A stretch of 64,000 nt of DNA from Carboxylicivirga sp. M1479 (GTDB lineage Bacteria > Bacteroidota > Bacteroidia > Bacteroidales > Marinilabiliaceae). A program made the translations under genes and the position numbers. The number at the start of each line of letters is the position of its first letter. The stretch's first letter is position 1. The notes beneath the pieces are model-generated. The model had not been told where the DNA came from. It worked only from the letters and a program-made list of their open reading frames with translations, and searched no databases. Shown here piece by piece: positions 1 through 64,000 of this stretch. The DNA lies in the NCBI RefSeq assembly GCF_007097485.1, contig NZ_VKDE01000024.1, positions 1 through 64,000 on the forward strand, given 5' to 3'.

Positions 1-136
1 CTTAATATGAAACTTAGATTTTATCTATCTGTTTATTAAAGTTAATGCAGCAGATGGAGCTTTTTGCCTAAGTTAAAAATCACGTTTGACTCCTAATTGG
101 TTTTCTCATATTTAGGTATTCCACAAACTAACGATG

Positions 137-245
137 TGTTTATATTTTGTCTTTTAGCCACTACTTGTCCCGATTTATCGGGATGGAACTCGCCAAATTA
201 ATCATGCACCTGTGTGAGAAATTGTCATTGTGGCTTGTTTTATAT
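137..245 (+). repeat. Dispersed repeat family R1, copy 1
   Basis: About 105 bp that recurs at 42443-42553 (opposite strand) and 48990-49094. The core is the near-palindrome TCCCGATTTATCGGGA at 168-183, followed in all copies by a GGAACTCGCC-like stretch, an ATCATGC-like stretch, CCTGT and finally GGCTTGTTT/GGCTCGTTT. It lies in intergenic DNA downstream of the leftward gene ending at 417. No coding capacity is conserved. The remaining 1-416 bases hold nothing else I can recognise. Confidence 0.8.
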
Positions 246-416
246 GATTATTTCGTGCTTATGACTTGCTGATGGTGGTTTGTTTTTGATGAATTAACCC
301 ACACAATATTGTTTGTTTAGTTATAATTAATTGTAAGTATCGTTTGGAAATGTACAACAGTAGGTATTGTAATAGATGGAGTTTTTTATGGTTTTTCTAT
401 TTTAGATGAGAGGCGC

Positions 417-1058
417 TTAAATCATAAATTTCACCCCTACTATAACTCCACCTGGAGCCATTATGTCAATAAAATCCTTCGACTTTTCAGTTAGTTCGTA
501 GATGGATTTATTTTCATAAATATCATTCGTTAGTATTAGTGAGTATCCTCCGCTAAAAACAAATTTTGATTTCATACCAACTTTTAAGTTATAAGAATAA
601 ATAAAATTGATGGTTCCAATGGGATGAAGATCCATGAGAACTTCTGTTTCGATATATTCTTGAAATGCACTAAATCTGTATTTGTGTACCTCCAATGTTG
701 GTTCAAAATCGTCAATGCCTAGAGCATAGGAATAACCTAGACTAAACGATGATTTGTAGCCTATTGCACTTGAGTAAAAATTAATACCACCCGTTAATCG
801 ATAGCCCCATGTACTAATGCCTGCATTGCCATAAACCCAACAGTTTTTATATGCTTTTACTTCTGAACCAATTCCCAAACCGTAGTCGTTAATGCCGGCT
901 CCAAGTCCTAAAAAATGCGTTGGTGATGCAGCTTGATTTGAATTAATTGATTGTGATGATGCTTGTTGTTGACTACACATTAAAAAGAGCATTAATATAA
1001 ATGCTTTGTGCAATATGGTCTGGTGTTGAGTGATATTCATGTGATTGTATTTAACCAT
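417..1058 (-). CDS. Exported beta-barrel-like protein of unknown function
   Basis: 213 residues. The N-terminus has a hydrophobic stretch (about residues 17-27) ending near a Ser-Gln cleavage-like site, so the protein is probably exported. A second Met at residue 7 could be the true start. The mature part alternates Gly/aromatic-rich strands (LGLGAGINDYGLGIGSEVKA, and a final GGVIVGVKFMI ending in an amphipathic strand), as in small outer-membrane beta-barrels of Bacteroidota. I do not recognise a family. It lies 24 bp downstream of the YcxB-like gene on the same strand and may be cotranscribed with it. Confidence 0.6.
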   Translation of the reverse strand: MVKYNHMNITQHQTILHKAFILMLFLMCSQQQASSQSINSNQAASPTHFLGLGAGINDYGLGIGSEVKAYKNCWVYGNAGISTWGYRLTGGINFYSSAIGYKSSFSLGYSYALGIDDFEPTLEVHKYRFSAFQEYIETEVLMDLHPIGTINFIYSYNLKVGMKSKFVFSGGYSLILTNDIYENKSIYELTEKSKDFIDIMAPGGVIVGVKFMI

Positions 1059-1082
1059 TCGTTGGGTGGTTTTGTATATATT

Positions 1083-1595
1083 TTACCGTTTTATATGTTC
1101 GTGTAATACCTCATTAAGCTGAGTTAGTTGACTGCTTATTTTTTGCTTGGGAATGATAATCGCCGATACTGCTGTGTTATACAAAAAATAGTGGTTTGCT
1201 GATTCTTCCAGTTTTATTATGCCCTTCCAATTAATCTGTTGTTCCGATTCGGGTTGAGTATGAACAAGACCTCTGGTATCAAATTTAAGTTTGTGCATGC
1301 CTAGTATGGCACTGTTGTCGCCTTCTTCTATTAGTTTTCTCGACCTTTTAAGCGTTGATTTTATTAAATACTTTGGGAAAAATAGTATCCAAAGGATAGC
1401 AATAAAGGCCAGTATACCAATGCTTAATAAATTATACTCACCCTTCAGTATGTCGAGTGTTAGCAAAAAAGTAAATACGACAGGCATAAGGGCAGTCATC
1501 ATTAGCTTCGATCGCCGGAATTGCTTTGAGTGTTGTAAATAGCTTTTTTGTAAAGCCATCCAATCCATCATTTCAAACTTAAATTCAATTTCCAT
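1083..1595 (-). CDS. YcxB-like membrane protein
   Basis: 170 residues. A short soluble N-terminus is followed by two membrane segments around residues 31-50 and 57-76 separated by a short loop. A C-terminal region of about 80 residues has the YcxB-type pattern: a 'HKLKFDTRGLVH' strand, then a Trp in 'INWKGIIKLEES', then 'HYFLYNTAVSAIIIPK'. This architecture (two TM helices plus a PH-like beta domain) fits the YcxB family, whose function is unknown. It may be cotranscribed with the downstream exported protein (24 bp gap). Confidence 0.65.
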   Translation of the reverse strand: MEIEFKFEMMDWMALQKSYLQHSKQFRRSKLMMTALMPVVFTFLLTLDILKGEYNLLSIGILAFIAILWILFFPKYLIKSTLKRSRKLIEEGDNSAILGMHKLKFDTRGLVHTQPESEQQINWKGIIKLEESANHYFLYNTAVSAIIIPKQKISSQLTQLNEVLHEHIKR

Positions 1596-1686
1596 GTTTT
1601 TTGTAGTTTGATGTTTCTAAAACAGGGACTTGCAATGCAACAACAAGCGTGCCTTACAAATCCCTGCCTAAGAGTTTAAAAGGTTG

Positions 1687-3504
1687 TTAATCAATGCTTA
1701 TGCGCTCAATAGCAAAATTATTGCCATTCATATCTGTTTGGCTAATAGAGATAATCTCTCCATTGGAATAGAAGAGAAATTTGGGATAGCCCTTGATTAA
1801 TATCTCATCATTACGTGTTAACTCGGGGTATTTAATAATTTGTAGCGAAGTACGGTTAGACGTACCTGCGTAAATAGTATTACCATCTTTGCTAAAGGCA
1901 AAGTCAGAGAAGGACAAACTGCCACGATCTACCATGCCCTTATAGGTCATTGAGCTATTAGCGGTATACACAGCACCTTTATTACTAGTTATTGCAAATT
2001 CACCATTGCTCGATATTCTGAAAATATTTGGATCAAGAGGATGATCACCATGGTAACTATCATCTTTGTGCAACAGTATTTTACCATTGCTATCCATCTC
2101 AAGGTATTCCATGTCAACAGGACTGACACTAGTCGATATGCTTATGGTTTTATCGGTGTTAGGGATAAAACGAATACGATCACCTTCATGATCTCCGTTA
2201 CCACTAATGTTAATTCCTGTGCTTCGGGAATACGTTCTGATTGGTTGTTCCCACCATGGCGAAGGCCTAAGCGATGCCACCAGGTAGCCATTACCATTGC
2301 TGACCACACATTGTGTTGCTAAACCTGTATTAATTGATTTAACCAGATTAAAGGTGCTGGCATTATAAACCTTTATAAAGCCATTGCTATTGGGTACATA
2401 AACCTCTAAACCAAATCCATTATCGGCAACATCAATTTTACCAACTGTTTCACCTAAGCTAATGGTATTGAGTATGGTTTGCGTTTCGTAGTTAATTGAA
2501 AGTAGTTTTTGAGATGCGTTATCAATAACAAAGACAATAGGTTCGCTGGGGTGATGTACCGCATCTGAAATAGCATTGTAATAGATTTTGCCTGCTGGTT
2601 CTATCACTTGTATCTTATTACTATTTCTAGTTTGTTCGTCGCTATTAGAAACTCTGATATAGTAATATACTTCACTGGCAAAAGGAGGTAAATCATCGGT
2701 GTAGCTTAGCGTTGTAATTTCGTTAAAGGATGCAATGACATGTCCTTCACCATCCTTCGTTGTTGACCTTAAAACTTCATATCGTTTGAAATCATCAAAG
2801 CCATATTTCTTCCACTGTAAGTGTACTGACCCTGATGTGGCAACTGCCGACTCTAAAGTGATGTTGCCTGGTGCCATGGTTGATACAGTAATTATTTTTG
2901 AAGTTGAATAGCCATCGGCATCTGTTGCTTTAATAGTAATTTCATGCAAACCTCTTGATAAGTTTGCGGTTTCAAATTTAACATTGTTAGAGGCATCAGG
3001 GTGCGTTTCTACCAGTGTTCCATCCAGGTTACTCGATATTATTACATCTAGCTCATTTGCAGGTGTGTCGCTATCGGTAATAGTGAGCGAAAACACAATG
3101 TTTTCATTTAAAGAAAAGTTAGCGGGATAAGCTGGTAGAATAACTTCTATCTCTGGAGTGAATCCAGTGGTAACACCCTGCTCGATGTACAGAGTAATGG
3201 ATTTTAAAGAGTCGGCCATAACTCTAACAACTTGTTTGCCCGATCCATAACCATCTAGATTGGCGTATACCTCATACGAGGCTGGCTCTATATCGGTTAA
3301 TAATACGGAGCCAAATCCATCGGTGACGCCTTGCTGTGAAGGAGGCACCGTAAAAATATTGGCTCCTTCAATGGGTACATGCGAATAATTATAGCCGGCA
3401 TAAACGGTGACGTAAAGGTCGCCATTGTTTATTGTCAGGTCATCTTTTTTACAACTCCCTACCGCTAGAATTAAGCTTAGTATGAGAAATAACTTTGTTT
3501 TCAT
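1687..3504 (-). CDS. Surface lipoprotein with carboxypeptidase-like, FN3 and beta-propeller-like regions
   Basis: 605 residues. A lipobox ends at Cys18 (AVGSC) and is followed by KKDD, an acidic stretch of the kind that directs Bacteroidota lipoproteins to the cell surface. Residues about 25-115 look like a carboxypeptidase-regulatory/PEGA-type beta domain ('YVTVYAGYNYSHVPIEGANI'). About 120-210 is an Ig-like region, and about 213-300 a fibronectin type III domain ('VHLQWKKYGFDDFKRYEVLR'). The rest has repeated YVTN/WD40-like strands ('VFVIDNASQKLLSINYETQT', 'DFAFSKDGNTIYAGTSN'). A binding or scaffolding role outside the cell is inferred. The substrate is unknown. Confidence 0.65.
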   Translation of the reverse strand: MKTKLFLILSLILAVGSCKKDDLTINNGDLYVTVYAGYNYSHVPIEGANIFTVPPSQQGVTDGFGSVLLTDIEPASYEVYANLDGYGSGKQVVRVMADSLKSITLYIEQGVTTGFTPEIEVILPAYPANFSLNENIVFSLTITDSDTPANELDVIISSNLDGTLVETHPDASNNVKFETANLSRGLHEITIKATDADGYSTSKIITVSTMAPGNITLESAVATSGSVHLQWKKYGFDDFKRYEVLRSTTKDGEGHVIASFNEITTLSYTDDLPPFASEVYYYIRVSNSDEQTRNSNKIQVIEPAGKIYYNAISDAVHHPSEPIVFVIDNASQKLLSINYETQTILNTISLGETVGKIDVADNGFGLEVYVPNSNGFIKVYNASTFNLVKSINTGLATQCVVSNGNGYLVASLRPSPWWEQPIRTYSRSTGINISGNGDHEGDRIRFIPNTDKTISISTSVSPVDMEYLEMDSNGKILLHKDDSYHGDHPLDPNIFRISSNGEFAITSNKGAVYTANSSMTYKGMVDRGSLSFSDFAFSKDGNTIYAGTSNRTSLQIIKYPELTRNDEILIKGYPKFLFYSNGEIISISQTDMNGNNFAIERISID

Positions 3505-4099
3505 TGCTACTTATTTGCGTTAAATATTAGTGTTCATATTATAGCCCACTTAACGAAGTATCCCACATTTCGTGTGTTTAAGTGTGCTTTATGTCCCGAA
3601 TAGAGCATCTAAAATATAATTTATAATTTAATTGATGCGATGTTGTTGATAAATAACCTTTATCTGTTGATGGAATTGTTTGGTGTAATTGTTAGAGGAT
3701 TAACGGGTAACTGTAGTTGTAAAATGGTAAGGTGTACCTTTATTGTGGTGGTTGTTTTTGGTATATTTTGTAAGTTTACTAAGTGGCTGTAAATCAGACG
3801 CACTTGGGTATAATAAAAAACATGCTTACGAAATTTAAAAGCGTCACTATGTTTTTAGTAAAAAATGCTTATGTTTTGGTAGAAACGTAAGCACGTTTTT
3901 TTTGACAGAAGGCAAGGTTTTCATTTTTTGGAGAAAAAGGATAAGCCTCTGTGTCTTGAGTATGGAAGGTTGATTGCCTTCTCAGATGGGGTTCCATCCT
4001 CGTATCAGCTTTATAGCTTCAAATGTCCCTTCTTCTTCGTTGAAACCGTCTTTTCACTGATTTTTAATGCTTCGAAACCTAGTTTCGAATGGTGAATGA
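3505..4099. other. 595-bp intergenic region with a spaced inverted repeat
   Basis: No open frame with coding character. It is AT-rich and separates two leftward lipoprotein genes. AGAAGGCAA (3907-3915) and TTGCCTTCT (3974-3982) form a perfect 9-bp inverted repeat 58 bp apart. The R3 palindrome sits at the right end. The upstream part should contain the promoter of the 605-residue lipoprotein gene, but I see no convincing TAnnTTTG element. Confidence 0.4.
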
Positions 4100-4100
4100 T
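4070..4100 (+). repeat. Short palindromic repeat R3, copy 1
   Basis: TTCGAAAC-CTA-GTTTCGAA (4071-4089) is a perfect 8-bp inverted repeat with a 3-nt spacer, followed by TGGTGAATGATT. Nearly the same 31 bp occurs at 8472-8503. This copy runs into the stop codon of the leftward leucine-rich-repeat gene, so it would form a hairpin at the end of that transcript. No T-run is seen. Confidence 0.65.
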
Positions 4101-4996
4101 TACTTACAATCGCTGTTCAATACCTGATAGTCTGATAAGGAAACTGAAGGTATTTTTTGTTGCTCGTGTACCTTGATACAGGTTAATAAAGGATTTCTGT
4201 CTATACGTAAATCTAGCAGTTTGAGGTTATGGCTAAGGTCCAGACTACCCAATAAATTGCTTGATCCGTACAGGTGAGTCAATTGAGTATTGCTGTTGAG
4301 GTTTAGGTCCACTAACTGGTTGTCCGATATTAGCAAGGTTTCGAGTTGAGTATTACTGCTCAAATCAATATTTCTTAGCTTGTTACTGCTTAAAAGAATG
4401 TTGGTAAGTTGTGGGGCATCTTTAATATAAATGTTCGTGAGTAGGTTATGACTCATGTGTAATACTTCAAGTGTGGCGTTATCAATGGTTAAGGTCTCAA
4501 AGTCATTCCACGACAGCTCTAGCTCTTTTAACAGGGTGGCCTTGGACAAGCCTGTGATCGACCCAAGTTGGTTCGACATTAAATCCACTAACTGTAACTT
4601 GGTATTGTTGTTCAGGTCAATACTACTAAGTTTATTGCCAAGCAGGTAAACAGTGTCGAGCTGTGTGTTGTTCGATAGGTCCACTACCTCTAGTTGATGG
4701 CCAGCAGCCGATAGCCATGTGAGATTAACAAAGCCTTCAATGCCACTTAAGTCACTAATGTCGCCGAAATGAGCCACCTGGTTTAAATCCAAATGTGTCA
4801 CCTTTTCTGCATCGCTCCTGAGGATTTGTTGGTTAATCAAGCCGTCGGAATCGATGCCTTGTTCCACTAATTTTGTTTCAAAATGCTCATCCGGTACTTT
4901 CACGTACATACTGTCGGTAAGTGGGTTTTTATCATCGCTTGAACAGGCTGTAATAATCACTATAATGAGTACAATTAATGGGTAGGTCAATTTCAT
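4100..4996 (-). CDS. Leucine-rich-repeat lipoprotein
   Basis: 298 residues. The lipobox ends at Cys18 (IITAC) with SSDDKN following, a surface-lipoprotein-like acidic start. After a short linker (about residues 30-75) come roughly nine repeats of about 21 residues with the pattern LxxLxLSxNxL ('NTQLDTVYLLGNKLSSIDLN', 'LETLLISDNQLVDLNLN'), close to the internalin/SDS22 type. The last repeat is capped by a 'NPLLTCIKV' motif common in Bacteroidota LRR proteins. A protein- or polymer-binding role at the cell surface is inferred. It is apparently a single-gene unit. Confidence 0.75.
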   Translation of the reverse strand: MKLTYPLIVLIIVIITACSSDDKNPLTDSMYVKVPDEHFETKLVEQGIDSDGLINQQILRSDAEKVTHLDLNQVAHFGDISDLSGIEGFVNLTWLSAAGHQLEVVDLSNNTQLDTVYLLGNKLSSIDLNNNTKLQLVDLMSNQLGSITGLSKATLLKELELSWNDFETLTIDNATLEVLHMSHNLLTNIYIKDAPQLTNILLSSNKLRNIDLSSNTQLETLLISDNQLVDLNLNSNTQLTHLYGSSNLLGSLDLSHNLKLLDLRIDRNPLLTCIKVHEQQKIPSVSLSDYQVLNSDCK

Positions 4997-5194
4997 AGTT
5001 TAAAGGTTTTATTCGTAGTGGTGTATTATTAAACAAGTAAGACCACCAATAGCATTTAATGTTCAATGCATAGACGTTTATTAACGATTGTTTACCAGTG
5101 ATCGAGCTACCTGTTGGTTTATCCAGCTCAACTACCTATCTAGGAAAAGCAGGATACATACATTGTAATATTCGAATTAGCTTTCTTTTAATTT

Positions 5195-5704
5195 TTAGTA
5201 ACCTGAAATTTTGTCGATGCGAATTTCGTGGGCTTTATCTAGCAATATGACTGGCACATTATTAAGGTTGATTGAATAGCTTATCAGCGTGGATCCATTG
5301 CTAACGTGTTTAACATCATTTAGCTCGAGTCGTGTTACTAGCAGAGCTTGTCCTTGCGCATCGTATAAGTTAAATTGGTAATAGTTTTTAGGTCTTCCTT
5401 TTACTTTAACTTTCTTTTCACTAATGCCTGAAGTGCTTATTAACTCGAGCCACCAGGTTTCCATTCCATAGCCATAACCATAGCCGTCTTCAACGCCGGA
5501 ATAATAATTATACCTCGAATGACCTCGTTTAACCATTAGCTGCGATTGCACTGGTAGTTGAATGTTGGCACTGGTAAAAATGTAATTGGTTTTGATAGCA
5601 CCTACCTTTTCGAGTAGGGATTGTGAGTGAGTGTTTAAACTGCTGGTAAGGATGAAAATGAATACTAGAGCTGGATACAAGCGAGTGGAGTTAAGATTTT
5701 TCAT
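5195..5704 (-). CDS. Secreted protein of unknown function
   Basis: 169 residues with an N-terminal signal peptide (hydrophobic about residues 11-22, ending SLNTHSQS). The mature part is beta-rich and contains a Gly/Tyr-rich segment ('GVEDGYGYGYGMETWW') followed by strands with alternating charged and hydrophobic residues. I do not recognise a family. It stands alone between two unrelated leftward genes. Confidence 0.5.
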   Translation of the reverse strand: MKNLNSTRLYPALVFIFILTSSLNTHSQSLLEKVGAIKTNYIFTSANIQLPVQSQLMVKRGHSRYNYYSGVEDGYGYGYGMETWWLELISTSGISEKKVKVKGRPKNYYQFNLYDAQGQALLVTRLELNDVKHVSNGSTLISYSINLNNVPVILLDKAHEIRIDKISGY

Positions 5705-6127
5705 AGTTGTTAAGTTATAGTTGATTTAAGTATGGGTCGAAACCGACAAAAATCAAGCCATGCCCCTTGTGATAACATTTGAAACAATGTTGTCCAACAT
5801 TAATTTTAATAATTGAGCTATCCACCCAAACCGGACTTACTTTTTTTGATATAAAATGATAAGGATAAAAGGTCAAGGCTACATTTTAAATAACTGCCTT
5901 ATTAGTTCTTATTGCGTCAACCTTTTAAAAGTATTCATGATTTCCACTCCGATTCAATTTACCTCAAGCTTAAGTGCGGCCGAGCGATTTAAGAATCAAG
6001 TTCGGAACTTCTCGGTCTCACTAAAGCTTTCGAGAAAACTAAAGCTATTTAAAATTAAGACCTAATACAATACGTCTGGAACAAATCTCTCAAAACGAAC
6101 TAAAGGCGCGTTTTGAATAGAACGGTA
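5705..6127. other. 423-bp intergenic region
   Basis: No supported gene. A 69-codon open frame here has no recognisable start context or domain. CAAAACG (6091-6097) and CGTTTTG (6109-6115) form a small inverted repeat just beyond the end of the leftward acyltransferase gene. It could weakly terminate that transcript, but it lacks a clear T-run. Confidence 0.3.
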
Positions 6128-7171
6128 TTATAAGCCTGTTACGAATCCAATCCTTTTGTACTTGCCATACTTTAAATCTGTTTGTCTGGCCTCTATTAGA
6201 TAGTTAATTACGATAATTAAAAGGTAGAAAATAAGTAATTGTACGGTAAAAATCCACCATTGAAACGAGCTGGGATCTTGGATATAAGGGAAGAAAAAGT
6301 ACTTTATTATGACGATATGCACAAAATAAATAAAAAGGGATTTCCTGCCGATGGATGATAGTAAATTTTGTTGTTTCCAGGTTGTGCTAACTAATGGAAT
6401 GAGTAAACAATATAAACCTAATAGTAAGAGGTAAAAGATACCTTTTACTGGATAAAAAAGTTCAGTATATCCAATTCTAAACGCTTGAATGTTTGTACTC
6501 TCTTGGGTTAAAAGAATAAACACACTTGTTACTATACTGGCGATACCCAATAGGTAGCAATAGCTTTTAAAACGTTTTAAAAACTTACGGTATTTTGCAA
6601 TTAAATAGCCCGTAATAGCTACGCCTGCCCATGGTAATATCGGAAACCAACCACTGATTACAGCTTGCTTGATAGCTGTAATAATCGATAATTGCTTAAT
6701 AGCAAATACTGACAAGGTACTCATCTCAAACTGATGGTATTTTAATAGTAGCAGGTTCAAAAAGAATAAGGCAGTAACTATAATAAGTTGATAACTTAAA
6801 GAGAACGACCGAATACTAACAATAAGTGCTAATGAAAAAGCAATTAAGTAAAGAACATCGAATGTGTAGAAAGGAAGAATCTGCCATACCAAAGCATCAA
6901 TAATGATTGCAACAACCAGAATTTGAATAACCCTTATCAGTATTTGTTTGGCTGACTTACCAGCTTCTTCAGCCAGGTACAAGGATACACCACTTAGAAA
7001 TATAAACAAGGGTGCGGCCACTGAAAACAGTATTCTCAAACCCATTGGGCAGTAGTTCGAGGGGGCTAAATAGGGCCATGAATTGGCCGCTATCATAATT
7101 ATTATTGCAAAACCTCTGATGCTGTCAATTAGGGTATTACGAACTACTGGAGGGATTATGTCACTACTCAT
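6128..7171 (-). CDS. DUF1624/heparan-alpha-glucosaminide N-acetyltransferase-like membrane acyltransferase
   Basis: 347 residues with about ten membrane helices. The N-terminus 'NTLIDSIRGFAIIIMIAANS' carries the D-x-x-R-G signature of membrane acyltransferases, and 'PLFIFLSGVSLYLAEE' in helix 2 is typical of the DUF1624/HGSNAT group. A later 'SIGRKSLFIYFVHIVIIKYF' segment matches the conserved helix with a His in this superfamily. Such proteins transfer acyl groups across the membrane to glycans or cell-envelope polymers. The substrate cannot be read from the sequence. A (TTTG)10 microsatellite lies about 100 bp upstream of its start. Confidence 0.75.
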   Translation of the reverse strand: MSSDIIPPVVRNTLIDSIRGFAIIIMIAANSWPYLAPSNYCPMGLRILFSVAAPLFIFLSGVSLYLAEEAGKSAKQILIRVIQILVVAIIIDALVWQILPFYTFDVLYLIAFSLALIVSIRSFSLSYQLIIVTALFFLNLLLLKYHQFEMSTLSVFAIKQLSIITAIKQAVISGWFPILPWAGVAITGYLIAKYRKFLKRFKSYCYLLGIASIVTSVFILLTQESTNIQAFRIGYTELFYPVKGIFYLLLLGLYCLLIPLVSTTWKQQNLLSSIGRKSLFIYFVHIVIIKYFFFPYIQDPSSFQWWIFTVQLLIFYLLIIVINYLIEARQTDLKYGKYKRIGFVTGL

Positions 7172-7269
7172 GTTGTCGGATTTTCTATTGTTCAGCAGTT
7201 AAGTTATTAATAATGTTTCACTTAGAGGTATGTGTTTGATGAATAACCTTTTTGTATTGATGAACATGC

Positions 7270-7309
7270 TTTGTTTGTTTGTTTGTTTGTTTGTTTGTTT
7301 GTTTGTTTG
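7270..7309 (+). repeat. (TTTG)10 tetranucleotide microsatellite
   Basis: Ten perfect TTTG units in the 333-bp region between the divergent acyltransferase (start 7171) and SBF transporter (start 7505) genes, followed by the imperfect continuation TTTAGTTTG. The unit equals the TTTG used in Bacteroidota promoter elements. Tetranucleotide tracts of this length are prone to slipped-strand length change, so it may vary among cells. An 82-codon open frame through it on the minus strand encodes only NKQT repeats and is not a credible gene. Confidence 0.9.
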
Positions 7310-7504
7310 TTTAGTTTGTGAGTTGATAAAGAGGTGCTTAAGTATAGCGTTATATTTGGTTTTATATAATGCCGATTTAATGTCGGAATGGCCTTTGGTT
7401 CGAATACCACCCTACGACTTTTTCGTTTATTATTGGCATTAACGATTGGTATAATTTGCAACTCTCTCAATAAATAATCAGCTTTACGTGGTTTTTAAAA
7501 GTAA

Positions 7505-8440
7505 ATGATGTTGGAGGGTATTGAAGTACTAGATGAGTTGAGGTTAAATTTTAATGAAGAAGGTCTTATGGCTTTAAATTTTACCTTGTTCTTCGTCATG
7601 TTTGGGATAGCACTCGAAATAAAAGTTGCACACTTTAAGCAGGTTTTTGTTAAACCTAAGGCGGTTATGGTCGGTTTTTTTACACAGTTTATTCTACTGC
7701 CAGCTCTTACCTTTGTTATTATATGGCTGATGGGCGCCTATTTATCGGCCGGGGTAGCACTGGGCATGATACTGGTTGCTGCCTGTCCCGGAGGTAATAT
7801 CTCTAATTTTGTATCGTCAATGGCCAAAGGTAATGCGGCCTTATCTGTAAGTCTAACGGCTATTGCCACCATCCTCGCCATCTTCCTTACTCCTTTAAAC
7901 TTTGGTTTCTGGGGCAGTATGTACAGCAGTACAACACCTTTAGTAGTGCCTATTGAAATAGAGTCGCTTGAAATGTTTAAGACGGTGCTTTTGCTGGTGG
8001 GTATGCCCATTGTGTTGGGCATGCTTTTTAATTATCGCTTTGCTAGGCTTACCGAAAAGATAAAGAAGCCCATAAAGTTCATGTCCATCATCATATTCGC
8101 ATTCTATGTGATTATTGCTTTTGCCAACAATTTCAATCATTTTATGGGATACATACACTATGTGTTTTTATTGGTTTTAGTGCATAATGTAGTGGCTCTG
8201 CTCACAGGTTATGGTACGGCATCACTGTTTAAGTTGGGACACAAAAACCGACGTACCATCACCATCGAGACAGGAATTCAAAACAGTGGTTTGGCTTTAG
8301 TGCTTATTTTTAATCCAAGTATTTTTCCACCTGAGTTAGGTACTGGTGGTATGGCTTTGATTGCTGGTTGGTGGGGTATTTGGCACATAATATCTGGTTT
8401 GGCAATTGCTTTCTATTGGTCGAAACAATCTTTGGCTTAA
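7505..8440 (+). CDS. Bile acid:sodium symporter family (SBF/BASS) transporter
   Basis: 311 residues with nine to ten hydrophobic helices. The family signature is clear: 'FVMFGIALEIKVAHFKQV' early, 'VAACPGGNISNFVSSMAKGN' in the middle (the Na+/substrate-binding crossover region), and 'TIETGIQNSGLALVLIF' near the C-terminus, which matches the ETGxQNxxLA motif. Homologues move organic anions with Na+. The true substrate (steroid, keto-acid or other) is not predictable. A second Met directly follows the first. It precedes the two-component system by 200 bp. Confidence 0.85.
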   Translation: MMLEGIEVLDELRLNFNEEGLMALNFTLFFVMFGIALEIKVAHFKQVFVKPKAVMVGFFTQFILLPALTFVIIWLMGAYLSAGVALGMILVAACPGGNISNFVSSMAKGNAALSVSLTAIATILAIFLTPLNFGFWGSMYSSTTPLVVPIEIESLEMFKTVLLLVGMPIVLGMLFNYRFARLTEKIKKPIKFMSIIIFAFYVIIAFANNFNHFMGYIHYVFLLVLVHNVVALLTGYGTASLFKLGHKNRRTITIETGIQNSGLALVLIFNPSIFPPELGTGGMALIAGWWGIWHIISGLAIAFYWSKQSLA

Positions 8441-8471
8441 GGAGCTGATTATGTAATTCTTGTTTTCAATA

Positions 8472-8503
8472 GTTCGAAACCTTGTTTCGAGTGGCGAATG
8501 ATT
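8472..8503 (+). repeat. Short palindromic repeat R3, copy 2
   Basis: TTCGAAAC-CTT-GTTTCGAG followed by TGGCGAATGATT matches the copy at 4070-4100 at about 28 of 31 positions. It lies about 30 bp after the stop codon of the SBF transporter gene, so both copies of R3 sit at the 3' end of a gene. Confidence 0.65.
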
Positions 8504-8639
8504 TGATACCTCAAGTAAGCTATGGCCTCTTGAAAGATAGCTTATTAAAATAGTTGCTAAACGAAGCTCCTATTACTTTAAAATTTCATCACATTAAATA
8601 TGTTGTTAATTTTACCTTTCGTCTATACACAATAATGGC

Positions 8640-10385
8640 ATGTTAAAAATCAAAACGACCTTTATTCTTCTCTTTAGCCTGGTAATAGCGTTTTTGTTAC
8701 TTATTTTATTGGCTTTTCTGGGTCTATTAAAAAACCGTACATCTTTTGGCGAGAGTCAGATTGGTCAGTTACATAGCATCACCCTGAGTGACCAGCTGCG
8801 AGAGCGCAACGATGATCTAACGCATTATTGTTTAAACTACATTATAACAGGCGATGAAAAGTGGGAAGCAGACTATTGGCAGTTGTCCGAGTCATCGCTC
8901 TACCGTTTTCCAAGTAAAAACAAAGGTTTTCAACTGTTGGAGGATAGCATTCGCCAGTTAGGTTATGGCAAAGTGGAGTTTGAGCTCTTAAAGAAGGCTG
9001 TTTATTTATCCATTCAACTTAACCAACAAGAAGCTATGGCCATGCAGATGGTTAAAGATTCGGACAATTCTAGAGTTAACAAAAGAGATCAGGCACTTGA
9101 ATTAATTAGTAATAAGGCTTATGCAGATAACAAACGACAGTTGATAAATACCATTGTGGCTTTTGAGCAGCGCATTGTGGCGCAAACTGAAAAGGCACGA
9201 CAAGAAAATATTAAAGAAGGCATGCGCCTGTATCATGTGGTACTGGCATTACTCATAAGTGTAATCGCTTTTTCATTGGTGGTATTATTCCTGATTCTGA
9301 AACGTGTTAACAGACAAGCACAACAAGATGCCTTGTTTAAGTCGGGTGTTGAACGACAAAAACAAATGCAGGATGAACTACAGAAGAGTGATGAGCGTTT
9401 TCGTTTGGCCGTAGAAGGATCTGGAGCTCGCATATGGGATTACCAGGTCAATCAGTCGAAACTGACCTGGTCGCCATCACATCTTCATCTATTGGGCTAT
9501 GCTCCACACGAAGTAAAACCACAGATGGACTTTTTGTTAGATGTCATGCATATCGACGACCGTTCTAAATTTAAGCATCATCTGGAGCAACACATTCAAG
9601 AGGGGCAATCATTTAATATCGATGTTCGCTTTTATTCCAAAACTGGAGAATTAAGATGGTGCCGTTGCCGTGGTAACTCATCGCGCGAAAGTTCTGGGGT
9701 AGCCCAACGTGTGGTTGGTATTTTTATGGATATCACCGATAGGGTAAAAGCAGAGGAAAGGGCTACCAATGCCATTTTGGAGACCGAAGATCGGGAGCGC
9801 AGTCGCATAGCCCGCGATATACATGATTCATTGCAACAAACGATGTCAACAGCATTGCTTAACTTCGAAAAGGTACGTTCATCCATAGGCACGGACGATG
9901 AATTGTTAACTGAGCGATATCAAACAGGTTATGACTATTTGAAAAAGGCCATAAGTGATAGTCGCTTCTTGGCACATAAGTTAATGCCAAAAGTTGTTGA
10001 TGAAAATGGCCTTGCTTTAGCTATTGATGCTTTAGTGGGAGCACTGAAAGGCTCTTCGGATACCGATATTCAGTTTTATCAAAACCTAAATGAAGAACGT
10101 CTTCCGCTGGCGGCTGAAATGACCATGTACCGCATTGTGCAAGAGGCGGTCAATAATGTGCTTAAATATGCCAAGGCCCAGGAATGCATCATTCAACTGT
10201 TTAAACGCAATAACATTGTGACTTTAACCATTGAAGACGATGGCCTTGGGTTTGATCTTAAAAAAGAGGGTGGCTCATTTGGTTTAAACAGTATGAGAAC
10301 CAGAGCCGAATCCATTGGTGCTTTTTATCAAATAGAAACGGATTTGGGAAGAGACACACAAATATTAATTGAACTAAGCTTATAA
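8640..10385 (+). CDS. PAS-containing sensor histidine kinase, NarX/DegS (HisKA_3) type
   Basis: 581 residues. TM1 (about 7-29), a periplasmic region of about 170 residues rich in helices (CHASE3-like in length), and TM2 (about 200-222). Then a PAS/PAC domain (about 253-375, with 'GICYA/YAPHEVKPQMDF'-like and 'VGIFMDITDRVKAEE' segments). A HisKA_3 dimerisation helix has the phospho-accepting His395 in 'IARDIHDSLQQ', and a C-terminal HATPase carries the N-box 'EAVNNVLKYAKA' and G-box 'IEDDGLGFD'. It is followed after one base by its response regulator. The signal is unknown. Several downstream promoters share an inverted repeat that this pair may control. Confidence 0.9.
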   Translation: MLKIKTTFILLFSLVIAFLLLILLAFLGLLKNRTSFGESQIGQLHSITLSDQLRERNDDLTHYCLNYIITGDEKWEADYWQLSESSLYRFPSKNKGFQLLEDSIRQLGYGKVEFELLKKAVYLSIQLNQQEAMAMQMVKDSDNSRVNKRDQALELISNKAYADNKRQLINTIVAFEQRIVAQTEKARQENIKEGMRLYHVVLALLISVIAFSLVVLFLILKRVNRQAQQDALFKSGVERQKQMQDELQKSDERFRLAVEGSGARIWDYQVNQSKLTWSPSHLHLLGYAPHEVKPQMDFLLDVMHIDDRSKFKHHLEQHIQEGQSFNIDVRFYSKTGELRWCRCRGNSSRESSGVAQRVVGIFMDITDRVKAEERATNAILETEDRERSRIARDIHDSLQQTMSTALLNFEKVRSSIGTDDELLTERYQTGYDYLKKAISDSRFLAHKLMPKVVDENGLALAIDALVGALKGSSDTDIQFYQNLNEERLPLAAEMTMYRIVQEAVNNVLKYAKAQECIIQLFKRNNIVTLTIEDDGLGFDLKKEGGSFGLNSMRTRAESIGAFYQIETDLGRDTQILIELSL

Positions 10386-10386
10386 T

Positions 10387-11040
10387 ATGAAGACGATTAA
10401 AATAGTATTGGTAGATGACCATGCCATGGTTCGCAAAGGATTAAAAGCGTTTTTGGATGCTGATGTTTTTGAAGTTGTTGGAGAAGCCAGCAATGGGAAA
10501 GAGGCTCTTGATTTACTAGCTGATGTTACAATTGACGTATTGGTTACTGATATGATGATGCCTGAGATGAATGGCATTGACTTGTGTAAAGAGGTCAGCA
10601 AGCTTTATCCGGCTATTAATATCCTGGCACTTACCATGATGAATGAGCCTTATAACATTAAGAAAATGTTGGGTGCTGGTGCAAAAGGATACATTCTAAA
10701 AGATTGTACAGAAGAAGAGATGCAGACTGCCATACAGACCGTTAGTACAGGATCGACATATTATAGTCAGGAAGTAACGGGCATTATTATGGAAGGCCTT
10801 ACTGCACAACCGACACCTAAAAAACGCCTGGTAACCGAGATTCCATTGACCAAACGTGAAAATGAAATTCTACACTTGATTTGTAAGGAAAAAAGCAACC
10901 AGGAAATAGCGGATGAGTTATTTATATCGAACAGAACAGTAGAAGCCCATAAACGTAATCTACTTGATAAAACAGGTTGTAAAAATATTGCTGGCTTGGT
11001 GCTATTTGCCGTGGAGCGTAAGCTGTTCGATGACTTGTAA
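10387..11040 (+). CDS. NarL/LuxR-family response regulator
   Basis: 217 residues. The receiver domain (about 1-120) has acidic pocket residues in 'VLVDDHAMVRKG', the phospho-acceptor Asp55 in 'VLVTDMMMPEMNG' and Lys in 'GYILKDCTEEE'. The C-terminal LuxR-type HTH (about 150-215) has 'LTKRENEILHLICKEKSNQEIA' and 'SNRTVEAHKRNLLDKTGCKN'. Its start lies one base after the kinase stop, so the pair is translationally linked. LuxR-type regulators bind inverted repeats as dimers. The shared TTAAGKGNNNCMCTTAA elements that begin 400 bp downstream are plausible targets. Confidence 0.93.
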   Translation: MKTIKIVLVDDHAMVRKGLKAFLDADVFEVVGEASNGKEALDLLADVTIDVLVTDMMMPEMNGIDLCKEVSKLYPAINILALTMMNEPYNIKKMLGAGAKGYILKDCTEEEMQTAIQTVSTGSTYYSQEVTGIIMEGLTAQPTPKKRLVTEIPLTKRENEILHLICKEKSNQEIADELFISNRTVEAHKRNLLDKTGCKNIAGLVLFAVERKLFDDL

Positions 11041-11077
11041 ACCATACTTGTAATTGGGGCTGGCAACTATCCTCAAC

Positions 11078-11320
11078 ACGGCAAACGCATTTAAAATAAA
11101 GCTGTAAATCAACCGACCACAGCAACGCAGCTTGGGACCCAATCTCATAAGTGGAGGGTAGAAAAATTTGGCTCGAAGCTGCAAATCTTTAAATTTTTCC
11201 AGAAACGTTGAGTTATTGGGTAAGCGAGTGGTGCAGTCGCTGCCTTTTTTGTTTCCGTTTTTGGGGCTGTTGCCAAAAATGAATTGAAAATCGGCGCAGC
11301 CAAAAGCACTTGCGGCTAGA
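11078..11320 (+). repeat. Dispersed repeat family R2, copy A (about 240 bp)
   Basis: Aligns over about 240 bp with 22578-22810. Shared blocks include GCAACGCAG(C/T)TTGGGACCCA, AGAAAAATTTG, TTAAATTTTTCC, GGGTAA(G/A)CGAGTG and CAGTCG/TAGTCG. GAAAAATTT (11161-11169) and AAATTTTTC (11191-11199) form a perfect inverted repeat with a 21-nt spacer, and the spacer is the same length in the other copy. No protein is conserved. It may be a non-autonomous mobile element or a structured RNA. It fills most of the gap between the response regulator and the first tiny lipoprotein. Confidence 0.75.
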
Positions 11321-11436
11321 GCAAAGGTATAAATCTTAAATGCGTATGCCCTGCTATCCTCAATAGCTTAGAGGCTTGACGCTTCCATGTGGTGTTACTT
11401 TTTATTTAATTCGTTGATCTAATGACTGTTCATTGC

Positions 11437-11508
11437 TTAAGTGAAACACCTAATTCTCCCATTTACGTTTTGCCCTCAGAAATTGACAGTCGCAACCCTG
11501 CATCTTTG
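11437..11508 (+). promoter_or_regulatory. Shared operator plus -7 element, promoter 1 (first tiny lipoprotein)
   Basis: The inverted-repeat-like TTAAGTGAAACACCTAA (11437-11453) begins (at AAG) 66 bp before the TTTG of CATCTTTG (11501-11508). CCCTC (11473-11477) lies 32 bp before that TTTG. No good -33 TTTG is present at the usual 19-21 bp spacing, which fits an activator-dependent promoter. The whole block is nearly repeated at 11811-11882 upstream of the second tiny gene. Confidence 0.6.
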
Positions 11509-11546
11509 TAATGTAATATTTAATTATCCACTTAAAAATTAGAAAG

Positions 11547-11714
11547 ATGAAGAAGTTAAAGTATTTATTTACAGCAATGGCCATTGTCGCCTCAGTGAGT
11601 TTAGTATCATGTAATAACGATGATGATCCGCAGCCAGAACAACCCGTTCAACCATTACCACCCGAGTATATTGAGCAGCCACTACCCGAAAATCCGGAAG
11701 TGACACCTTATTAA
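11547..11714 (+). CDS. Tiny surface-type lipoprotein, tandem copy 1 (55 aa)
   Basis: 55 residues. The signal peptide has a lipobox ending at Cys22 (SLVSC), followed by NNDDDPQPEQPVQPLPPEY and a short Pro/Glu-rich tail. The acidic NDDD after the Cys resembles the surface-export signal of Bacteroidota lipoproteins, so a short acylated Pro-rich peptide anchored in the outer membrane is inferred. No family is recognised. The gene and its promoter are duplicated 374 bp downstream, and the signal peptide through 'QPVQPLPPE' is almost identical between copies. The ATG is fixed by the signal peptide. Confidence 0.75.
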   Translation: MKKLKYLFTAMAIVASVSLVSCNNDDDPQPEQPVQPLPPEYIEQPLPENPEVTPY

Positions 11715-11810
11715 AGTAAATCATTCTGATATTATGGATAATATCTGAGTTTACACTTCCCTGCATCAATGATGTGGGGATTTGTTATTTAAAGGTGGCT
11801 TAATTTTGAC

Positions 11811-11882
11811 CTAAGGGAAACACCTAACTCTCCCATTTAAGTTTTGCCCTCAGAAATTGGCTGTCTCGATCCTGCATCTTTG
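11811..11882 (+). promoter_or_regulatory. Shared operator plus -7 element, promoter 2 (second tiny lipoprotein)
   Basis: CTAAGGGAAACACCTAA (11811-11827) begins (at AAG, 11813) 66 bp before the TTTG of CATCTTTG (11875-11882), with CCCTC 32 bp upstream of TTTG. It is a duplicate of promoter 1 that has diverged mainly between the CCCTC block and the -7 element. Confidence 0.6.
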
Positions 11883-11920
11883 TAATGTAAAATTTAATTA
11901 TCCACTTAAAATTTAGAACG

Positions 11921-12082
11921 ATGAAGAGATTTAGATTTTTATTTACAGCCATGGCCATAGTTGCCTCAGTGAGTTTAGTATCGTGTAATAACGATGATGA
12001 CCCGCAGCCAGAACAACCCGTTCAGCCCTTGCCACCTGAAGGGATAGAAAATCCACTGCCTCCTAATATTGAGCCGCATTAA
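11921..12082 (+). CDS. Tiny surface-type lipoprotein, tandem copy 2 (53 aa)
   Basis: 53 residues. Same signal peptide and lipobox (Cys22) as the copy at 11547, the same NNDDDPQPEQPVQPLPPE stretch, and a divergent short C-terminus (GIENPLPPNIEPH). The conservation is at protein level with synonymous changes, so both copies appear to be maintained genes. A hairpin that may be its terminator follows at 12123. Confidence 0.75.
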   Translation: MKRFRFLFTAMAIVASVSLVSCNNDDDPQPEQPVQPLPPEGIENPLPPNIEPH

Positions 12083-12122
12083 TATTAATTCCCAATTCAA
12101 GTTTGCTCTTGAATTCCCCAAT

Positions 12123-12150
12123 CTCCCTGCCAAAGGGCGGGGAGGCTTTA
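12123..12150 (+). terminator. Probable terminator after the tiny lipoprotein pair
   Basis: CTCCCTGCC-AAAG-GGCGGGGAG (12123-12144) forms a 9-bp stem with one T-G wobble, followed by GCTTTA. The T-run is weak. It separates the tiny lipoprotein genes from the sulfatase gene. Confidence 0.5.
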
Positions 12151-12259
12151 AATAGGAGTTTGAGATACTTGTATCTATGAGTGAAAATAGCTTTTTTCGC
12201 ATTACAATAAGGAAATGATCTCTATGCCTTTAAAATCTAATCAATTTAAAACTACTATT

Positions 12260-13801
12260 ATGAAAGTCAGACTTTTAACACTAATGAGCCTATTGTTTTG
12301 TTCAACATTCCTATTTGCTCAAAAGCCAAACATTGTGGTAATTACCACCGATGATGTGGCACCAATGGACATATCGGCCTACCATCGCGGTTTGGGTGCT
12401 GTTGAAACACCCAATATCGATCGTATTGCCAAAGAGGGCATGATGATCAGTGATTTTTATGCACATCCTAGTTGTACAGCTGGTCGTGCTGCATTTATTA
12501 CAGGACAATATCCTATTCGTACGGGACTAACATCTGTTGGTCAGCCTGGCTCACATTTGGGCATGCAAGCCGAAGATGTTACACTAGCAGAGTTATTAAA
12601 AGATAAAGGTTATGCCACCGCTCAATTTGGCAAGAGCCATGTGGGCGATCGTAATGAGCACTTACCCACTGTTCATGGTTTTGATGAGTTTTTTGGTGTG
12701 CTTTATCACTTGAACATGATGAACATGCCTGAACAACCTGAGTTTCCAAAGGATCCTAACTACCCGGGCTTGCCTCGTAATGTACTATACACAAAAGCCA
12801 GCGATGTGGATGATTCAACTGTTGACCCGCGTTTTGGTAAAGTAGGTAAACAAACCATCGAGGATAGAGGAACTTTGTATGCTAAGCGACAAGAGACTTT
12901 TGACGATGAGGTATTAGATATTTCCATAGACTGGTTAGATCGTACCAAAAAGGAAGGTGATCCGTTTTTCTTATGGTTCTGTCCAACACGTATGCACCAG
13001 GAGATTTTTGTGAGTGACGAATGGGCTGGTAAGAGTGGTCATGGTAAATATGCCGATGGACTGATGCACATGGATTACTTAATTGGTGAGCTATTGAATA
13101 AGCTTGATGAAATGGGCGTGGCCGACAATACAATTTTATTATTTACATCGGATAATGGTGTTAACCTTTCGCATTGGCCAAGTGCAGGAACTGCAAGCTT
13201 CCGAGGCGAAAAAGGAACAACATGGGACGGTGGTTTACGTGTGCCGATGTTGGTTCGTTGGCCAGGTAAAATTGAAGCTGGACAACACACTGGTGAATTT
13301 ATGACTGCCGAAGATTGGTTGCCTACCTTAATGGCAGCTATTGGCGAAGAAGATATCAAAGAAGAATTGCTTGAAGGTAAAAAAGTGAATGGTAAAGAAT
13401 ATAAGGTACACATTGATGGTTACAACCAAATGGATATGCTTACAGGTAAAGGTAAAACAAAACGTCGTGAGTTCTTTTACTTTGGAGAGAATGATTTAAA
13501 TGCCATTCGTGTTGATAACTGGAAGATTCATTTAGCTGTAAAGGATGAATGGATAAAAGCAAGTGAGAAAATACCAGCAGGTATGATTATCGATATTAAA
13601 CTAGATCCATACGAAAGGACACCTGAAACAAAGGGACACTTCCTATGGATGAAAGAAAAAACGTGGATCTTACCAATGATTACTCCACCAGTAAGAGAGT
13701 TTGTTAAGAGTTTAGAGGCCTTTCCTCCACGACAGAAAGGAGCTGGTATTGGTGCGGCTGCCATTATGAATCAGATTGAAAAAGCAGGCGCCGGAGAATA
13801 G
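12260..13801 (+). CDS. Periplasmic sulfatase (arylsulfatase family)
   Basis: 513 residues from the ATG at 12260, chosen because it starts a clean signal peptide (MKVRLLTLMSLLFCSTFLFAQ). An in-frame ATG at 12215 would add 15 residues. The fold signature is clear: the metal-binding Asp pair 'ITTDD' (31-32), the formylglycine site C-T-A-G-R with Cys72, 'GKSHVGD', 'FTSDNGVN', and 'RGEKGTTWDGGLRVPMLVRW'. The Cys form needs a formylglycine-generating or anaerobic maturase encoded elsewhere. It hydrolyses sulfate esters of glycans, steroids or aromatics; the substrate is unknown. No SusCD genes are adjacent. Unlike its neighbours it lacks the shared operator. Confidence 0.9.
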   Translation: MKVRLLTLMSLLFCSTFLFAQKPNIVVITTDDVAPMDISAYHRGLGAVETPNIDRIAKEGMMISDFYAHPSCTAGRAAFITGQYPIRTGLTSVGQPGSHLGMQAEDVTLAELLKDKGYATAQFGKSHVGDRNEHLPTVHGFDEFFGVLYHLNMMNMPEQPEFPKDPNYPGLPRNVLYTKASDVDDSTVDPRFGKVGKQTIEDRGTLYAKRQETFDDEVLDISIDWLDRTKKEGDPFFLWFCPTRMHQEIFVSDEWAGKSGHGKYADGLMHMDYLIGELLNKLDEMGVADNTILLFTSDNGVNLSHWPSAGTASFRGEKGTTWDGGLRVPMLVRWPGKIEAGQHTGEFMTAEDWLPTLMAAIGEEDIKEELLEGKKVNGKEYKVHIDGYNQMDMLTGKGKTKRREFFYFGENDLNAIRVDNWKIHLAVKDEWIKASEKIPAGMIIDIKLDPYERTPETKGHFLWMKEKTWILPMITPPVREFVKSLEAFPPRQKGAGIGAAAIMNQIEKAGAGE

Positions 13802-13821
13802 ATAATTTAAAAGAATATTTT

Positions 13822-13851
13822 AAACCGCATCGGTATCTGCCGATGCGGTTT
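13822..13851 (+). terminator. Intrinsic terminator after the sulfatase gene
   Basis: AAACCGCATCGG (13822-13833) and CCGATGCGGTTT (13840-13851) make a perfect 12-bp stem with a 6-nt loop, 20 bp after the sulfatase stop codon. It insulates the next promoter. Confidence 0.85.
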
Positions 13852-13859
13852 CTATGTAT

Positions 13860-13931
13860 CTAAGTGTTTCCCTTAAAATACTTAATTAAGGTTGGCCCTC
13901 TAATAAAACAATGGTTTATGCGAGATCTTTG
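13860..13931 (+). promoter_or_regulatory. Shared operator plus -7 element, promoter 3 (first DUF1254 gene)
   Basis: CTAAGTGTTTCCCTTAA (13860-13876) begins (at AAG, 13862) 66 bp before the TTTG of GATCTTTG (13924-13931). CCCTC lies 32 bp before TTTG, exactly as in promoters 1, 2 and 4. Outside these blocks the sequence differs from promoters 1 and 2, so the match is not explained by recent duplication. Confidence 0.6.
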
Positions 13932-13964
13932 AAGTGTAAACATAATGGTTAATTAAACTATTGA

Positions 13965-15425
13965 ATGATGAAACAATTTATAGCATTAACAGGAATAGTA
14001 GCCTTACTTACAACAGCTTGTAATTATATCGCTACGGAAAAAGAACCAAGAAATACACTATATGATCAGGTAGCTCTGCAAGATGATCCGGTAATTAGTG
14101 TTGCACCCAATGCTGATATTGCGGCACAAGGTTATTATCTTGATGCCAAAGCAATGGGAACAATGGCTTATCAGTGGGGGTATGCCATGGTGCGCATGGA
14201 GCAGGCCATGCGCGATTACATTGATGTACCAAATCCTAAGCCAGCAACCAGCTACCGTGCTCCATTGAATGAAATAGGATGGGCCAAAAGACTACCAACG
14301 GCTATGGATGAAGACATGCCAACAGCCAATAACGATACTTATTATATGAGTGCTGTTGTTAACTTAACGGAGCCTTACATTCTTCAAACACCAGACACCG
14401 ATGGTCGTTACTACGTTGTTAATGTATTTGATATGTACCATACCTTAAGCGAGTATATTGGTAAGCGCAATACGGGTACACAGGCACAAACCATCGCTTT
14501 AGTTCCACCAGCGTGGAATGGAAAATTACCCTCAGGTATTGACAAAGTAGTGAATGTACGCACGCCCAAAGCCTGGCTATGGGGACGTATTCATGTATTG
14601 GAGGGTGAAGATGTGAGTAAAGTACATGCACTGCAAGACCAATTCAAGTTAAAGGCAATAAGTGAATATATGGGGCAAGCGAACATGGAGAAGAATACCA
14701 CTTTACCACAGATGCCAAAATATCCTGTTTCTGATACTTTACGCTTTTACCGTTATCTGGCTTTTGCCATGAATCAAAACCCAATATTAGCTGAAGACAG
14801 AGCTTTGGTCGGTCAGCTGGAACGAATTGGGATTAAAAATGGTAAATTTGATGAAGCGTCACTGAATCCGTCTCAGCTGAAAGGATTGAAAGAAGCAGCT
14901 TTAGAAGCTCCATTAACAATTTTATCGAGCATGTATTCGTCATCAACAATTATAAATGGGTGGAATGTTGCCACCAAATTAGATGATTATGGTTTTGATT
15001 ACGGGTTTCGCTCTTTAATAGCAGGGCCTTATTTGGGTGGGCAAGGAGAAAAAGAGGCCATGTATCCGATAAGATATACAGACAGTGATGGTGAAGCGAC
15101 GAGTGGAAAACATAGTTATACGATACGATTTGAAGAGGAGCCTCCGGTTAATGCTTTTTGGTCGCTTACATTATATAAAGCTGACACCAAGCTGTTTTGC
15201 GACAATGAGCTTAATCGCTACAAGTTGAGTAGTGAGTCATCTGGTTTGAAGAAGAATGCTGATGGTTCGTTTGAGATTTTAATTCAAAATGAAAAGCCGG
15301 AGAATACGGATAACTGGTTACCAGCACCTGAAGGCGGTTTTTACTTGATATTGCGCATGTACGAGCCTCATCAGGATGTGATAGATTTAAAGTATGAGTT
15401 GCCTCAAATGGAAAGAATTAGGTAA
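13965..15425 (+). CDS. DUF1254/DUF1214 lipoprotein
   Basis: 486 residues. The lipobox ends at Cys19 (LLTTAC). The N-terminal DUF1254 region (about 55-190) has 'AYQWGYAMVRMEQAM' and 'NNDTYYMSAVVNLTEPYILQ'. The C-terminal DUF1214 region (about 355-470) has 'PVNAFWSLTLYKADTKLFCDN' and 'ENTDNWLPAPEGGFYLILRMY', the typical NWLPaP ending. The biochemical function of this two-domain family is not established. A lipid-anchored periplasmic or outer-membrane location is inferred. It carries the shared operator and has its own terminator. A second family member follows. Confidence 0.88.
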   Translation: MMKQFIALTGIVALLTTACNYIATEKEPRNTLYDQVALQDDPVISVAPNADIAAQGYYLDAKAMGTMAYQWGYAMVRMEQAMRDYIDVPNPKPATSYRAPLNEIGWAKRLPTAMDEDMPTANNDTYYMSAVVNLTEPYILQTPDTDGRYYVVNVFDMYHTLSEYIGKRNTGTQAQTIALVPPAWNGKLPSGIDKVVNVRTPKAWLWGRIHVLEGEDVSKVHALQDQFKLKAISEYMGQANMEKNTTLPQMPKYPVSDTLRFYRYLAFAMNQNPILAEDRALVGQLERIGIKNGKFDEASLNPSQLKGLKEAALEAPLTILSSMYSSSTIINGWNVATKLDDYGFDYGFRSLIAGPYLGGQGEKEAMYPIRYTDSDGEATSGKHSYTIRFEEEPPVNAFWSLTLYKADTKLFCDNELNRYKLSSESSGLKKNADGSFEILIQNEKPENTDNWLPAPEGGFYLILRMYEPHQDVIDLKYELPQMERIR

Positions 15426-15471
15426 GAGCAACTAAAAAAAGTGAAGTTATAAGGCATATGAATCTTTAACA

Positions 15472-15508
15472 GCATACTCCGCAAGCATCTTGTGGAGTAT
15501 TGCTTTTT
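15472..15508 (+). terminator. Intrinsic terminator after the first DUF1254 gene
   Basis: GCATACTCCGCAAG-CAT-CTTGTGGAGTATTGC forms a long stem with one internal mismatch, followed by TTTTT (15503-15508 area), about 45 bp after the stop codon. Confidence 0.8.
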
Positions 15509-15513
15509 GTAGA

Positions 15514-15585
15514 CTAAGGGAATCACTTAATTATTATTAATTCGTGTTCCCCTCTGCTACACATAATCAGAAAAGAGCAATTTTG
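15514..15585 (+). promoter_or_regulatory. Shared operator plus -7 element, promoter 4 (second DUF1254 gene)
   Basis: CTAAGGGAATCACTTAA (15514-15530) begins (at AAG, 15516) 66 bp before the TTTG of CAATTTTG (15578-15585). CCCTC lies 32 bp before TTTG. The -7 region continues TAATGTAA as in promoters 1 and 2. Confidence 0.6.
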
Positions 15586-15622
15586 TAATGTAAACTTATA
15601 TAAACCATTAATACTAGATGAT

Positions 15623-17053
15623 ATGAAATTCGGTGCTATGATTTCAATATTGATTGCCCTCGCGGTAGTAATGACAAGCTGTTTCTATGAAGATAATGAT
15701 GCGAAACAGGAGATTAAATTTAACTCATTAGAGGAGCAGGTTACTTATCAGCGTGCATTTGAAGCGGTAGTTTGGGCCATGCCAGCCACAGCTATTTATC
15801 GTTTGCGCAAAGGCTTTATGGAGTTGCCAGGTGTTGATAATAATGTGGTGGTTGCATATTCTGCCCCCGCATTATCGCAGCATAAAGCCATTACGGCTAA
15901 TACCGCTACCCCGTATATATGTGCATTTACCGATTTGCGAAATGGCCCGGTTGTATTGGAAATACCTGCGGCGGGTGAGAAAGCTAGTTTGTACGGGCAA
16001 GTGGTGGATGCCTGGCAATCAACGATTGCAGATGTAGGGCCATCTGGTGCTGATAAAGGTAAAGGCGGTAAATATCTGTTTATACCTCCTGCTTATACCG
16101 GTGCCATACCTACTTCCGGCTATTTTCCAATACAATGTACCACCAACCGTATTTCATTGGTTTTTCGATCGATAAGAGGGCAGAATGCCACCGATGAAGA
16201 TGCCTATCAATATACAAAGACCATGAAAATGTATTACTTGGGAGCCGAAAGTACCGAAACAAAGTTTGTTGATGGTCTTCAATATCCCTTGGAAACATTA
16301 CCTCGTTATGATGAACGTGCTTTGAAAGATATACATGCCATTTTTAGTGTTGAACCAGTTTTGGAACGTGACAAAGTAATGATGGGGCATCTGGCAAGCA
16401 TTGGTATAGAAAAAGGTAAACCTTATCAACCGTCAGCACGCCAGAATGAATTATTCAGGAAAGCGGCGCAGGATGCGTATAGTTATGTGTACAATTTGGT
16501 TACTGAACACCACAAGCAAGGTTTGTATTGGAATGATAAGCACTGGAGCTTTGTGATGCAGACTGATGAGGTGGATGGATTTGACTTTGTTACTGAAGAA
16601 CAAATTGAGATAGATAAGCGAGCGGCAGCATGGAGTTTTTTTACTTTGTATCCCAAAACCTTAGGTGAACGACCAGCGACTGTGTACCTGGCTCCAACTG
16701 CCGATTCAAAAGGGAGAGCTCTGGAAGCCGATAAATTGTATAAAGTCAGGATTCCGAAAGAAATACCAACTAAGCAGTTTTGGTCCATTACTGTGTATGA
16801 CGATGCTACTTGGGCTTTTATAGATAATCCTATTGGGCGTTCGGGTTTGGGCTTATTTAATACAACAGATATGCAAATGAATGACGATGGCAGTGTGGAT
16901 GTTTATTTTGGACCCACCGCTCCCGATGGATTGGAGTCCAATTGGGTGCCTACCTCAGGCAAAAAGCCATATGTTTGGTTACGACTTTATGGACCTGATG
17001 AAGCCTTTTGGGATAAATCCTTTGTAATGCCGGATGTGCAGTTGATACAGTAA
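15623..17053 (+). CDS. DUF1254/DUF1214 lipoprotein, second family member
   Basis: 476 residues. The lipobox ends at Cys20 (VMTSC). DUF1254 features: 'YQRAFEAVVWAMPATAIYRL' and 'ANTATPYICAFTDLRNGPVV'. DUF1214 features: 'PTKQFWSITVYDDATWAFID' and 'LESNWVPTSGKKPYVWLRLY'. It is only distantly similar to the preceding gene, so the two are diverged paralogues and not a recent duplication. Each has its own promoter with the same operator. The function of the family is unknown. Membrane-anchored and acting in the periplasm is inferred. Confidence 0.88.
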   Translation: MKFGAMISILIALAVVMTSCFYEDNDAKQEIKFNSLEEQVTYQRAFEAVVWAMPATAIYRLRKGFMELPGVDNNVVVAYSAPALSQHKAITANTATPYICAFTDLRNGPVVLEIPAAGEKASLYGQVVDAWQSTIADVGPSGADKGKGGKYLFIPPAYTGAIPTSGYFPIQCTTNRISLVFRSIRGQNATDEDAYQYTKTMKMYYLGAESTETKFVDGLQYPLETLPRYDERALKDIHAIFSVEPVLERDKVMMGHLASIGIEKGKPYQPSARQNELFRKAAQDAYSYVYNLVTEHHKQGLYWNDKHWSFVMQTDEVDGFDFVTEEQIEIDKRAAAWSFFTLYPKTLGERPATVYLAPTADSKGRALEADKLYKVRIPKEIPTKQFWSITVYDDATWAFIDNPIGRSGLGLFNTTDMQMNDDGSVDVYFGPTAPDGLESNWVPTSGKKPYVWLRLYGPDEAFWDKSFVMPDVQLIQ

Positions 17054-17117
17054 ATATATTCGTAGCAAAGTATCTGCAATATTTCTCCTTGGCAGTAGCT
17101 AAGGGGAAGTATTGCTG

Positions 17118-18065
17118 TTATGAGGCCTGCATTTCACACACCCAAATCTTACGTGTAAACTTCTTGCCCTTTTTTTCTACGGAGCAAGAGTCAACAAGCT
17201 TTAAATCAGCCTCGCTTAATAAACTGCTTATGTCTGAAGTAGATACAATCACAAGGCGGGGACTTCGTTTGATGGCTGCCTGAATAATGTATAAGGCATT
17301 TTCGTCATCCGAATGGCTAAACAAATTGTATGGCAAGTCAATAATGGCTGCGTCGTAGTTATGCTCAAGATCTTGCAAATCTGATCGGTAAACATTAGCG
17401 GTATAAGCATAGTGAGCAAGGTTTTTTCGCGTAGACTGGCAGGCTTTCCAGTGTATGTCACAACCCTCAATTGCAAACCCTCCAATGCAAGCCTCTAGCA
17501 TTACCGTTCCAACACCGCAGCCTGCATCTAATAATCGCTTGCTTTTATTACCCTTGGAAACAATACTGACAAGAGCCTTGGCAATATCCATGTTAATGGC
17601 ACTGCTAAACGAGTAGGGCTTTTTCTTGTGCTTAAACCAATCGGTATCGTGTTTAATAAGCTCTCCAAAATACCATGTGTTATTGTAATAGCAAATTGAA
17701 TAGGTAATTAAAGGCGTAACATAATCGGGATCGCCCTCAATGCAATAACCAATATCTTTTAACTTATCGAGCCTCTGTGTATAGTTAGTTTTATCGCCAT
17801 GCAAAACCATATACTCGGCTTTAAAACCATCCATATGAATGTTCTCTTGCTTAACCTTATTCAACAAGAGTTGGTAGTCTTCGGCACTAGCAATAATTTC
17901 AAAACGGTTTTTTATAAAAGGACTTATTGAGGGGTCAATCTTAATATTTGAAAACAGTAACTTATTATTTTCCTGCTCATTAAATAACTGCCTCGACTCC
18001 AACTGACATAATTCAACATTGTGCGTGTCGTACTTAAAAGAATAGATGTAACTGTGTTGGTGCAT
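17118..18065 (-). CDS. Trm11-like RNA (guanine) methyltransferase
   Basis: 315 residues. The C-terminal half is a class I SAM methyltransferase: motif I 'LLDAGCGVGTVMLEA', an acidic strand-2 end in 'IEGCDIHWKACQST', and motif IV 'AAIIDLPYN', the (D/N)(L/P)PY form of base-N methyltransferases. The N-terminal half (about 1-150) is diverged and could be a THUMP-like RNA-binding part, as in Trm11/TrmG10. Methylation of a guanine exocyclic amine in tRNA is the family's usual activity. The exact target is not predictable. It lies on the opposite strand, inside the operator-bearing block but without the operator. Confidence 0.65.
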   Translation of the reverse strand: MHQHSYIYSFKYDTHNVELCQLESRQLFNEQENNKLLFSNIKIDPSISPFIKNRFEIIASAEDYQLLLNKVKQENIHMDGFKAEYMVLHGDKTNYTQRLDKLKDIGYCIEGDPDYVTPLITYSICYYNNTWYFGELIKHDTDWFKHKKKPYSFSSAINMDIAKALVSIVSKGNKSKRLLDAGCGVGTVMLEACIGGFAIEGCDIHWKACQSTRKNLAHYAYTANVYRSDLQDLEHNYDAAIIDLPYNLFSHSDDENALYIIQAAIKRSPRLVIVSTSDISSLLSEADLKLVDSCSVEKKGKKFTRKIWVCEMQAS

Positions 18066-18472
18066 GTTGGAGTCGTATGTTGTGAGGTGAGTATTGTTGA
18101 TTTTGAAGGTGGTAAATATAAGATTTACTAAGTGATTGCACCTTGTTTTTCAGGTAAATTACTTGATGATGGCTCAAGCTAATTTTCTAAAAATCATTCT
18201 GGCTTTAGTATTTTAATCAATTACTTTTTTGATTAATAAGTTGAAGCAGTGATTGGTCATAAGGTTTTTGCAAAAAGCTGGTACTTTCTTAATGAATTAT
18301 TGGCTCTTTTTGATATGTCTGAATGTAGAAAAAGTAATTAGCTTTGTTAACGATCATTCTACTATATGGATGTATTCGCACCTCACGCAGTAGTGTGTTT
18401 TTGTCAGACTTAGGTGACTTATAAGTAATAAAGAGATTCGTAATTGGCATACGTGGTAAATTAAGATAGTTT
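18066..18472. other. 407-bp intergenic region between divergent genes
   Basis: It separates the leftward methyltransferase and the rightward AraC gene and must carry both promoters. No convincing TAnnTTTG element, operator match or hairpin was found. CTTAGGTGACTTATAAG (about 18409-18425) is symmetric-looking but does not fit the shared operator's 5-3-5 spacing. Confidence 0.3.
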
Positions 18473-19336
18473 ATGAGCAATGATATTAAAAAATATCCCT
18501 TTAAAAATGGCTTGCCATTAGAATTCGAAATCATTGATCTATCAAGTGTGTTAAATACTAAAAAGGAAGTAATGGTTGTGCCTCATCGACCTCAGTTTTA
18601 TCATATTTTATGGATTAAACAAGGCTCTGCAACTCATTACATAGACTTTAAGCCTATTAGCATTGAAGACGATTGTATCATTTTTGTTCCTCATAATAGT
18701 GTTAATCTATATGATGGGGATGGCATCTATAAAGGAAAGTCTATTATTTTTACCGATGGATTCTTTTGTAAGAACGAACAAGATATTCAGTTTTTACACT
18801 CTTCTATGTTGTATAGTGACTTGTATGGCATAGCAAAAATAAAATTGCATGATACAGCTTCTGGTATAAGAGATACATTTAAAGCAATGGAGGCCGAGTA
18901 TCAACGATCTGTTGATAGCAGACATTATAATATACTGCATAATTTGCTGCATGTTTTTTTACTACAAGCTGAACGTGAGATTCAAAAGCAAGGAGTTGAA
19001 GAGCTACAGCCTGGTGTTAACCTTGATTACTTGATGTTGTATAAAGACTTGTTAGAACAGAATTTCAGGAAGGAGCGCTCGGTAAATAAATATGCAACAG
19101 AATTAAGTATTTCGGAAAAGCAATTATATAAAGCAACCACCACTTTACTGGGTAAAACGCCCAAACAAATTATTGATGAAAGGGTTTTGCTCGAGGCTAA
19201 GCGACTTTTGGTTCATAGCCATCAATCCATAAAAGAAATCGCCTATAAATTAGGCTATGATGAGCCAACCAACTTCATAAAGTATTTTAAAAAGCACACT
19301 CATAAAACGCCTTCAGAATTTAGGGAACAATATTAA
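18473..19336 (+). CDS. AraC-family transcriptional regulator
   Basis: 287 residues. The N-terminal half is cupin-like: 'HRPQFYHILWIKQGSATHYI' is the typical AraC sensor strand pair. The C-terminal 100 residues form the two HTH motifs: 'SVNKYATELSISEKQLYKATT' and 'SIKEIAYKLGYDEPTNFIKYF', ending 'KTPSEFREQY'. The nearest downstream gene is the operator-bearing SnoaL-like lipoprotein, so it could control that gene or the wider block. The ligand is unknown. Confidence 0.88.
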   Translation: MSNDIKKYPFKNGLPLEFEIIDLSSVLNTKKEVMVVPHRPQFYHILWIKQGSATHYIDFKPISIEDDCIIFVPHNSVNLYDGDGIYKGKSIIFTDGFFCKNEQDIQFLHSSMLYSDLYGIAKIKLHDTASGIRDTFKAMEAEYQRSVDSRHYNILHNLLHVFLLQAEREIQKQGVEELQPGVNLDYLMLYKDLLEQNFRKERSVNKYATELSISEKQLYKATTTLLGKTPKQIIDERVLLEAKRLLVHSHQSIKEIAYKLGYDEPTNFIKYFKKHTHKTPSEFREQY

Positions 19337-19544
19337 TGGTCTGTCATAGCTATGCCATTAATCGCATAAGTAACAGTAGGTAACTTTAGATACTAAGTGC
19401 ATGCTAATGAAATAAAATTAAAAGGGATTTTCGTTTTCTTCAGAATTGCTTTGTTCAACAATATTATCAATAGTGGCAAAAGAGACGCTTTGTCAGTTTT
19501 TGAAAACTGTTTGTAGCGTATGAACTTTGTTTGGTTTCCCTTAC

Positions 19545-19614
19545 TTAAGGGAGAGACTTACCCTATAAAGTCAGAAAACTACCTTTACTCACCTTTTGTT
19601 TCACTTCATCTTTG
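19545..19614 (+). promoter_or_regulatory. Shared operator plus -7 element, promoter 5 (SnoaL-like gene)
   Basis: TTAAGGGAGAGACTTAC (19545-19561) begins (at AAG, 19547) 64 bp before the TTTG of CATCTTTG (19607-19614), 2 bp shorter than in the other four promoters. The CCCTC block is missing. CCCTTA-CT-TAAGGG (19538-19551) adds an overlapping palindrome on the upstream side. Confidence 0.5.
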
Positions 19615-19639
19615 CATTGTAATATTTAAACTTAAAATA

Positions 19640-20488
19640 ATGCAGAAACTCTACACAATTACAGTTCTAACCTTGGCGCTCTTAATGTCATGCGAGGCCA
19701 ATAACAATGATGAAAAAATGGAAATATCAAACAAACAAAAGGTAGTTGAATTATTAAAAAGTATCGAAACTGGTGCATCGGAACCAATCGCCTACATCAA
19801 TGCTAACAAATATATTTAGCATAATCAATCTGTTGCCGATGGTTTGGCAGGGTTTGGCGCTTTGCTACAACAATTGCCAGCCGGAAGTGCAAAAGTGAAT
19901 ACTATTCGTGTTTTTGAGGATGGAAATTTTGTAATTGCACATACCGATTATAATTTTTTTGGACCTAAGATTGGCATCGATATTTTTAGGTTTGAAGATG
20001 GTTTAATTGTGGAACATTGGGATAATTTGCAAGAGAAGGTTAGCGAAACAGCCTCTGGACGAACTCAAATTGATGGGCCGACAATTATTGAAGATCTAGC
20101 AAAAACGAATAGTAACAAGGCTTTAGTAAAAGGACTATTGGATGATGTGTTTTTGGGTGCAAATCCTGATAAAATTACCGATTATATTTCCAGTGAGAAG
20201 TATTTTCAGCATAACCCTGGTGTAAAAGATGGCCTTGCTGGATTAGGAGATGCATTGGCAGCACTTGCTGAAGCTGGTATGCCGATGGTATACGAAAAGA
20301 ATCATGCCATTTTCGGAGAGGGTAATTTTGTACTTAGCGTATCGGAAGGTGTTTTTATGAATAAGAAAGTTGCTTTTTATGATATTTTCAGGATAGAGAA
20401 TGGTCTAGTTGTGGAGCATTGGGATACCATTGAAGAAATTTTAGCTGATTCAGATGCAAAAAATGGTAACGGTAAATTTAACTTTTAA
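19640..20488 (+). pseudogene. Two-domain NTF2/SnoaL-like lipoprotein gene interrupted by an in-frame amber codon
   Basis: The ATG at 19640 opens a lipoprotein (lipobox ends at Cys18, LLMSC). Codon 60 is TAG (19817-19819), and the frame continues uninterrupted to 20488, giving 282 residues in all. The two halves are homologous: 'NKYI*HNQSVADGLAGFGALL' aligns with 'EKYFQHNPGVKDGLAGLGDAL', so the stop replaces a Gln (CAG to TAG, one transition). Both halves carry the SnoaL ending 'DIFRxExGLxVEHWD'. The rest shows no decay, so the mutation is recent, suppressed or a sequencing error. A product starting at 19844 would lack the signal peptide. Confidence 0.8.
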
Positions 20489-20546
20489 GTGATTGAATTA
20501 GAGTTAAGTCATAAGAGGATGAATAGAGTCTTGTGTCCATTTATTG

Positions 20547-20563
20547 ATTCGGTTCAACCGAAT
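20547..20563. terminator. Small palindrome after the SnoaL-like gene
   Basis: ATTCGGTT-C-AACCGAAT is a perfect 8-bp inverted repeat 59 bp past the stop codon, without a T-run and with too short a loop for a simple hairpin. It could be a weak terminator or a protein-binding site. Confidence 0.3.
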
Positions 20564-20742
20564 GGAAAGATTAAAAACTTGGCTGCCATTCTATATTGTT
20601 CAAAAAGAATGAGCCACCAATAATTCTATACGCACAAGCCTCTGAATGGTACAAAATATAAGAGCCGCCTCAGTTAATCAATCATTTTTTTTAGGATTGC
20701 TTAACTTGGACAGCTCTTGTTATATGGTTAAACTTATAGTCT

Positions 20743-22401
20743 TTAATAATCAAAGCTACTACCGCCCAAAAACTCACGTATAATCGAAGTTGGTGGTATC
20801 TCATTGGGTCTGATAGGTTTGAAATAGCTGAAGAAATTTAATAGTCGGCGTGCTTCGGCATATTCAGGCTGGTTGGGCTGAACTTCTAGTAAAATAGGTT
20901 CGGCCTGTTGCTTTAATACCGATAGTTCGTACAATAAGGCCGTGTTAAACATCACATCGGCTTCCTCTTGATACGGGAAGATGTGTGAGTCTTCTCCACG
21001 CCTGACACTGGGCCAGCGCGAAATGGTATCCTGAGCTGAATATTTTCGGTATTTATAATCACGTACAATGCGCCTGATTAAGCGGTTGTCGGTTGTGTGT
21101 ATCAGGTTTTGGTTATCGATGTTAACCGATGTCAGCGCCGATACATATATTTTAAATTTCGATTGATCGGGAATGAGGTGCGTAAGCTGAGGGTTTAGTC
21201 CATGTATGCCCTCCACAATTAAAATATTTTCTTCGTGCATCTGCAATTTTTCCCCATCGAAGTAACGTTTGCCCGTTTCAAAATTGAATTTAGGTATTTC
21301 CACCTCTTTACCTGCCAATAAACTAATCAGCTGTTCGTTAAATAACTCAACGTCCAAGGCATTTAATGCTTCAAAATCGTATTCGCCATTTTCGTCTAAA
21401 GGTGTTTTTTCTCTATCTACAAAGTAGTTGTCTAATGATAGGTTTACTGGTTTCATGCCTGCCACCATAAGCTGGATAGCCAGGCGTTTGCCAAAGGTTG
21501 TTTTTCCGCTCGACGATGGTCCACTGATAAGAACCAGCTTAACCGATTTTTTGCGTTCATCAATCATGTCGGCTATATGCCCAATCTTTTTCTCGTGCAG
21601 TGCTTCTGAAATTTTAATCAGTGTTTCAGCTTTTCCGTTGGAGCAAGAGGTGTTGATGTCGGCTAGGTTACGCACATTTAGCACCCGGTTCCATTCTGCA
21701 AACTCCTGAAAAATGTCAAACATCTTATTTTGTACTACAATCTCTTCCAACTCGTTGGGATGTTGGCGCTTGGGTATTTGTAGCAACATGCCATTGTAAT
21801 ATTTAATCAGGTCAAATACCTTAAGATAACCTGTTGATGGCACCAAATAACCATAATAGAGACCCATGTGTTTTTCTAACTGGTGATATGAAGTGTATAA
21901 TTGTCCGCGATGACGAATTAATGCTGTTTTATCCAGCTGGTTTTGCTGTTCAAAGCGATTGATAACTTCCTCAGATTCATCCTGTTTGTGAATAAAAGGT
22001 GTGTCCTGGTCAATAATCTGTTTCATTCGATTTTGAATAGACAGCACATCTTCAATGGTTAACTCTTCGCCTTCAACCGAACAGTAGGTACCCTTTGAAA
22101 CCGAGTGTTCGATGCGTAATTGTGCCTTGGGATATAACTCCGATGTAGCTTTGTACAGTACCAACGATAAACTGCGTATATACATTCGCATGCCATCTGG
22201 GCGGGTAATATCAATAAACTCAATGGTTTTAGGATGGTATATTTCGTAGGAGAGTTCTCGCAGTTTATTATTGACATAAGCGCCCAAAATTGGGGTCGAT
22301 AATTTAATGCCCATGTCATTTGCTATTTTTTCAAGAGAGGTGCCTACTGGGTAACAATTTGATTGATCGTTGTTGAGGCATTTTATATGAACCGTTTTCA
22401 T
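20743..22401 (-). CDS. TGS-domain nucleoside (uridine-like) kinase
   Basis: 552 residues. An N-terminal TGS domain (about 1-65, 'YPVGTSLEKIANDMGIKL'), then a threonyl-tRNA-synthetase-like additional region (about 66-200). A C-terminal P-loop kinase of the uridine kinase/phosphoribulokinase class (about 285-490) has Walker A 'ISGPSSSGKTTFGKRLA', 'NLSLDNYFVDREKTP', 'IVEGIHGLNPQL' and 'RRIVRDYKYRKYSA'. The family is widespread in Bacteroidota and Firmicutes and annotated as nucleoside kinase. The exact substrate is not certain. It is apparently monocistronic. Confidence 0.85.
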   Translation of the reverse strand: MKTVHIKCLNNDQSNCYPVGTSLEKIANDMGIKLSTPILGAYVNNKLRELSYEIYHPKTIEFIDITRPDGMRMYIRSLSLVLYKATSELYPKAQLRIEHSVSKGTYCSVEGEELTIEDVLSIQNRMKQIIDQDTPFIHKQDESEEVINRFEQQNQLDKTALIRHRGQLYTSYHQLEKHMGLYYGYLVPSTGYLKVFDLIKYYNGMLLQIPKRQHPNELEEIVVQNKMFDIFQEFAEWNRVLNVRNLADINTSCSNGKAETLIKISEALHEKKIGHIADMIDERKKSVKLVLISGPSSSGKTTFGKRLAIQLMVAGMKPVNLSLDNYFVDREKTPLDENGEYDFEALNALDVELFNEQLISLLAGKEVEIPKFNFETGKRYFDGEKLQMHEENILIVEGIHGLNPQLTHLIPDQSKFKIYVSALTSVNIDNQNLIHTTDNRLIRRIVRDYKYRKYSAQDTISRWPSVRRGEDSHIFPYQEEADVMFNTALLYELSVLKQQAEPILLEVQPNQPEYAEARRLLNFFSYFKPIRPNEIPPTSIIREFLGGSSFDY

Positions 22402-22577
22402 TGCGTTAGTTTTAAAATTCGACTATTAAAAATATAACATTTAGCCGACACATGATGGTTTATGTGTTTAAAATGGCATAAATAATGAATAGAATTTACC
22501 TATTGCTTTATAAAGTACAACTTACACCAAATGTATAACAAAATGATTGATAAAGCATTTTGCTTATTACATGGGTT

Positions 22578-22810
22578 ACGGCAATAGCATTTAACTTTTA
22601 ATATAGTTTTATCTTGCGTTATACCGACATAAGCAACGCAGTTTGGGACCCATTGACATAAACGTAGGGGAGAAAAATTTGATACCAAGCTGTCAATTAT
22701 TAAATTTTTCCCGTAGTGATGTCATAATGGGTAAACGAGTGCTTTAGTCGGCGGCCTTTTTCTTCCCTTTTTGGGCTGAAGGCAAAAAGGGGAAGCCTCA
22801 ACGGCTTTAG
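22578..22810 (+). repeat. Dispersed repeat family R2, copy B (about 235 bp)
   Basis: Partner of 11078-11320. The inverted repeat GAAAAATTT (22672-22680) / AAATTTTTC (22702-22710) keeps the same 21-nt spacer, while the spacer sequence differs. It lies between the nucleoside kinase and dps genes, in a 557-bp stretch otherwise without genes. Confidence 0.75.
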
Positions 22811-22912
22811 TTGAAAAACAATTTCTTAGATGTGATTACCGTATTATACTTATGTTTTTACATTCTAAACATTAATACCTTAGGAAGTAATAAGCGCTTA
22901 TAGAACACAAAA

Positions 22913-22938
22913 AAGGCGCCTGATTCATCAGACGCCTT
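22913..22938 (-). terminator. Terminator of dps
   Basis: AAGGCGCCTGA-TTCA-TCAGACGCCTT is an 11-bp stem with one mismatch. Read on the minus strand it follows the dps stop codon by about 20 bp and is trailed by a T-rich run (AAAAAA on the plus strand at 22909-22914). Confidence 0.8.
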
Positions 22939-22958
22939 AGTAGGTGGGTGGAATATGG

Positions 22959-23438
22959 CTATTTACTTAGCCATGAGTGCAACATCCACATGGTTTTTTC
23001 TTGCTGACTAATATAGTCCGTTAACAAAGTGATGGTTCCTTCATCTTCAGCTTCTTGCGCTAATGGTAACATTGCTTTTTCAGATTGGATGAGGATAGCC
23101 ATGTTTTCCAAAGTAACTTCCATGCACTCGTTACCATTACTTACGTTTTTGGCTGTTTGAATGCTTGCGCTGTTAATATAATCAGTAAAAGTGTGTGTTG
23201 GTGTTCCGCCAAGTGTTAAAATGCGCTCGGCAATTTCATCTACTTTCACAACAGCATCGTTGTATAGCTCTTCAAACTTTAGGTGAAGTTCAAAGAATTT
23301 CTCTCCCTTCACATTCCAGTGAAAACCACGCAGATTCTGATAGAATAATTGATAGTTTGCCAAAAGGCTATTTAGTTCATTGATCAATTGTTCGCTCTCT
23401 TGTTTTTTTAAGCCTAAAAGTTCATTTATTGTCTTCAT
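22959..23438 (-). CDS. dps: Dps ferritin-like DNA-protection protein
   Basis: 159 residues, the usual Dps length. The ferroxidase ligands are all in place: His40 in 'GFHWNVKG', His52 in 'FFELHLKFEELYND', and Asp67 and Glu71 in 'VDEIAER'. It oxidises Fe(II) with H2O2, stores iron as a dodecamer and shields DNA. It is transcribed divergently from an OxyR gene, with a TTTG-N20-TATATTTG promoter and an OxyR-type site directly upstream of the -33 element. This strongly suggests peroxide-induced expression. Confidence 0.95.
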   Translation of the reverse strand: MKTINELLGLKKQESEQLINELNSLLANYQLFYQNLRGFHWNVKGEKFFELHLKFEELYNDAVVKVDEIAERILTLGGTPTHTFTDYINSASIQTAKNVSNGNECMEVTLENMAILIQSEKAMLPLAQEAEDEGTITLLTDYISQQEKTMWMLHSWLSK

Positions 23439-23472
23439 AATATTTTGTTTTTGTTTGTTTTAATTTCTGATA

Positions 23473-23504
23473 CAAATATATTACTGCGCGTATTATCAAT
23501 CAAA
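23473..23504 (-). promoter_or_regulatory. dps promoter (-33 TTTG, -7 TATATTTG)
   Basis: On the minus strand TTTG (23501-23504) is separated by 20 bp from TATATTTG (23473-23480), an exact match to the Bacteroidota TTTG-N19-21-TAnnTTTG consensus. The -7 element ends 34 bp before the dps start codon. Confidence 0.85.
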
Positions 23505-23540
23505 TAGGTAAATTTTATATATTGCATCGATAAAATCTAT
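23504..23540. promoter_or_regulatory. OxyR-type binding site between dps and oxyR
   Basis: ATAG-N7-TTAT-N7-ATCG-N7-CTAT matches the four-tetrad OxyR consensus ATAG-N7-CTAT-N7-ATAG-N7-CTAT at 14 of 16 positions with perfect spacing. It touches the -33 element of the dps promoter on its upstream side, the position of an activator. Its other end lies 16 bp before the oxyR start, where it could repress oxyR. Confidence 0.8.
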
Positions 23541-23556
23541 AATAGTTGATAATAAG

Positions 23557-24504
23557 ATGCTTGGATTAAATTTACAGCAGTTAGAATACCTGGTGGCGGT
23601 GGATAATTATAAACAATTTACCATTGCCGCAGAAAAGTGCTTTGTAACGCAACCTACCTTAAGTATGCAAATAAAAAAGGCGGAGGAGCAGCTGGACATA
23701 GTCATATTTGATCGTACCAAACAACCCATTTTAACAACTCCTGTAGGAGAAAAGATTATTGCCCAGGCTCGTGTGGTTATTAACGAATATAATCGGATGG
23801 AGGAAATCGTAAGAGAGGAATCTGGACGTATTGAGGGCAGTTTAACAATTGGTATAATTCCATCTTTAGCACCTTATTTATTGCCTTTATTTGTTGGTCA
23901 TTTTAAAAAGAACAACCCTTTGGTTAATATCTCTTTTAAAGAAATGATTACGGAGGATTTGGTAAAAGCTTTGAAGCAGGATTTATTGGATGCTGCTATT
24001 TTAGTTACGCCTTTGGAGGAAAAAGATATAATAGAACAAGCCCTTTTTTATGAAGATGTATTGATTTATGCACATCCGCAACACTCTTTGCACCAGGTTA
24101 AAAGCTTAAAGGTGGATAACTTGACTTCATCTGGATTGTGGTTGTTAGACGAGGGGCATTGTTTTCGTTCCCAGGTACTTAATTTATGCGAGTTGCAAGC
24201 AAATGTAAGTGCCGACCTTCCTCTGCACTTCGAGAGTGGCTCCTTGGATACTATTCGTAAAATGGTTGATGCCGAGGGTGGCTATACTTTATTGCCTGCT
24301 TTGGCGGCGCAAGAATTGGTGTTTGATTTGCATAAGCAAGTAAAAGAATTTGAAATACCTGTACCGCTGCGCGAAGTGAGTTTGGTCTACTCTCGAGCTT
24401 TTTACAAGCGCTTATTATTAGAACGCTTGTCAGTTTCAATTAAAGCTAGTGTGCCCGAAGAAATGTTGCATAAAGACCGTGGACATGTGGTGGAGTGGAA
24501 ATAG
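23557..24504 (+). CDS. oxyR: Peroxide-sensing LysR-type regulator OxyR
   Basis: 315 residues. An N-terminal winged HTH ('FTIAAEKCFVTQPTLSMQIK') and a LysR substrate-binding domain. The redox pair is conserved: Cys202 in 'DEGHCFRSQ' and Cys211, nine residues apart as in E. coli OxyR (199/208). H2O2 forms a disulfide between them and changes DNA binding. It is divergent from dps, its likely main target, with a matching OxyR site in the 118-bp gap. It ends 5 bp before the convergent 703-residue exported-protein gene. Confidence 0.93.
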   Translation: MLGLNLQQLEYLVAVDNYKQFTIAAEKCFVTQPTLSMQIKKAEEQLDIVIFDRTKQPILTTPVGEKIIAQARVVINEYNRMEEIVREESGRIEGSLTIGIIPSLAPYLLPLFVGHFKKNNPLVNISFKEMITEDLVKALKQDLLDAAILVTPLEEKDIIEQALFYEDVLIYAHPQHSLHQVKSLKVDNLTSSGLWLLDEGHCFRSQVLNLCELQANVSADLPLHFESGSLDTIRKMVDAEGGYTLLPALAAQELVFDLHKQVKEFEIPVPLREVSLVYSRAFYKRLLLERLSVSIKASVPEEMLHKDRGHVVEWK

Positions 24505-24509
24505 CTTCT

Positions 24510-26582
24510 CTAGTGCTCTGCTTCTATTAATTGGATGATTGTTGATAGTTCCTTGTCGTTAGCAGGCAGTTGGTTAATAATGGAATGCTTTTGTTCTTTG
24601 AACTTTGTTTGATTCAGAACTGATTCTAATAAATAGAGTCCTCTTAATGCTGCCAGATATTTATTGTTTTCAGCAGATGACGCATTAACATTTAGAACCT
24701 CCCTGATTGAGCTATCTGTTAGGTGTAAACGGGTTGGCACAGGGTCGCATTTTGCCAAAATTCGGATGTTTAGTGTATCTGCTTCCGATTGAAAATGAAT
24801 ATGTGTTGTTCGGTTCTTAGCATTCAATGTACGAGGTTGCTGGTATTCTCGTTGTAAATTTTTGTAGCTCGTATCCGTACTTTTTATTGAATCGGCAATG
24901 GTCAACTCTTCCAGTTTTATTTTTACAAAACTGTGTTGGTTAATTTGGCTAATCAGCCTTGAGTCGAAATGCAAAGGAGAATAGGGGAGAGTTTCATCAG
25001 GATGATAATAATATTGAAACATCGTGTCGACGTGAGTAGGTAATACAGTAACTATTGGTTTAGCTTCCCTGGCATTGGTAAGGCTAACATAAGCTTGTAC
25101 TTCATCTTTTTTAATTCCTTCAAGCGTATAGCCAGCTGCGATCAATCTAACTTCAATTGTTCTCTTTGTTGAGTCCGATGGAAGAATCAAATCTTGTGTA
25201 ATGGTATTAAAGCTGGCGCCAGTGGCATACTTAAATAAATGGTCTTCATTGGTCCAGCTCTGTGGGTGAGGGCCTAGTAAATCAATCATCTTTTGTAAGC
25301 TAGCTTCTGCTGTATTGATGTCTTTGTATTTCTGAGCCAGCTGACGTTCCAATTCCTTTAATCGATTTTCTTTCTTACTTAAGGTACTCAGTTTAGCATC
25401 TATCAACCTCTTTTTATAAGCAATTGTATCTGTGTTGCTAGGGGCTAATTGTACTATCGAATCTATTTCAGATTCTAATGTGCTCAACTGCTGCTCCAGA
25501 ACTTCTTTTTGTCGATAGTTTTCCTTGAGTAAACCATTGTCTTGTATTTCTCTTAGCGGGTTTTCAATTTTTTTTTGTCGATACTCATCAATTCGTTCTA
25601 TGTGCGATATACCTTTGCTAACATCTTTATTGGGCGATAGTCCATTGGTGGCAGCATCGGCAAATAAATGATAGCTAATGCTGTCATCGGTAATAATAAG
25701 CATGGGTTTAAAAGAAGAATCGAGGCCCCATAGAGAGGTGTGAAGTGCTATAGCTTGATTCGCTGGGAGTACTAGTTTTTTTGATACTTGTGGTTGTAAA
25801 ACAACTTGGTTTTTTCGTACACGCACCTGATAAGTAAATAAGCCAATGCCTTTACCATACCAGCGTTTGCTACTGTCTTGCGGATTTAACTCATATTCGT
25901 AAAGCAAGCCAGCAGTTCCACTACCTTCGCCAGCAGCTAAAAATGTTGTGGCTACCAGATTTTGCTGGTTCGATAATATGCCAAAAAAGTGCTGACTTTT
26001 CAAACGGCTATAGGCTGCTATTTGTTCTCCCCATGTATTGAGCACTAACTTTTGTACCTCCGCATCAATGTTAAGTTTGTCAAGGAGCTCAACTTTTTTA
26101 AAGATGGGTAAGGACGGGTTAAGTATGATGTTTAAAGCTGCTTGCTTCTTCTTTTTAGAAACACCACTTAATAGCTTGTTTAAAGGGAGTTTGAACTTGT
26201 TAAGCAAGCTGTCGTTCCATTGATCTGTCTGGTAGATATACTTTTTCAGTTCCAGATTTAATTCCCATAAGGTAAGTTTTATGGCAGCCTCTGAAATCAA
26301 TCCGTATGATGATGATTGAATTCTGTCGTAGTGAATTGTTAAACTCTTGGGATTAAGTTTCTGGTAGGCCTCTATGGCATTGTAATCGTAGTAAGATCTA
26401 AATCTTCCTTCTTTTCTAAAAGCCTGTTTATCGAAACTAAAATAGTGTTTCCAGTTTTGTTGTAAGACAGGCGTTTTGTGCACAATGCGATAGAGCCAAG
26501 CTTCTTGCTCTATACTCAAATGGTTTTGAGCAGTGCAAAGCACAGATACAGTAAAAAGTATGACAGTAAGGACTTGGCGCAT
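24510..26582 (-). CDS. Large exported coiled-coil protein of unknown function
   Basis: About 690 residues from the ATG at 26582, chosen because it begins a signal peptide (MRQVLTVILFTVSVLCTAQ). A Met 13 codons upstream would overlap the preceding gene by 16 bp. The N-terminal half is helical, the middle is beta-rich (about 220-340), and a strong heptad coiled coil lies about 355-450 ('LSKKENRLKELERQLAQKYK'). The C-terminal half is again mixed. No catalytic motif or known family is visible. It is likely cotranscribed with the small upstream protein (23 bp gap). A periplasmic structural role is a guess. Confidence 0.6.
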   Translation of the reverse strand: MRQVLTVILFTVSVLCTAQNHLSIEQEAWLYRIVHKTPVLQQNWKHYFSFDKQAFRKEGRFRSYYDYNAIEAYQKLNPKSLTIHYDRIQSSSYGLISEAAIKLTLWELNLELKKYIYQTDQWNDSLLNKFKLPLNKLLSGVSKKKKQAALNIILNPSLPIFKKVELLDKLNIDAEVQKLVLNTWGEQIAAYSRLKSQHFFGILSNQQNLVATTFLAAGEGSGTAGLLYEYELNPQDSSKRWYGKGIGLFTYQVRVRKNQVVLQPQVSKKLVLPANQAIALHTSLWGLDSSFKPMLIITDDSISYHLFADAATNGLSPNKDVSKGISHIERIDEYRQKKIENPLREIQDNGLLKENYRQKEVLEQQLSTLESEIDSIVQLAPSNTDTIAYKKRLIDAKLSTLSKKENRLKELERQLAQKYKDINTAEASLQKMIDLLGPHPQSWTNEDHLFKYATGASFNTITQDLILPSDSTKRTIEVRLIAAGYTLEGIKKDEVQAYVSLTNAREAKPIVTVLPTHVDTMFQYYYHPDETLPYSPLHFDSRLISQINQHSFVKIKLEELTIADSIKSTDTSYKNLQREYQQPRTLNAKNRTTHIHFQSEADTLNIRILAKCDPVPTRLHLTDSSIREVLNVNASSAENNKYLAALRGLYLLESVLNQTKFKEQKHSIINQLPANDKELSTIIQLIEAEH

Positions 26583-26605
26583 AGTACCTGGATTAACTAG
26601 GCTTT

Positions 26606-27157
26606 TTAGTGAGCTTGCCAATTTTCATCAAAGGGGCGTGCCTGAAATATATGCCCAAAATCAATGTTGACGGCACTGTCGTTTTTGTTGTTACTGCGAT
26701 AGTTGTCAACAATTAAAACAATGCAGCATAATAAAAAGTGATCAGCATCATTATTGGCAATCAGCATGTAGTTATCGCCCTCAAAAAACGTTACCGCTTC
26801 TTTTTTAAAATAGGCCACTTGTTCGCCATTTTTATAAATAGAGTAACGCCTTCCACGGTGCCCGTATACATCAAAAGTAGTTGTCCCGTTTGTGCATTGA
26901 TGATGGTTCTTCCACCATGATATGGTGCTAAAATGGTAGGACGCCTGGTTAACTAACTCAATATCATATTTAGCATTAAAAACAGCCAGACGCCGGCGAA
27001 TGGTTCCCAATGGTAATTCACTATTTGGTTTAAATAGTTCGGTTACCGATAATATTCTAAATAAGCGAGACGCCGCATTTATAATAGTTACTCCGTTTTT
27101 TACAATTGAAAATTTGTTACCAAAAGCTATTTTTTTCTGATTGATGTCAATGCGCAT
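26606..27157 (-). CDS. Tubby C-terminal/LURP-one-like protein
   Basis: 183 residues without a signal peptide. The pattern 'FDVYGHRGRRYSIYKNGEQV', 'VTFFEGDNYMLIANNDADHF' and 'LCCIVLIVDNYRS' resembles the tubby C-terminal-like (LOR) beta-barrel with a central hydrophobic helix, a family of unknown function in bacteria. The match is from pattern only. It lies upstream of and close to the exported coiled-coil protein gene on the same strand, so the two may work together. Confidence 0.5.
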   Translation of the reverse strand: MRIDINQKKIAFGNKFSIVKNGVTIINAASRLFRILSVTELFKPNSELPLGTIRRRLAVFNAKYDIELVNQASYHFSTISWWKNHHQCTNGTTTFDVYGHRGRRYSIYKNGEQVAYFKKEAVTFFEGDNYMLIANNDADHFLLCCIVLIVDNYRSNNKNDSAVNIDFGHIFQARPFDENWQAH

Positions 27158-27240
27158 GAGTCTGTATGATTTTGTCCAATGCTAAGATATAAAAAGATGA
27201 ATCCTTAGGCTAAATATCTCTAATATGCTAGAAAAAATAT

Positions 27241-27420
27241 TAGGCTTTACCGAACCCAAGGTATGGGCCTTACTAGCTCCAGTCTTTGAACCTATAAGTT
27301 TCAAGCCTTGGATTCTATAGGTTCATACACTTGATACCTATCGAACCCAATGCTCTGACTCTTTACGAGGCTATGAAATGGCTTTATATCCTCTTGAAAA
27401 TTTGCACAAAAGTTGGTGTT
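27241..27420. other. Intergenic stretch with interleaved inverted repeats
   Basis: GAACCTATA (27288-27296) and TATAGGTTC (27316-27324) form a perfect 9-bp inverted repeat. Related words (CGAACCCAAGGTATGGG, ACCTATCGAACCCAA) flank it and can pair in alternative ways. It lies between the M64 peptidase and the Tubby-like gene. It could be a terminator region, a regulatory RNA or a decayed repeat; no T-run follows the stem. Confidence 0.4.
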
Positions 27421-27456
27421 AAGTTTTGCTTTTGACCTTTTTGCGTTCGAAATTAA

Positions 27457-28866
27457 TTATTTAGTATACTGTTCAATTATTAGCTTTATACCACGCTGAC
27501 ACGCTGGACAAAACTGATGATGACGCGTGAACATGATGCAGTTAGCGGCACTTCTGTATAATCCGTTTGATTTGTACTGTGCGCCTTCAAAAGCACCAAT
27601 GTGTTCGCTGTACTTCATGTTGGATAGTAATTCATCATCCCAAGCTCGTTTTTCAATAAAAAAGTCCTCCATAACCTTCTCGTCTACTTTGGCTTTGCGC
27701 ATTTCCAAACGTTTCTCTTGTTTTTTTATGCTGTGTTCATCGTACTTCGCTTTTTCCCATGGGGTAGGAATTGGCGTGTTAGGTGTTACTATATCTTTCC
27801 ACTTGATGGTAGCTGCATCGGCATTTGCCGTAACATTAAGTTCCCAGGGTTCCAGGTGTTGCATGTCAACCTCATACACCGATGCAGAGGTGTAATACTC
27901 ATCGGCCAAGTCTGCAAAATGATGACCAAACTCGTGTACAAATAGGTACTCTTGAAAAGCATTGTCAACAGCCGCCGTAATGTAGAGGTTATAAATACCA
28001 CCACCTCCGTATATCGAATCATTCATAAGAATAGCCGTAAACTCATACGGCACGGCTGCAGAAGCTTCGCGTATTAGCTTGTTATCGTAACCAAGGGCAT
28101 AGCGCTCAGAGTTAAAGGCTCCATAAGTGACAGATAGTGCCGAACGTGTTTGAATATCTTGATGCGGGTGGTTGACTCCTGAATGTGGAGCTGGTGTTTC
28201 AACTGCGCGAATTGAGAACTTCTCTTTGAATGAGGCAAAGGGCTCAGTATTGAGTAATACATCAGCAAAACGTTGAGCATCCTTGCGGAATTTGCCCATG
28301 TCATCAGCTGCATAACCCTCGCCAAGTACTACGATATCCACTTGTTTTTCGGGTGCACCATTAATAACAACATCAAATGTATTGTAATGATCTTTTACAG
28401 GAGCTGTAAAGGCGCGGTGGTGCAGAGGATTGACTTGATATTCCCAAATTGGATCAAAGCCATTATTAATGTTACGCTTATAAATAAGGATGTTTACATT
28501 TTGCTTAGGCCAAGGAAAACGCAGTGATTCGTGAAAACTACCCCAATTCTCTTTCGCTTCAGGTGTTGTTTCCCATTCTCCATAAATACTCGAGTATCCT
28601 CTAGAGTAGATAACCTTATTGGACTTAGGGTCTTGTACCTCAAAAAAGTATTTACCTAGCATAAGTTCGTCAATCAGTACCGTTTTGTTACCAGCCCACT
28701 CGCCATCGTTTACCATTTGATCAAAAGCAAAATGCTCTTCGTTGGCATTACCAACATGGTTATAATCTAAACGCATGGTTTCATTGGTAAAATAATCCTT
28801 GTATTGGGCAGAAATGTTACCTGCCAGAAAAAGCAGTAATAATGGTAGAGTGAGTTTTGCTTGCAT
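27457..28866 (-). CDS. M64-family (IgA peptidase-like) zinc metallopeptidase
   Basis: 469 residues from the ATG at 28866, chosen for its signal peptide (MQAKLTLPLLLLFLAGNISAQ). An ATG 10 codons upstream is the alternative. The zinc motif HEFGH is at residues 311-315, followed by 'HFADLADEYY', which gives the typical M64 'HExGHxxxxLADEY' signature. The N-terminal part (about 30-160) is the beta-rich M64 prodomain-like region. 'DIVVLGEGYAADDMGKFRKD' is also family-typical. A Cys pair near the C-terminus ('FCPACQRGIKLI') is conserved in the family. It is a periplasmic or secreted endopeptidase with unknown substrate. Confidence 0.87.
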   Translation of the reverse strand: MQAKLTLPLLLLFLAGNISAQYKDYFTNETMRLDYNHVGNANEEHFAFDQMVNDGEWAGNKTVLIDELMLGKYFFEVQDPKSNKVIYSRGYSSIYGEWETTPEAKENWGSFHESLRFPWPKQNVNILIYKRNINNGFDPIWEYQVNPLHHRAFTAPVKDHYNTFDVVINGAPEKQVDIVVLGEGYAADDMGKFRKDAQRFADVLLNTEPFASFKEKFSIRAVETPAPHSGVNHPHQDIQTRSALSVTYGAFNSERYALGYDNKLIREASAAVPYEFTAILMNDSIYGGGGIYNLYITAAVDNAFQEYLFVHEFGHHFADLADEYYTSASVYEVDMQHLEPWELNVTANADAATIKWKDIVTPNTPIPTPWEKAKYDEHSIKKQEKRLEMRKAKVDEKVMEDFFIEKRAWDDELLSNMKYSEHIGAFEGAQYKSNGLYRSAANCIMFTRHHQFCPACQRGIKLIIEQYTK

Positions 28867-29018
28867 CTTTCTTGTTTTGAAGTTTGATTTGAACAAGCAA
28901 GATAATATTTCTGGATTATGAAAACAGTGCTTTATGTCATGTTAGTGAGTTAGTTTCAATTTCAATAAGTAGAGGAGGGGATGATGTGTTGAAGACTCTA
29001 AAAGTCTGATTTTTATGC

Positions 29019-29051
29019 ATAAAAAAAGGAGGAAAAATAAATTTCCTCCTT
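29019..29051 (-). terminator. Terminator of the coaX-ppiD cluster
   Basis: AAGGAGGAAA (29026-29035) and TTTCCTCCTT (29042-29051) form a perfect 10-bp stem. On the minus strand it is followed by a run of Ts (AAAAAAA at 29021-29027 on the plus strand). It lies about 22 bp after the stop codon of the PpiD-like gene. Confidence 0.87.
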
Positions 29052-29073
29052 CTATATTTTTAGAATTACTTGT

Positions 29074-31137
29074 TTAAAAGAATTTGCTTCTTTCATCAGT
29101 AATTTCTGCTTTACTACGGATAGCTTCAGTTGTTTGGTAATCAACTTTAAAACCATTGGTTTGTGATAGTTGAGCTTTTTCAGCAGTGGCATCAACAGTA
29201 GACGATACTACATTGTTTACCTTAACTACATAAACACCATTGTTACCTGCAACAGGAGCACTTAACTCACCTGATTTAGCATTGGTAGCCAATGCAACTA
29301 ATGCAGGCTCAACACCAGCTCCAGGAACCTGGAATGCACCAAAGTTAATTTGGTTAGCTGTCATCACTTCTCCTTCAATACCAGTTGCTAAAGCGTTAAT
29401 GTCATTACCTTGTTTCTTGCTGTTTAATTCAGCAATTAAAACTTCAGCTTTAGCATCGTTACGAAGTTGTCTTTCGATACTTCCTTTAACGGCTGCGATT
29501 GATTGGTAACCTTCTTCTTTTGCACCAGTTACGAAACCAATAACATATGAATCACCAAATTCAAAAATATCTGATATGCTGTTCATTTCAGCTTCAAAAG
29601 CCCAACGTACCATTTCACGTGAGTGAATAAGGTTATTAACCGTACGATCGTTTGCTTTTAAGTTTCTACCATAACGCTTAACCAAGTTGTCTGCAGTAAT
29701 GGCTTCGTCAAACTTCTCAACAGTATTGTTTAATGACGCAAATTTAGCTGCTTGAGCATATACCTGCTGATTAGTTTTTGTACTGAAAGATATGTTGCGT
29801 TCTAAAGTAGCAATGTTATATTTTGTTACTGGCTTACCTTTATCCTGAACATTGATAATGTGAATGCCAAACTGAGATTCTACTTTAAGGATGGCACCTT
29901 TATCGTTTTCAAAACAAGCATCGTTAAATGGCTTAACCATTGTTCCTTCTGCAAACCAACCTAAGTCACCACCATTAATAGCAGAACCCTGATCGCTTGA
30001 ATTAGCACGAGCAATAGTTGCGAAGTTAGCACCACCTTTAACCAAAGCAAATAAGCTATCGGCCAATACTGGGTCGTTCACTAAAATATGACGAGCTTTA
30101 ACTGAATCAGGCATTTGCTTAATAGCAACAATGCGCGAAAGTTTGAAAGTTTCGTTTTCTAAATAAGGTCCGTATACTTCATTAACAGCAGCACCTTGAA
30201 CAAATCCTTGTAGTGTTGAGCTTAACTGCTCTACTTTTAGGTTACGGTCGATGTAGTTCGACTCAGAGTTCATGTTTACATACTGAATAGCATCGGTCGC
30301 TGGATTTGCAAACTCAGTTTTGGCGTTGGCTATCCAATCATTCGCCATTTGACGATCTTCTTCCGATGGTTTTACGTCAAAAGAAACATAAACTACGTCA
30401 CGAGTTGCTTCTTGTTTGTAGTTGTCTTTATGAGACGAGTAATAGTTTTTAATATCACTATCTGAAACTTGTACTGAAGAATCAGGAATAGATGAGTAAC
30501 GCTTCATTACAAAATCGAAATCAACTTTGCTTTCTTTAGCTTTTGCCTCAGCGTTAGCTTGAGCAGTAGTTACGTACATTCCTTTTTTAATCAAATCGCG
30601 ATATTTTGTAAATAAACGCTCTTTTTTGATTTGCTTCTCTAGGAATAGCCAGTAGAAGTTAGCATTTGGATCTAAATTCTTCTGCTGTAGGAAATTGATA
30701 ACCTGTGCTTTATCAAATGCACCTGTTTGAGGGTTGGTAAACATTTGACGAATCTGTGGATGTACGTTTTTACCCGTAGCCATCTCAAAAATCTCATCTG
30801 CTGTTACCGCAATGCCTAAATCTTCATATTTTTCATCCATGATAACGTCCTGAACCATTTGGTTCCACGCCTGCTCACGTATTTGATATGATGTGTTTTC
30901 ATCCAATGAAGATGTACGTGAATTAAGCTTGTAGTAGTCCTCCAATTCCGTTACGTAGCTTTGGTACTCAGGATAAGATACAGACGTTCCATTAATTTCA
31001 GCAATCTGCATGTTTCTTCTTCTAAAAATGGAATCTCCCGAACTCATTAAGTCTCCTAAAAGGAAAGCTAAAAGTCCAACCGCAATCACGATGATGAGTA
31101 GTCCAGATTTATTTCTAATTCTCTCTAATGTTGCCAT
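29074..31137 (-). CDS. ppiD: Membrane-anchored SurA/PpiD-type peptidyl-prolyl isomerase
   Basis: 687 residues. One N-terminal membrane helix (about 12-32) anchors the protein with its bulk in the periplasm. A SurA_N-like chaperone region (about 40-230) is followed by a parvulin PPIC domain (about 340-440: 'VKARHILVND', 'GANFATIARANSSDQGSAINGGDLGW', 'VESQFGIHIINV') and a second weaker region. It helps outer-membrane proteins fold. It is the last gene of the leftward cluster coaX-OMP-TPR-lptC-CorC-like and shares its envelope theme. Symbol by similarity only. Confidence 0.82.
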   Translation of the reverse strand: MATLERIRNKSGLLIIVIAVGLLAFLLGDLMSSGDSIFRRRNMQIAEINGTSVSYPEYQSYVTELEDYYKLNSRTSSLDENTSYQIREQAWNQMVQDVIMDEKYEDLGIAVTADEIFEMATGKNVHPQIRQMFTNPQTGAFDKAQVINFLQQKNLDPNANFYWLFLEKQIKKERLFTKYRDLIKKGMYVTTAQANAEAKAKESKVDFDFVMKRYSSIPDSSVQVSDSDIKNYYSSHKDNYKQEATRDVVYVSFDVKPSEEDRQMANDWIANAKTEFANPATDAIQYVNMNSESNYIDRNLKVEQLSSTLQGFVQGAAVNEVYGPYLENETFKLSRIVAIKQMPDSVKARHILVNDPVLADSLFALVKGGANFATIARANSSDQGSAINGGDLGWFAEGTMVKPFNDACFENDKGAILKVESQFGIHIINVQDKGKPVTKYNIATLERNISFSTKTNQQVYAQAAKFASLNNTVEKFDEAITADNLVKRYGRNLKANDRTVNNLIHSREMVRWAFEAEMNSISDIFEFGDSYVIGFVTGAKEEGYQSIAAVKGSIERQLRNDAKAEVLIAELNSKKQGNDINALATGIEGEVMTANQINFGAFQVPGAGVEPALVALATNAKSGELSAPVAGNNGVYVVKVNNVVSSTVDATAEKAQLSQTNGFKVDYQTTEAIRSKAEITDERSKFF

Positions 31138-31253
31138 TCTGTTATTACTTATAAAATTATGTAGATTTCAAAATCAGGTTACGAATATACAAAAAAATGG
31201 GACACCTGATAAGCTGTGTTTATCTTTGCTATCATAAAGTTTTAAGGCCACTA

Positions 31254-32528
31254 TTAATCCGAAGCTAAGCTTACCTTAACCAACTCAATACGAGCGCTGC
31301 TGGCTTCTAAAATTTGGAATGTGAATTGTTCAATGGTAATGATGTCATTCACTTCCGGAATAGATTGATTATGAAAGAGTATGAGTCCGGCTATCGTTTC
31401 GTAATCTTCTGCCTGTGGAAGATTGATAGCGTATTTTTCATTTAAATAATCGATTTCTAAGCGGGCCGAAAAACGATACTCATTCTCATTTATTTGTTCT
31501 TCAATATGCTCTAAAATATCATGTTCATCGTTAATCTCGCCAAAAATTTCTTCTAGAATATCCTCTAAAGTAACGATGCCTGCTGTGCCTCCAAACTCAT
31601 CTACTACCAACGCAATACTTTTGTGTTCTTTCGTAAATAGTTCAAGTACTTTATTGGCTGTCATCGTTTCTGGAATAATGGAGATTGGACTCACAATATT
31701 TCGCAGTTTTTTGGGGTGCTTAAATAACGATGATACGTGGACATAGCCAATGATGTTATCAATACTATCTTTATACACCAGTATTTTGGATAATCCGGTG
31801 TCCATAAATTGTTGGCGAAGCGGTTCTAAATCATCATTTACCTCAATGGCTTGAAGTTCTGTTCTTGGAATAAAGCATTCACGGATTTTTAGCTTTGAAA
31901 AATCAAGTACATTTTTTAGCAATTTTATTTCATTAGCTCCCTCATCATCTTTATCACTTTTTTCATGATGCTCTGTCAGTAGGTTGTTTAAATCAACTTT
32001 GCTAAGCATCCAATTTGCTTGTTCAGTATTTGCTTTTGTTCTAAGCAGTTTTTTAATGATAAAATCAGATACAGCCATTGTCAATCTGCTCAATGGATAA
32101 AAAAGCAGATAGAAAGACATAAGTGGAACAGCAAATATGTTCAAAATAAAAGTAGGATGAATCCGAAATAGTGTTTTCGGTAAGAATTCGGCGGTAAGAA
32201 GAATGATGAGTGTGGAAATGGTTGTTTGAATCAATAACAAAGCAATACTTGATTCGACATATTGGCTTATAGTTGGCTCTATTAATTTAGCCATTTGTAA
32301 ACCATAAATAACTAAGGCAATGTTATTGCCAATAAGTATGGTTGATAAAAAAATACCAGGGTTTTGTACAAATCGATCTATGATTCTCGCGGGTATCGGA
32401 TGTTTCTTCTTATTAAGTTCGAGTAGTATTTTGTTCGAACTAAAGAATGCCATTTCACATCCCGAAAAAAAGGCCGAAAGAATAAGAGTTAGTACAATTA
32501 TTAAATATTCATTCATGTATGAGAGCAA
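31254..32528 (-). CDS. CNNM/CBS/CorC_HlyC membrane protein (GldE-like)
   Basis: 424 residues. An N-terminal CNNM/DUF21 domain with four membrane segments (about 5-140, beginning 'LILSAFFSGCEMAFFSSNKI', the typical signature), a CBS pair (about 200-330, 'IPRTELQAIEVNDDLEPL' and 'ALVVDEFGGTAGIVTLEDIL'), and a C-terminal CorC_HlyC domain (about 345-420). Members act in Mg2+/Co2+ export. Within Bacteroidota the same architecture includes the gliding accessory protein GldE. No gldD or ssb neighbour supports that name here. It lies downstream of lptC (47 bp). Confidence 0.85.
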   Translation of the reverse strand: MLSYMNEYLIIVLTLILSAFFSGCEMAFFSSNKILLELNKKKHPIPARIIDRFVQNPGIFLSTILIGNNIALVIYGLQMAKLIEPTISQYVESSIALLLIQTTISTLIILLTAEFLPKTLFRIHPTFILNIFAVPLMSFYLLFYPLSRLTMAVSDFIIKKLLRTKANTEQANWMLSKVDLNNLLTEHHEKSDKDDEGANEIKLLKNVLDFSKLKIRECFIPRTELQAIEVNDDLEPLRQQFMDTGLSKILVYKDSIDNIIGYVHVSSLFKHPKKLRNIVSPISIIPETMTANKVLELFTKEHKSIALVVDEFGGTAGIVTLEDILEEIFGEINDEHDILEHIEEQINENEYRFSARLEIDYLNEKYAINLPQAEDYETIAGLILFHNQSIPEVNDIITIEQFTFQILEASSARIELVKVSLASD

Positions 32529-32575
32529 GGGGTTTTTATGAAGTTAAGATATGAAAAAAAGTCGCGATGTTATAA

Positions 32576-33151
32576 TTACTCTTCGAATTCAAGATCGCCT
32601 TGTATATTTTTAATGTCCCAGTTCTCCATATTCTCATCTGCTTCAAATCCAGTTCCTGTATACACACTGCTCCCTTGTGTAATGGTTACAAATTTCTCTG
32701 AGTATATCCGCTTCGCTTTTGTATCCCAGTATAATTGCTCAGTATTTAAAACCTCACCTTTAAGGTTAATCGCCTCAACATCTATGTTAAGCTCCCACAA
32801 GCCTTTTTTCTCGTAGTTAAAAGCATTCCTGCACTTTATTTGTGCGTCTATTTCACCATTGGACTGGTACATGATTACATGTAGGCCGTTTGGAAATTCC
32901 ATGTATGGCTCCTTTTTACGGTCGTATCGTAGTAATTTGGGAGTAATAAATTTGTGGGTAATCTTACCTGAGTCGGTTAGTGTCGATTCAAACTCATCGT
33001 AAATTAATGAGGGTATTTCTTCCCGGTTGGTTATTGCGGCAATTTCTTCAGGTTTGTTTGATTGACATGATGCCGCAAAAACACAAACAGCAAGCAGTAT
33101 TAACCCGCTTGCTGTATATGTTTGTATTTTATTTTTTAAGAAAGGTATCAA
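32576..33151 (-). CDS. lptC: LPS export protein LptC
   Basis: 191 residues with a hydrophobic, lipobox-like N-terminus (CVFAASC). The body is the single LptC/OstA-type beta-jellyroll: 'LRYDRKKEPYMEFPNGLHVI', 'AINLKGEVLNTEQLYWD', 'VTITQGSSVYTGTGFEADEN', and the typical ending 'WDIKNIQGDLEF'. It passes lipopolysaccharide from LptBFG to LptA in the periplasm. It starts 4 bp after the TPR gene ends, so the two are almost certainly cotranscribed. Confidence 0.85.
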   Translation of the reverse strand: MIPFLKNKIQTYTASGLILLAVCVFAASCQSNKPEEIAAITNREEIPSLIYDEFESTLTDSGKITHKFITPKLLRYDRKKEPYMEFPNGLHVIMYQSNGEIDAQIKCRNAFNYEKKGLWELNIDVEAINLKGEVLNTEQLYWDTKAKRIYSEKFVTITQGSSVYTGTGFEADENMENWDIKNIQGDLEFEE

Positions 33152-33155
33152 AGCC

Positions 33156-34514
33156 TTATTTTTTAGCTCTTACAGTTGTAGAGGTGTTAATCCATCCAGC
33201 AATCTTGTAGGCATCACCTACTTTTAAGCTTTGGAAAAATATTTCTTCCGTATTTGGAAAATACTGTGAGTAAAGAAGAATGTTTTCGTTAGCTTCAGCT
33301 ATGTTCTTGTCGTCTTTATCTACCGACTTAGCCTTTTTAAATTGATCAACTGCTGCCCAGTATACTGTTTTGTGTTCAAATTCGGTTGATCCATAGCTTG
33401 AAGCTGTAGCCGCATATACTTTTCCAATTAAGATGTAAGGTGAACCCCAATCACTACGTAAAGCAATTGCTTTGCGAGCTTCACTTCTTGTTTGGCTATA
33501 TTTCTTTTGCGACATATAAATCATACCAAGCGTATTGTGGTATTTAGCTTTACTATATGGATCTTCTTCCAAGGTAATAGCTTCGCTTAAATAGCTTACA
33601 GCTTTATCTGTATCACCCGTTTTCATGTACATACGAGATAAACCAAAAGCAGATGATGATGATGGCTCAATTTTGTGTAAGTATTCCGACGACTGGTAGA
33701 ATAACTCTGATTCACCACAGTCACCTTTCGCTAATAAACGATTCACACGTTTTAACCAATCAAGGTCTGTTGTATGATCAGCTAATTGAGGTCCGAAAAT
33801 TTCAGCTAAAGTTTCGCAGTTGGCAGCACCACTCTGAGAGAATAGTTTTTCAACATCTTTGATTACTTGTGCATAAGTATCTGGCTTTTTAGATTTTGCC
33901 ATTTGCTTTTTCAAAGTTGCTGTAACATCAGTATAAATGCTTACTAATTCTTCTCCTGGAAGAGCATCCATTCTGTACATAGCGGAACTGTTAGCCATAT
34001 ACGTTAATAACGCTGGGTACTGAGTACGATCACCAAGAACTTTGTATGCTTCGCTTAGCATAGGCTGTACCTCTTTGATTACTTCAGTGTTGTTACGGTT
34101 GTAACGCAACATAGTAATCGCCTTTTTACCCATAATGTAAGCTGTTGGGTATTTTTTATCGGTACCAAAGTACTTTGCACGCTGGTCGTATACTTTCATT
34201 AATAATGAATAATACTCAGCTTTTTTAGCAGCGTCTTTCTCTTTTTTATACAAGCCTTCAACAATTCTCTCACCATGAGAGTACAAATTTTTATTTGAAG
34301 CCGGACATTCGTTAAATGCTATTTCCCATTTTGGAAATGCCTCTGCATAATTTTTTTGTTTGTAATACTCGTAATACAGCGATAGGTTCTCTAAACACCT
34401 TAAGCTGTCTTCTCCATGGCCGAATTTCGACCCATCTTCAACTCCTTTTTGAGCAAAAACAGAACCTGCAAAAAGCAGACCTGTAATTAATAATGTAACA
34501 ATTTTCATTGGCAT
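33156..34514 (-). CDS. Exported tetratricopeptide-repeat protein
   Basis: 452 residues with a signal peptide ending 'SVFAQKG'. Several TPR motifs occur: 'YAEAFPKWEIAFNECPAS', 'AFGLSRMYMKTGDTDKAVSYL', 'KYHNTLGMIYMSQKKYSQTR'. The C-terminus 'FFQSLKVGDAYKIAGWINTST' is conserved in Bacteroidota homologues with this gene order. A periplasmic scaffold is inferred. Tight spacing to lptC and to the upstream OMP (23 bp) suggests a role in outer-membrane assembly or LPS export. Confidence 0.75.
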   Translation of the reverse strand: MPMKIVTLLITGLLFAGSVFAQKGVEDGSKFGHGEDSLRCLENLSLYYEYYKQKNYAEAFPKWEIAFNECPASNKNLYSHGERIVEGLYKKEKDAAKKAEYYSLLMKVYDQRAKYFGTDKKYPTAYIMGKKAITMLRYNRNNTEVIKEVQPMLSEAYKVLGDRTQYPALLTYMANSSAMYRMDALPGEELVSIYTDVTATLKKQMAKSKKPDTYAQVIKDVEKLFSQSGAANCETLAEIFGPQLADHTTDLDWLKRVNRLLAKGDCGESELFYQSSEYLHKIEPSSSSAFGLSRMYMKTGDTDKAVSYLSEAITLEEDPYSKAKYHNTLGMIYMSQKKYSQTRSEARKAIALRSDWGSPYILIGKVYAATASSYGSTEFEHKTVYWAAVDQFKKAKSVDKDDKNIAEANENILLYSQYFPNTEEIFFQSLKVGDAYKIAGWINTSTTVRAKK

Positions 34515-34537
34515 GGTATTCTGGTTTTGTATTAGTT

Positions 34538-35881
34538 TTAATCAAATTTTCGTTTCATGAACCAATATTCGTGTAATGTAAGGTTCATCGTAAAGCGCAA
34601 ATATTCTTCTTTAACAAGATTATTGTTGGTGCTACCTCTTTGTCCCCATTCAAATGCTAGATTGAAAGACGTTTTACTTCTTTTTAACGGTAAACCCATT
34701 CCAAAAGTTATGCCAAAATCTGTTAAATGATCTCCGCCCTGAGACTGAGGTGCGATAAGGTAGTCTTGTTTATACGATGTTCCCAAACGATATTTAATTC
34801 TGCTAGGATAGAAAGAAGCACTCCTGTAATTAGGTACATATTCTACACCAAAGGCAAATGTTTGTTCATCACCAATGGTAAACGCATTAATGTCAGAACT
34901 TGTGGTTGCTAGGTTCGGAAACTCAGCTTCACTCCACTTCGAAAGCGAGTAATCTGCCGTAATGGTCAATAGTTCATCTATGTTATAAGCAAGACCAAAG
35001 CCGTACTTTTCAGGCAACTCCAATGCACCTCCACTAAATTCTGTTTCAGAGTAACTTAATGTGTCAGCAGCAATTACAGTCATTCCATTAGAATCAAGTG
35101 TTGTGCCAGCAGCCACTAATTTTTTCACTTTACCATTCATGCCTCGCTTTGGTTGGTAAATAGCTCCAAAAACAAGGTTATGTCTTTCTTTAAGATCTAA
35201 ACGGTACTGGACACCAAAGTCCATATAGAAATCGTTGATAGATATGTGTTGTGATGTGCCTAAATCAAATGCATAAGGATCGTTAGGAAATTGACCTAAT
35301 GAATAATGCTCGACTTTACCAAAAACAAACGAAAAGTGAGCACCAAACGACAAGTTTTTGATTGGGCTTAGCGCAATACCCGTGTACGCTTTAGTCGTGT
35401 TACCGCTTCCGGAGTACAATGACTTTGTGTAGTTGCCGTCCGTGATAGGTAAGCTTGAAGATTCGTTATCGTCGAAAAACTGGTATCCTACCAATGATTC
35501 AGGTTTAACACCAACTGACATAAATCCCCATTTTGCAACCGGAAAACCTATAGCAAAATACGAAAAGTTCATATCAGAAAACTGCGCAGTCATCTCGTTC
35601 GTTTGTATCTTTTGATCGAAACCAGTTAATCCGGCTTCAAAAAAGAATGAAATAGAATCCATGCTAAAGTATGACGCAGGATTGATGTTATTTAGATTAT
35701 ACGAACTGCTTAATGCAATACCTGTATTACCCATGGCTGCATTTCGGCCAAATCCACCCTCTTGTAACTCACCGATACCATATCGTGAATAGGGCGAATA
35801 AGTTCTGTTCTGACTGGCAGCTGAAATGGCAATAAAAGCTACGAATAAAAATGTGACAACTACCTTATATATATTGTGCAT
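34538..35881 (-). CDS. Outer-membrane beta-barrel protein (FadL/PorV-like fold)
   Basis: 447 residues with a signal peptide ending 'ISAASQ'. The mature protein begins 'NRTYSPYSRYGIGELQEGGF' and continues 'AMGNTGIALSSSYNLNNINP', the N-A-M-G/N-P pattern shared with FadL/PorV-type barrels. Amphipathic strands follow to the C-terminal 'EYLRFTMNLTLHEYWF'. Its ligand is unknown. It overlaps the 3' end of coaX by 17 bp. Linkage to lptC and to the PpiD chaperone points to envelope biogenesis. Confidence 0.75.
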   Translation of the reverse strand: MHNIYKVVVTFLFVAFIAISAASQNRTYSPYSRYGIGELQEGGFGRNAAMGNTGIALSSSYNLNNINPASYFSMDSISFFFEAGLTGFDQKIQTNEMTAQFSDMNFSYFAIGFPVAKWGFMSVGVKPESLVGYQFFDDNESSSLPITDGNYTKSLYSGSGNTTKAYTGIALSPIKNLSFGAHFSFVFGKVEHYSLGQFPNDPYAFDLGTSQHISINDFYMDFGVQYRLDLKERHNLVFGAIYQPKRGMNGKVKKLVAAGTTLDSNGMTVIAADTLSYSETEFSGGALELPEKYGFGLAYNIDELLTITADYSLSKWSEAEFPNLATTSSDINAFTIGDEQTFAFGVEYVPNYRSASFYPSRIKYRLGTSYKQDYLIAPQSQGGDHLTDFGITFGMGLPLKRSKTSFNLAFEWGQRGSTNNNLVKEEYLRFTMNLTLHEYWFMKRKFD

Positions 35882-36599
35882 TGTATTCTAGAATTCTGTT
35901 AAGTCCAATAAGTACTAAATTAGGATGTACAAAGATGGGATTTTTTAACTTCCTTGCAAAAAATTCTGCATCCCCGCCTGTTATTATTGTTTTTAGGTTC
36001 TTGTGTTGGTTCGATAAATGATTGATTATTCCCTCTATTTCAAATATAACGCCATTTTGAACACCAGCTTGAATGGCTTCATTTGTTGATTCTCCAATTA
36101 TATTAGCTTCCTCGTTTTTGTTCAGAAGGGGCAGTTTGCTCGTAAAATGATTAAGTGCTTTAAAGCGCATTTGCATACCTGGCGAGATATTTCCGCCTAA
36201 AAACTGATGCTGCTTGTTAATAAGCTCGTAAGTAATTGCGGTACCAGCATCAAATACTAGAAGATTATTTTTAGGGTATAACTCCATGGCGCCTGCTACG
36301 GCAGCTAAGCGATCTTTACCAATACTTGATTTTGTTTTGTAAAACCATGTGAAAGGAAGTGGGGTATCTGTATCTAGCTCCAAAATAGGTACTTCAAACG
36401 CCAGGAGGTTATCAATAAGTTCTTGGTGTAGCTCTTTAACTACCGACGACACTATTATTTGCTTAATGTCAAAGGAGTCGCGTAGTTTGTAGATTGTTTG
36501 TTTGTCAAGAAAATTTGAATGGTCAAAGTGTAATAGTTGACACTGGTCAAAAATCCCGAATTTCACCTGTGTATTTCCCCTATCTATAACTAAATTCAC
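35865..36599 (-). CDS. coaX: Type III pantothenate kinase
   Basis: 244 residues, typical CoaX length. Motifs: 'VIDRGNTQVKFG' (ATP/phosphate loop, with the Asp of D-x-GNT), 'SSIGKDRLAAVAGA' (pantothenate site region), 'LVFDAGTAITYELI' and 'LGGNISPGMQMRFKAL'. It makes 4'-phosphopantothenate, the first step of CoA synthesis, and needs K+ or NH4+. It is the first gene of the leftward envelope cluster and has a good TTG-N19-TAGGTTTG promoter. Confidence 0.93.
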   Translation of the reverse strand: MNLVIDRGNTQVKFGIFDQCQLLHFDHSNFLDKQTIYKLRDSFDIKQIIVSSVVKELHQELIDNLLAFEVPILELDTDTPLPFTWFYKTKSSIGKDRLAAVAGAMELYPKNNLLVFDAGTAITYELINKQHQFLGGNISPGMQMRFKALNHFTSKLPLLNKNEEANIIGESTNEAIQAGVQNGVIFEIEGIINHLSNQHKNLKTIITGGDAEFFARKLKNPIFVHPNLVLIGLNRILEYNAQYI

Positions 36600-36612
36600 G
36601 TTGCAAAGTATT

Positions 36613-36642
36613 CAAACCTATTTATATTATACTCTAATACAA
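36613..36642 (-). promoter_or_regulatory. Promoter of the coaX cluster
   Basis: On the minus strand TTG (36640-36642), 19-bp spacer, TAGGTTTG (36613-36620), 13 bp before the coaX start codon. A second -7-like element TATCTTTG (36647-36654) lies just upstream but has no -33 partner. Confidence 0.6.
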
Positions 36643-36694
36643 GCTGCAAAGATAAATAAAGATTGTAGCTCGTGCTTGTAACTCTACTATTTTT

Positions 36695-37723
36695 ATGCGA
36701 AAAGTCCTGGTTGTTGAAGATGATCGATTTATATCAGCAATTTTTACCATGTTTTTACGTGAATTAGGTCACGAACTGGTTGGTAAATGTGCTGATGGGG
36801 TAGATGCTGTGGATTTGTGTCATCGTTTACGACCCGATGTTGTATTGATGGATATTCACTTGGAAGGCGAGCTAGATGGTATTCAAACGGCGGAACAACT
36901 GAGACGCGAATTGGACATTCCAGTAATTTATGTGTCATCAGATACCTCAAGTCAGGTAATAAAGCGTGCTATTGTTTCTAATTCATACGGTTTTTTAGTA
37001 AAGCCCGTTAATAAAAAGGAGTTAGGTATTGCCATAGATTTAGCCTATTACAAACATCGTGTTGACCAAGAGCAACGTGAAAGAGAAAGAGGTTATCGAC
37101 AGTTTATTAGCGAAGCCTCGATGCCATTAATGATATTGCAAGATGGCCGTATTCAGTATTTAAATAATTTGGCACTTGACTTATTTAAGACCCATTACAT
37201 GGAAGATGTTTTGGCAACTCCTTTCATTAATTTTGTAGGAACGGAGCACAAAGAACGTATTGAGAATTTGCTTGGTACTTTTAATGAGAATGGTCAGGGA
37301 TTTGAGTCAATAGATATTGCCATGGATGATGTACATGGCCATTCTTTGTATGTTCGCATTTCAGGTTCGGCCATAATTTTTAATAAAAAGAAATCATTAC
37401 AAATTACCTTGATGGATAACAATGAGGCAGTTTATGCTCAAAAACGAGTTGAGCTACTGTTGAATTTACTCGATACCCAAAAGCTACCTTATCTGATTAC
37501 CGATGCCGCTAAAAAGGTAAAGACTGTTGCGCAGCATCCGTTGTTTAAAGGGGTTGATTTAGTAGGTAAAAAGCTCCATCAACTCGCAGATCATATTGAA
37601 ATGCTTAATGATGAAGCTGGAATGGTGTTTGTGGGTAATGATTCAAAACATACCTTTACCCAATACCGTATAAATGATGCCAGTGATAAAGCTTATGAGT
37701 TCGTATATGTAGCTGTTAAGTGA
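36695..37723 (+). CDS. Receiver-PAS response regulator without DNA-binding domain
   Basis: 342 residues. The receiver domain (about 1-120) has acidic residues 'VVEDD', phospho-acceptor Asp53 in 'VVLMDIHLEGELDG' and Lys in 'GFLVKPVNKKEL'. A PAS-like region follows (about 135-245, 'MPLMILQDGRIQYLNNLALD') and a second, weaker alpha/beta region to the end. No HTH, kinase or cyclase output is present, so it probably acts by protein contact. There is no partner kinase nearby. It ends one base before the convergent mfd stop. Confidence 0.83.
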   Translation: MRKVLVVEDDRFISAIFTMFLRELGHELVGKCADGVDAVDLCHRLRPDVVLMDIHLEGELDGIQTAEQLRRELDIPVIYVSSDTSSQVIKRAIVSNSYGFLVKPVNKKELGIAIDLAYYKHRVDQEQRERERGYRQFISEASMPLMILQDGRIQYLNNLALDLFKTHYMEDVLATPFINFVGTEHKERIENLLGTFNENGQGFESIDIAMDDVHGHSLYVRISGSAIIFNKKKSLQITLMDNNEAVYAQKRVELLLNLLDTQKLPYLITDAAKKVKTVAQHPLFKGVDLVGKKLHQLADHIEMLNDEAGMVFVGNDSKHTFTQYRINDASDKAYEFVYVAVK

Positions 37724-37724
37724 T

Positions 37725-40700
37725 TTATTTATTAGGTGTTAAGATTGATTCATACATATTAACCACCATTTCTTTCACTTTGTTAATTGAATTTATTCCT
37801 TTCATCATTAGGTAAAGTTTACTCTTACCTTCTTTCATAGTGGCTTTGGCAGAATTGTTTTGTATCCACACTAACATGCCGCTAAATAGTGGCGATTGAT
37901 AGAAAGGCGACTCCTGATTAGAAACAAAATAAAAGTATAGCAGCTGGTTTTTGAAGATGATCTTCTCAATGCCAAGATGCTTAGCCATTCGTCTAATCCT
38001 AACCAGTTCAAATAGGCGTTGGCCAGATTCGGGTATGGGGCCAAAGCGATCGATCAGGTTATTCTCAAAAGCAACTAAGGCTTCTTCTTCCTCCATGTTA
38101 TCTAATTCGCGATAGAGGTGCATGCGCTCAGCTACATTTTCAATATAACTATCTGGAAGTCGAAGTTCGGTGTCAGTTTCAATTACGCAGTCGTTAACAA
38201 AAAGAGTTTGTGACGAGTCGCTTGTTTCATTGCTAAATGTTTCTTTGTATTCCGTCTCTCGCAGCTCAAGTAAGGCCTCGTTTAAGATGCGTTGATAAGT
38301 TTCGTAACCTATATCGGAAATAAAACCACTCTGCTCGCCTCCAAGTACATCCCCAGCGCCTCGTATGTCCAAATCTTGCATGGCAATGTTGAATCCGCTT
38401 CCTAAATCAGAAAATTCCTCCACAATTTTTAGGCGACGACGGGCTTCTTGTGTGAGTGTTGATAGCGGAGGAGCCATTAAATAACAAAAGGCCTTTTTGT
38501 TAGAACGACCAACTCGTCCGCGTAACTGGTGTAGCTCACTTAAGCCAAAATTATGAGCGTTATTAATAATAATGGTATTGGCATTCGGTATGTCAAGGCC
38601 TGATTCAATAATTGTGGTGGCTATTAATACATCGTATTGCCCCTCAATAAAATCAAGCATTATTTTTTCAAGCTTAGGTCCTTCCATTTGACCGTGGGCA
38701 ACAATGGTTTTTACATCGGGTAAAATACGATTTACCAAATCCTGTACTTCCATTATGTTTTGTACTCTGTTGTTGATAAAGAATACTTGACCACCTCGTT
38801 CTACCTCATATAATATGGCTTCCTTAATTATTTCTTCGTTCATTACATGTAACTCAGTAATAATTGGATGTCGGTTGGGAGGTGCTGTGTTTAAAATCGA
38901 TAGATCGCGTGCTCCCATGAGTGAAAACTGCAAGGTGCGCGGAATAGGTGTTGCTGTAAGTGTTAGGGTATCTACATTAATTTTCAGTTGTTTGAGCTTT
39001 TCTTTGATAGCAACTCCAAATCGTTGTTCTTCATCGATGATGAGCAGTCCCAAATCTTTAAACTGCACATCTTTACCCGTTAAGCGATGGGTGCCAATTA
39101 AGATATCAACCTGACCTTCTTTTAGTTTTGTTAAGGCAGTCTTAATGTCTTTTGGTTTTCGTAAACGACTTACATACTCAATGTTTGCAGGAAAATCCTT
39201 TAAACGAGCTTTAAAGGTTTGATAATGCTGAAGCGCTAATATTGTGGTTGGCACCAAAATAGCAACTTGCTTATTGTCGGCAATGGCCTTGAAAGCTGCA
39301 CGAATGGCAATCTCGGTTTTTCCAAAGCCTACATCGCCACATACCAGACGATCCATAGGAGTAGGTTTTTCCATGTCGCCCTTAACTGCTATGGTGGCTT
39401 TGGTTTGATCTGGTGTGTCTTCAAAAAAGAATGAGGCTTCCAGCTCTGTTTGTAAATATGAATCGGGCGAATATGTATAACCAGGTTCTGTTTTGCGTTT
39501 GGCATAGAGTGCAATTAGTTCTCGCGCTATGTCCTTAACTTTTTTCTTGGTTTTATCTTTTAGCTTTTGCCAGGCAGCAGTTCCTAATTTATTGATTTTT
39601 GGTGGTGTACCTTCTTTCCCTTTGAATTTGCTAATGCGGTGTAATGAGTGGATGTTGACCAATAAAACATCGTTGTCGCGATACACCAATCGGATGGCCT
39701 CTTGTGGCTTGTCGTTAACCATTTGTGTTACCAAGCCTCCGAAACGTCCCACGCCATGGTCGATGTGAACAACGAAATCGCCAGGATTAAGTCGGTTCAA
39801 CTCTTTTAATGATATGGCCTGCTGAGCTGCTTTGGCCTTTTCGGTGCGTAGCGAGAATTTGTGATAACGCTCAAATATTTGATGATCGGTATAGAAACAA
39901 AGGTGAGCATCGTGGTCAATAAAGCCCTCGTGCAGACTATGGTTTATTTCAGTGTATTTTAAATCAATGCCCCGATCGTGAAAGATCGCCTGAAGACGCT
40001 CAAACTGCTTGGTGTTATCAGAAAGAATGTAGCAATTATACAGTTCGTTTTGCTTTTCTTTTAGGTTTTGCTCCAGTAGTTCAAAGTTTTTATGGAACAC
40101 AGGCTGTGGTGCAGAGTTAAAATCAATGCACGTAGCATTTGGTAGGTGCGATTGATTACCAAGTGCTACAATAGGATGCTTAAGACAAGGTTGATAAAAA
40201 TCGGTAAAGGAACAAATGTGCTCTTTGTCTAAAAAAGAGTAGTTCTTTTCCTCATCGTCTTCCTCGCTTTCAAAGGAATGTGATTTAACCTTTTCCTGAA
40301 CAGCATTCATTCTTTGTTCGATAAAGTCAAAGCTGTCAACCCATATTTTTGTATTATCAGGCAAGTACTCCGATAAGGGAGTTAGTGTTTTGGTATCTTG
40401 ATTTTCAGTTAGGTTAGGAACAATGCTTATCTGTTCTAGCTTTTCCTTTGATAGTTGGTTCTCAAGATTAAACTTTCTGATGCTATCCACTTCATCTCCA
40501 AAAAAGTCAAGGCGGTAAGGGTCTTCATCAGAAAAAGAATACACATCAATAATGCTTCCCCGAACAGAGTATTGGCCAGGTTCAAAAACGAAGTCAACCC
40601 GCTGGAAATGATATTCGTTTAATACATCGGTAATAAAAGAAATATCCAAGTGATCGCCATTGTTAATGATCAAACGATTTTCATCCAGTGTTTCGGCTGA

Positions 40701-41096
40701 TAACACTTTTTCTATCAAAGCCTCGGGATAGGAAATGACAAACAGCTGACTGTTGTCGCTGCTATACAGTTGGCTCAGAGCCTCGGTCCGTAGTAAAACA
40801 TTCTGAGCATCTTTTTGTCCGTACTCGGGAGATCGTTTGTACGACGATGGTAAAAAGGAAACATGTTTGGCACCACAGAGTTGTGATATGTCGTTGTAAA
40901 GGTAGGCAGCTTCTTCTCTGTCGTTAAGAACAATAAAATGAGGTCCGTCATTTATTAAAGAGGCTTGTATAACACTTTTCAGGCTTCCGCTTAGGCCAGT
41001 TAGGTATACTTTGCTTTGAGCTGTTTTTAATAAATCTTCAAGCTGCTTTACCTTCGGGTTGTTTTTATACAACTCTAACATATGACTAATTTCCAC
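37725..41096 (-). CDS. mfd: Transcription-repair coupling factor Mfd
   Basis: 1123 residues. UvrB-like N-terminal modules (about 20-450), the RNA-polymerase-interacting CarD/RID domain (about 445-510, 'LNPGDFVVHIDHGVGRFGGL'), then a RecG-like SF2 translocase with Walker A 'VCGDVGFGKTEIA', DEEQ box 'LLIIDEEQRFGV', 'LTATPIPRTL' and 'LRGRVGRSNKKAFCYL'. A C-terminal TRCF domain follows. It removes stalled RNA polymerase and recruits UvrA. It is convergent with the receiver-PAS gene with a one-base gap and no visible terminator between them. Confidence 0.95.
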   Translation of the reverse strand: MEISHMLELYKNNPKVKQLEDLLKTAQSKVYLTGLSGSLKSVIQASLINDGPHFIVLNDREEAAYLYNDISQLCGAKHVSFLPSSYKRSPEYGQKDAQNVLLRTEALSQLYSSDNSQLFVISYPEALIEKVLSAETLDENRLIINNGDHLDISFITDVLNEYHFQRVDFVFEPGQYSVRGSIIDVYSFSDEDPYRLDFFGDEVDSIRKFNLENQLSKEKLEQISIVPNLTENQDTKTLTPLSEYLPDNTKIWVDSFDFIEQRMNAVQEKVKSHSFESEEDDEEKNYSFLDKEHICSFTDFYQPCLKHPIVALGNQSHLPNATCIDFNSAPQPVFHKNFELLEQNLKEKQNELYNCYILSDNTKQFERLQAIFHDRGIDLKYTEINHSLHEGFIDHDAHLCFYTDHQIFERYHKFSLRTEKAKAAQQAISLKELNRLNPGDFVVHIDHGVGRFGGLVTQMVNDKPQEAIRLVYRDNDVLLVNIHSLHRISKFKGKEGTPPKINKLGTAAWQKLKDKTKKKVKDIARELIALYAKRKTEPGYTYSPDSYLQTELEASFFFEDTPDQTKATIAVKGDMEKPTPMDRLVCGDVGFGKTEIAIRAAFKAIADNKQVAILVPTTILALQHYQTFKARLKDFPANIEYVSRLRKPKDIKTALTKLKEGQVDILIGTHRLTGKDVQFKDLGLLIIDEEQRFGVAIKEKLKQLKINVDTLTLTATPIPRTLQFSLMGARDLSILNTAPPNRHPIITELHVMNEEIIKEAILYEVERGGQVFFINNRVQNIMEVQDLVNRILPDVKTIVAHGQMEGPKLEKIMLDFIEGQYDVLIATTIIESGLDIPNANTIIINNAHNFGLSELHQLRGRVGRSNKKAFCYLMAPPLSTLTQEARRRLKIVEEFSDLGSGFNIAMQDLDIRGAGDVLGGEQSGFISDIGYETYQRILNEALLELRETEYKETFSNETSDSSQTLFVNDCVIETDTELRLPDSYIENVAERMHLYRELDNMEEEEALVAFENNLIDRFGPIPESGQRLFELVRIRRMAKHLGIEKIIFKNQLLYFYFVSNQESPFYQSPLFSGMLVWIQNNSAKATMKEGKSKLYLMMKGINSINKVKEMVVNMYESILTPNK

Positions 41097-41113
41097 TTGC
41101 TTCTGTTTTGTAG

Positions 41114-41121
41114 CAAAAGTA
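41114..41121 (-). promoter_or_regulatory. Possible -7 element of mfd
   Basis: TACTTTTG on the minus strand fits TAnnTTTG, 17 bp before the mfd start codon. No clear -33 TTTG is seen at the expected distance. Confidence 0.4.
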
Positions 41122-41197
41122 ACTAAAATAAAGGAGCTTTATCTCTGGTGTGTATTTCGTGTGTAGGCAATTATTTATTGGTCTTTGTCATTAAAAA

Positions 41198-41231
41198 GAA
41201 AAGATGACGATCTGGCCGATGTCATCTTTTC
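41198..41231 (-). terminator. Terminator of fbp
   Basis: GAAAAGATGAC (41198-41208) and GTCATCTTTTC (41221-41231) form a perfect 11-bp stem with a 12-nt loop about 25 bp after the fbp stop codon. Part of the U-run lies within the stem base. Confidence 0.82.
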
Positions 41232-41256
41232 AAGTGTAATTATTGCTAACTAAGGT

Positions 41257-42282
41257 TTAACTGTCTTTGCCATACTTTTTAAGGTATTTCTCCACCTTCT
41301 CAACCATGTTTTTTGATCCGGTGTAAAATGGCGTGCGCTGATGCAATGATGTAGGCTGCAATTCCATTATGCGTTGTTCCCCATTGGTAGCCATGCCTCC
41401 AGCTTGCTCGGCTAAAAACGCTATGGGGTTACATTCGTACAATAATCGAAGTTTACCCAAAGGAGCATTTTCAAATTCTGGGTAGATGAATATGCCACCT
41501 TTCAATAAGTTGCGATGGAAGTCAGATACCAATGACCCAATGTAACGCGATGAATAAGGGCGGTTGGATGCAGCATCTCTTTCTTGACAATATTTAATAT
41601 ACTTTTTAACGCCCTTTGGAAACTTCTTGTAATTGCCTTCGTTTAAGGAGTATATGGTTCCATCTTCGGGGGTTGTAACCATTTGGTGCGATAAGCAAAA
41701 CTCGCCAATTGATGGGTCAAGCGTAAAGCCATTAACCCCATTGCCTGTTGTGTAAACCAGCATGGTGGAGCTTCCGTATAGGATGTAGCCTGAGGCTACC
41801 TGTTCGGTTCCTTTTTGAAGAAAGTCTTCCATTGTTGCTTGGGTGCCCTCGGGTGTTATGCGCTTGTAAATCGAAAATATGGTTCCGATGGATACATTCA
41901 CATCAATATTGGATGAGCCATCCAAGGGATCCATCATAAATACATACTTGGCATTTTTAGCAATCTCATCATCAAATAATATGAAACTTTCGTTTTCTTC
42001 AGATGCAATGGCACATATTTCCCCACAACTGTGCATGGCATCAATAAAATACTCATTTGCGATTAAATCCAGTTTCTTTTGGTCCTCTCCTTGAACGTTG
42101 GTGGTACCAATATCGCCAAGTACATCAACTAATCCTGCTTTGTTAACTTCTCGATTAACAATACGAGCTGCTGTGCTAACATGATGCAGTAAGTGAGAGA
42201 ATCCTCCATCAGCCTTATAATCAAGGTTCATTTGGCTTTTGAGAATGAATTCATTCAGAGTGGTTACTTCAAATTTAGTCAT
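41257..42282 (-). CDS. fbp: Class I fructose-1,6-bisphosphatase
   Basis: 341 residues. Metal and substrate motifs: '[19 protein letters not shown]', '[10 protein letters not shown]', '[19 protein letters not shown]' (the class I signature DPLDGSSN) and '[21 protein letters not shown]'. It hydrolyses fructose-1,6-bisphosphate to fructose-6-phosphate in gluconeogenesis and is Mg2+ dependent. It is monocistronic with its own terminator. The class I type is somewhat unusual for gut Bacteroides, which mostly use class III, and fits a free-living relative (inference). Confidence 0.95.
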
Positions 42283-42442
42283 CTATTTTGGAATTTGTTA
42301 CGATTTGTAAGATAAGCTAATGATTTGAGTGTTAACAATGACAAGTCTCACTTGTTGTGATGTGAAAGGAAATAGTTATAAATTGAAAGTATTATTTAAC
42401 TTCATTGTGCTTTGCGAAACCAATTGAAGATGTAATTTTAAA

Positions 42443-42553
42443 CTCATGAAACGAGCCATGAAAATAGACTTAAAACAGGTGGATGACATAATTGGCGAAT
42501 TTCATCCCGATTAATCGGGACAAGTAGTGGCAATAAAAAGCAAAATATAAACA
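42443..42553 (-). repeat. Dispersed repeat family R1, copy 2, abutting lysC
   Basis: Reverse-oriented copy of 137-245 and 48990-49094. The core here is the perfect 16-bp palindrome TCCCGATTAATCGGGA (42505-42520). The repeat's TGTTTATATTTTG end (minus strand) stops 1 bp before the lysC start codon, so it makes up the entire immediate leader of lysC. Confidence 0.8.
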
Positions 42554-42554
42554 G

Positions 42555-43817
42555 ATGAAAGTATTCAAATTTGGAGGTGCCTCTGTTAAAGACGCTGCTG
42601 GAGTGAAGAATCTGGCAAAAATAGTGGAACAACACGATGACAGTTTAATGGTTGTAGTTTCGGCTATGGGTAAAACAACCAATGCAATGGAGGCCTTGGT
42701 TGAGGCTTACATGATGCGTGATTTATCATTAGTAAGTGAGCGTTTTGGAACTGTGATGGATTATCACATACAAATATCGGAGGCTTTATTCGATGGTGGT
42801 GTCAGCTGTATTTCTGAATTATTAAGTCTGTTGGAAGACAAGCTAAAGACTGAGCCTTCTCTTAATTACGATTTTGAATACGATCAGATTGTGCCTTTTG
42901 GGGAGCTATTGAGTACAACTATTGTGAGTGCTTATTTAAATGTGGTAGGGTATACTAACGAGTGGATTGATATACGAAAATATATTCGTACCGATGACTG
43001 TTACCGAAGTGCGAATGTTAACTGGGATTTAACAGCTCATTTACTGAAGAGTGAGATTGAATTTTCGCAGAAGCAGGTATTTGTAAGCCAGGGGTTTATT
43101 GGCTCAACTGAAAATAACTTGACCACCACATTGGGTAGGGAGGGGTCTGACTACACTGGAGCCATTTTAGCACACGTGTTAGAGGCCGAGTACCTGGCCA
43201 TTTGGAAAGATGTACCAGGTGTACTAAATGCCGACCCACGCTGGTATCCAAAGGCAACTAAGGTTAAGGAGCTATCTTACTGGGAAGCCATTGAGCTGAC
43301 TTATTATGGAGCACAAGTGATACATCCCAAAACATTAAAGCCTTTACAAAATGCGCAAATACCATTACTGGTAAAGTCTTTTGTGGATGCATCGGAGCCA
43401 GGTACGATAATTAAAAGTAGCGAGCAGCACGAATATTTGGGTCCTATTTATGTTCTAAAGCAAGATCAGGTTTTGATATCGGTGTCGCCCAAGGACTTCT
43501 CATTCATTATTGAAGAGAGCTTAAGTGTTATTTTTCAAATATTCTCGAAGCACCGTATTAGTTTAAATCTGATGCAGACTTCGGCACTTAATTTATCGGT
43601 TTGTGTTGATGACTCCAATAGGCTGGAGGCTGCTATTGCTGATTTACAGCAGCAGTTTGTTGTTAGGTATAATGTGGATTTGGAATTGTTAACCATTCGC
43701 CATTACACCAATGAGTCAATTGATAAGATGTTATGTAATAAAGAAGTGATTGATTCACAAGTGAGTCGTAAAACGGCTCGTTATGTGCTCAAAAAGACCG
43801 AATGGCTGTTTGATTAA
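42555..43817 (+). CDS. lysC: Monofunctional aspartate kinase
   Basis: 420 residues. The N-terminal amino-acid-kinase domain has 'KVFKFGGASVKDAAGVKNLA' (K-F-G-G nucleotide loop), 'MVVVSAMGKTTNAM', 'LGREGSDYTGAILAHVLEA' and 'WKDVPGVLNADPR'. The C-terminal ACT-type regulatory region (about 300-420) holds 'ISVSPKDFSFI' and 'SLNLMQTSALNLSVCVDD'. It phosphorylates aspartate for Lys/Thr/Met synthesis. No homoserine dehydrogenase domain is fused. The leader is occupied by an R1 repeat with a strong palindrome. Confidence 0.93.
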   Translation: MKVFKFGGASVKDAAGVKNLAKIVEQHDDSLMVVVSAMGKTTNAMEALVEAYMMRDLSLVSERFGTVMDYHIQISEALFDGGVSCISELLSLLEDKLKTEPSLNYDFEYDQIVPFGELLSTTIVSAYLNVVGYTNEWIDIRKYIRTDDCYRSANVNWDLTAHLLKSEIEFSQKQVFVSQGFIGSTENNLTTTLGREGSDYTGAILAHVLEAEYLAIWKDVPGVLNADPRWYPKATKVKELSYWEAIELTYYGAQVIHPKTLKPLQNAQIPLLVKSFVDASEPGTIIKSSEQHEYLGPIYVLKQDQVLISVSPKDFSFIIEESLSVIFQIFSKHRISLNLMQTSALNLSVCVDDSNRLEAAIADLQQQFVVRYNVDLELLTIRHYTNESIDKMLCNKEVIDSQVSRKTARYVLKKTEWLFD

Positions 43818-43822
43818 ACAAA

Positions 43823-43848
43823 TATCCCCCACTGATAAATGGGGGATA
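43823..43848. terminator. Hairpin after lysC
   Basis: TATCCCCCA (43823-43831) and TGGGGGATA (43840-43848) form a perfect 9-bp stem with an 8-nt loop, 6 bp after the lysC stop. No immediate T-run. The arm ATGGGGGATA is repeated at about 43889-43898. Confidence 0.6.
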
Positions 43849-43911
43849 GTATGATGTTTTGAATGATTGATAGTTTGCTTAATCCAAGATGGGGGATAAG
43901 CACCTGATTCT

Positions 43912-44418
43912 CTAGTTCATTTTGACATAAAAAGCCGCCTTATAACCTCTTAGTTCGCCAGTGTCTGACAAAAATTCGTAAGCCAAAAGTATGGCTTGTA
44001 CTTTTTTAGTCATGCGCACCTGCTGATCGTCAAAATACCAGGTTTCCCAAAATTGTAACTTGCCCACCTTTTCACGACTAAAGTCTTCCTGCTCCTCAAT
44101 AGCCCTAACCTCAGAAACAGATAACTCGGTATGTGTGTCATAATTGTAGGCTTTTGCTTTACGCTCGTAAACGGCTTCAAACAGTTCATCAACCAACTGG
44201 CTTCTTTGTAATTGACTCAGGCATTGTTCTGTCCATGTGTCGTTGGGGTTGGTGTTTTTTATCAACACCGGATAAATAATGGTGTCGGCCAAACAAATGC
44301 CTGCTGTTTCGTTGGTGATTGTCTGCTTTGAAGCATCGCGATTTTGACAAGCTTGCAGTGTCAATAGAAAACACATTGCTCCAAGGGTAATGTGTTTTAA
44401 GTGTTTTAATTTCTTCAT
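43912..44418 (-). CDS. Lipoprotein, weakly GldN-like
   Basis: 168 residues from the ATG at 44418, which begins a signal peptide with the lipobox LQAC (a Met 7 codons upstream would overlap pyrC). The mature part holds 'LVDELFEAVYERKAKAYNYD' and 'VGKLQFWETWYFDDQQVRMTKKV'. The helix-turn-'AYNYD' followed by an ETWYFD strand recalls the gliding/type IX secretion protein GldN, but the protein is much shorter and I give this as a hint only. It follows pyrC closely and is probably cotranscribed with it. Confidence 0.55.
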   Translation of the reverse strand: MKKLKHLKHITLGAMCFLLTLQACQNRDASKQTITNETAGICLADTIIYPVLIKNTNPNDTWTEQCLSQLQRSQLVDELFEAVYERKAKAYNYDTHTELSVSEVRAIEEQEDFSREKVGKLQFWETWYFDDQQVRMTKKVQAILLAYEFLSDTGELRGYKAAFYVKMN

Positions 44419-44428
44419 TCGTAGTTTA

Positions 44429-45766
44429 TTATCTTTCAAAAGTAAGACGCTCTCCTCTTAAGTTGGTATCTACCTTATCGTTGGCATAGGCTTGCTGCCC
44501 GTTAACAATGGTTTGCTCTACTTTATGCGAGAAAGTAGTGCCCTCAAATGGCGACCAACCGCATTTGTAAAGAATGTTTTCAGGTTTTACTTCCCAGCTC
44601 TCGTTCGGATTAACCAATACCAAATCGGCTTTATAACCTTCGCGAATGTACCCGCGCTTTTCTATTTGAAACAGAATGGCAGGATTGTGGCACATTTTTT
44701 CAACCACTAACTCATAAGTGAAAATACCTTGTTTTACCATCTCCAGCATCGAAACTAAAGCATGTTGAACCAACGGTCCGCCCGAGGGAGCGCTAAAATA
44801 TTTGTTATTCTTTTCTTCAATGGTGTGTGGAGCATGATCGGTAGCTACCACATCAAGGTTGCCATTATTTAAACCTTTGCGTAAAGCATTACGATCGCTC
44901 TCAGCTTTTACTGCCGGATTCCACTTGATGCGTGATCCATATTTGTCGTAATCAGCATCGCTAAACCAAAGGTGGTGTACACATACTTCGCCAGTCACCT
45001 TTTTGTCTTTCAAAGGCATGTCTTTATCCAGTAGATCCAGTTCTTCGGCCGAGCTAAGATGCAAAATGTGTAGTTTGGCACCGTGCTTACGCGCTAATTC
45101 CGATGCTTTTTTAGATGACTTATAACAAGCTTCGGCCGAACGAATCACCGGATGGTATTTGAACGGCATGTCTTCGCCAAACTTATTTTTGTAAATGGTG
45201 GTGTTCTCTTGTATGGTTGCTTCGTCTTCGCAGTGAGTGGCAATAATAGTCGGGCACTCGGAGAAAATACGTCCCAATACCTCTTCTTTATCAACTAGCA
45301 TATTACCTGTTGATGAACCCATAAAAACCTTTACCCCACATACTTTTTTAGGGTCAGTTTTTAGTATTTCATCAATGTTATCGTTGGTGGCACCCAGGTA
45401 AAACGAGTAATTGGCCGGAGATACTTTAGCAGCCATCTTGTATTTTTCTTCCAAAACCTCCTGCGTGGTGGCCTGTGGTTTGGTATTGGGCATTTCCATA
45501 AAAGAAGTGATGCCGCCTGCAACCGCCGCACGCGATTCACTTTCGATATTGGCCTTATGGGTTAAGCCTGGCTCGCGAAAATGAACCTGGTCATCAATGG
45601 CACCAGGAAGTAATAATAAACCAGTGGCATCAATTGTTTTATCAGCATTAGGTAGTTCGTTGCCTGTAATGATTTGTTTGATCAAGTCATTTTCAACAAG
45701 AACACTTCCAACTTCTTTAGTGCCCTCATTAATGATGGTGGCATTTTTTATTAATAGCGTAGACAT
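44429..45766 (-). CDS. pyrC: Dihydroorotase
   Basis: 445 residues of the amidohydrolase fold. Motifs: 'PGAIDDQVHFREPGLTHKAN' (metal site; the first His of the usual HxH is Gln here), 'GVKVFMGSSTGN' with the Lys expected to be carboxylated, 'ATHCEDEAT', 'LHILHLSSAEEL' and 'VVATDHAPHT' with the catalytic Asp. It closes carbamoyl-aspartate to dihydroorotate in pyrimidine synthesis. The order glycosyltransferase-pyrC-lipoprotein on one strand suggests an operon. Confidence 0.92.
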   Translation of the reverse strand: MSTLLIKNATIINEGTKEVGSVLVENDLIKQIITGNELPNADKTIDATGLLLLPGAIDDQVHFREPGLTHKANIESESRAAVAGGITSFMEMPNTKPQATTQEVLEEKYKMAAKVSPANYSFYLGATNDNIDEILKTDPKKVCGVKVFMGSSTGNMLVDKEEVLGRIFSECPTIIATHCEDEATIQENTTIYKNKFGEDMPFKYHPVIRSAEACYKSSKKASELARKHGAKLHILHLSSAEELDLLDKDMPLKDKKVTGEVCVHHLWFSDADYDKYGSRIKWNPAVKAESDRNALRKGLNNGNLDVVATDHAPHTIEEKNNKYFSAPSGGPLVQHALVSMLEMVKQGIFTYELVVEKMCHNPAILFQIEKRGYIREGYKADLVLVNPNESWEVKPENILYKCGWSPFEGTTFSHKVEQTIVNGQQAYANDKVDTNLRGERLTFER

Positions 45767-45836
45767 ATTCTAAAAGTTATTAGTGAAAAGCATATTATTA
45801 ACAGCAAACTACCTGGCAAAGTTCACATTATTGCCA

Positions 45837-46580
45837 CTAAACGTCAACTCTCTTATAGGATTTAAACCAACTGTATATTTTCATTTTCATTACACCCCAA
45901 ATGGCTTCGTTAAAAATACCACCACTCATTTTGGAGGTGCCTTGGGTACGATCGGTAAACACAATGGGTACTTCAGCTATTTCAAAGCCAAATTTCCAAG
46001 CTGTAAACTTCATCTCTATTTGAAAGGCATAGCCTATAAATTTTATTTTATCCAGCTCAATGGTTCTCAATACTTTTTGACTGTAGCATTTAAAGCCAGC
46101 CGTTGTATCCATAATCTTCATGCCAGTAATAAAACGCACATATACCGATGCGAAGTACGACATAAGAACGCGACCCATTGGCCAATTAACCACATTAACA
46201 CCTGATACATAGCGAGAACCTACGGCCATGTCGGCACCTTTAAGGCAGGCATCGTGCAAGCTTATTAAATCCTTGGGAGGATGTGAAAAATCGGCATCCA
46301 TCTCAAAAATATAATCGTACTGACGTTCTAAAGCCCATTTAAAACCAGAAATATAAGCAGTGCCCAATCCCAGTTTACCCTTGCGTTCGAGTATGTGCAA
46401 GCTGTTGGGGTAGTCATTCATTAAGCGCTTTACAATGTCGGCTGTTCCATCGGGCGAGTTGTCTTCTACAATCAAAATTTCAAAGGCTCGAGGCAGGTCA
46501 AAAACAGCTTTAATAATGGCTTCGATGTTTTCTTTTTCGTTGTATGTGGGTATGATAACCAGATTGCGCGTGTTCTCCAT
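45837..46580 (-). CDS. Polyprenol-phosphate mannose synthase-like family 2 glycosyltransferase
   Basis: 247 residues, no C-terminal membrane helices. GT2 motifs: 'VIIPTYNEKENIEAIIKAV', 'ILIVEDNSPDGTADIV', DxD-like 'FEMDADFSHPP', then 'VGSRYVSGVNVVNWPMGRVL' and 'DTTAGFKCYSQKVL', which match DPM1-type enzymes. It transfers mannose (or another hexose) from a nucleotide sugar to polyprenyl phosphate for periplasmic glycosylation. Start 70 bp upstream of pyrC. Confidence 0.87.
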   Translation of the reverse strand: MENTRNLVIIPTYNEKENIEAIIKAVFDLPRAFEILIVEDNSPDGTADIVKRLMNDYPNSLHILERKGKLGLGTAYISGFKWALERQYDYIFEMDADFSHPPKDLISLHDACLKGADMAVGSRYVSGVNVVNWPMGRVLMSYFASVYVRFITGMKIMDTTAGFKCYSQKVLRTIELDKIKFIGYAFQIEMKFTAWKFGFEIAEVPIVFTDRTQGTSKMSGGIFNEAIWGVMKMKIYSWFKSYKRVDV

Positions 46581-46758
46581 ATATGGTTTGCCAAATAAGG
46601 GGTGTGAGCCCGTTTAAATTCCTTTTGTTTTCAAAAGCCTAAAGATAATAAGAATTTTACTTGTTGCTCGGTAGTTCGCACCAGGAAGAGTGCTATAGGT
46701 GTTTTTTTGACTTACTACATGCACACAATTATTTACCAAATATACCATATCCTTTAGC

Positions 46759-46766
46759 TACCTTTG
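46759..46766 (+). promoter_or_regulatory. -7 element TACCTTTG directly upstream of the helicase start
   Basis: TACCTTTG is an exact TAnnTTTG match ending 5 bp before the ATG at 46772. Transcription would start at or within a base or two of the start codon, so the mRNA would be leaderless or nearly so. This also favours 46772 over the upstream in-frame ATG at 46661. Confidence 0.65.
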
Positions 46767-46771
46767 TGCCC

Positions 46772-48097
46772 ATGCAACAATTAAGTAAATCAATTCAGGT
46801 AGCATTACGTCAGCTTAATATTCATGCGCTGAATGAGATGCAGGAGAATACCATTGCCAGTGTTAACAGTGGCGAAGATGTGGTTTTGTTATCGCCAACC
46901 GGTTCGGGTAAAACATTGGCATTTTTGTTACCACTTATTGAACAATTAGATAGGGGTAGTAAGGATGTACAGCTATTGGTGTTGGCACCTGCCCGTGAGC
47001 TGGCTCTGCAAATTGAGCAGGTTTTTAAAAGTTTACGTACCGGATATAAGGTTAATTGTTGCTACGGAGGACATTCGGTACGTACTGAAATTAATAACCT
47101 AAAGCACCCACCAGCTGTGTTGATTGGTACGCCGGGACGTGTGGCCGATCATCTGCGTCGCGAGTCCTTTGATCCATCCAACATTCGTTTTTTGGTTTTG
47201 GATGAGTTTGATAAAGCCCTTGATTTGGGTTTTCAAAAAGAAATGAAAGAAATCATCCGTGAATTAAAGCAAGTTAATCAGCGGGTGTTAACATCTGCCA
47301 CCTCAATGGATGAAATACCATCATTCACAGGCTTGAAGCATCCCGAGGAGTTGAACTTTATTGAAGATGCTGTGAAGCCGCCCAAACTTTCCCTTAAGGG
47401 AGTAAGGGCCGAGGGACGTGATAAATTGGATGTGTTTGTTCGTTTGATCAGTCATCTGGGCAATGTACCCATGTTGGCTTTTGTCAATCATCGCGAAGCA
47501 GCCGATCGTATTAGTAGTCATTTGAGTAATCAGGGGGTTGAGCATGATGTGTTTCATGGTGGTATGAAGCAGGAGGAGCGTGAACGCTCGTTATTGAAAT
47601 TCAGAAACGGAAGTCATCATTTACTTATTACTACTGATTTGGCATCACGCGGGTTAGATATACCTGAGATAGAATGTGTGATGCACTACCATTTACCATC
47701 TAAGGAGGATGCCTATATACACCGTAACGGACGAACGGCACGTATGCATGCCGAAGGTACGGCCTATTTAATTATGGCCGAGGATGAGGATGTGCCTGAA
47801 TATATTAACGATGAAGTGCATTTTGATGAAGTGCCAGACGACTTGCCTTTGCCTGCTTTGCCCCAGTGGCAAACCATTTACATTGGTAGTGGTAAAAAGG
47901 ATAAAATTAATAAGGTTGATATCGTAGGCTTGTTCCTTAAAAAAGGGCAATTGCAAAAGGATGATTTGGGACTGATTAATGTGTTGGATCGTGCTGCATT
48001 TGTGGCTGTTCGCCGAAGCAAAGTGCAGCAGGTGCTTAAAGTTCTTAAAAACGAGAAAATTAAGGGTAAAAAGCTGAAGATGGAAGTGTCTAACTAA
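46772..48097 (+). CDS. DEAD-box-family RNA helicase with DEFD motif
   Basis: 441 residues from 46772. Motifs in order: Q-motif region 'NIHALNEMQENTIA', motif I 'SPTGSGKTLAF', Ia 'APARELALQIEQ', Ib 'TPGRVADHL', motif II 'VLDEFDKALD' (DEFD, not DEAD), motif III 'TSATS', and the second RecA domain 'LLITTDLASRGLDIPE' and 'YIHRNGRTARMHAEG'. The C-terminal extension is basic and ends in 'KGKKLKMEVSN'. It is an ATP-dependent RNA unwinding protein, possibly in ribosome assembly or RNA decay. The DEFD motif keeps both acidic residues, so it is probably active. Confidence 0.9.
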   Translation: MQQLSKSIQVALRQLNIHALNEMQENTIASVNSGEDVVLLSPTGSGKTLAFLLPLIEQLDRGSKDVQLLVLAPARELALQIEQVFKSLRTGYKVNCCYGGHSVRTEINNLKHPPAVLIGTPGRVADHLRRESFDPSNIRFLVLDEFDKALDLGFQKEMKEIIRELKQVNQRVLTSATSMDEIPSFTGLKHPEELNFIEDAVKPPKLSLKGVRAEGRDKLDVFVRLISHLGNVPMLAFVNHREAADRISSHLSNQGVEHDVFHGGMKQEERERSLLKFRNGSHHLLITTDLASRGLDIPEIECVMHYHLPSKEDAYIHRNGRTARMHAEGTAYLIMAEDEDVPEYINDEVHFDEVPDDLPLPALPQWQTIYIGSGKKDKINKVDIVGLFLKKGQLQKDDLGLINVLDRAAFVAVRRSKVQQVLKVLKNEKIKGKKLKMEVSN

Positions 48098-48127
48098 TGT
48101 TTGGGTGCATGCTTAGAATACTAATAT

Positions 48128-48157
48128 GATGGTCGTGTTTTAACATGGCCATTTTAA
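48128..48157 (+). terminator. Terminator of the helicase gene
   Basis: ATGGTCGTGT (48128-48137) pairs with ACATGGCCAT (48143-48152) with two wobble pairs, followed by TTTTAATTTTATT, 30 bp after the stop codon. Confidence 0.65.
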
Positions 48158-48217
48158 TTTTATTCCTCCTTTTACTGATGCTGCATTAGCTAAAGCCAAG
48201 TGTAAGGGTGGCGGCTA

Positions 48218-48862
48218 TTATTTTATTTCAGCACCCTCGTAAACAAAATTGCCACCAATTCCCATTTGTGCTTTCTTAAACATAGCTGTGGCCACTTCGT
48301 TGGCCTGTATGGGTTTGTACTTTCTAAGCCTACCTTTTAATAGCGGGTTGAAAAGGGGCATGATAAGTTCCGATGCTTTCTCTCCAAAGCGGAATTCGTT
48401 GCGCTTACCCAGTAATAACGATGGTCTGAAAATGTGCGTTGCCGGCAGTTGTAAAGCACTAATCGCATCCTCCATCTGGCCTTTGGTTTGTAAATAAAAA
48501 TTAGAGGTGTTAATGCTGGCTCCCACAGAGCTGACTACCGAAAACTGCTGACCACCATTGTTTTTACACCACTCGGCTAATTGCACTACATACGTATAAT
48601 CTACTTTTGTAAAGGCTTCTTTGCTGCCGGCTGCTTTAATGGTAGTACCTAAACAGCAATACACGTCATCTATGGCTTCTTCAATTTTTAATTGCTCTAT
48701 CAGTTCAAAATCAATTGTTACCTCTTCCAGCTTCGAATGCTGAAGAGCCAGTGGCCGCCTCACCAAAGCATATACTTTTTGGTAAGTGTTGCTGTTCAAA
48801 AGAATTTGTAAGAGCGACTGGCCAATAAGACCTGTGCTGCCTGCTATAAGTGCTGTTTTCAT
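48218..48862 (-). CDS. NAD(P)-binding oxidoreductase (HTATIP2-like, atypical SDR)
   Basis: 214 residues from the ATG at 48862, chosen because it puts the Rossmann motif at the usual place ('MKTALIAGSTGLIGQSLLQI', GxTGxxG); an ATG 7 codons upstream is possible. Further family features: 'VYALVRRPL', 'DVYCCLGTTIKAAGSKEAF', 'QFSVVSSVGASINTSNFYL' and 'THIFRPSLLLGKR'. It binds NAD(P)H. The reaction is unknown. Confidence 0.83.
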   Translation of the reverse strand: MKTALIAGSTGLIGQSLLQILLNSNTYQKVYALVRRPLALQHSKLEEVTIDFELIEQLKIEEAIDDVYCCLGTTIKAAGSKEAFTKVDYTYVVQLAEWCKNNGGQQFSVVSSVGASINTSNFYLQTKGQMEDAISALQLPATHIFRPSLLLGKRNEFRFGEKASELIMPLFNPLLKGRLRKYKPIQANEVATAMFKKAQMGIGGNFVYEGAEIK

Positions 48863-48989
48863 CTGTTTTAATACTAGTATCAAGATTCAAGTATCAAGAC
48901 ACAAGACTGATTTACAGAATATAAATAAAGGTTCTTTAATCATAGTCCTGCGTGTTTATAGCTTAATCATGATGGTTTTATATGTCTAA

Positions 48990-49094
48990 AATTTGTATTC
49001 ATTGGCCACTATTTGTCCCGATTTATCGGGATGGAACTCGCCAAAATTAATCATGCTCCTGTGTAAGAAGCTGTTCTCATGGCTCGTTTCATAT
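48990..49094 (+). repeat. Dispersed repeat family R1, copy 3
   Basis: Almost identical to 137-245 in the core (TCCCGATTTATCGGGA at 49016-49031 followed by TGGAACTCGCCAAA). It is intergenic between two leftward genes. Confidence 0.8.
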
Positions 49095-49196
49095 TTGCAA
49101 GGTAGTGTAAAAAAATACCGGATGAACTCTTATTTAATTAGATATCCATCCGGTGAAACGTTTTATTTCTTATGAGTCGTGATCAACCTGGGTACT

Positions 49197-51254
49197 TTAC
49201 CAGTCTAATCCGTACTGATCGCTAATGTCTAATGCAGGCATTGGTCCATCTAATGGCTTTAAGTCTTTTACATACCAGTCCATCCAATTAATCTGACGGT
49301 ACAGCACATCAATGCGCCCTACTTGCTTGCGGTTGCCGTGTCCTTCGCCCGGATATTGTACCAGCCTAACTGCAGGGTGGTCGTTCATTTTCATGCGTCG
49401 ATACAGTTCCAGACTTTGTGATGGGTGAATCCGCGGATCGGCTGCACCACCATAAATTAATGTGGCCGTTTTACTCTTATGAGCATGGTAAATAGGGCTT
49501 TGTTTAAGATTCATTTCCCATTGTTCTTCCAAAGACTCGCCACTATGCACGTGCAGCTCTTCGTAGGCAATGTCAGTGGTTCCTTTTTTACTAATTACAT
49601 TGGTAATACCCACAAACACAGCAGCTGCCTTAATGTAATTAGTATAATAGGTAGCAAACCAAGCCGAAGCATATCCGCCATAGGAGCCACCGGCCATACC
49701 TACTCTGTTTCTATCGGCGCCATAGTTTTCAATTAGGTATTCAATACCATCGGCCAAGTCGTCAAATTCCTTACCTGCAGGGTCTTCAAAACCATGCATG
49801 GCAAAATCAACGCCATAACCTGTACTGGCACGATAGTTAAAGTACACAGCTAAATACCCTTTGCCTGCCATTATCTGGCCTGGTGTTGAATAGCCAGTTA
49901 GCCACCCGTTGGAATGATGTGATTCTGGTCCGCCATGTACATATACCATCAAGGGGTACTTTTCGCCCTGTTTGTAACCGACAGGTTTCATCAATAAACC
50001 CTCTATTTTTAAACCATCGCGCGCTTCAAAACTAATCAACTCCTGTTCGCCAAGGGCTGTTGTCATTAACTCTGGGTTAAGGTGTGTAAACTTTGATAGT
50101 TTGCCCTTGCCATTCCATGTGTAAATGTTCGACATGTCTTTGGGAGTACTTCCGCTAAAGGCAAATGATTTGAAATTAGATGAGACTACAGGACTGCTAA
50201 ATATAACACCTGAAGTTTTTGAGTCCAGAATAAGCTTTCGTTGCTTGGTGGTAATATCTACTGCAAATAATTTGGGGTTAACACCTTCGTGGGCTAAATA
50301 CACCAGTTCCTTATTGTTTTTCCATCCCGACCAGTTGATGTGTCCTTTATATTTGTTCGGTGTTAAGTTGGTAATGCTTCCATCGGCAATAGTTACTTTA
50401 TATACCTGGCTAACGGCATGGTCGTGTAAATCAAAAGCGCCTGTATAGCTTAAGTGTATGCCATCAGGACTAAAGCTATAATTGCCTAGTTTACCCACGT
50501 TTTTAAGCACTTGCTTTACATTCATATTGACTAAGTCATAAATATGAATCTTCCTAAACATGTATTTCTGATCGATCAGCTTGAGAGCCGTGGATGTATA
50601 GGCTAATTGCTCTCCTTTGGTATCAAATTTAAAGTCCCAAATATTTACACCTTCGGTAATTTGTTTAACGGCGCTTTGTTTGAAGTCATCATCCAACTCA
50701 ACTAAGAAGAGGTTATCGTTTTTAATGTTCTCTTCAAAAAAGATGAAGTCGTAACCACGCTTTTTAAGCTCTTTCTCTTCGGTTGTGGTAGGTGTAGTTG
50801 ATGTGTAAGCAAAGCCTTTGCCGTTCGGATGCCAGGCAAATGAATTGATACTACTGGCACTTTCTGTGGCCTGACTGGCTTTGCCTCCGCTTGCAGGGCG
50901 AACAAAGATCTGGTAACCATTGTCAGTTTTCTTCTTAAAAGCAAGTATTTTACCATCAGGACTCCATTGTGGCGCACTTACTTTTTCTTCTTCATTAAAT
51001 AGGTGCGTGCTTTTGTAGGTTTTTAAATTGGCAACCATATACGAAACGTGCGAACCACCCGGTGCTTCGTTGGGGGTGCGTGGCGTGTAAATGGTATATA
51101 ATACTTGTTGTCCATCGGGGTGCATTTGTACTGCCCTGGTCGATTTAAGATTGAGCAGCTTCTCAGGACTTAGTGTATTCTGCGCATGTATTATTCCAAT
51201 GCTGGACGTGATAAATAAAGCCAATAGCAGGTAGGCTTTTATAAATGTTTTCAT
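49197..51254 (-). CDS. S9-family prolyl oligopeptidase-type peptidase
   Basis: 685 residues with a signal peptide (ending 'SIGIIHAQ'). The N-terminal beta-propeller (about 30-400) has WD40/TolB-like strands ('APQWSPDGKILAFKKKTDNG'). The C-terminal alpha/beta hydrolase (about 420-660) carries the triad: Ser in 'GMAGGSYGGYASAW', Asp in 'IYGGAADPRIHPSQS' and His in 'YPGEGHGNRK'. It is a periplasmic exo- or oligopeptidase, acting on dipeptides or acyl-peptides. It appears to be monocistronic. Confidence 0.9.
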   Translation of the reverse strand: MKTFIKAYLLLALFITSSIGIIHAQNTLSPEKLLNLKSTRAVQMHPDGQQVLYTIYTPRTPNEAPGGSHVSYMVANLKTYKSTHLFNEEEKVSAPQWSPDGKILAFKKKTDNGYQIFVRPASGGKASQATESASSINSFAWHPNGKGFAYTSTTPTTTEEKELKKRGYDFIFFEENIKNDNLFLVELDDDFKQSAVKQITEGVNIWDFKFDTKGEQLAYTSTALKLIDQKYMFRKIHIYDLVNMNVKQVLKNVGKLGNYSFSPDGIHLSYTGAFDLHDHAVSQVYKVTIADGSITNLTPNKYKGHINWSGWKNNKELVYLAHEGVNPKLFAVDITTKQRKLILDSKTSGVIFSSPVVSSNFKSFAFSGSTPKDMSNIYTWNGKGKLSKFTHLNPELMTTALGEQELISFEARDGLKIEGLLMKPVGYKQGEKYPLMVYVHGGPESHHSNGWLTGYSTPGQIMAGKGYLAVYFNYRASTGYGVDFAMHGFEDPAGKEFDDLADGIEYLIENYGADRNRVGMAGGSYGGYASAWFATYYTNYIKAAAVFVGITNVISKKGTTDIAYEELHVHSGESLEEQWEMNLKQSPIYHAHKSKTATLIYGGAADPRIHPSQSLELYRRMKMNDHPAVRLVQYPGEGHGNRKQVGRIDVLYRQINWMDWYVKDLKPLDGPMPALDISDQYGLDW

Positions 51255-51371
51255 AATTGTATTGTTTGATTATGGAATAAAGATAAAAAGAAAGTGAGTG
51301 AATTGTTCTTATTTAGTTGCTACGATTATTAAGAGTATCAAAAATAAGCTAGTTTCGTACAAAAAAAAGAT

Positions 51372-52247
51372 ATGCCCTGGGAAAAGAAATGGTTTCAATT
51401 TACGGTATTGATGTTGCTTGCTTTTATATGGGGCAGTTCATTTATCTTAATGAAAATCGGATTAAAAAGCTTTGATAATATCCAGGTGGCTTCCTTGCGC
51501 ATGGGTTTTGCCTCTTTATTTCTGATGCCAGTGGCTTTGCGTCATCTTAAAAAGCTTAAGCGCAAAGATGTTTTGCCGTTAATTATTGCTGGCTTTGTAG
51601 GCAACCTCATTCCTGCTTTTTTATTTACCAAGGCTCAAACCGAAATAGACAGTTCATTGGCCGGCATGCTTAATTCACTAACGCCAGTATTTACTTTAAT
51701 TGTAAGCGTGGTGTTTTTTAGGATGAAGAGTAAGATGAGTCAGTTTATTGGTATTGGCTTGGGTTTGTTGGGTGCTCTGGGTTTAATAGTTTCGGGCAGT
51801 AGTGTGTCCATTGCTAATGTAAATGCTCATGCCTTTTTTGTAGTGGCAGCAACTGTTTGTTATGCTGTAAATATTAATGTGGTAAAGGCGTATTTAACCC
51901 ATTTGAGCGGTATTCAAATAACATCCTTGTCTTTTTTGTTTTTCGGACCCGTTGTGTTTTATCTGTTTTTTAGCTCGGATATAGATGGTGCGATGCAGCA
52001 TGCCGATTGGTTATCGCACTTGGGTGCTATGGCTTTACTGGGCATTGTAGGTACTGCAGTGGCTATGTTACTAATGAATACCTTGATTAAGTACTCTTCA
52101 CCCGTATTTGCTTCTTCTGTTACCTATGTTATTCCCATATTCGCTATTATGTGGGGGATGTTAGATGGAGAGGTGGTTACCTCGTTTCACGTATTGTTTA
52201 TGGGGGTTGTTCTTTTGGGCGTTTACCTTATTAATCGTAAAAAATAA
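51372..52247 (+). CDS. EamA/DMT-family transporter
   Basis: 291 residues with ten hydrophobic helices in two EamA halves. Signatures: 'FIWGSSFILMKIGLKSFDNI' in helix 1 and 'VGTAVAMLLMNTLIKYSSPVF' in the second half, plus 'YVIPIFAIMWGMLDGEVV' before the last helices. It is probably an exporter of small metabolites; the substrate is unknown. It ends next to a bidirectional terminator shared with aconitase. Confidence 0.88.
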   Translation: MPWEKKWFQFTVLMLLAFIWGSSFILMKIGLKSFDNIQVASLRMGFASLFLMPVALRHLKKLKRKDVLPLIIAGFVGNLIPAFLFTKAQTEIDSSLAGMLNSLTPVFTLIVSVVFFRMKSKMSQFIGIGLGLLGALGLIVSGSSVSIANVNAHAFFVVAATVCYAVNINVVKAYLTHLSGIQITSLSFLFFGPVVFYLFFSSDIDGAMQHADWLSHLGAMALLGIVGTAVAMLLMNTLIKYSSPVFASSVTYVIPIFAIMWGMLDGEVVTSFHVLFMGVVLLGVYLINRKK

Positions 52248-52277
52248 AGGCTGCCCTAATAAAAGAGGCAGCCTTTA
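52245..52277. terminator. Bidirectional terminator between the EamA and aconitase genes
   Basis: TAAAGGCTGCC (52245-52255) and GGCAGCCTTTA (52267-52277) form an 11-bp perfect stem between convergent genes, with A-rich and T-rich flanks on the two sides. Confidence 0.88.
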
Positions 52278-52299
52278 CTCATATCTAAAAGTCTAATTA

Positions 52300-54564
52300 T
52301 TACTTGTTCTGTTGCTTAATTAGATTTAAAGCAGATCCGGCCTTGAACCATTCGATTTGTTGTGCATTGTACGAGTGATTGGTAATGATCACTTCTTTTG
52401 ATCCATCGGCATGTTCCAACTCAAGTTGTAATGGTTTGCCTGGTGCAAAAGCATCTAAGTCAAGGAAGTTAAATGTGTCATCTTCTCTAATCTTATCGTA
52501 ATCAGCCTCTGTGGCAAAGGTTAAACCAAGCATTCCTTGTTTCTTCAAGTTGGTCTCATGTATTCGGGCAAAGCTCTTGACTATTACCGCACGAACACCC
52601 AAAAAGCGTGGTTCCATTGCAGCATGCTCACGCGAAGATCCTTCTCCATAGTTATGATCCCCAACCACAACGGTAGGAATGCCTTGTGCTTTATAGGCTC
52701 TTTGCGTGGCAGGTACTTCGTCATACTCGCCTGTTAGCTGGCTTTTTACTTTGTTGGTTTCTTCGTTAAAGAAGTTAACTGCCCCAATAAGCATGTTATT
52801 CGATATGTTATCAAGATGACCACGGAACTTCAACCAAGGTCCAGCCATGGAAATATGGTCGGTAGTACATTTGCCTTTGGCTTTAATTAAAAGTTTGGCT
52901 CCTGTAATATTATCTCCGTTCCAAGGTGTAAAAGGTGTAAGTAGTTGCAAGCGCTCACTGTCAGGATTAACTACAACGTCAATGCCCGATCCATTGGCTG
53001 CGGGAGCCTGATAACCTGCATCCTCTACATCAAAACCTTTTGTTGGTAACTCATCACCTTTAGGTTCTTCTAGTTTTACCGCTTCTCCGTTTTTATTGGT
53101 TAGCGTATCGGTAATAGGGTTGAAACCAAGGTCGCCTGCTATGGCTAAGGCCGTCACTAACTCAGGAGATCCAACAAACGCATAGGTATTTGGATTACCA
53201 TCGGCACGTTTAGCAAAGTTTCTGTTGAACGAATGAACAATCGTGTTTTTTTCTTGTTTTTCGGCGCCAGTACGTGCCCACATACCAATACACGGGCCAC
53301 AAGCATTGGCGTATACTTCACCACCCATTTGGTTAAACGTATCAATTAAGCCATCTCTTTCGATGGTGTAGCGAACCAATTCTGATCCTGGCGTGATTTT
53401 AAACTCACCTGCCGCTTCCAGGTTTTTGTCAGCTGCTTGCTTGGCAATAGATGCTGCACGAGAAATGTCTTCATATGATGAGTTGGTACATGAACCAATT
53501 AGGCCTACTTCAATTTTTAGTGGCCAGCCGTTTTTCTCAGCTTCTTCGCGCATCTTTGAAATAGGAGTCGCTTTATCCGGCGTAAAAGGTCCGTTTAAAT
53601 GAGGCTCTAAAGTGTTAAGGTCTATTTCAATTACCTGATCAAAATACTTCTCAGGGCTAGCATAAACTTCTGCATCGCCTGTTAAGTGTTCTTTAACTTC
53701 GTTAGCAGCCTTTGCGATATCGGCACGGTTGGTTGCCTCGAGGTAACGAGCCATTGATGCATCGTAACCAAAGGTTGAGGTTGTAGCTCCAATTTCGGCA
53801 CCCATATTACAGATTGTACCTTTACCTGTACAGCTGATTGATTCAGCACCTTCACCAAAGTATTCTACTATACATCCTGTTCCACCTTTAACGGTTAACA
53901 AACCAGCAACCTTAAGAATAATGTCTTTGGGAGCCGTCCAGCCATTAAGCTTACCAGTTAGTTTCACTCCAATTAGTTTCGGGAATTTCAACTCCCAAGG
54001 CATGCCCGCCATCACATCAACGGCATCAGCACCACCTACTCCAACGGCTACCATTCCTAATCCTCCGGCATTAACCGTGTGTGAATCGGTACCAATCATC
54101 ATTCCTCCAGGGAAAGCATAGTTCTCAAGTACTACTTGATGGATAATACCAGCACCAGGTTTCCAAAAGCCAATGCCATATTTGTTAGAAACCGAACTTA
54201 AGAAGTCGTAGACCTCTTTATTCGTTATTTCAGCTGTTGCTAAATCTTTATCTGCACCTACTTTTGCCTGAATAAGGTGATCGGCATGTACAGTAGAGGG
54301 AACCGCCGCCTGTGCTTTACCGGCTTGCATAAACTGTAGCAAAGCCATTTGAGCTGTGGCATCCTGCATGGCAACACGGTCAGGATTAAAGTTAACGTAA
54401 GCATTGCCTCGTTCATATGCTGAGTTAGGCGTTTCTTCAGCCAAATGTGCATACAAAATCTTCTCGGTAAGTGTTAAGGGTTTGTCAAGCAATTGACGAG
54501 TTTTTTCAATTTTCCCGGGTAGCTCGGCATACACCTTTTTAATCATTTCAATATCAAAAGCCAT
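52300..54564 (-). CDS. Aconitate hydratase (mitochondrial-type)
   Basis: 754 residues, the length of mitochondrial-type aconitase. Fe-S ligand motifs: '[22 protein letters not shown]', '[19 protein letters not shown]' and '[11 protein letters not shown]' (Cys ligands). The C-terminal swivel domain has '[20 protein letters not shown]' and '[21 protein letters not shown]'. It interconverts citrate and isocitrate in the TCA cycle. TAGATTTG (54616-54623, minus strand) is a possible -7 element. No icd or citrate synthase gene is adjacent. Confidence 0.94.
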
Positions 54565-54748
54565 TTTACTATTGGTTTAGTATAAGTAATATCGATTTTT
54601 CCTTTTAGCGAATAACAAATCTACTAAAAACTGCTTATTTATCACCATCTTTTTAAACAGATCAAAAGCGATTTGGTTCTTTGTATACCTTGTATTTGAA
54701 TAGTTTTAGTAACTTGATGCCACATTATTTTGCTGAAATCTACCCGTT

Positions 54749-55993
54749 ATGAAGTTAACATTGCTGCAAGAGAACTTACGTATTGCTTTGGGCTCTATCA
54801 GAACCAATCTTCTTAGAACTATTTTAACCATATTGATTATAGGTATCGGTTTAACTGCCTTAATTGGAATACTAACTGCAATATCATCCATTGAAGCAAC
54901 TATTAGCAATAAGTTTACTGGGATGGGAGCTAATTCGTTTACCATTGAAAACCGTGGGATGAATGTGCAAATTGGTAAACGTAAATTGCGCAATAAGCGT
55001 TATGGCTACATCTCCTTTAAGGAGGCAATGGAGTTTAAAGATGAGTTTGACTTCCCGGCCATTGTAACAATTTCACATACAGCCAGTGGTTCAGCTACGG
55101 TTAAGCATGAATCTGAGAAATCGAATCCCAACGTGATGGTTATTGGGGTGGATGAGAATTTTATGGATGTTGAGGGCCATGTATTACAGAGCGGACGAAA
55201 CTTTACCCAACAAGAAATTAAGGATAACCGATATGTTGCTCTTTTGGGAAGTGCTTTGGCTAAGAAAGTGTTTCCGAATGACCAAAATGCTGTTGGTAAG
55301 GTAATAGTGACTGGCGGTGCAAAGTACCGGGTAATCGGCGTTTTGGAGGAGAAAGGTGCTGGTTTTGGATCGCAGAGCGATAATATTATGCTGCTGCCTG
55401 TTACCAATGTGCGCCAAGTATTCAGTAGGGCCAATATGTCATATAAAATAGTTGTTAAGGCAATTGATAGTCAGCAGGTGGATATTGCTATATCGGAGGC
55501 GACAGGATTATTTCGTGTTATTCGTCGATTAACAATACACGATGAGGACAATTTTAATGTGAATAAGAGTGATAACCTTTCGCGCTTATTAATTGAAAGT
55601 ACTGGAAGCGTTACACTGGTTGCTTCTATTATTGGATTAATTACCTTGTTGGGTGCAGCCATTGGTTTGATGAATATTATGTTGGTGGCCGTGGCCGAAC
55701 GAACGCGTGAGATTGGTATTAGAAAAGCTACAGGGGCAAGCAGTAAAGCTATACGAAATCAGTTTTTGTTTGAATCAATTATTATTGGTCAGATGGGTGG
55801 TTTTGTGGGTATCGTATTGGGTGTATTTGTTGGTAACTTAATGTCGATGGTAATGGATTCTGACTTTATCGTTCCATGGAATTGGGTTATTCTCGGGGTT
55901 TTAGTTTGCTTAGTAGTTGGTGTTCTATCGGGTTTGATGCCGGCCATTAAGGCTTCAAAGCTTGATCCTATTGAATCTTTACGCTACGAGTAG
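54749..55993 (+). CDS. MacB/FtsX-type ABC transporter permease
   Basis: 414 residues. One N-terminal membrane helix, a MacB_PCD-like periplasmic domain (about 50-245), then three helices with the FtsX domain (about 290-405): 'LLGAAIGLMNIMLVAVAERTREIGIRKATGAS' is the classic signature, ending 'IKASKLDPIESLRYE'. No ATPase gene is adjacent, so it pairs with a distant or shared MacB/LolD-like subunit. The 3' 215 bp have a decayed paralogous copy at 57221-57438. Confidence 0.9.
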   Translation: MKLTLLQENLRIALGSIRTNLLRTILTILIIGIGLTALIGILTAISSIEATISNKFTGMGANSFTIENRGMNVQIGKRKLRNKRYGYISFKEAMEFKDEFDFPAIVTISHTASGSATVKHESEKSNPNVMVIGVDENFMDVEGHVLQSGRNFTQQEIKDNRYVALLGSALAKKVFPNDQNAVGKVIVTGGAKYRVIGVLEEKGAGFGSQSDNIMLLPVTNVRQVFSRANMSYKIVVKAIDSQQVDIAISEATGLFRVIRRLTIHDEDNFNVNKSDNLSRLLIESTGSVTLVASIIGLITLLGAAIGLMNIMLVAVAERTREIGIRKATGASSKAIRNQFLFESIIIGQMGGFVGIVLGVFVGNLMSMVMDSDFIVPWNWVILGVLVCLVVGVLSGLMPAIKASKLDPIESLRYE

Positions 55994-56118
55994 ATAGGCA
56001 TGTTCACGTAATGATATAATATCTTAAACAAAATCTTATTTTCTGAGTTACTTTTATAAAGGTAATTATGTATCCTTCTATTTGGGTGCATCGCATATAT
56101 CGTTTAAAAGGGCTAGAT

Positions 56119-56583
56119 ATGGGATTTTTTCAGATAAAAAGGCGTCAGTTTATACGTGCTTCAATTGAGGAGGTTTGGGATTTTATGTCTTCGCCCCACA
56201 ACCTTAAGAGAATAACTCCCGAACATATGCGATTTGATGTCCTGAGCAAGGGTTTGCCTCAGCGTATTCATGAGGGTATGATTATATGTTATCGAGTTAG
56301 GCCATTACCGTTTTTTAATGTCAAATGGCTTACGGAAATTACGCACGTGCGCGAGGGTAGTTTTTTTGTAGATGAGCAACGAGTTGGTCCCTATCGTTTG
56401 TGGCATCATCAGCATCATTTAAAAGAGGTGGATGGAGGTGTTGAAATGCTTGATGTTGTAACATACGAGCCGCCTTTAAAATTGTTGGGTTCATTTGCTA
56501 ATGCACTGTTTATTCGCTCAAAGTTGAACGAGATCTTTGACTTTAGAGAATTTGCATTGAACTTTATCTTTAAAGATGATTGA
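56119..56583 (+). CDS. SRPBCC/START-like ligand-binding protein
   Basis: 154 residues from the ATG at 56119 ('MGFFQIKRRQFIRASIEEVW'); an in-frame ATG at 56068 would add 17 residues. The SRPBCC pattern is clear: 'FIRASIEEVWDFMSSPHNLK', 'WLTEITHVREGSFFVDEQRVG', 'LWHHQHHLKEVDGGVEMLDVV'. It probably binds a hydrophobic ligand. Its stop overlaps the CIA30 gene start by 8 bp, so the two are translationally coupled. Confidence 0.82.
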   Translation: MGFFQIKRRQFIRASIEEVWDFMSSPHNLKRITPEHMRFDVLSKGLPQRIHEGMIICYRVRPLPFFNVKWLTEITHVREGSFFVDEQRVGPYRLWHHQHHLKEVDGGVEMLDVVTYEPPLKLLGSFANALFIRSKLNEIFDFREFALNFIFKDD

Positions 56584-57139
56584 TATGTTTGGTGTTGTGA
56601 GAGTTTCCGCTGTTTTAATTTTGTTAACAGGATGTGTTATGAATGCATGTGGACAGATTACTATTTGTGACTTTAGTAAAAGCAATAGCCTTTTGGATTG
56701 GACCATTATCAATGATGGTGTTATGGGGGGCTTGTCTGAGAGTGATATAAAATTGAATGAAGACAATAATGCTGTTTTCTTTGGAGTGGTATCGCTTAAA
56801 AACAATGGTGGTTTTGCTTCAGTTCGTCACCAATTCAAGCCCTTGGATGTGCATGCTTCTGCATTATTGATTTTGAGCTTAAAGGGCGATGGAAAACGCT
56901 ATCAGATAAGAGTGAAAGCCAATAGTGGGGACAGACATTCATATATTAACTATTTTGAAACAACAGGCGAGTGGCAAACGGTAGAAATTAGCTTGTCTGA
57001 CATGTACCCAACGTTTCGTGGTCGCCGATTAAATATGCCTAATTTCTCTGGGGAAAGAATTGAGGAACTTTCCATCCTAATTGCGAATAAAAGTGCCGAG
57101 GTATTTAGGCTTGAGCTAGAGAGTATTAAATTGAAATAG
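56576..57139 (+). CDS. CIA30-family protein
   Basis: 187 residues with a signal-like hydrophobic N-terminus. Features of the complex I intermediate-associated protein 30 fold (a galactose-binding-like beta-sandwich): 'WTIINDGVMGGLSESDIKL', 'FFGVVSLKNNGGFASVR', 'LILSLKGDGKRYQIRV' and 'PNFSGERIEELSILIANK'. In bacteria the role is not established. An alternative start is the ATG at 56585. Coupled to the SRPBCC gene by overlap. Confidence 0.85.
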   Translation: MIDMFGVVRVSAVLILLTGCVMNACGQITICDFSKSNSLLDWTIINDGVMGGLSESDIKLNEDNNAVFFGVVSLKNNGGFASVRHQFKPLDVHASALLILSLKGDGKRYQIRVKANSGDRHSYINYFETTGEWQTVEISLSDMYPTFRGRRLNMPNFSGERIEELSILIANKSAEVFRLELESIKLK

Positions 57140-57174
57140 ATATTTGCAGTTGAAGAATGAGAGTTATCTATACT

Positions 57175-57204
57175 AAAAAAGGCCTCCTAAACGGAAGCCT
57201 TTTT
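57175..57204 (+). terminator. Terminator after CIA30; copy of the PorP/gap terminator
   Basis: AAAAAAGGC-C-TCC-TAAAC-GGA-A-GCCTTTTT has one C-A mismatch. It differs at the mismatch from the perfect stem at 63401-63431, and similarity continues for about 30 bp past the stem. Confidence 0.8.
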
Positions 57205-57220
57205 AAATGTGATTGAAATA

Positions 57221-57438
57221 GAATCAATTATTATTGGGCAGATGGGGGAGTCGGGATTGTATCAGGGATATTAGTTGGTAACTTGATGTCAATGGTGATG
57301 CAGTCTGATTTTATAGTACCATGGAACTGGGTGATTGTTGGTGTTTGCGTATGTCTAGCAGTTGGTGTATTGTTTGGTTTGTTACCTGCAATCAAGGCTT
57401 CTAAGTTAGATCCTATCGAATCGTTGCGTTACGTATAA
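57221..57438 (+). pseudogene. Remnant of an FtsX-type permease gene (3' end only)
   Basis: Closely similar in nucleotides to 55772-55993, the last 74 codons of the intact permease. It starts abruptly at GAATCAATTATTATTGG and carries a net 4-bp deletion near 57247, which breaks the frame. After that point it reads 'VGNLMSMVMQSDFIVPWNWV' and 'GLLPAIKASKLDPIESLRYV' to a TAA at 57436-57438. The 5' 80% of the gene is absent and no start is present. Divergence from the intact copy indicates an old paralogue. It directly follows a terminator copied from the gap side. Confidence 0.85.
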
Positions 57439-57806
57439 TTGCCCAAAGTTTATCTTCATGTGAATTAAGCAATTCAATTGTTTATCGCATTGAAAAAAAT
57501 ACCGTCTTTTTATATTTACATGTGTTTTTATATGTGAAAATATGTAAACTTTATTTGATTTGTAATATACTATAGTATAGGCTCTTAGTATGCGTACTAG
57601 TAGTTTCTGGATAGTATATGGTGTTAAAAATGTAATTGAAAATGCAACATTAGCGATGTAACCATCGTATTTAATTATCAAGAATGCTCGGGAGCATATA
57701 TCTAAGGGGACTAATAGTGTAGGTGTTATAAAATTGTGTTGTAACAATTGGTAATAACAAGTGAGAGTTTGGACGGTATCTTACATCTCACCTAACATTA
57801 ACCAAA
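57439..57806. other. 368-bp leader region of the adhesin operon
   Basis: AT-rich, no gene. It contains the perfect palindrome ATACTATAGTAT (about 57567-57578). It must hold the promoter of the adhesin-PorP operon, but no clear TAnnTTTG with a -33 partner is seen. Confidence 0.3.
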
Positions 57807-60800
57807 ATGAGAAGAATATTTACAAATGTTCTGCTATTGATGCTCTGCACTGCAGTCAATGGACAGATTGGTCGTGAGTTTTGGTTCGCAGCACCCGACG
57901 TATGGGAAGGTGCTGGCGATAATCCGGTTGTGTTAAGAGTTACCTCTCTTGACGAACCTGCTACTGTGACTATTAGCTTGCCTGCCCAGGGAGGAAAAGT
58001 TATTGGGATACACACTATTGGTGCACACTCCCACTATGGATTTCAGTTAAAAAAAGTGGATGTGGAAAATCATCCTTCCAATCAAGTTAATAATAAGGGA
58101 ATATTAATAACATCTACAGCTGACATTGCTGCTTATTACGATGTTAGTGCAGCTGATAATCCTGATAAGTTTATTCTTAAAGAAGATAATGCTATTGGTT
58201 TTGAGTTCTTTATTCCATCTCAAAATGTATTTGGTAATAATGCTGATTTTGAAGGGAATGCCAGTGAGAAAGCTGATGTAGTTGCTACAGAAGATAATAC
58301 AACTGTAACGATTACTCCTTCAATTAATGTCGTAGGTCATGCTGCTGGAATAGCGTATGATATTGTATTAAACAGAGGGCAAACCTACTGTATCGAATGT
58401 GCTGACATTTCTCCATCAGCCTCATTAGGGGGCACTCATGTTGTAGCCGATAAACGAATTGCCATAACAATATCTGATGATGCCATCATAGAGGATACAG
58501 ATAGTTTTCCGAATGATTTGATCGGTGACCAACTAATACCTGTCAATGTAATTGGAAATGAATATGTAGCTATTAATACCAGCAAAGCTGCATCCAGCTA
58601 TAAAAATCAAAATTCAGTACAAAAGGTGTTTGTAATGGCTATCGAAGACAATACTTTGGTTTTCACAAACAATACAACCAAAAACACAAAGGCTTTAAAT
58701 AGGGGAGAAATCGAAGAGTTTGATATATCGGATCATGCCTTGTTTATTTTTGCAACAAAAAAAGTTTATGCCTATCAATTAACTGGTTTAGTCAACCCTA
58801 TTGCCAACACAATAGCTAATGAAATAGGAAGTGCGATTTTACCTAGTTACAGTTGTAATGGCTCCAATAGTGTATCATTCACACGGGTTTTTAATCGAGA
58901 CTTCTGGGTCAATGTTATCATTAAACGAAAAGATGTGAAGAATTTCAGTTTGTATGATAATGCAGGTAACGATATTAATGTGTCAAAGTACATTAATAGT
59001 TGGCAAACCGTTCCTGGACAAGATACCGGGCAAGAAGCTTGGGTGTGTTGTGCTGTAAACTTGAATAACCTGAGTACTGGTATTCCTTATCGATTAGAGA
59101 ATTCAAGTGGTTTATTTCATTTGTGTATTCTTGACGAAAGCGATTCGGATATCACAGGAGGAGGTTCTAGTTTTGGATATTTTTCATCGTATAATTCGTT
59201 TTATGCTAGCGATGCAGGCGATAAATGTCTTGGAGAGGAAGTTCAATTAGAGGCTAAAGACGGAATGAAATCATACAATTGGTTCTCAACAGAAACGGGC
59301 AGACAAGTATTATCGAACGATCGGACTTTTAACGTAACTGAACCTGGAAAATACTGGGTTGAAGCCGAGGTTATGTTTGGTGGCTGTGTTACAGCAGATA
59401 CATTGGATGTTGATTTCTTCTTTCCTGAAATTCAATTAGGCAATGATACTTTAGTATGTGAAGGAGAAGTTATTGACTATGCCTTGGAAGATACATATGC
59501 TTCTTACCTATGGAGCAATGGGGATAATGGTTCGGGATCGCAATTTGTTGCTGATGGTACATCGTCAGAATTAAGTGTGATTGTAACAGATGCAATGGGT
59601 TGCTCTAATAGTGATACGGTTAGTATTGGTATAGCTCCCGTTCCTGAAATAATTATTAATTCAACTACGGTTTGTGAAGGCGAAGCAGTAATAAATACAA
59701 GCACTTTTGAGCGCTATGAATGGAGCTTAAATGGTGTTGTGATAAATATAGATGAGTCACAAAATTGGATAAACCCAACGCAATCAGGTGTGTATATATT
59801 GACCGTTTGGACAGCTGAAGGTTGCTCTAAAACCGAAGCAATTGATATTACTGTAATTTCGTTACCTGTATTGAATCTTAGTAATCAATCAGCCTGTGCA
59901 GGAAGCTCATTGAAAATTACTGCACCTGCCGGATTGAATTCTTACAGTTGGAGTACAGGTGAAACAACACAATCAATTGATATAATGTCAACAGGTAATT
60001 ATACGCTTGAAGTAGTAGATGCCAATGGTTGTGTTACCAATGATGAAGTTCAGATTACATTTCATGAGCCATTAAATATTAATTTAGGTCCGGATAGAGA
60101 AGAGTGCGTTGGTGTTTCAATTAATATTTCCAACGAATCAAATTATACTGATTTTAAATGGACTTTTGAACCGGATAATAGTCCGGGAACTGTAGTTGAT
60201 TTGAACCCATCACCTGCTCATCTGTATAGTATAACGAACTCTACAATTGATAAAAGTGGTTTGTATAAGGTTGAGGCTACTGATATCAATGGGTGTGCGG
60301 TAAGTGATGAGGTTATATTTGTATTCCAGACGGCAAACCCAATTGACTTAATAATAACTGAAGATTTATGTGTAGGCAATTCCATCGACGTTATTGCAAG
60401 CTCTGGTTATGATTCTTATTCGTGGACAATTGACGGTATTGGCCGACCAGAATATGATAATCAGAATCAAATTGCAAATGTTTCGGCTGAAGCCGTTTAT
60501 GAAGTGGTAGCTATGGCTGGTACTTGTCAAAAGCGCAATCGAATTACAGTTAATGAGCATGAACTTCCAATGGTTAATCTTCCTGCAGTAATATCACTTT
60601 GTGATGATACACCTGTTGAGCTTAAGGTAGAGTCGTTTAGTTCGTCCACTTCAGCATTTGCTTACTTGTATTGGAATGGAGATGACACAAAACGTTACAA
60701 CGATTGGCAAACTGCCTCATATAAGGTAAATGCTTCTGGAACGTATTCTGTTACAGTAGTTGATGAGTTCGGATGCGAAGCAACAGAACAGGCGAATGTC

Positions 60801-62369
60801 AATGGTATTAGTCCAATAAGTGTTGACTTGGGGCAGCCACAAAATGTTTGTGATTATGAATTGGTAACATTAACTAACCCAGAAGCTGCAAATGTGCAAA
60901 GTTATAGTTGGTACAAAGCATCATCAGATGGAGAGATTTTATTGATTGACAATGCATCTTATGATGTTGCTGAATCTGGTACTTATATACTACGAATGCT
61001 AGATAATAACAGTTGCGATGCTTCAGGTGAGGTAGTGGTTAATATTGATGCAGCTCCGCTGGTTAATTTAGGTGATGATATTTCTGTTTGTGGAAATGTT
61101 AACCTTAGTATTTCACCCAATAGTTTACACAATCGATACCAATGGAATGATAATCCCGCACTTGATTTCAATGAGTTGCTTGTTACGCAGTCGGGTAATT
61201 ATAAACTAGAGGTTTGGAATGAAAATGGTTGTTCGGCACAAGATGATGTCGATGTTGTTTTATTGGAAGCACCTCAGGTTAATCTTCAGGATTATATTGG
61301 CTGTGCTGGAACTGAGTTTTTATTAGCTGGGCCGTCAGGAACTTTCGAATACTTATGGAGTACAGGAGAAACTACACAAAGCATTAATGTTACAAATGGA
61401 GAGTATTCATTATATGTAACAAATGAAAACGACTGTGTAGGGACAGGTACGAGTTCTGTAGTATGGCGTCCGGTGCCAAAAGTAGATTTAGGGCCAGATG
61501 TGATTATTTGTCCGTCAGAATTATGGGTGCTTGATGCAGGCGATGGTTATGCTTCATACGATTGGCACAATGGAGAATCTTCTCAATTAATCACAGCTAG
61601 TTTAATGGATACAATTAATACGATTGTTGTAACAGATGAGTTCGGTTGTCATGGATTTGATACACAAACGGTGAAGCATAAAGTGGCGGCTCCACTCGAA
61701 TTGCTGAATGATACGTCAATATGTTTTTCCGAAACAATTTGGATAGATGCTGCGGCTGGTTTCGAACAGTACGAATGGAGTACTGGTGGTGTTTTTCCAA
61801 CCATTGAATTGCATGAAGAAGGAACATATTGGTTAAAGGCATTTGATGGTTGTGTTTGGGCTACAGATACGATGCAGTTAAAAGTTTATCCAACACCGGT
61901 TGTCGCTGCTCTTGATACGACAATTTATGCACAGGTAGTAGTACTGGCAAATGGTGGTACAATGCCATATCAATACGCTATCAATGAAGATGAACTGCAA
62001 GAGAGTAATGTGTTTCCGAATTTATCTAACGGGGAACACATATTTACGGTTGAGGATTTAAATGGTTGTATGGCTTCTGAAACCATCAATCTTAATAATA
62101 TTTTAGATATCGAAATTCCACCAGTTTTAACACCCAACGGTGATGGATATAATGACACATGGAAAATTGGAGGCTTGGACAGAATGCCTGATACAATCAT
62201 TCGAATTTTTGATCGCTATGGTAAACTATTAACCGAATATTTTGCCAGTGATCCTCCTTGGGATGGAAAGTACCTCGGTAAAGCAGTTCAGTCTGATGCT
62301 TATTGGTATGTCATCCAGCTTATGCCAATCAATAAAGTGTTAAAAGGTCATTTAACGATTAAAAGATAA
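57807..62369 (+). CDS. Giant type IX-secreted adhesin with IgGFc-binding-like N-terminus and gliding C-terminal domain
   Basis: 1520 residues. A signal peptide (1-19) is followed by an IgGFc-binding-like region (about 22-430, 'IGREFWFAAPDVWEG'). Then comes roughly a dozen 70-80-residue repeats (about 470-1410), most with a Cys near the start ('ACAGSSLKI', 'ECVGVSINI', 'DLCVGNSIDV'), the core 'YxWSTGETTQSI' and a final 'GC'. The last 85 residues form the gliding-motility/type IX C-terminal domain: 'PPVLTPNGDGYNDTWKIGGL', 'IRIFDRYGKLLTEYF', 'AYWYVIQLM', ending 'LKGHLTIKR'. It is exported through the type IX system and attached at the surface. The PorP/SprF gene downstream is its likely partner. 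Confidence 0.92.
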   Translation: MRRIFTNVLLLMLCTAVNGQIGREFWFAAPDVWEGAGDNPVVLRVTSLDEPATVTISLPAQGGKVIGIHTIGAHSHYGFQLKKVDVENHPSNQVNNKGILITSTADIAAYYDVSAADNPDKFILKEDNAIGFEFFIPSQNVFGNNADFEGNASEKADVVATEDNTTVTITPSINVVGHAAGIAYDIVLNRGQTYCIECADISPSASLGGTHVVADKRIAITISDDAIIEDTDSFPNDLIGDQLIPVNVIGNEYVAINTSKAASSYKNQNSVQKVFVMAIEDNTLVFTNNTTKNTKALNRGEIEEFDISDHALFIFATKKVYAYQLTGLVNPIANTIANEIGSAILPSYSCNGSNSVSFTRVFNRDFWVNVIIKRKDVKNFSLYDNAGNDINVSKYINSWQTVPGQDTGQEAWVCCAVNLNNLSTGIPYRLENSSGLFHLCILDESDSDITGGGSSFGYFSSYNSFYASDAGDKCLGEEVQLEAKDGMKSYNWFSTETGRQVLSNDRTFNVTEPGKYWVEAEVMFGGCVTADTLDVDFFFPEIQLGNDTLVCEGEVIDYALEDTYASYLWSNGDNGSGSQFVADGTSSELSVIVTDAMGCSNSDTVSIGIAPVPEIIINSTTVCEGEAVINTSTFERYEWSLNGVVINIDESQNWINPTQSGVYILTVWTAEGCSKTEAIDITVISLPVLNLSNQSACAGSSLKITAPAGLNSYSWSTGETTQSIDIMSTGNYTLEVVDANGCVTNDEVQITFHEPLNINLGPDREECVGVSINISNESNYTDFKWTFEPDNSPGTVVDLNPSPAHLYSITNSTIDKSGLYKVEATDINGCAVSDEVIFVFQTANPIDLIITEDLCVGNSIDVIASSGYDSYSWTIDGIGRPEYDNQNQIANVSAEAVYEVVAMAGTCQKRNRITVNEHELPMVNLPAVISLCDDTPVELKVESFSSSTSAFAYLYWNGDDTKRYNDWQTASYKVNASGTYSVTVVDEFGCEATEQANVNGISPISVDLGQPQNVCDYELVTLTNPEAANVQSYSWYKASSDGEILLIDNASYDVAESGTYILRMLDNNSCDASGEVVVNIDAAPLVNLGDDISVCGNVNLSISPNSLHNRYQWNDNPALDFNELLVTQSGNYKLEVWNENGCSAQDDVDVVLLEAPQVNLQDYIGCAGTEFLLAGPSGTFEYLWSTGETTQSINVTNGEYSLYVTNENDCVGTGTSSVVWRPVPKVDLGPDVIICPSELWVLDAGDGYASYDWHNGESSQLITASLMDTINTIVVTDEFGCHGFDTQTVKHKVAAPLELLNDTSICFSETIWIDAAAGFEQYEWSTGGVFPTIELHEEGTYWLKAFDGCVWATDTMQLKVYPTPVVAALDTTIYAQVVVLANGGTMPYQYAINEDELQESNVFPNLSNGEHIFTVEDLNGCMASETINLNNILDIEIPPVLTPNGDGYNDTWKIGGLDRMPDTIIRIFDRYGKLLTEYFASDPPWDGKYLGKAVQSDAYWYVIQLMPINKVLKGHLTIKR

Positions 62370-62387
62370 ACCTTAACTGTTGATGTT

Positions 62388-63395
62388 GTGAGGAAGATTA
62401 GGGTAATACTGCTATTGCTTTTGTGTGTTAACTTCGGATATGCACAAAAATATTATCTGACGAATCAATATGTATATGATTTGTTTCAGATGAATCCTGC
62501 TGCTGCTGCCTTTCATAAGAATTGTGTTACAGCTACTGGTATTTTTCAAAAGCAATGGTTTGGAACAGATTTAGCTCCAACATATCAGGTTTTTAGTTTT
62601 CAAATTCCTGTTTTGCAACAACTGGGTTCAGGCACCTATGTTTATAATGATCGAAATGGCTATTATAACGAGATGGGTTTGCACCAAGCTTTCTCATATG
62701 AGCTTCAACTTACCAAAACCAAACGAAGAACCATGACCTTGTCGTTCGGATTAGCTTTTACAGTTGAGCAAAGCTCATTGCAGGTAGAGGAGTTATTGGA
62801 TCCTGAATATTTCGACCCGGCGATAACCGGTGGCAATGAAAGTGGATGGGGTTTTAATGCCAGTACGGGTATTCTTTTGAAGTACAATGACTATCACATT
62901 GGCCTGGGCTTAACAAACTTATTGCCACAAAATAATTCGTTGTACAGTCATGAGGATGAGCCAGGCTTAACAACTGATTTTCACTTTCATGCAGGGGGGA
63001 GTTATAAAATTCCCGATCGTGATTTTTACATTGAACCCACTTTTCTGTATCGACGAAATATGTATATAGATAGCCGGATGGATGCTAATTTAAAGCTTTA
63101 TATGCCCACGCCAGATCCTGATTGGGCAACCTGGGGATTGGTTTCATATCGGCATACTACAGAAGATAAAATTGGTAAGTCGTTAGGTATGGCGGTTACA
63201 GGAGGTGTGGTTTATCAAAACTTCAGTGTTGGGTTGGAATATCAGTTTGGTTTAACCAAAGCACGTTCTGCCTATGGAAATACTTATCAATTGGTAGTCA
63301 ATTATCGCATGTGTCGCGATAAGAGTAAAAGTGCAATTCCTTGTTCAATAGAAAGACGTAACAAGCGGCATAATTACAAGTTTTTGAGTTATTAG
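62388..63395 (+). CDS. PorP/SprF-family type IX secretion outer-membrane protein
   Basis: 335 residues starting at GTG (62388), 18 bp after the adhesin stop. An upstream ATG (62383) is out of frame. A signal peptide ends 'VNFGYAQK'. Family features: 'YDLFQMNPAAAAFHKNCVTA', 'FQKQWFGTDLAPTYQVFSF', 'LSFGLAFTVEQSSLQ' and 'NDYHIGLGLTNLLPQNNS', all typical PorP/SprF barrel strands. SprF-like proteins help secrete or anchor the adjacent large adhesin. Cotranscribed with it; a terminator follows. Confidence 0.93.
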   Translation: MRKIRVILLLLLCVNFGYAQKYYLTNQYVYDLFQMNPAAAAFHKNCVTATGIFQKQWFGTDLAPTYQVFSFQIPVLQQLGSGTYVYNDRNGYYNEMGLHQAFSYELQLTKTKRRTMTLSFGLAFTVEQSSLQVEELLDPEYFDPAITGGNESGWGFNASTGILLKYNDYHIGLGLTNLLPQNNSLYSHEDEPGLTTDFHFHAGGSYKIPDRDFYIEPTFLYRRNMYIDSRMDANLKLYMPTPDPDWATWGLVSYRHTTEDKIGKSLGMAVTGGVVYQNFSVGLEYQFGLTKARSAYGNTYQLVVNYRMCRDKSKSAIPCSIERRNKRHNYKFLSY

Positions 63396-63400
63396 AAGAT

Positions 63401-63431
63401 AAAAAAAGGCTTCCTAAACGGAAGCCTTTTT
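63401..63431. terminator. Bidirectional terminator between PorP/SprF and gap
   Basis: AAAAAAAGGCTTCC-TAAAC-GGAAGCCTTTTT is a perfect 7-bp GC-containing stem extended by A/T pairs, with T-runs for both directions. It serves both convergent genes. A near copy is at 57175-57204. Confidence 0.9.
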
Positions 63432-63452
63432 AAATATGATTGAGGAAATCAA

Positions 63453-64000
<548 letters not shown>

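Follow-up and report, generated by a model that had tools for sequence, protein, structure and literature searches.

Tandem genes for two tiny proline-rich lipoproteins are predicted members of a local two-component regulon in Carboxylicivirga

Two short genes repeated in tandem in the window (the whole 64,000-nucleotide stretch analyzed here, located on contig 48 of the Carboxylicivirga genome G000) encode tiny proline-rich lipoproteins. On the basis of conserved sequence features, we propose with moderate confidence that, within a local regulon under the adjacent kinase/regulator pair, these genes are the most constant outputs, each transcribed as its own unit. The preliminary description of this DNA had presented the pair as a self-contained "minimal cassette". 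The copies appear instead to be targets within a regulon that also includes DUF1254/DUF1214 and sulfatase genes, with the likely regulator encoded directly upstream (Table 1). What were two anonymous micro-ORFs can thus be assigned to an undescribed lipoprotein family, for which a candidate regulator, an explicit operator, and a testable regulon can be named.

Table 1. Features of the lipoprotein locus and its surroundings in the window
Feature	Position	Strand	Basis and remarks
Histidine kinase (HisKA_3, PAS, HATPase_c), proposed regulon sensor	8640..10385	+	Pfam and orthologs
NarL-type response regulator (Response_reg and GerE/LuxR HTH), proposed operator binder	10387..11040	+	Pfam; binding predicted
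Palindromic operator, copy 1 (TAAGTG-AAA-CACCTA)	11438..11452	+	63 bp 5′ of −7 box
Second conserved promoter element, copy 1, TACGTTTTGCCCTCA	11464..11478	+	37 bp 5′ of −7 box; upstream-region alignment
−7 element, copy 1, CATCTTTG	11501..11508	+	Upstream alignment
Conserved 5′ leader, copy 1, TTTAATTATCCACTTAAAA	11519..11537	+	Leader common to both copies
Tiny Pro-rich lipoprotein 1	11547..11714	+	55 aa; mature part 34 aa, 10 Pro, 8 Asp/Glu, 0 Lys/Arg
Terminator-like hairpin after gene 1	11751..11786	+	Conserved with compensatory changes
Palindromic operator, copy 2 (TAAGGG-AAA-CACCTA)	11812..11826	+	Upstream alignment and genome scan
Second conserved promoter element, copy 2, TAAGTTTTGCCCTCA	11838..11852	+	Upstream-region alignment
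−7 element, copy 2, CATCTTTG	11875..11882	+	Upstream alignment
Tiny Pro-rich lipoprotein 2	11921..12082	+	53 aa; mature part 32 aa, 10 Pro, 7 Asp/Glu, 0 Lys/Arg
Terminator-like hairpin after gene 2	12121..12145	+	Downstream sequence
Exported sulfatase (PF00884)	12215..13801	+	Pfam; neighbor of lipoprotein 2
DUF1254/DUF1214 protein, neighbor	13965..15425	+	Pfam
Third operator, TAAGGGAATCACTTA	15515..15529	+	−7 box at 15578-15585; genome scan
Second DUF1254/DUF1214 protein, predicted regulon member	15623..17053	+	Pfam; operator site upstream

The locus is built on a direct repeat of 249 nucleotides (11438-11686 and 11812-12060; 86% identical, spacing 374 bp). Each copy carries a palindrome and a second element ahead of a −7-like box, then a conserved leader, and extends into the 5′ end of a short lipoprotein gene. 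Homologs in 10 genomes share the same promoter architecture and, together with the selection described below, place the pattern well beyond chance. The earlier reading of a tandem duplication of promoter plus lipoprotein gene is thus upheld. The parts listed there for each copy (operator, −7 element, leader, lipobox LVSC, and the stretches NNDDDP and QPVQPLPPE) are indeed present in both. The signal peptide, MKKLKYLFTAMAIVASVSLVSC, has the positively charged start, hydrophobic stretch, and lipobox ending in Cys expected of a lipoprotein, and the Ser-Cys of the lipobox is invariant among 13 aligned sequences. Common gene callers reach down to about 30 residues, and the products, at 53-55 residues, do not fall below usual gene-calling length as had been stated.

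Both ORFs are real, conserved genes. Among 13 genes of the subtype to which they belong (type A), pN is lower than pS over the whole length in all 78 pairwise comparisons. The two window copies differ by 20 silent and 15 replacement changes, for a dN of 0.13 and a dN/dS of about 0.13 by the NG86 method, with dS (~1.0) near saturation. The suggested comparison of dN/dS thus reveals purifying selection on both frames. That the ORFs arose spuriously within a repeated promoter region, a reading favored by their shortness alone, is hardly credible given this ratio and their conservation across several genera. When the analysis is restricted to the part after the Cys, pN remains below pS in 153 of 153 pairs, indicating that the mature tail is itself constrained. 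Type-A mature peptides contain 32-36 residues, with 8-11 Pro, 6-8 acidic, and 0-2 basic residues, and are expected to be disordered. The tails of the two copies do differ in sequence, as first noted, but they are not free to vary, and a QPLP-x-QPLP-x-P pattern is retained throughout the type-A mature peptides. These properties bear on the original suggestion that the products are surface signaling peptides or decoys. Their small size, lipidation, acidity, Pro content, and variable tails would suit such a role, yet selection on the tails is purifying rather than diversifying, and no recurrent receptor, processing protease, or transporter gene lies beside the lipoprotein genes; we consider this reading improbable.

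In a tree built from promoter plus gene, the window copies form one group (support 0.95), as do the members of a tandem pair in genome G034, implying that duplication or homogenization happened repeatedly. A search of the window's own genome for more copies, as had been proposed, found none of the type-A subtype beyond the two but did recover two diverged paralogs, on contigs 98 and 1. A separate leader match on contig 98 (81800) was rejected as a further copy, as it leads into a larger, SusD-like lipoprotein gene. Three type-A genes (L070, L073, and L074, from G005 and G004) start about 29 codons earlier, so that a long charged n-region precedes the usual signal peptide.

The upstream regions of type-A genes share a fixed layout. 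The palindrome, TAnGnGnnnCnCnTA, lies exactly 63 bp from the −7 box in nearly all of them (64 bp in the G034 tandem pair), and the second element ends in CCCTCA 37 bp 5′ of that box. No conserved −33 element was found in the type-A upstream alignments, and the layout is the one expected of an activator-dependent promoter, as far as sequence can indicate. Most type-A genes are followed by a hairpin, TTCCCTTCATC..GATGAGGGGATTTGT, in which 4 of 13 pairs show compensatory changes. Its terminator-like position suggests that each copy probably yields its own short mRNA as an independent transcription unit. The conserved leader, the covarying hairpin, and a predicted transcript of only ~280 nt could also mean that a short RNA is the functional product and the frame secondary. 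The strong codon-level constraint, the terminator-like position of the hairpin, and a sole, sub-threshold Rfam match (NsiR1, 20.3 bits against a cut-off of 39) make this very improbable.

To define the regulon, we scanned 20 whole genomes, 10 with a type-A lipoprotein and 10 relatives without, for the palindrome followed by a 48-bp gap and the −7 box. All 27 sites fall in the 10 genomes with the lipoprotein, with none in the 10 relatives lacking it, and a reversed control pattern gives a single site in the same scan. Every one of the 27 sites precedes a gene of one of three families: lipoprotein (13), DUF1254/DUF1214 (9), or sulfatase (5), assigned by Pfam in the window and by sequence resemblance in the other genomes. 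Of the three sites in the window's genome, two stand before the lipoprotein genes and one before the DUF1254 gene at 15623. No strict operator site was found at the window sulfatase gene, and the five sulfatase sites belong to relatives. Additional strict palindromes on contigs 1, 35, and 53 of the window's genome were left out; no such promoter follows them, and at least two lie inside long open frames. A weak operator-like site (7/8 matches, 61 bp from a −7 box) was also seen at 19546. Beyond it, an ORF for a small lipoprotein (19640-19819) and a SnoaL-like ORF (19844-20488) share one frame with an in-frame TAG (19817-19819) between them, and a nonsense codon probably splits what was a single gene across 19640-20488.

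The enzymes that share the operator are unevenly understood. The window sulfatase resembles solved arylsulfatases. The DUF1254/DUF1214 relatives of known structure, VPA0106 and VPA0735, are uncharacterized, and our literature search for a function of this family, judged by occurrence counts, returned passing mentions only. An operator common to DUF1254/DUF1214 genes thus offers a handle on poorly understood proteins.

The candidate regulators are encoded immediately upstream. Of 71 family genomes, 9 have an ortholog of the kinase, in every case with a type-A lipoprotein gene immediately downstream, and just 1 of the 62 family genomes without the kinase (G005) has a type-A lipoprotein. Regulator orthologs beside the lipoprotein in the other eight kinase genomes are 67-81% identical to that of the window. 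A search of 295 sampled genomes of the class at E≤1e-90 recovered no kinase ortholog beyond the window genome. Kinase and regulator accompany the operator in 9 of the 10 operator-bearing genomes. The exception is again G005, which keeps the lipoprotein (locus L070) and two strict operator sites; recognizable orthologs of kinase and regulator were not found there, implying that another regulator may bind the site or that the loss is recent. The combination of a HisKA_3 kinase, a GerE-domain regulator, and a palindromic operator 5′ of the −7 box resembles NarL/FixJ-type two-component regulons, although the operator sequence and the set of lipoprotein, DUF1254/1214, and sulfatase genes were found in no source consulted and were seen in one family only. 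The fixed-position operator before the member genes and the pairing of kinase with lipoprotein make the lipoproteins most likely the output of a local two-component regulon rather than a free cassette.

In the mechanism we envisage, the kinase at 8640 would sense a cue and the NarL-type regulator at 10387 would bind the palindrome located 63 bp 5′ of the −7 box, activating both lipoprotein genes, the DUF1254/DUF1214 gene and, in several relatives, a sulfatase gene. Gene duplication would raise the lipoprotein dose. The main rival casts the lipoproteins as outer-membrane-anchored peptides that give the kinase feedback or sensory input on envelope state or ligand binding, their synthesis being autoregulated. 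It draws on the adjacency of the lipoprotein to kinase and regulator in 9 of 9 kinase genomes and on paralogs frequently adjoined by an AraC regulator of their own, an arrangement that would fit a lipoprotein-regulator pair. The operator, however, also precedes enzyme genes, so the lipoprotein need not be part of a sensor. AraC regulators, moreover, are cytoplasmic proteins that require no partner in the outer membrane, AraC paralogs exist without such a lipoprotein, and G005 has the lipoprotein gene without the kinase. We regard a sensory role as rather unlikely and retain the view that the lipoproteins are regulon outputs.

The lipoproteins are predicted to reside in the outer membrane, where surface exposure is suggested by their N termini. 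The motifs SDDDD, SDDFE, and K-(D/E)2 after the +1 Cys constitute a Bacteroidetes lipoprotein export signal, of which SDDDD was tested; the signal is proven in Capnocytophaga, and consensus sequences from Bacteroides and Flavobacterium are transferable (PMC5080379). Residues +2 to +6 of the lipoproteins read NNDDD, SNDDD, or NKDEE, conforming to the rule of a polar or basic residue with at least two acidic ones directly after the +1 Cys. They share with the surface lipoproteins of that study a polar residue followed by several acidic ones after the lipid-modified Cys. The published cases (for instance, sialidase and MucG) are larger, with the mature part of the window family spanning only 32-36 residues, and the signal was demonstrated in Capnocytophaga rather than in Marinilabiliaceae (PMC5080379). 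The acidic CNNDDD/CSNDDD start therefore agrees with the initial picture of surface-anchored Pro-rich peptides, and both lipoproteins are probably displayed on the cell surface. As to their role, we tentatively suggest that they form an extended, acidic brush, or act as a docking tag, which would be anchored to the surface by lipid and produced in abundance whenever the cell employs the exported sulfatase/DUF1254 system.

The lipoproteins represent an undescribed family of tiny, acidic, Pro-rich lipoproteins confined to the Marinilabiliaceae, in which NCBI places Carboxylicivirga. No Pfam family matches either protein, and NCBIfam yields sub-threshold matches only, within the signal peptide. 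The closest of these, the PG1828 family lipoprotein (NF050142, 59 aa, Porphyromonas gingivalis), is similar in phylum (Bacteroidota), size, signal peptide, and lipobox, but the match is confined to the signal region (residues 1-28) and the Pro-rich tail has no counterpart; membership was rejected at 22.6 and 21.1 bits against a cut-off of 50. An MNIO-class RiPP precursor (chryseobasin-related, NF050125) was likewise rejected, at 14.7 bits against a cut-off of 40 and in the signal region only; the window peptides have no second Cys and no core cysteines. A literature search for small Pro-rich Bacteroidetes lipoproteins found none. Named relatives retrieved by protein search come from Carboxylicivirga, Saccharicrinis, and Bacteroidales MAG contigs, and the 10 genomes with type-A homologs span several genera. 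A wide distribution in the order was considered and rejected, since most profile matches outside the family are to the signal peptides of larger lipoproteins.

More diverged relatives (type B), of roughly 52-115 residues with repeated HLPE or NPI-P tail motifs, occur in about 15 genomes. In 18 of 35 type-B upstream regions (mean of 0.11 in shuffles) there is a direct repeat, TGnnC..GG, whose units lie exactly 21 bp apart, usually at positions −58 and −37 relative to the −7 box, and a divergent AraC-family gene is found at about half of type-B loci. An AraC-type regulator with a direct-repeat operator fits these paralogs but not the arrangement of the two window genes. The G048 paralog L082 adjoins an AraC gene instead of kinase and regulator and is without the palindrome. 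The same AraC family also occurs beside other exported enzymes without a lipoprotein. With type A linked to a two-component pair and type B often to AraC, a single peptide family is tied to regulators of two unrelated classes, suggesting that its role is one needed by several inducible pathways. A bolder reading, which we think unlikely, is that clade-specific regulator-lipopeptide pairs (two-component or AraC) form a modular surface-sensing or surface-conditioning system in which the regulator class was swapped at least once; if true, each tiny acidic Pro-rich surface lipoprotein would be coupled to its own regulator.

Several further observations concern these loci. Four or five AraC paralogs stand in an array at L147 and at L148 (G009 contig 45 and G001 contig 98, respectively), at intervals of ~3 kb, and every one of them lies close to a different exported protein (Beta-lactamase family, choloylglycine hydrolase family, M20 peptidase, Omp85-like). 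A heparan-glucosaminide acetyltransferase-like gene (window 6128-7171) lies near the type-A locus, and its paralog (L061, 4426-5562) stands beside a type-B lipoprotein gene in the same genome. Two type-B proteins have expanded tail repeats (L080, 6689-6985, and L159, 13196-13540; 98 and 114 aa, respectively), suggesting that repeat number varies.
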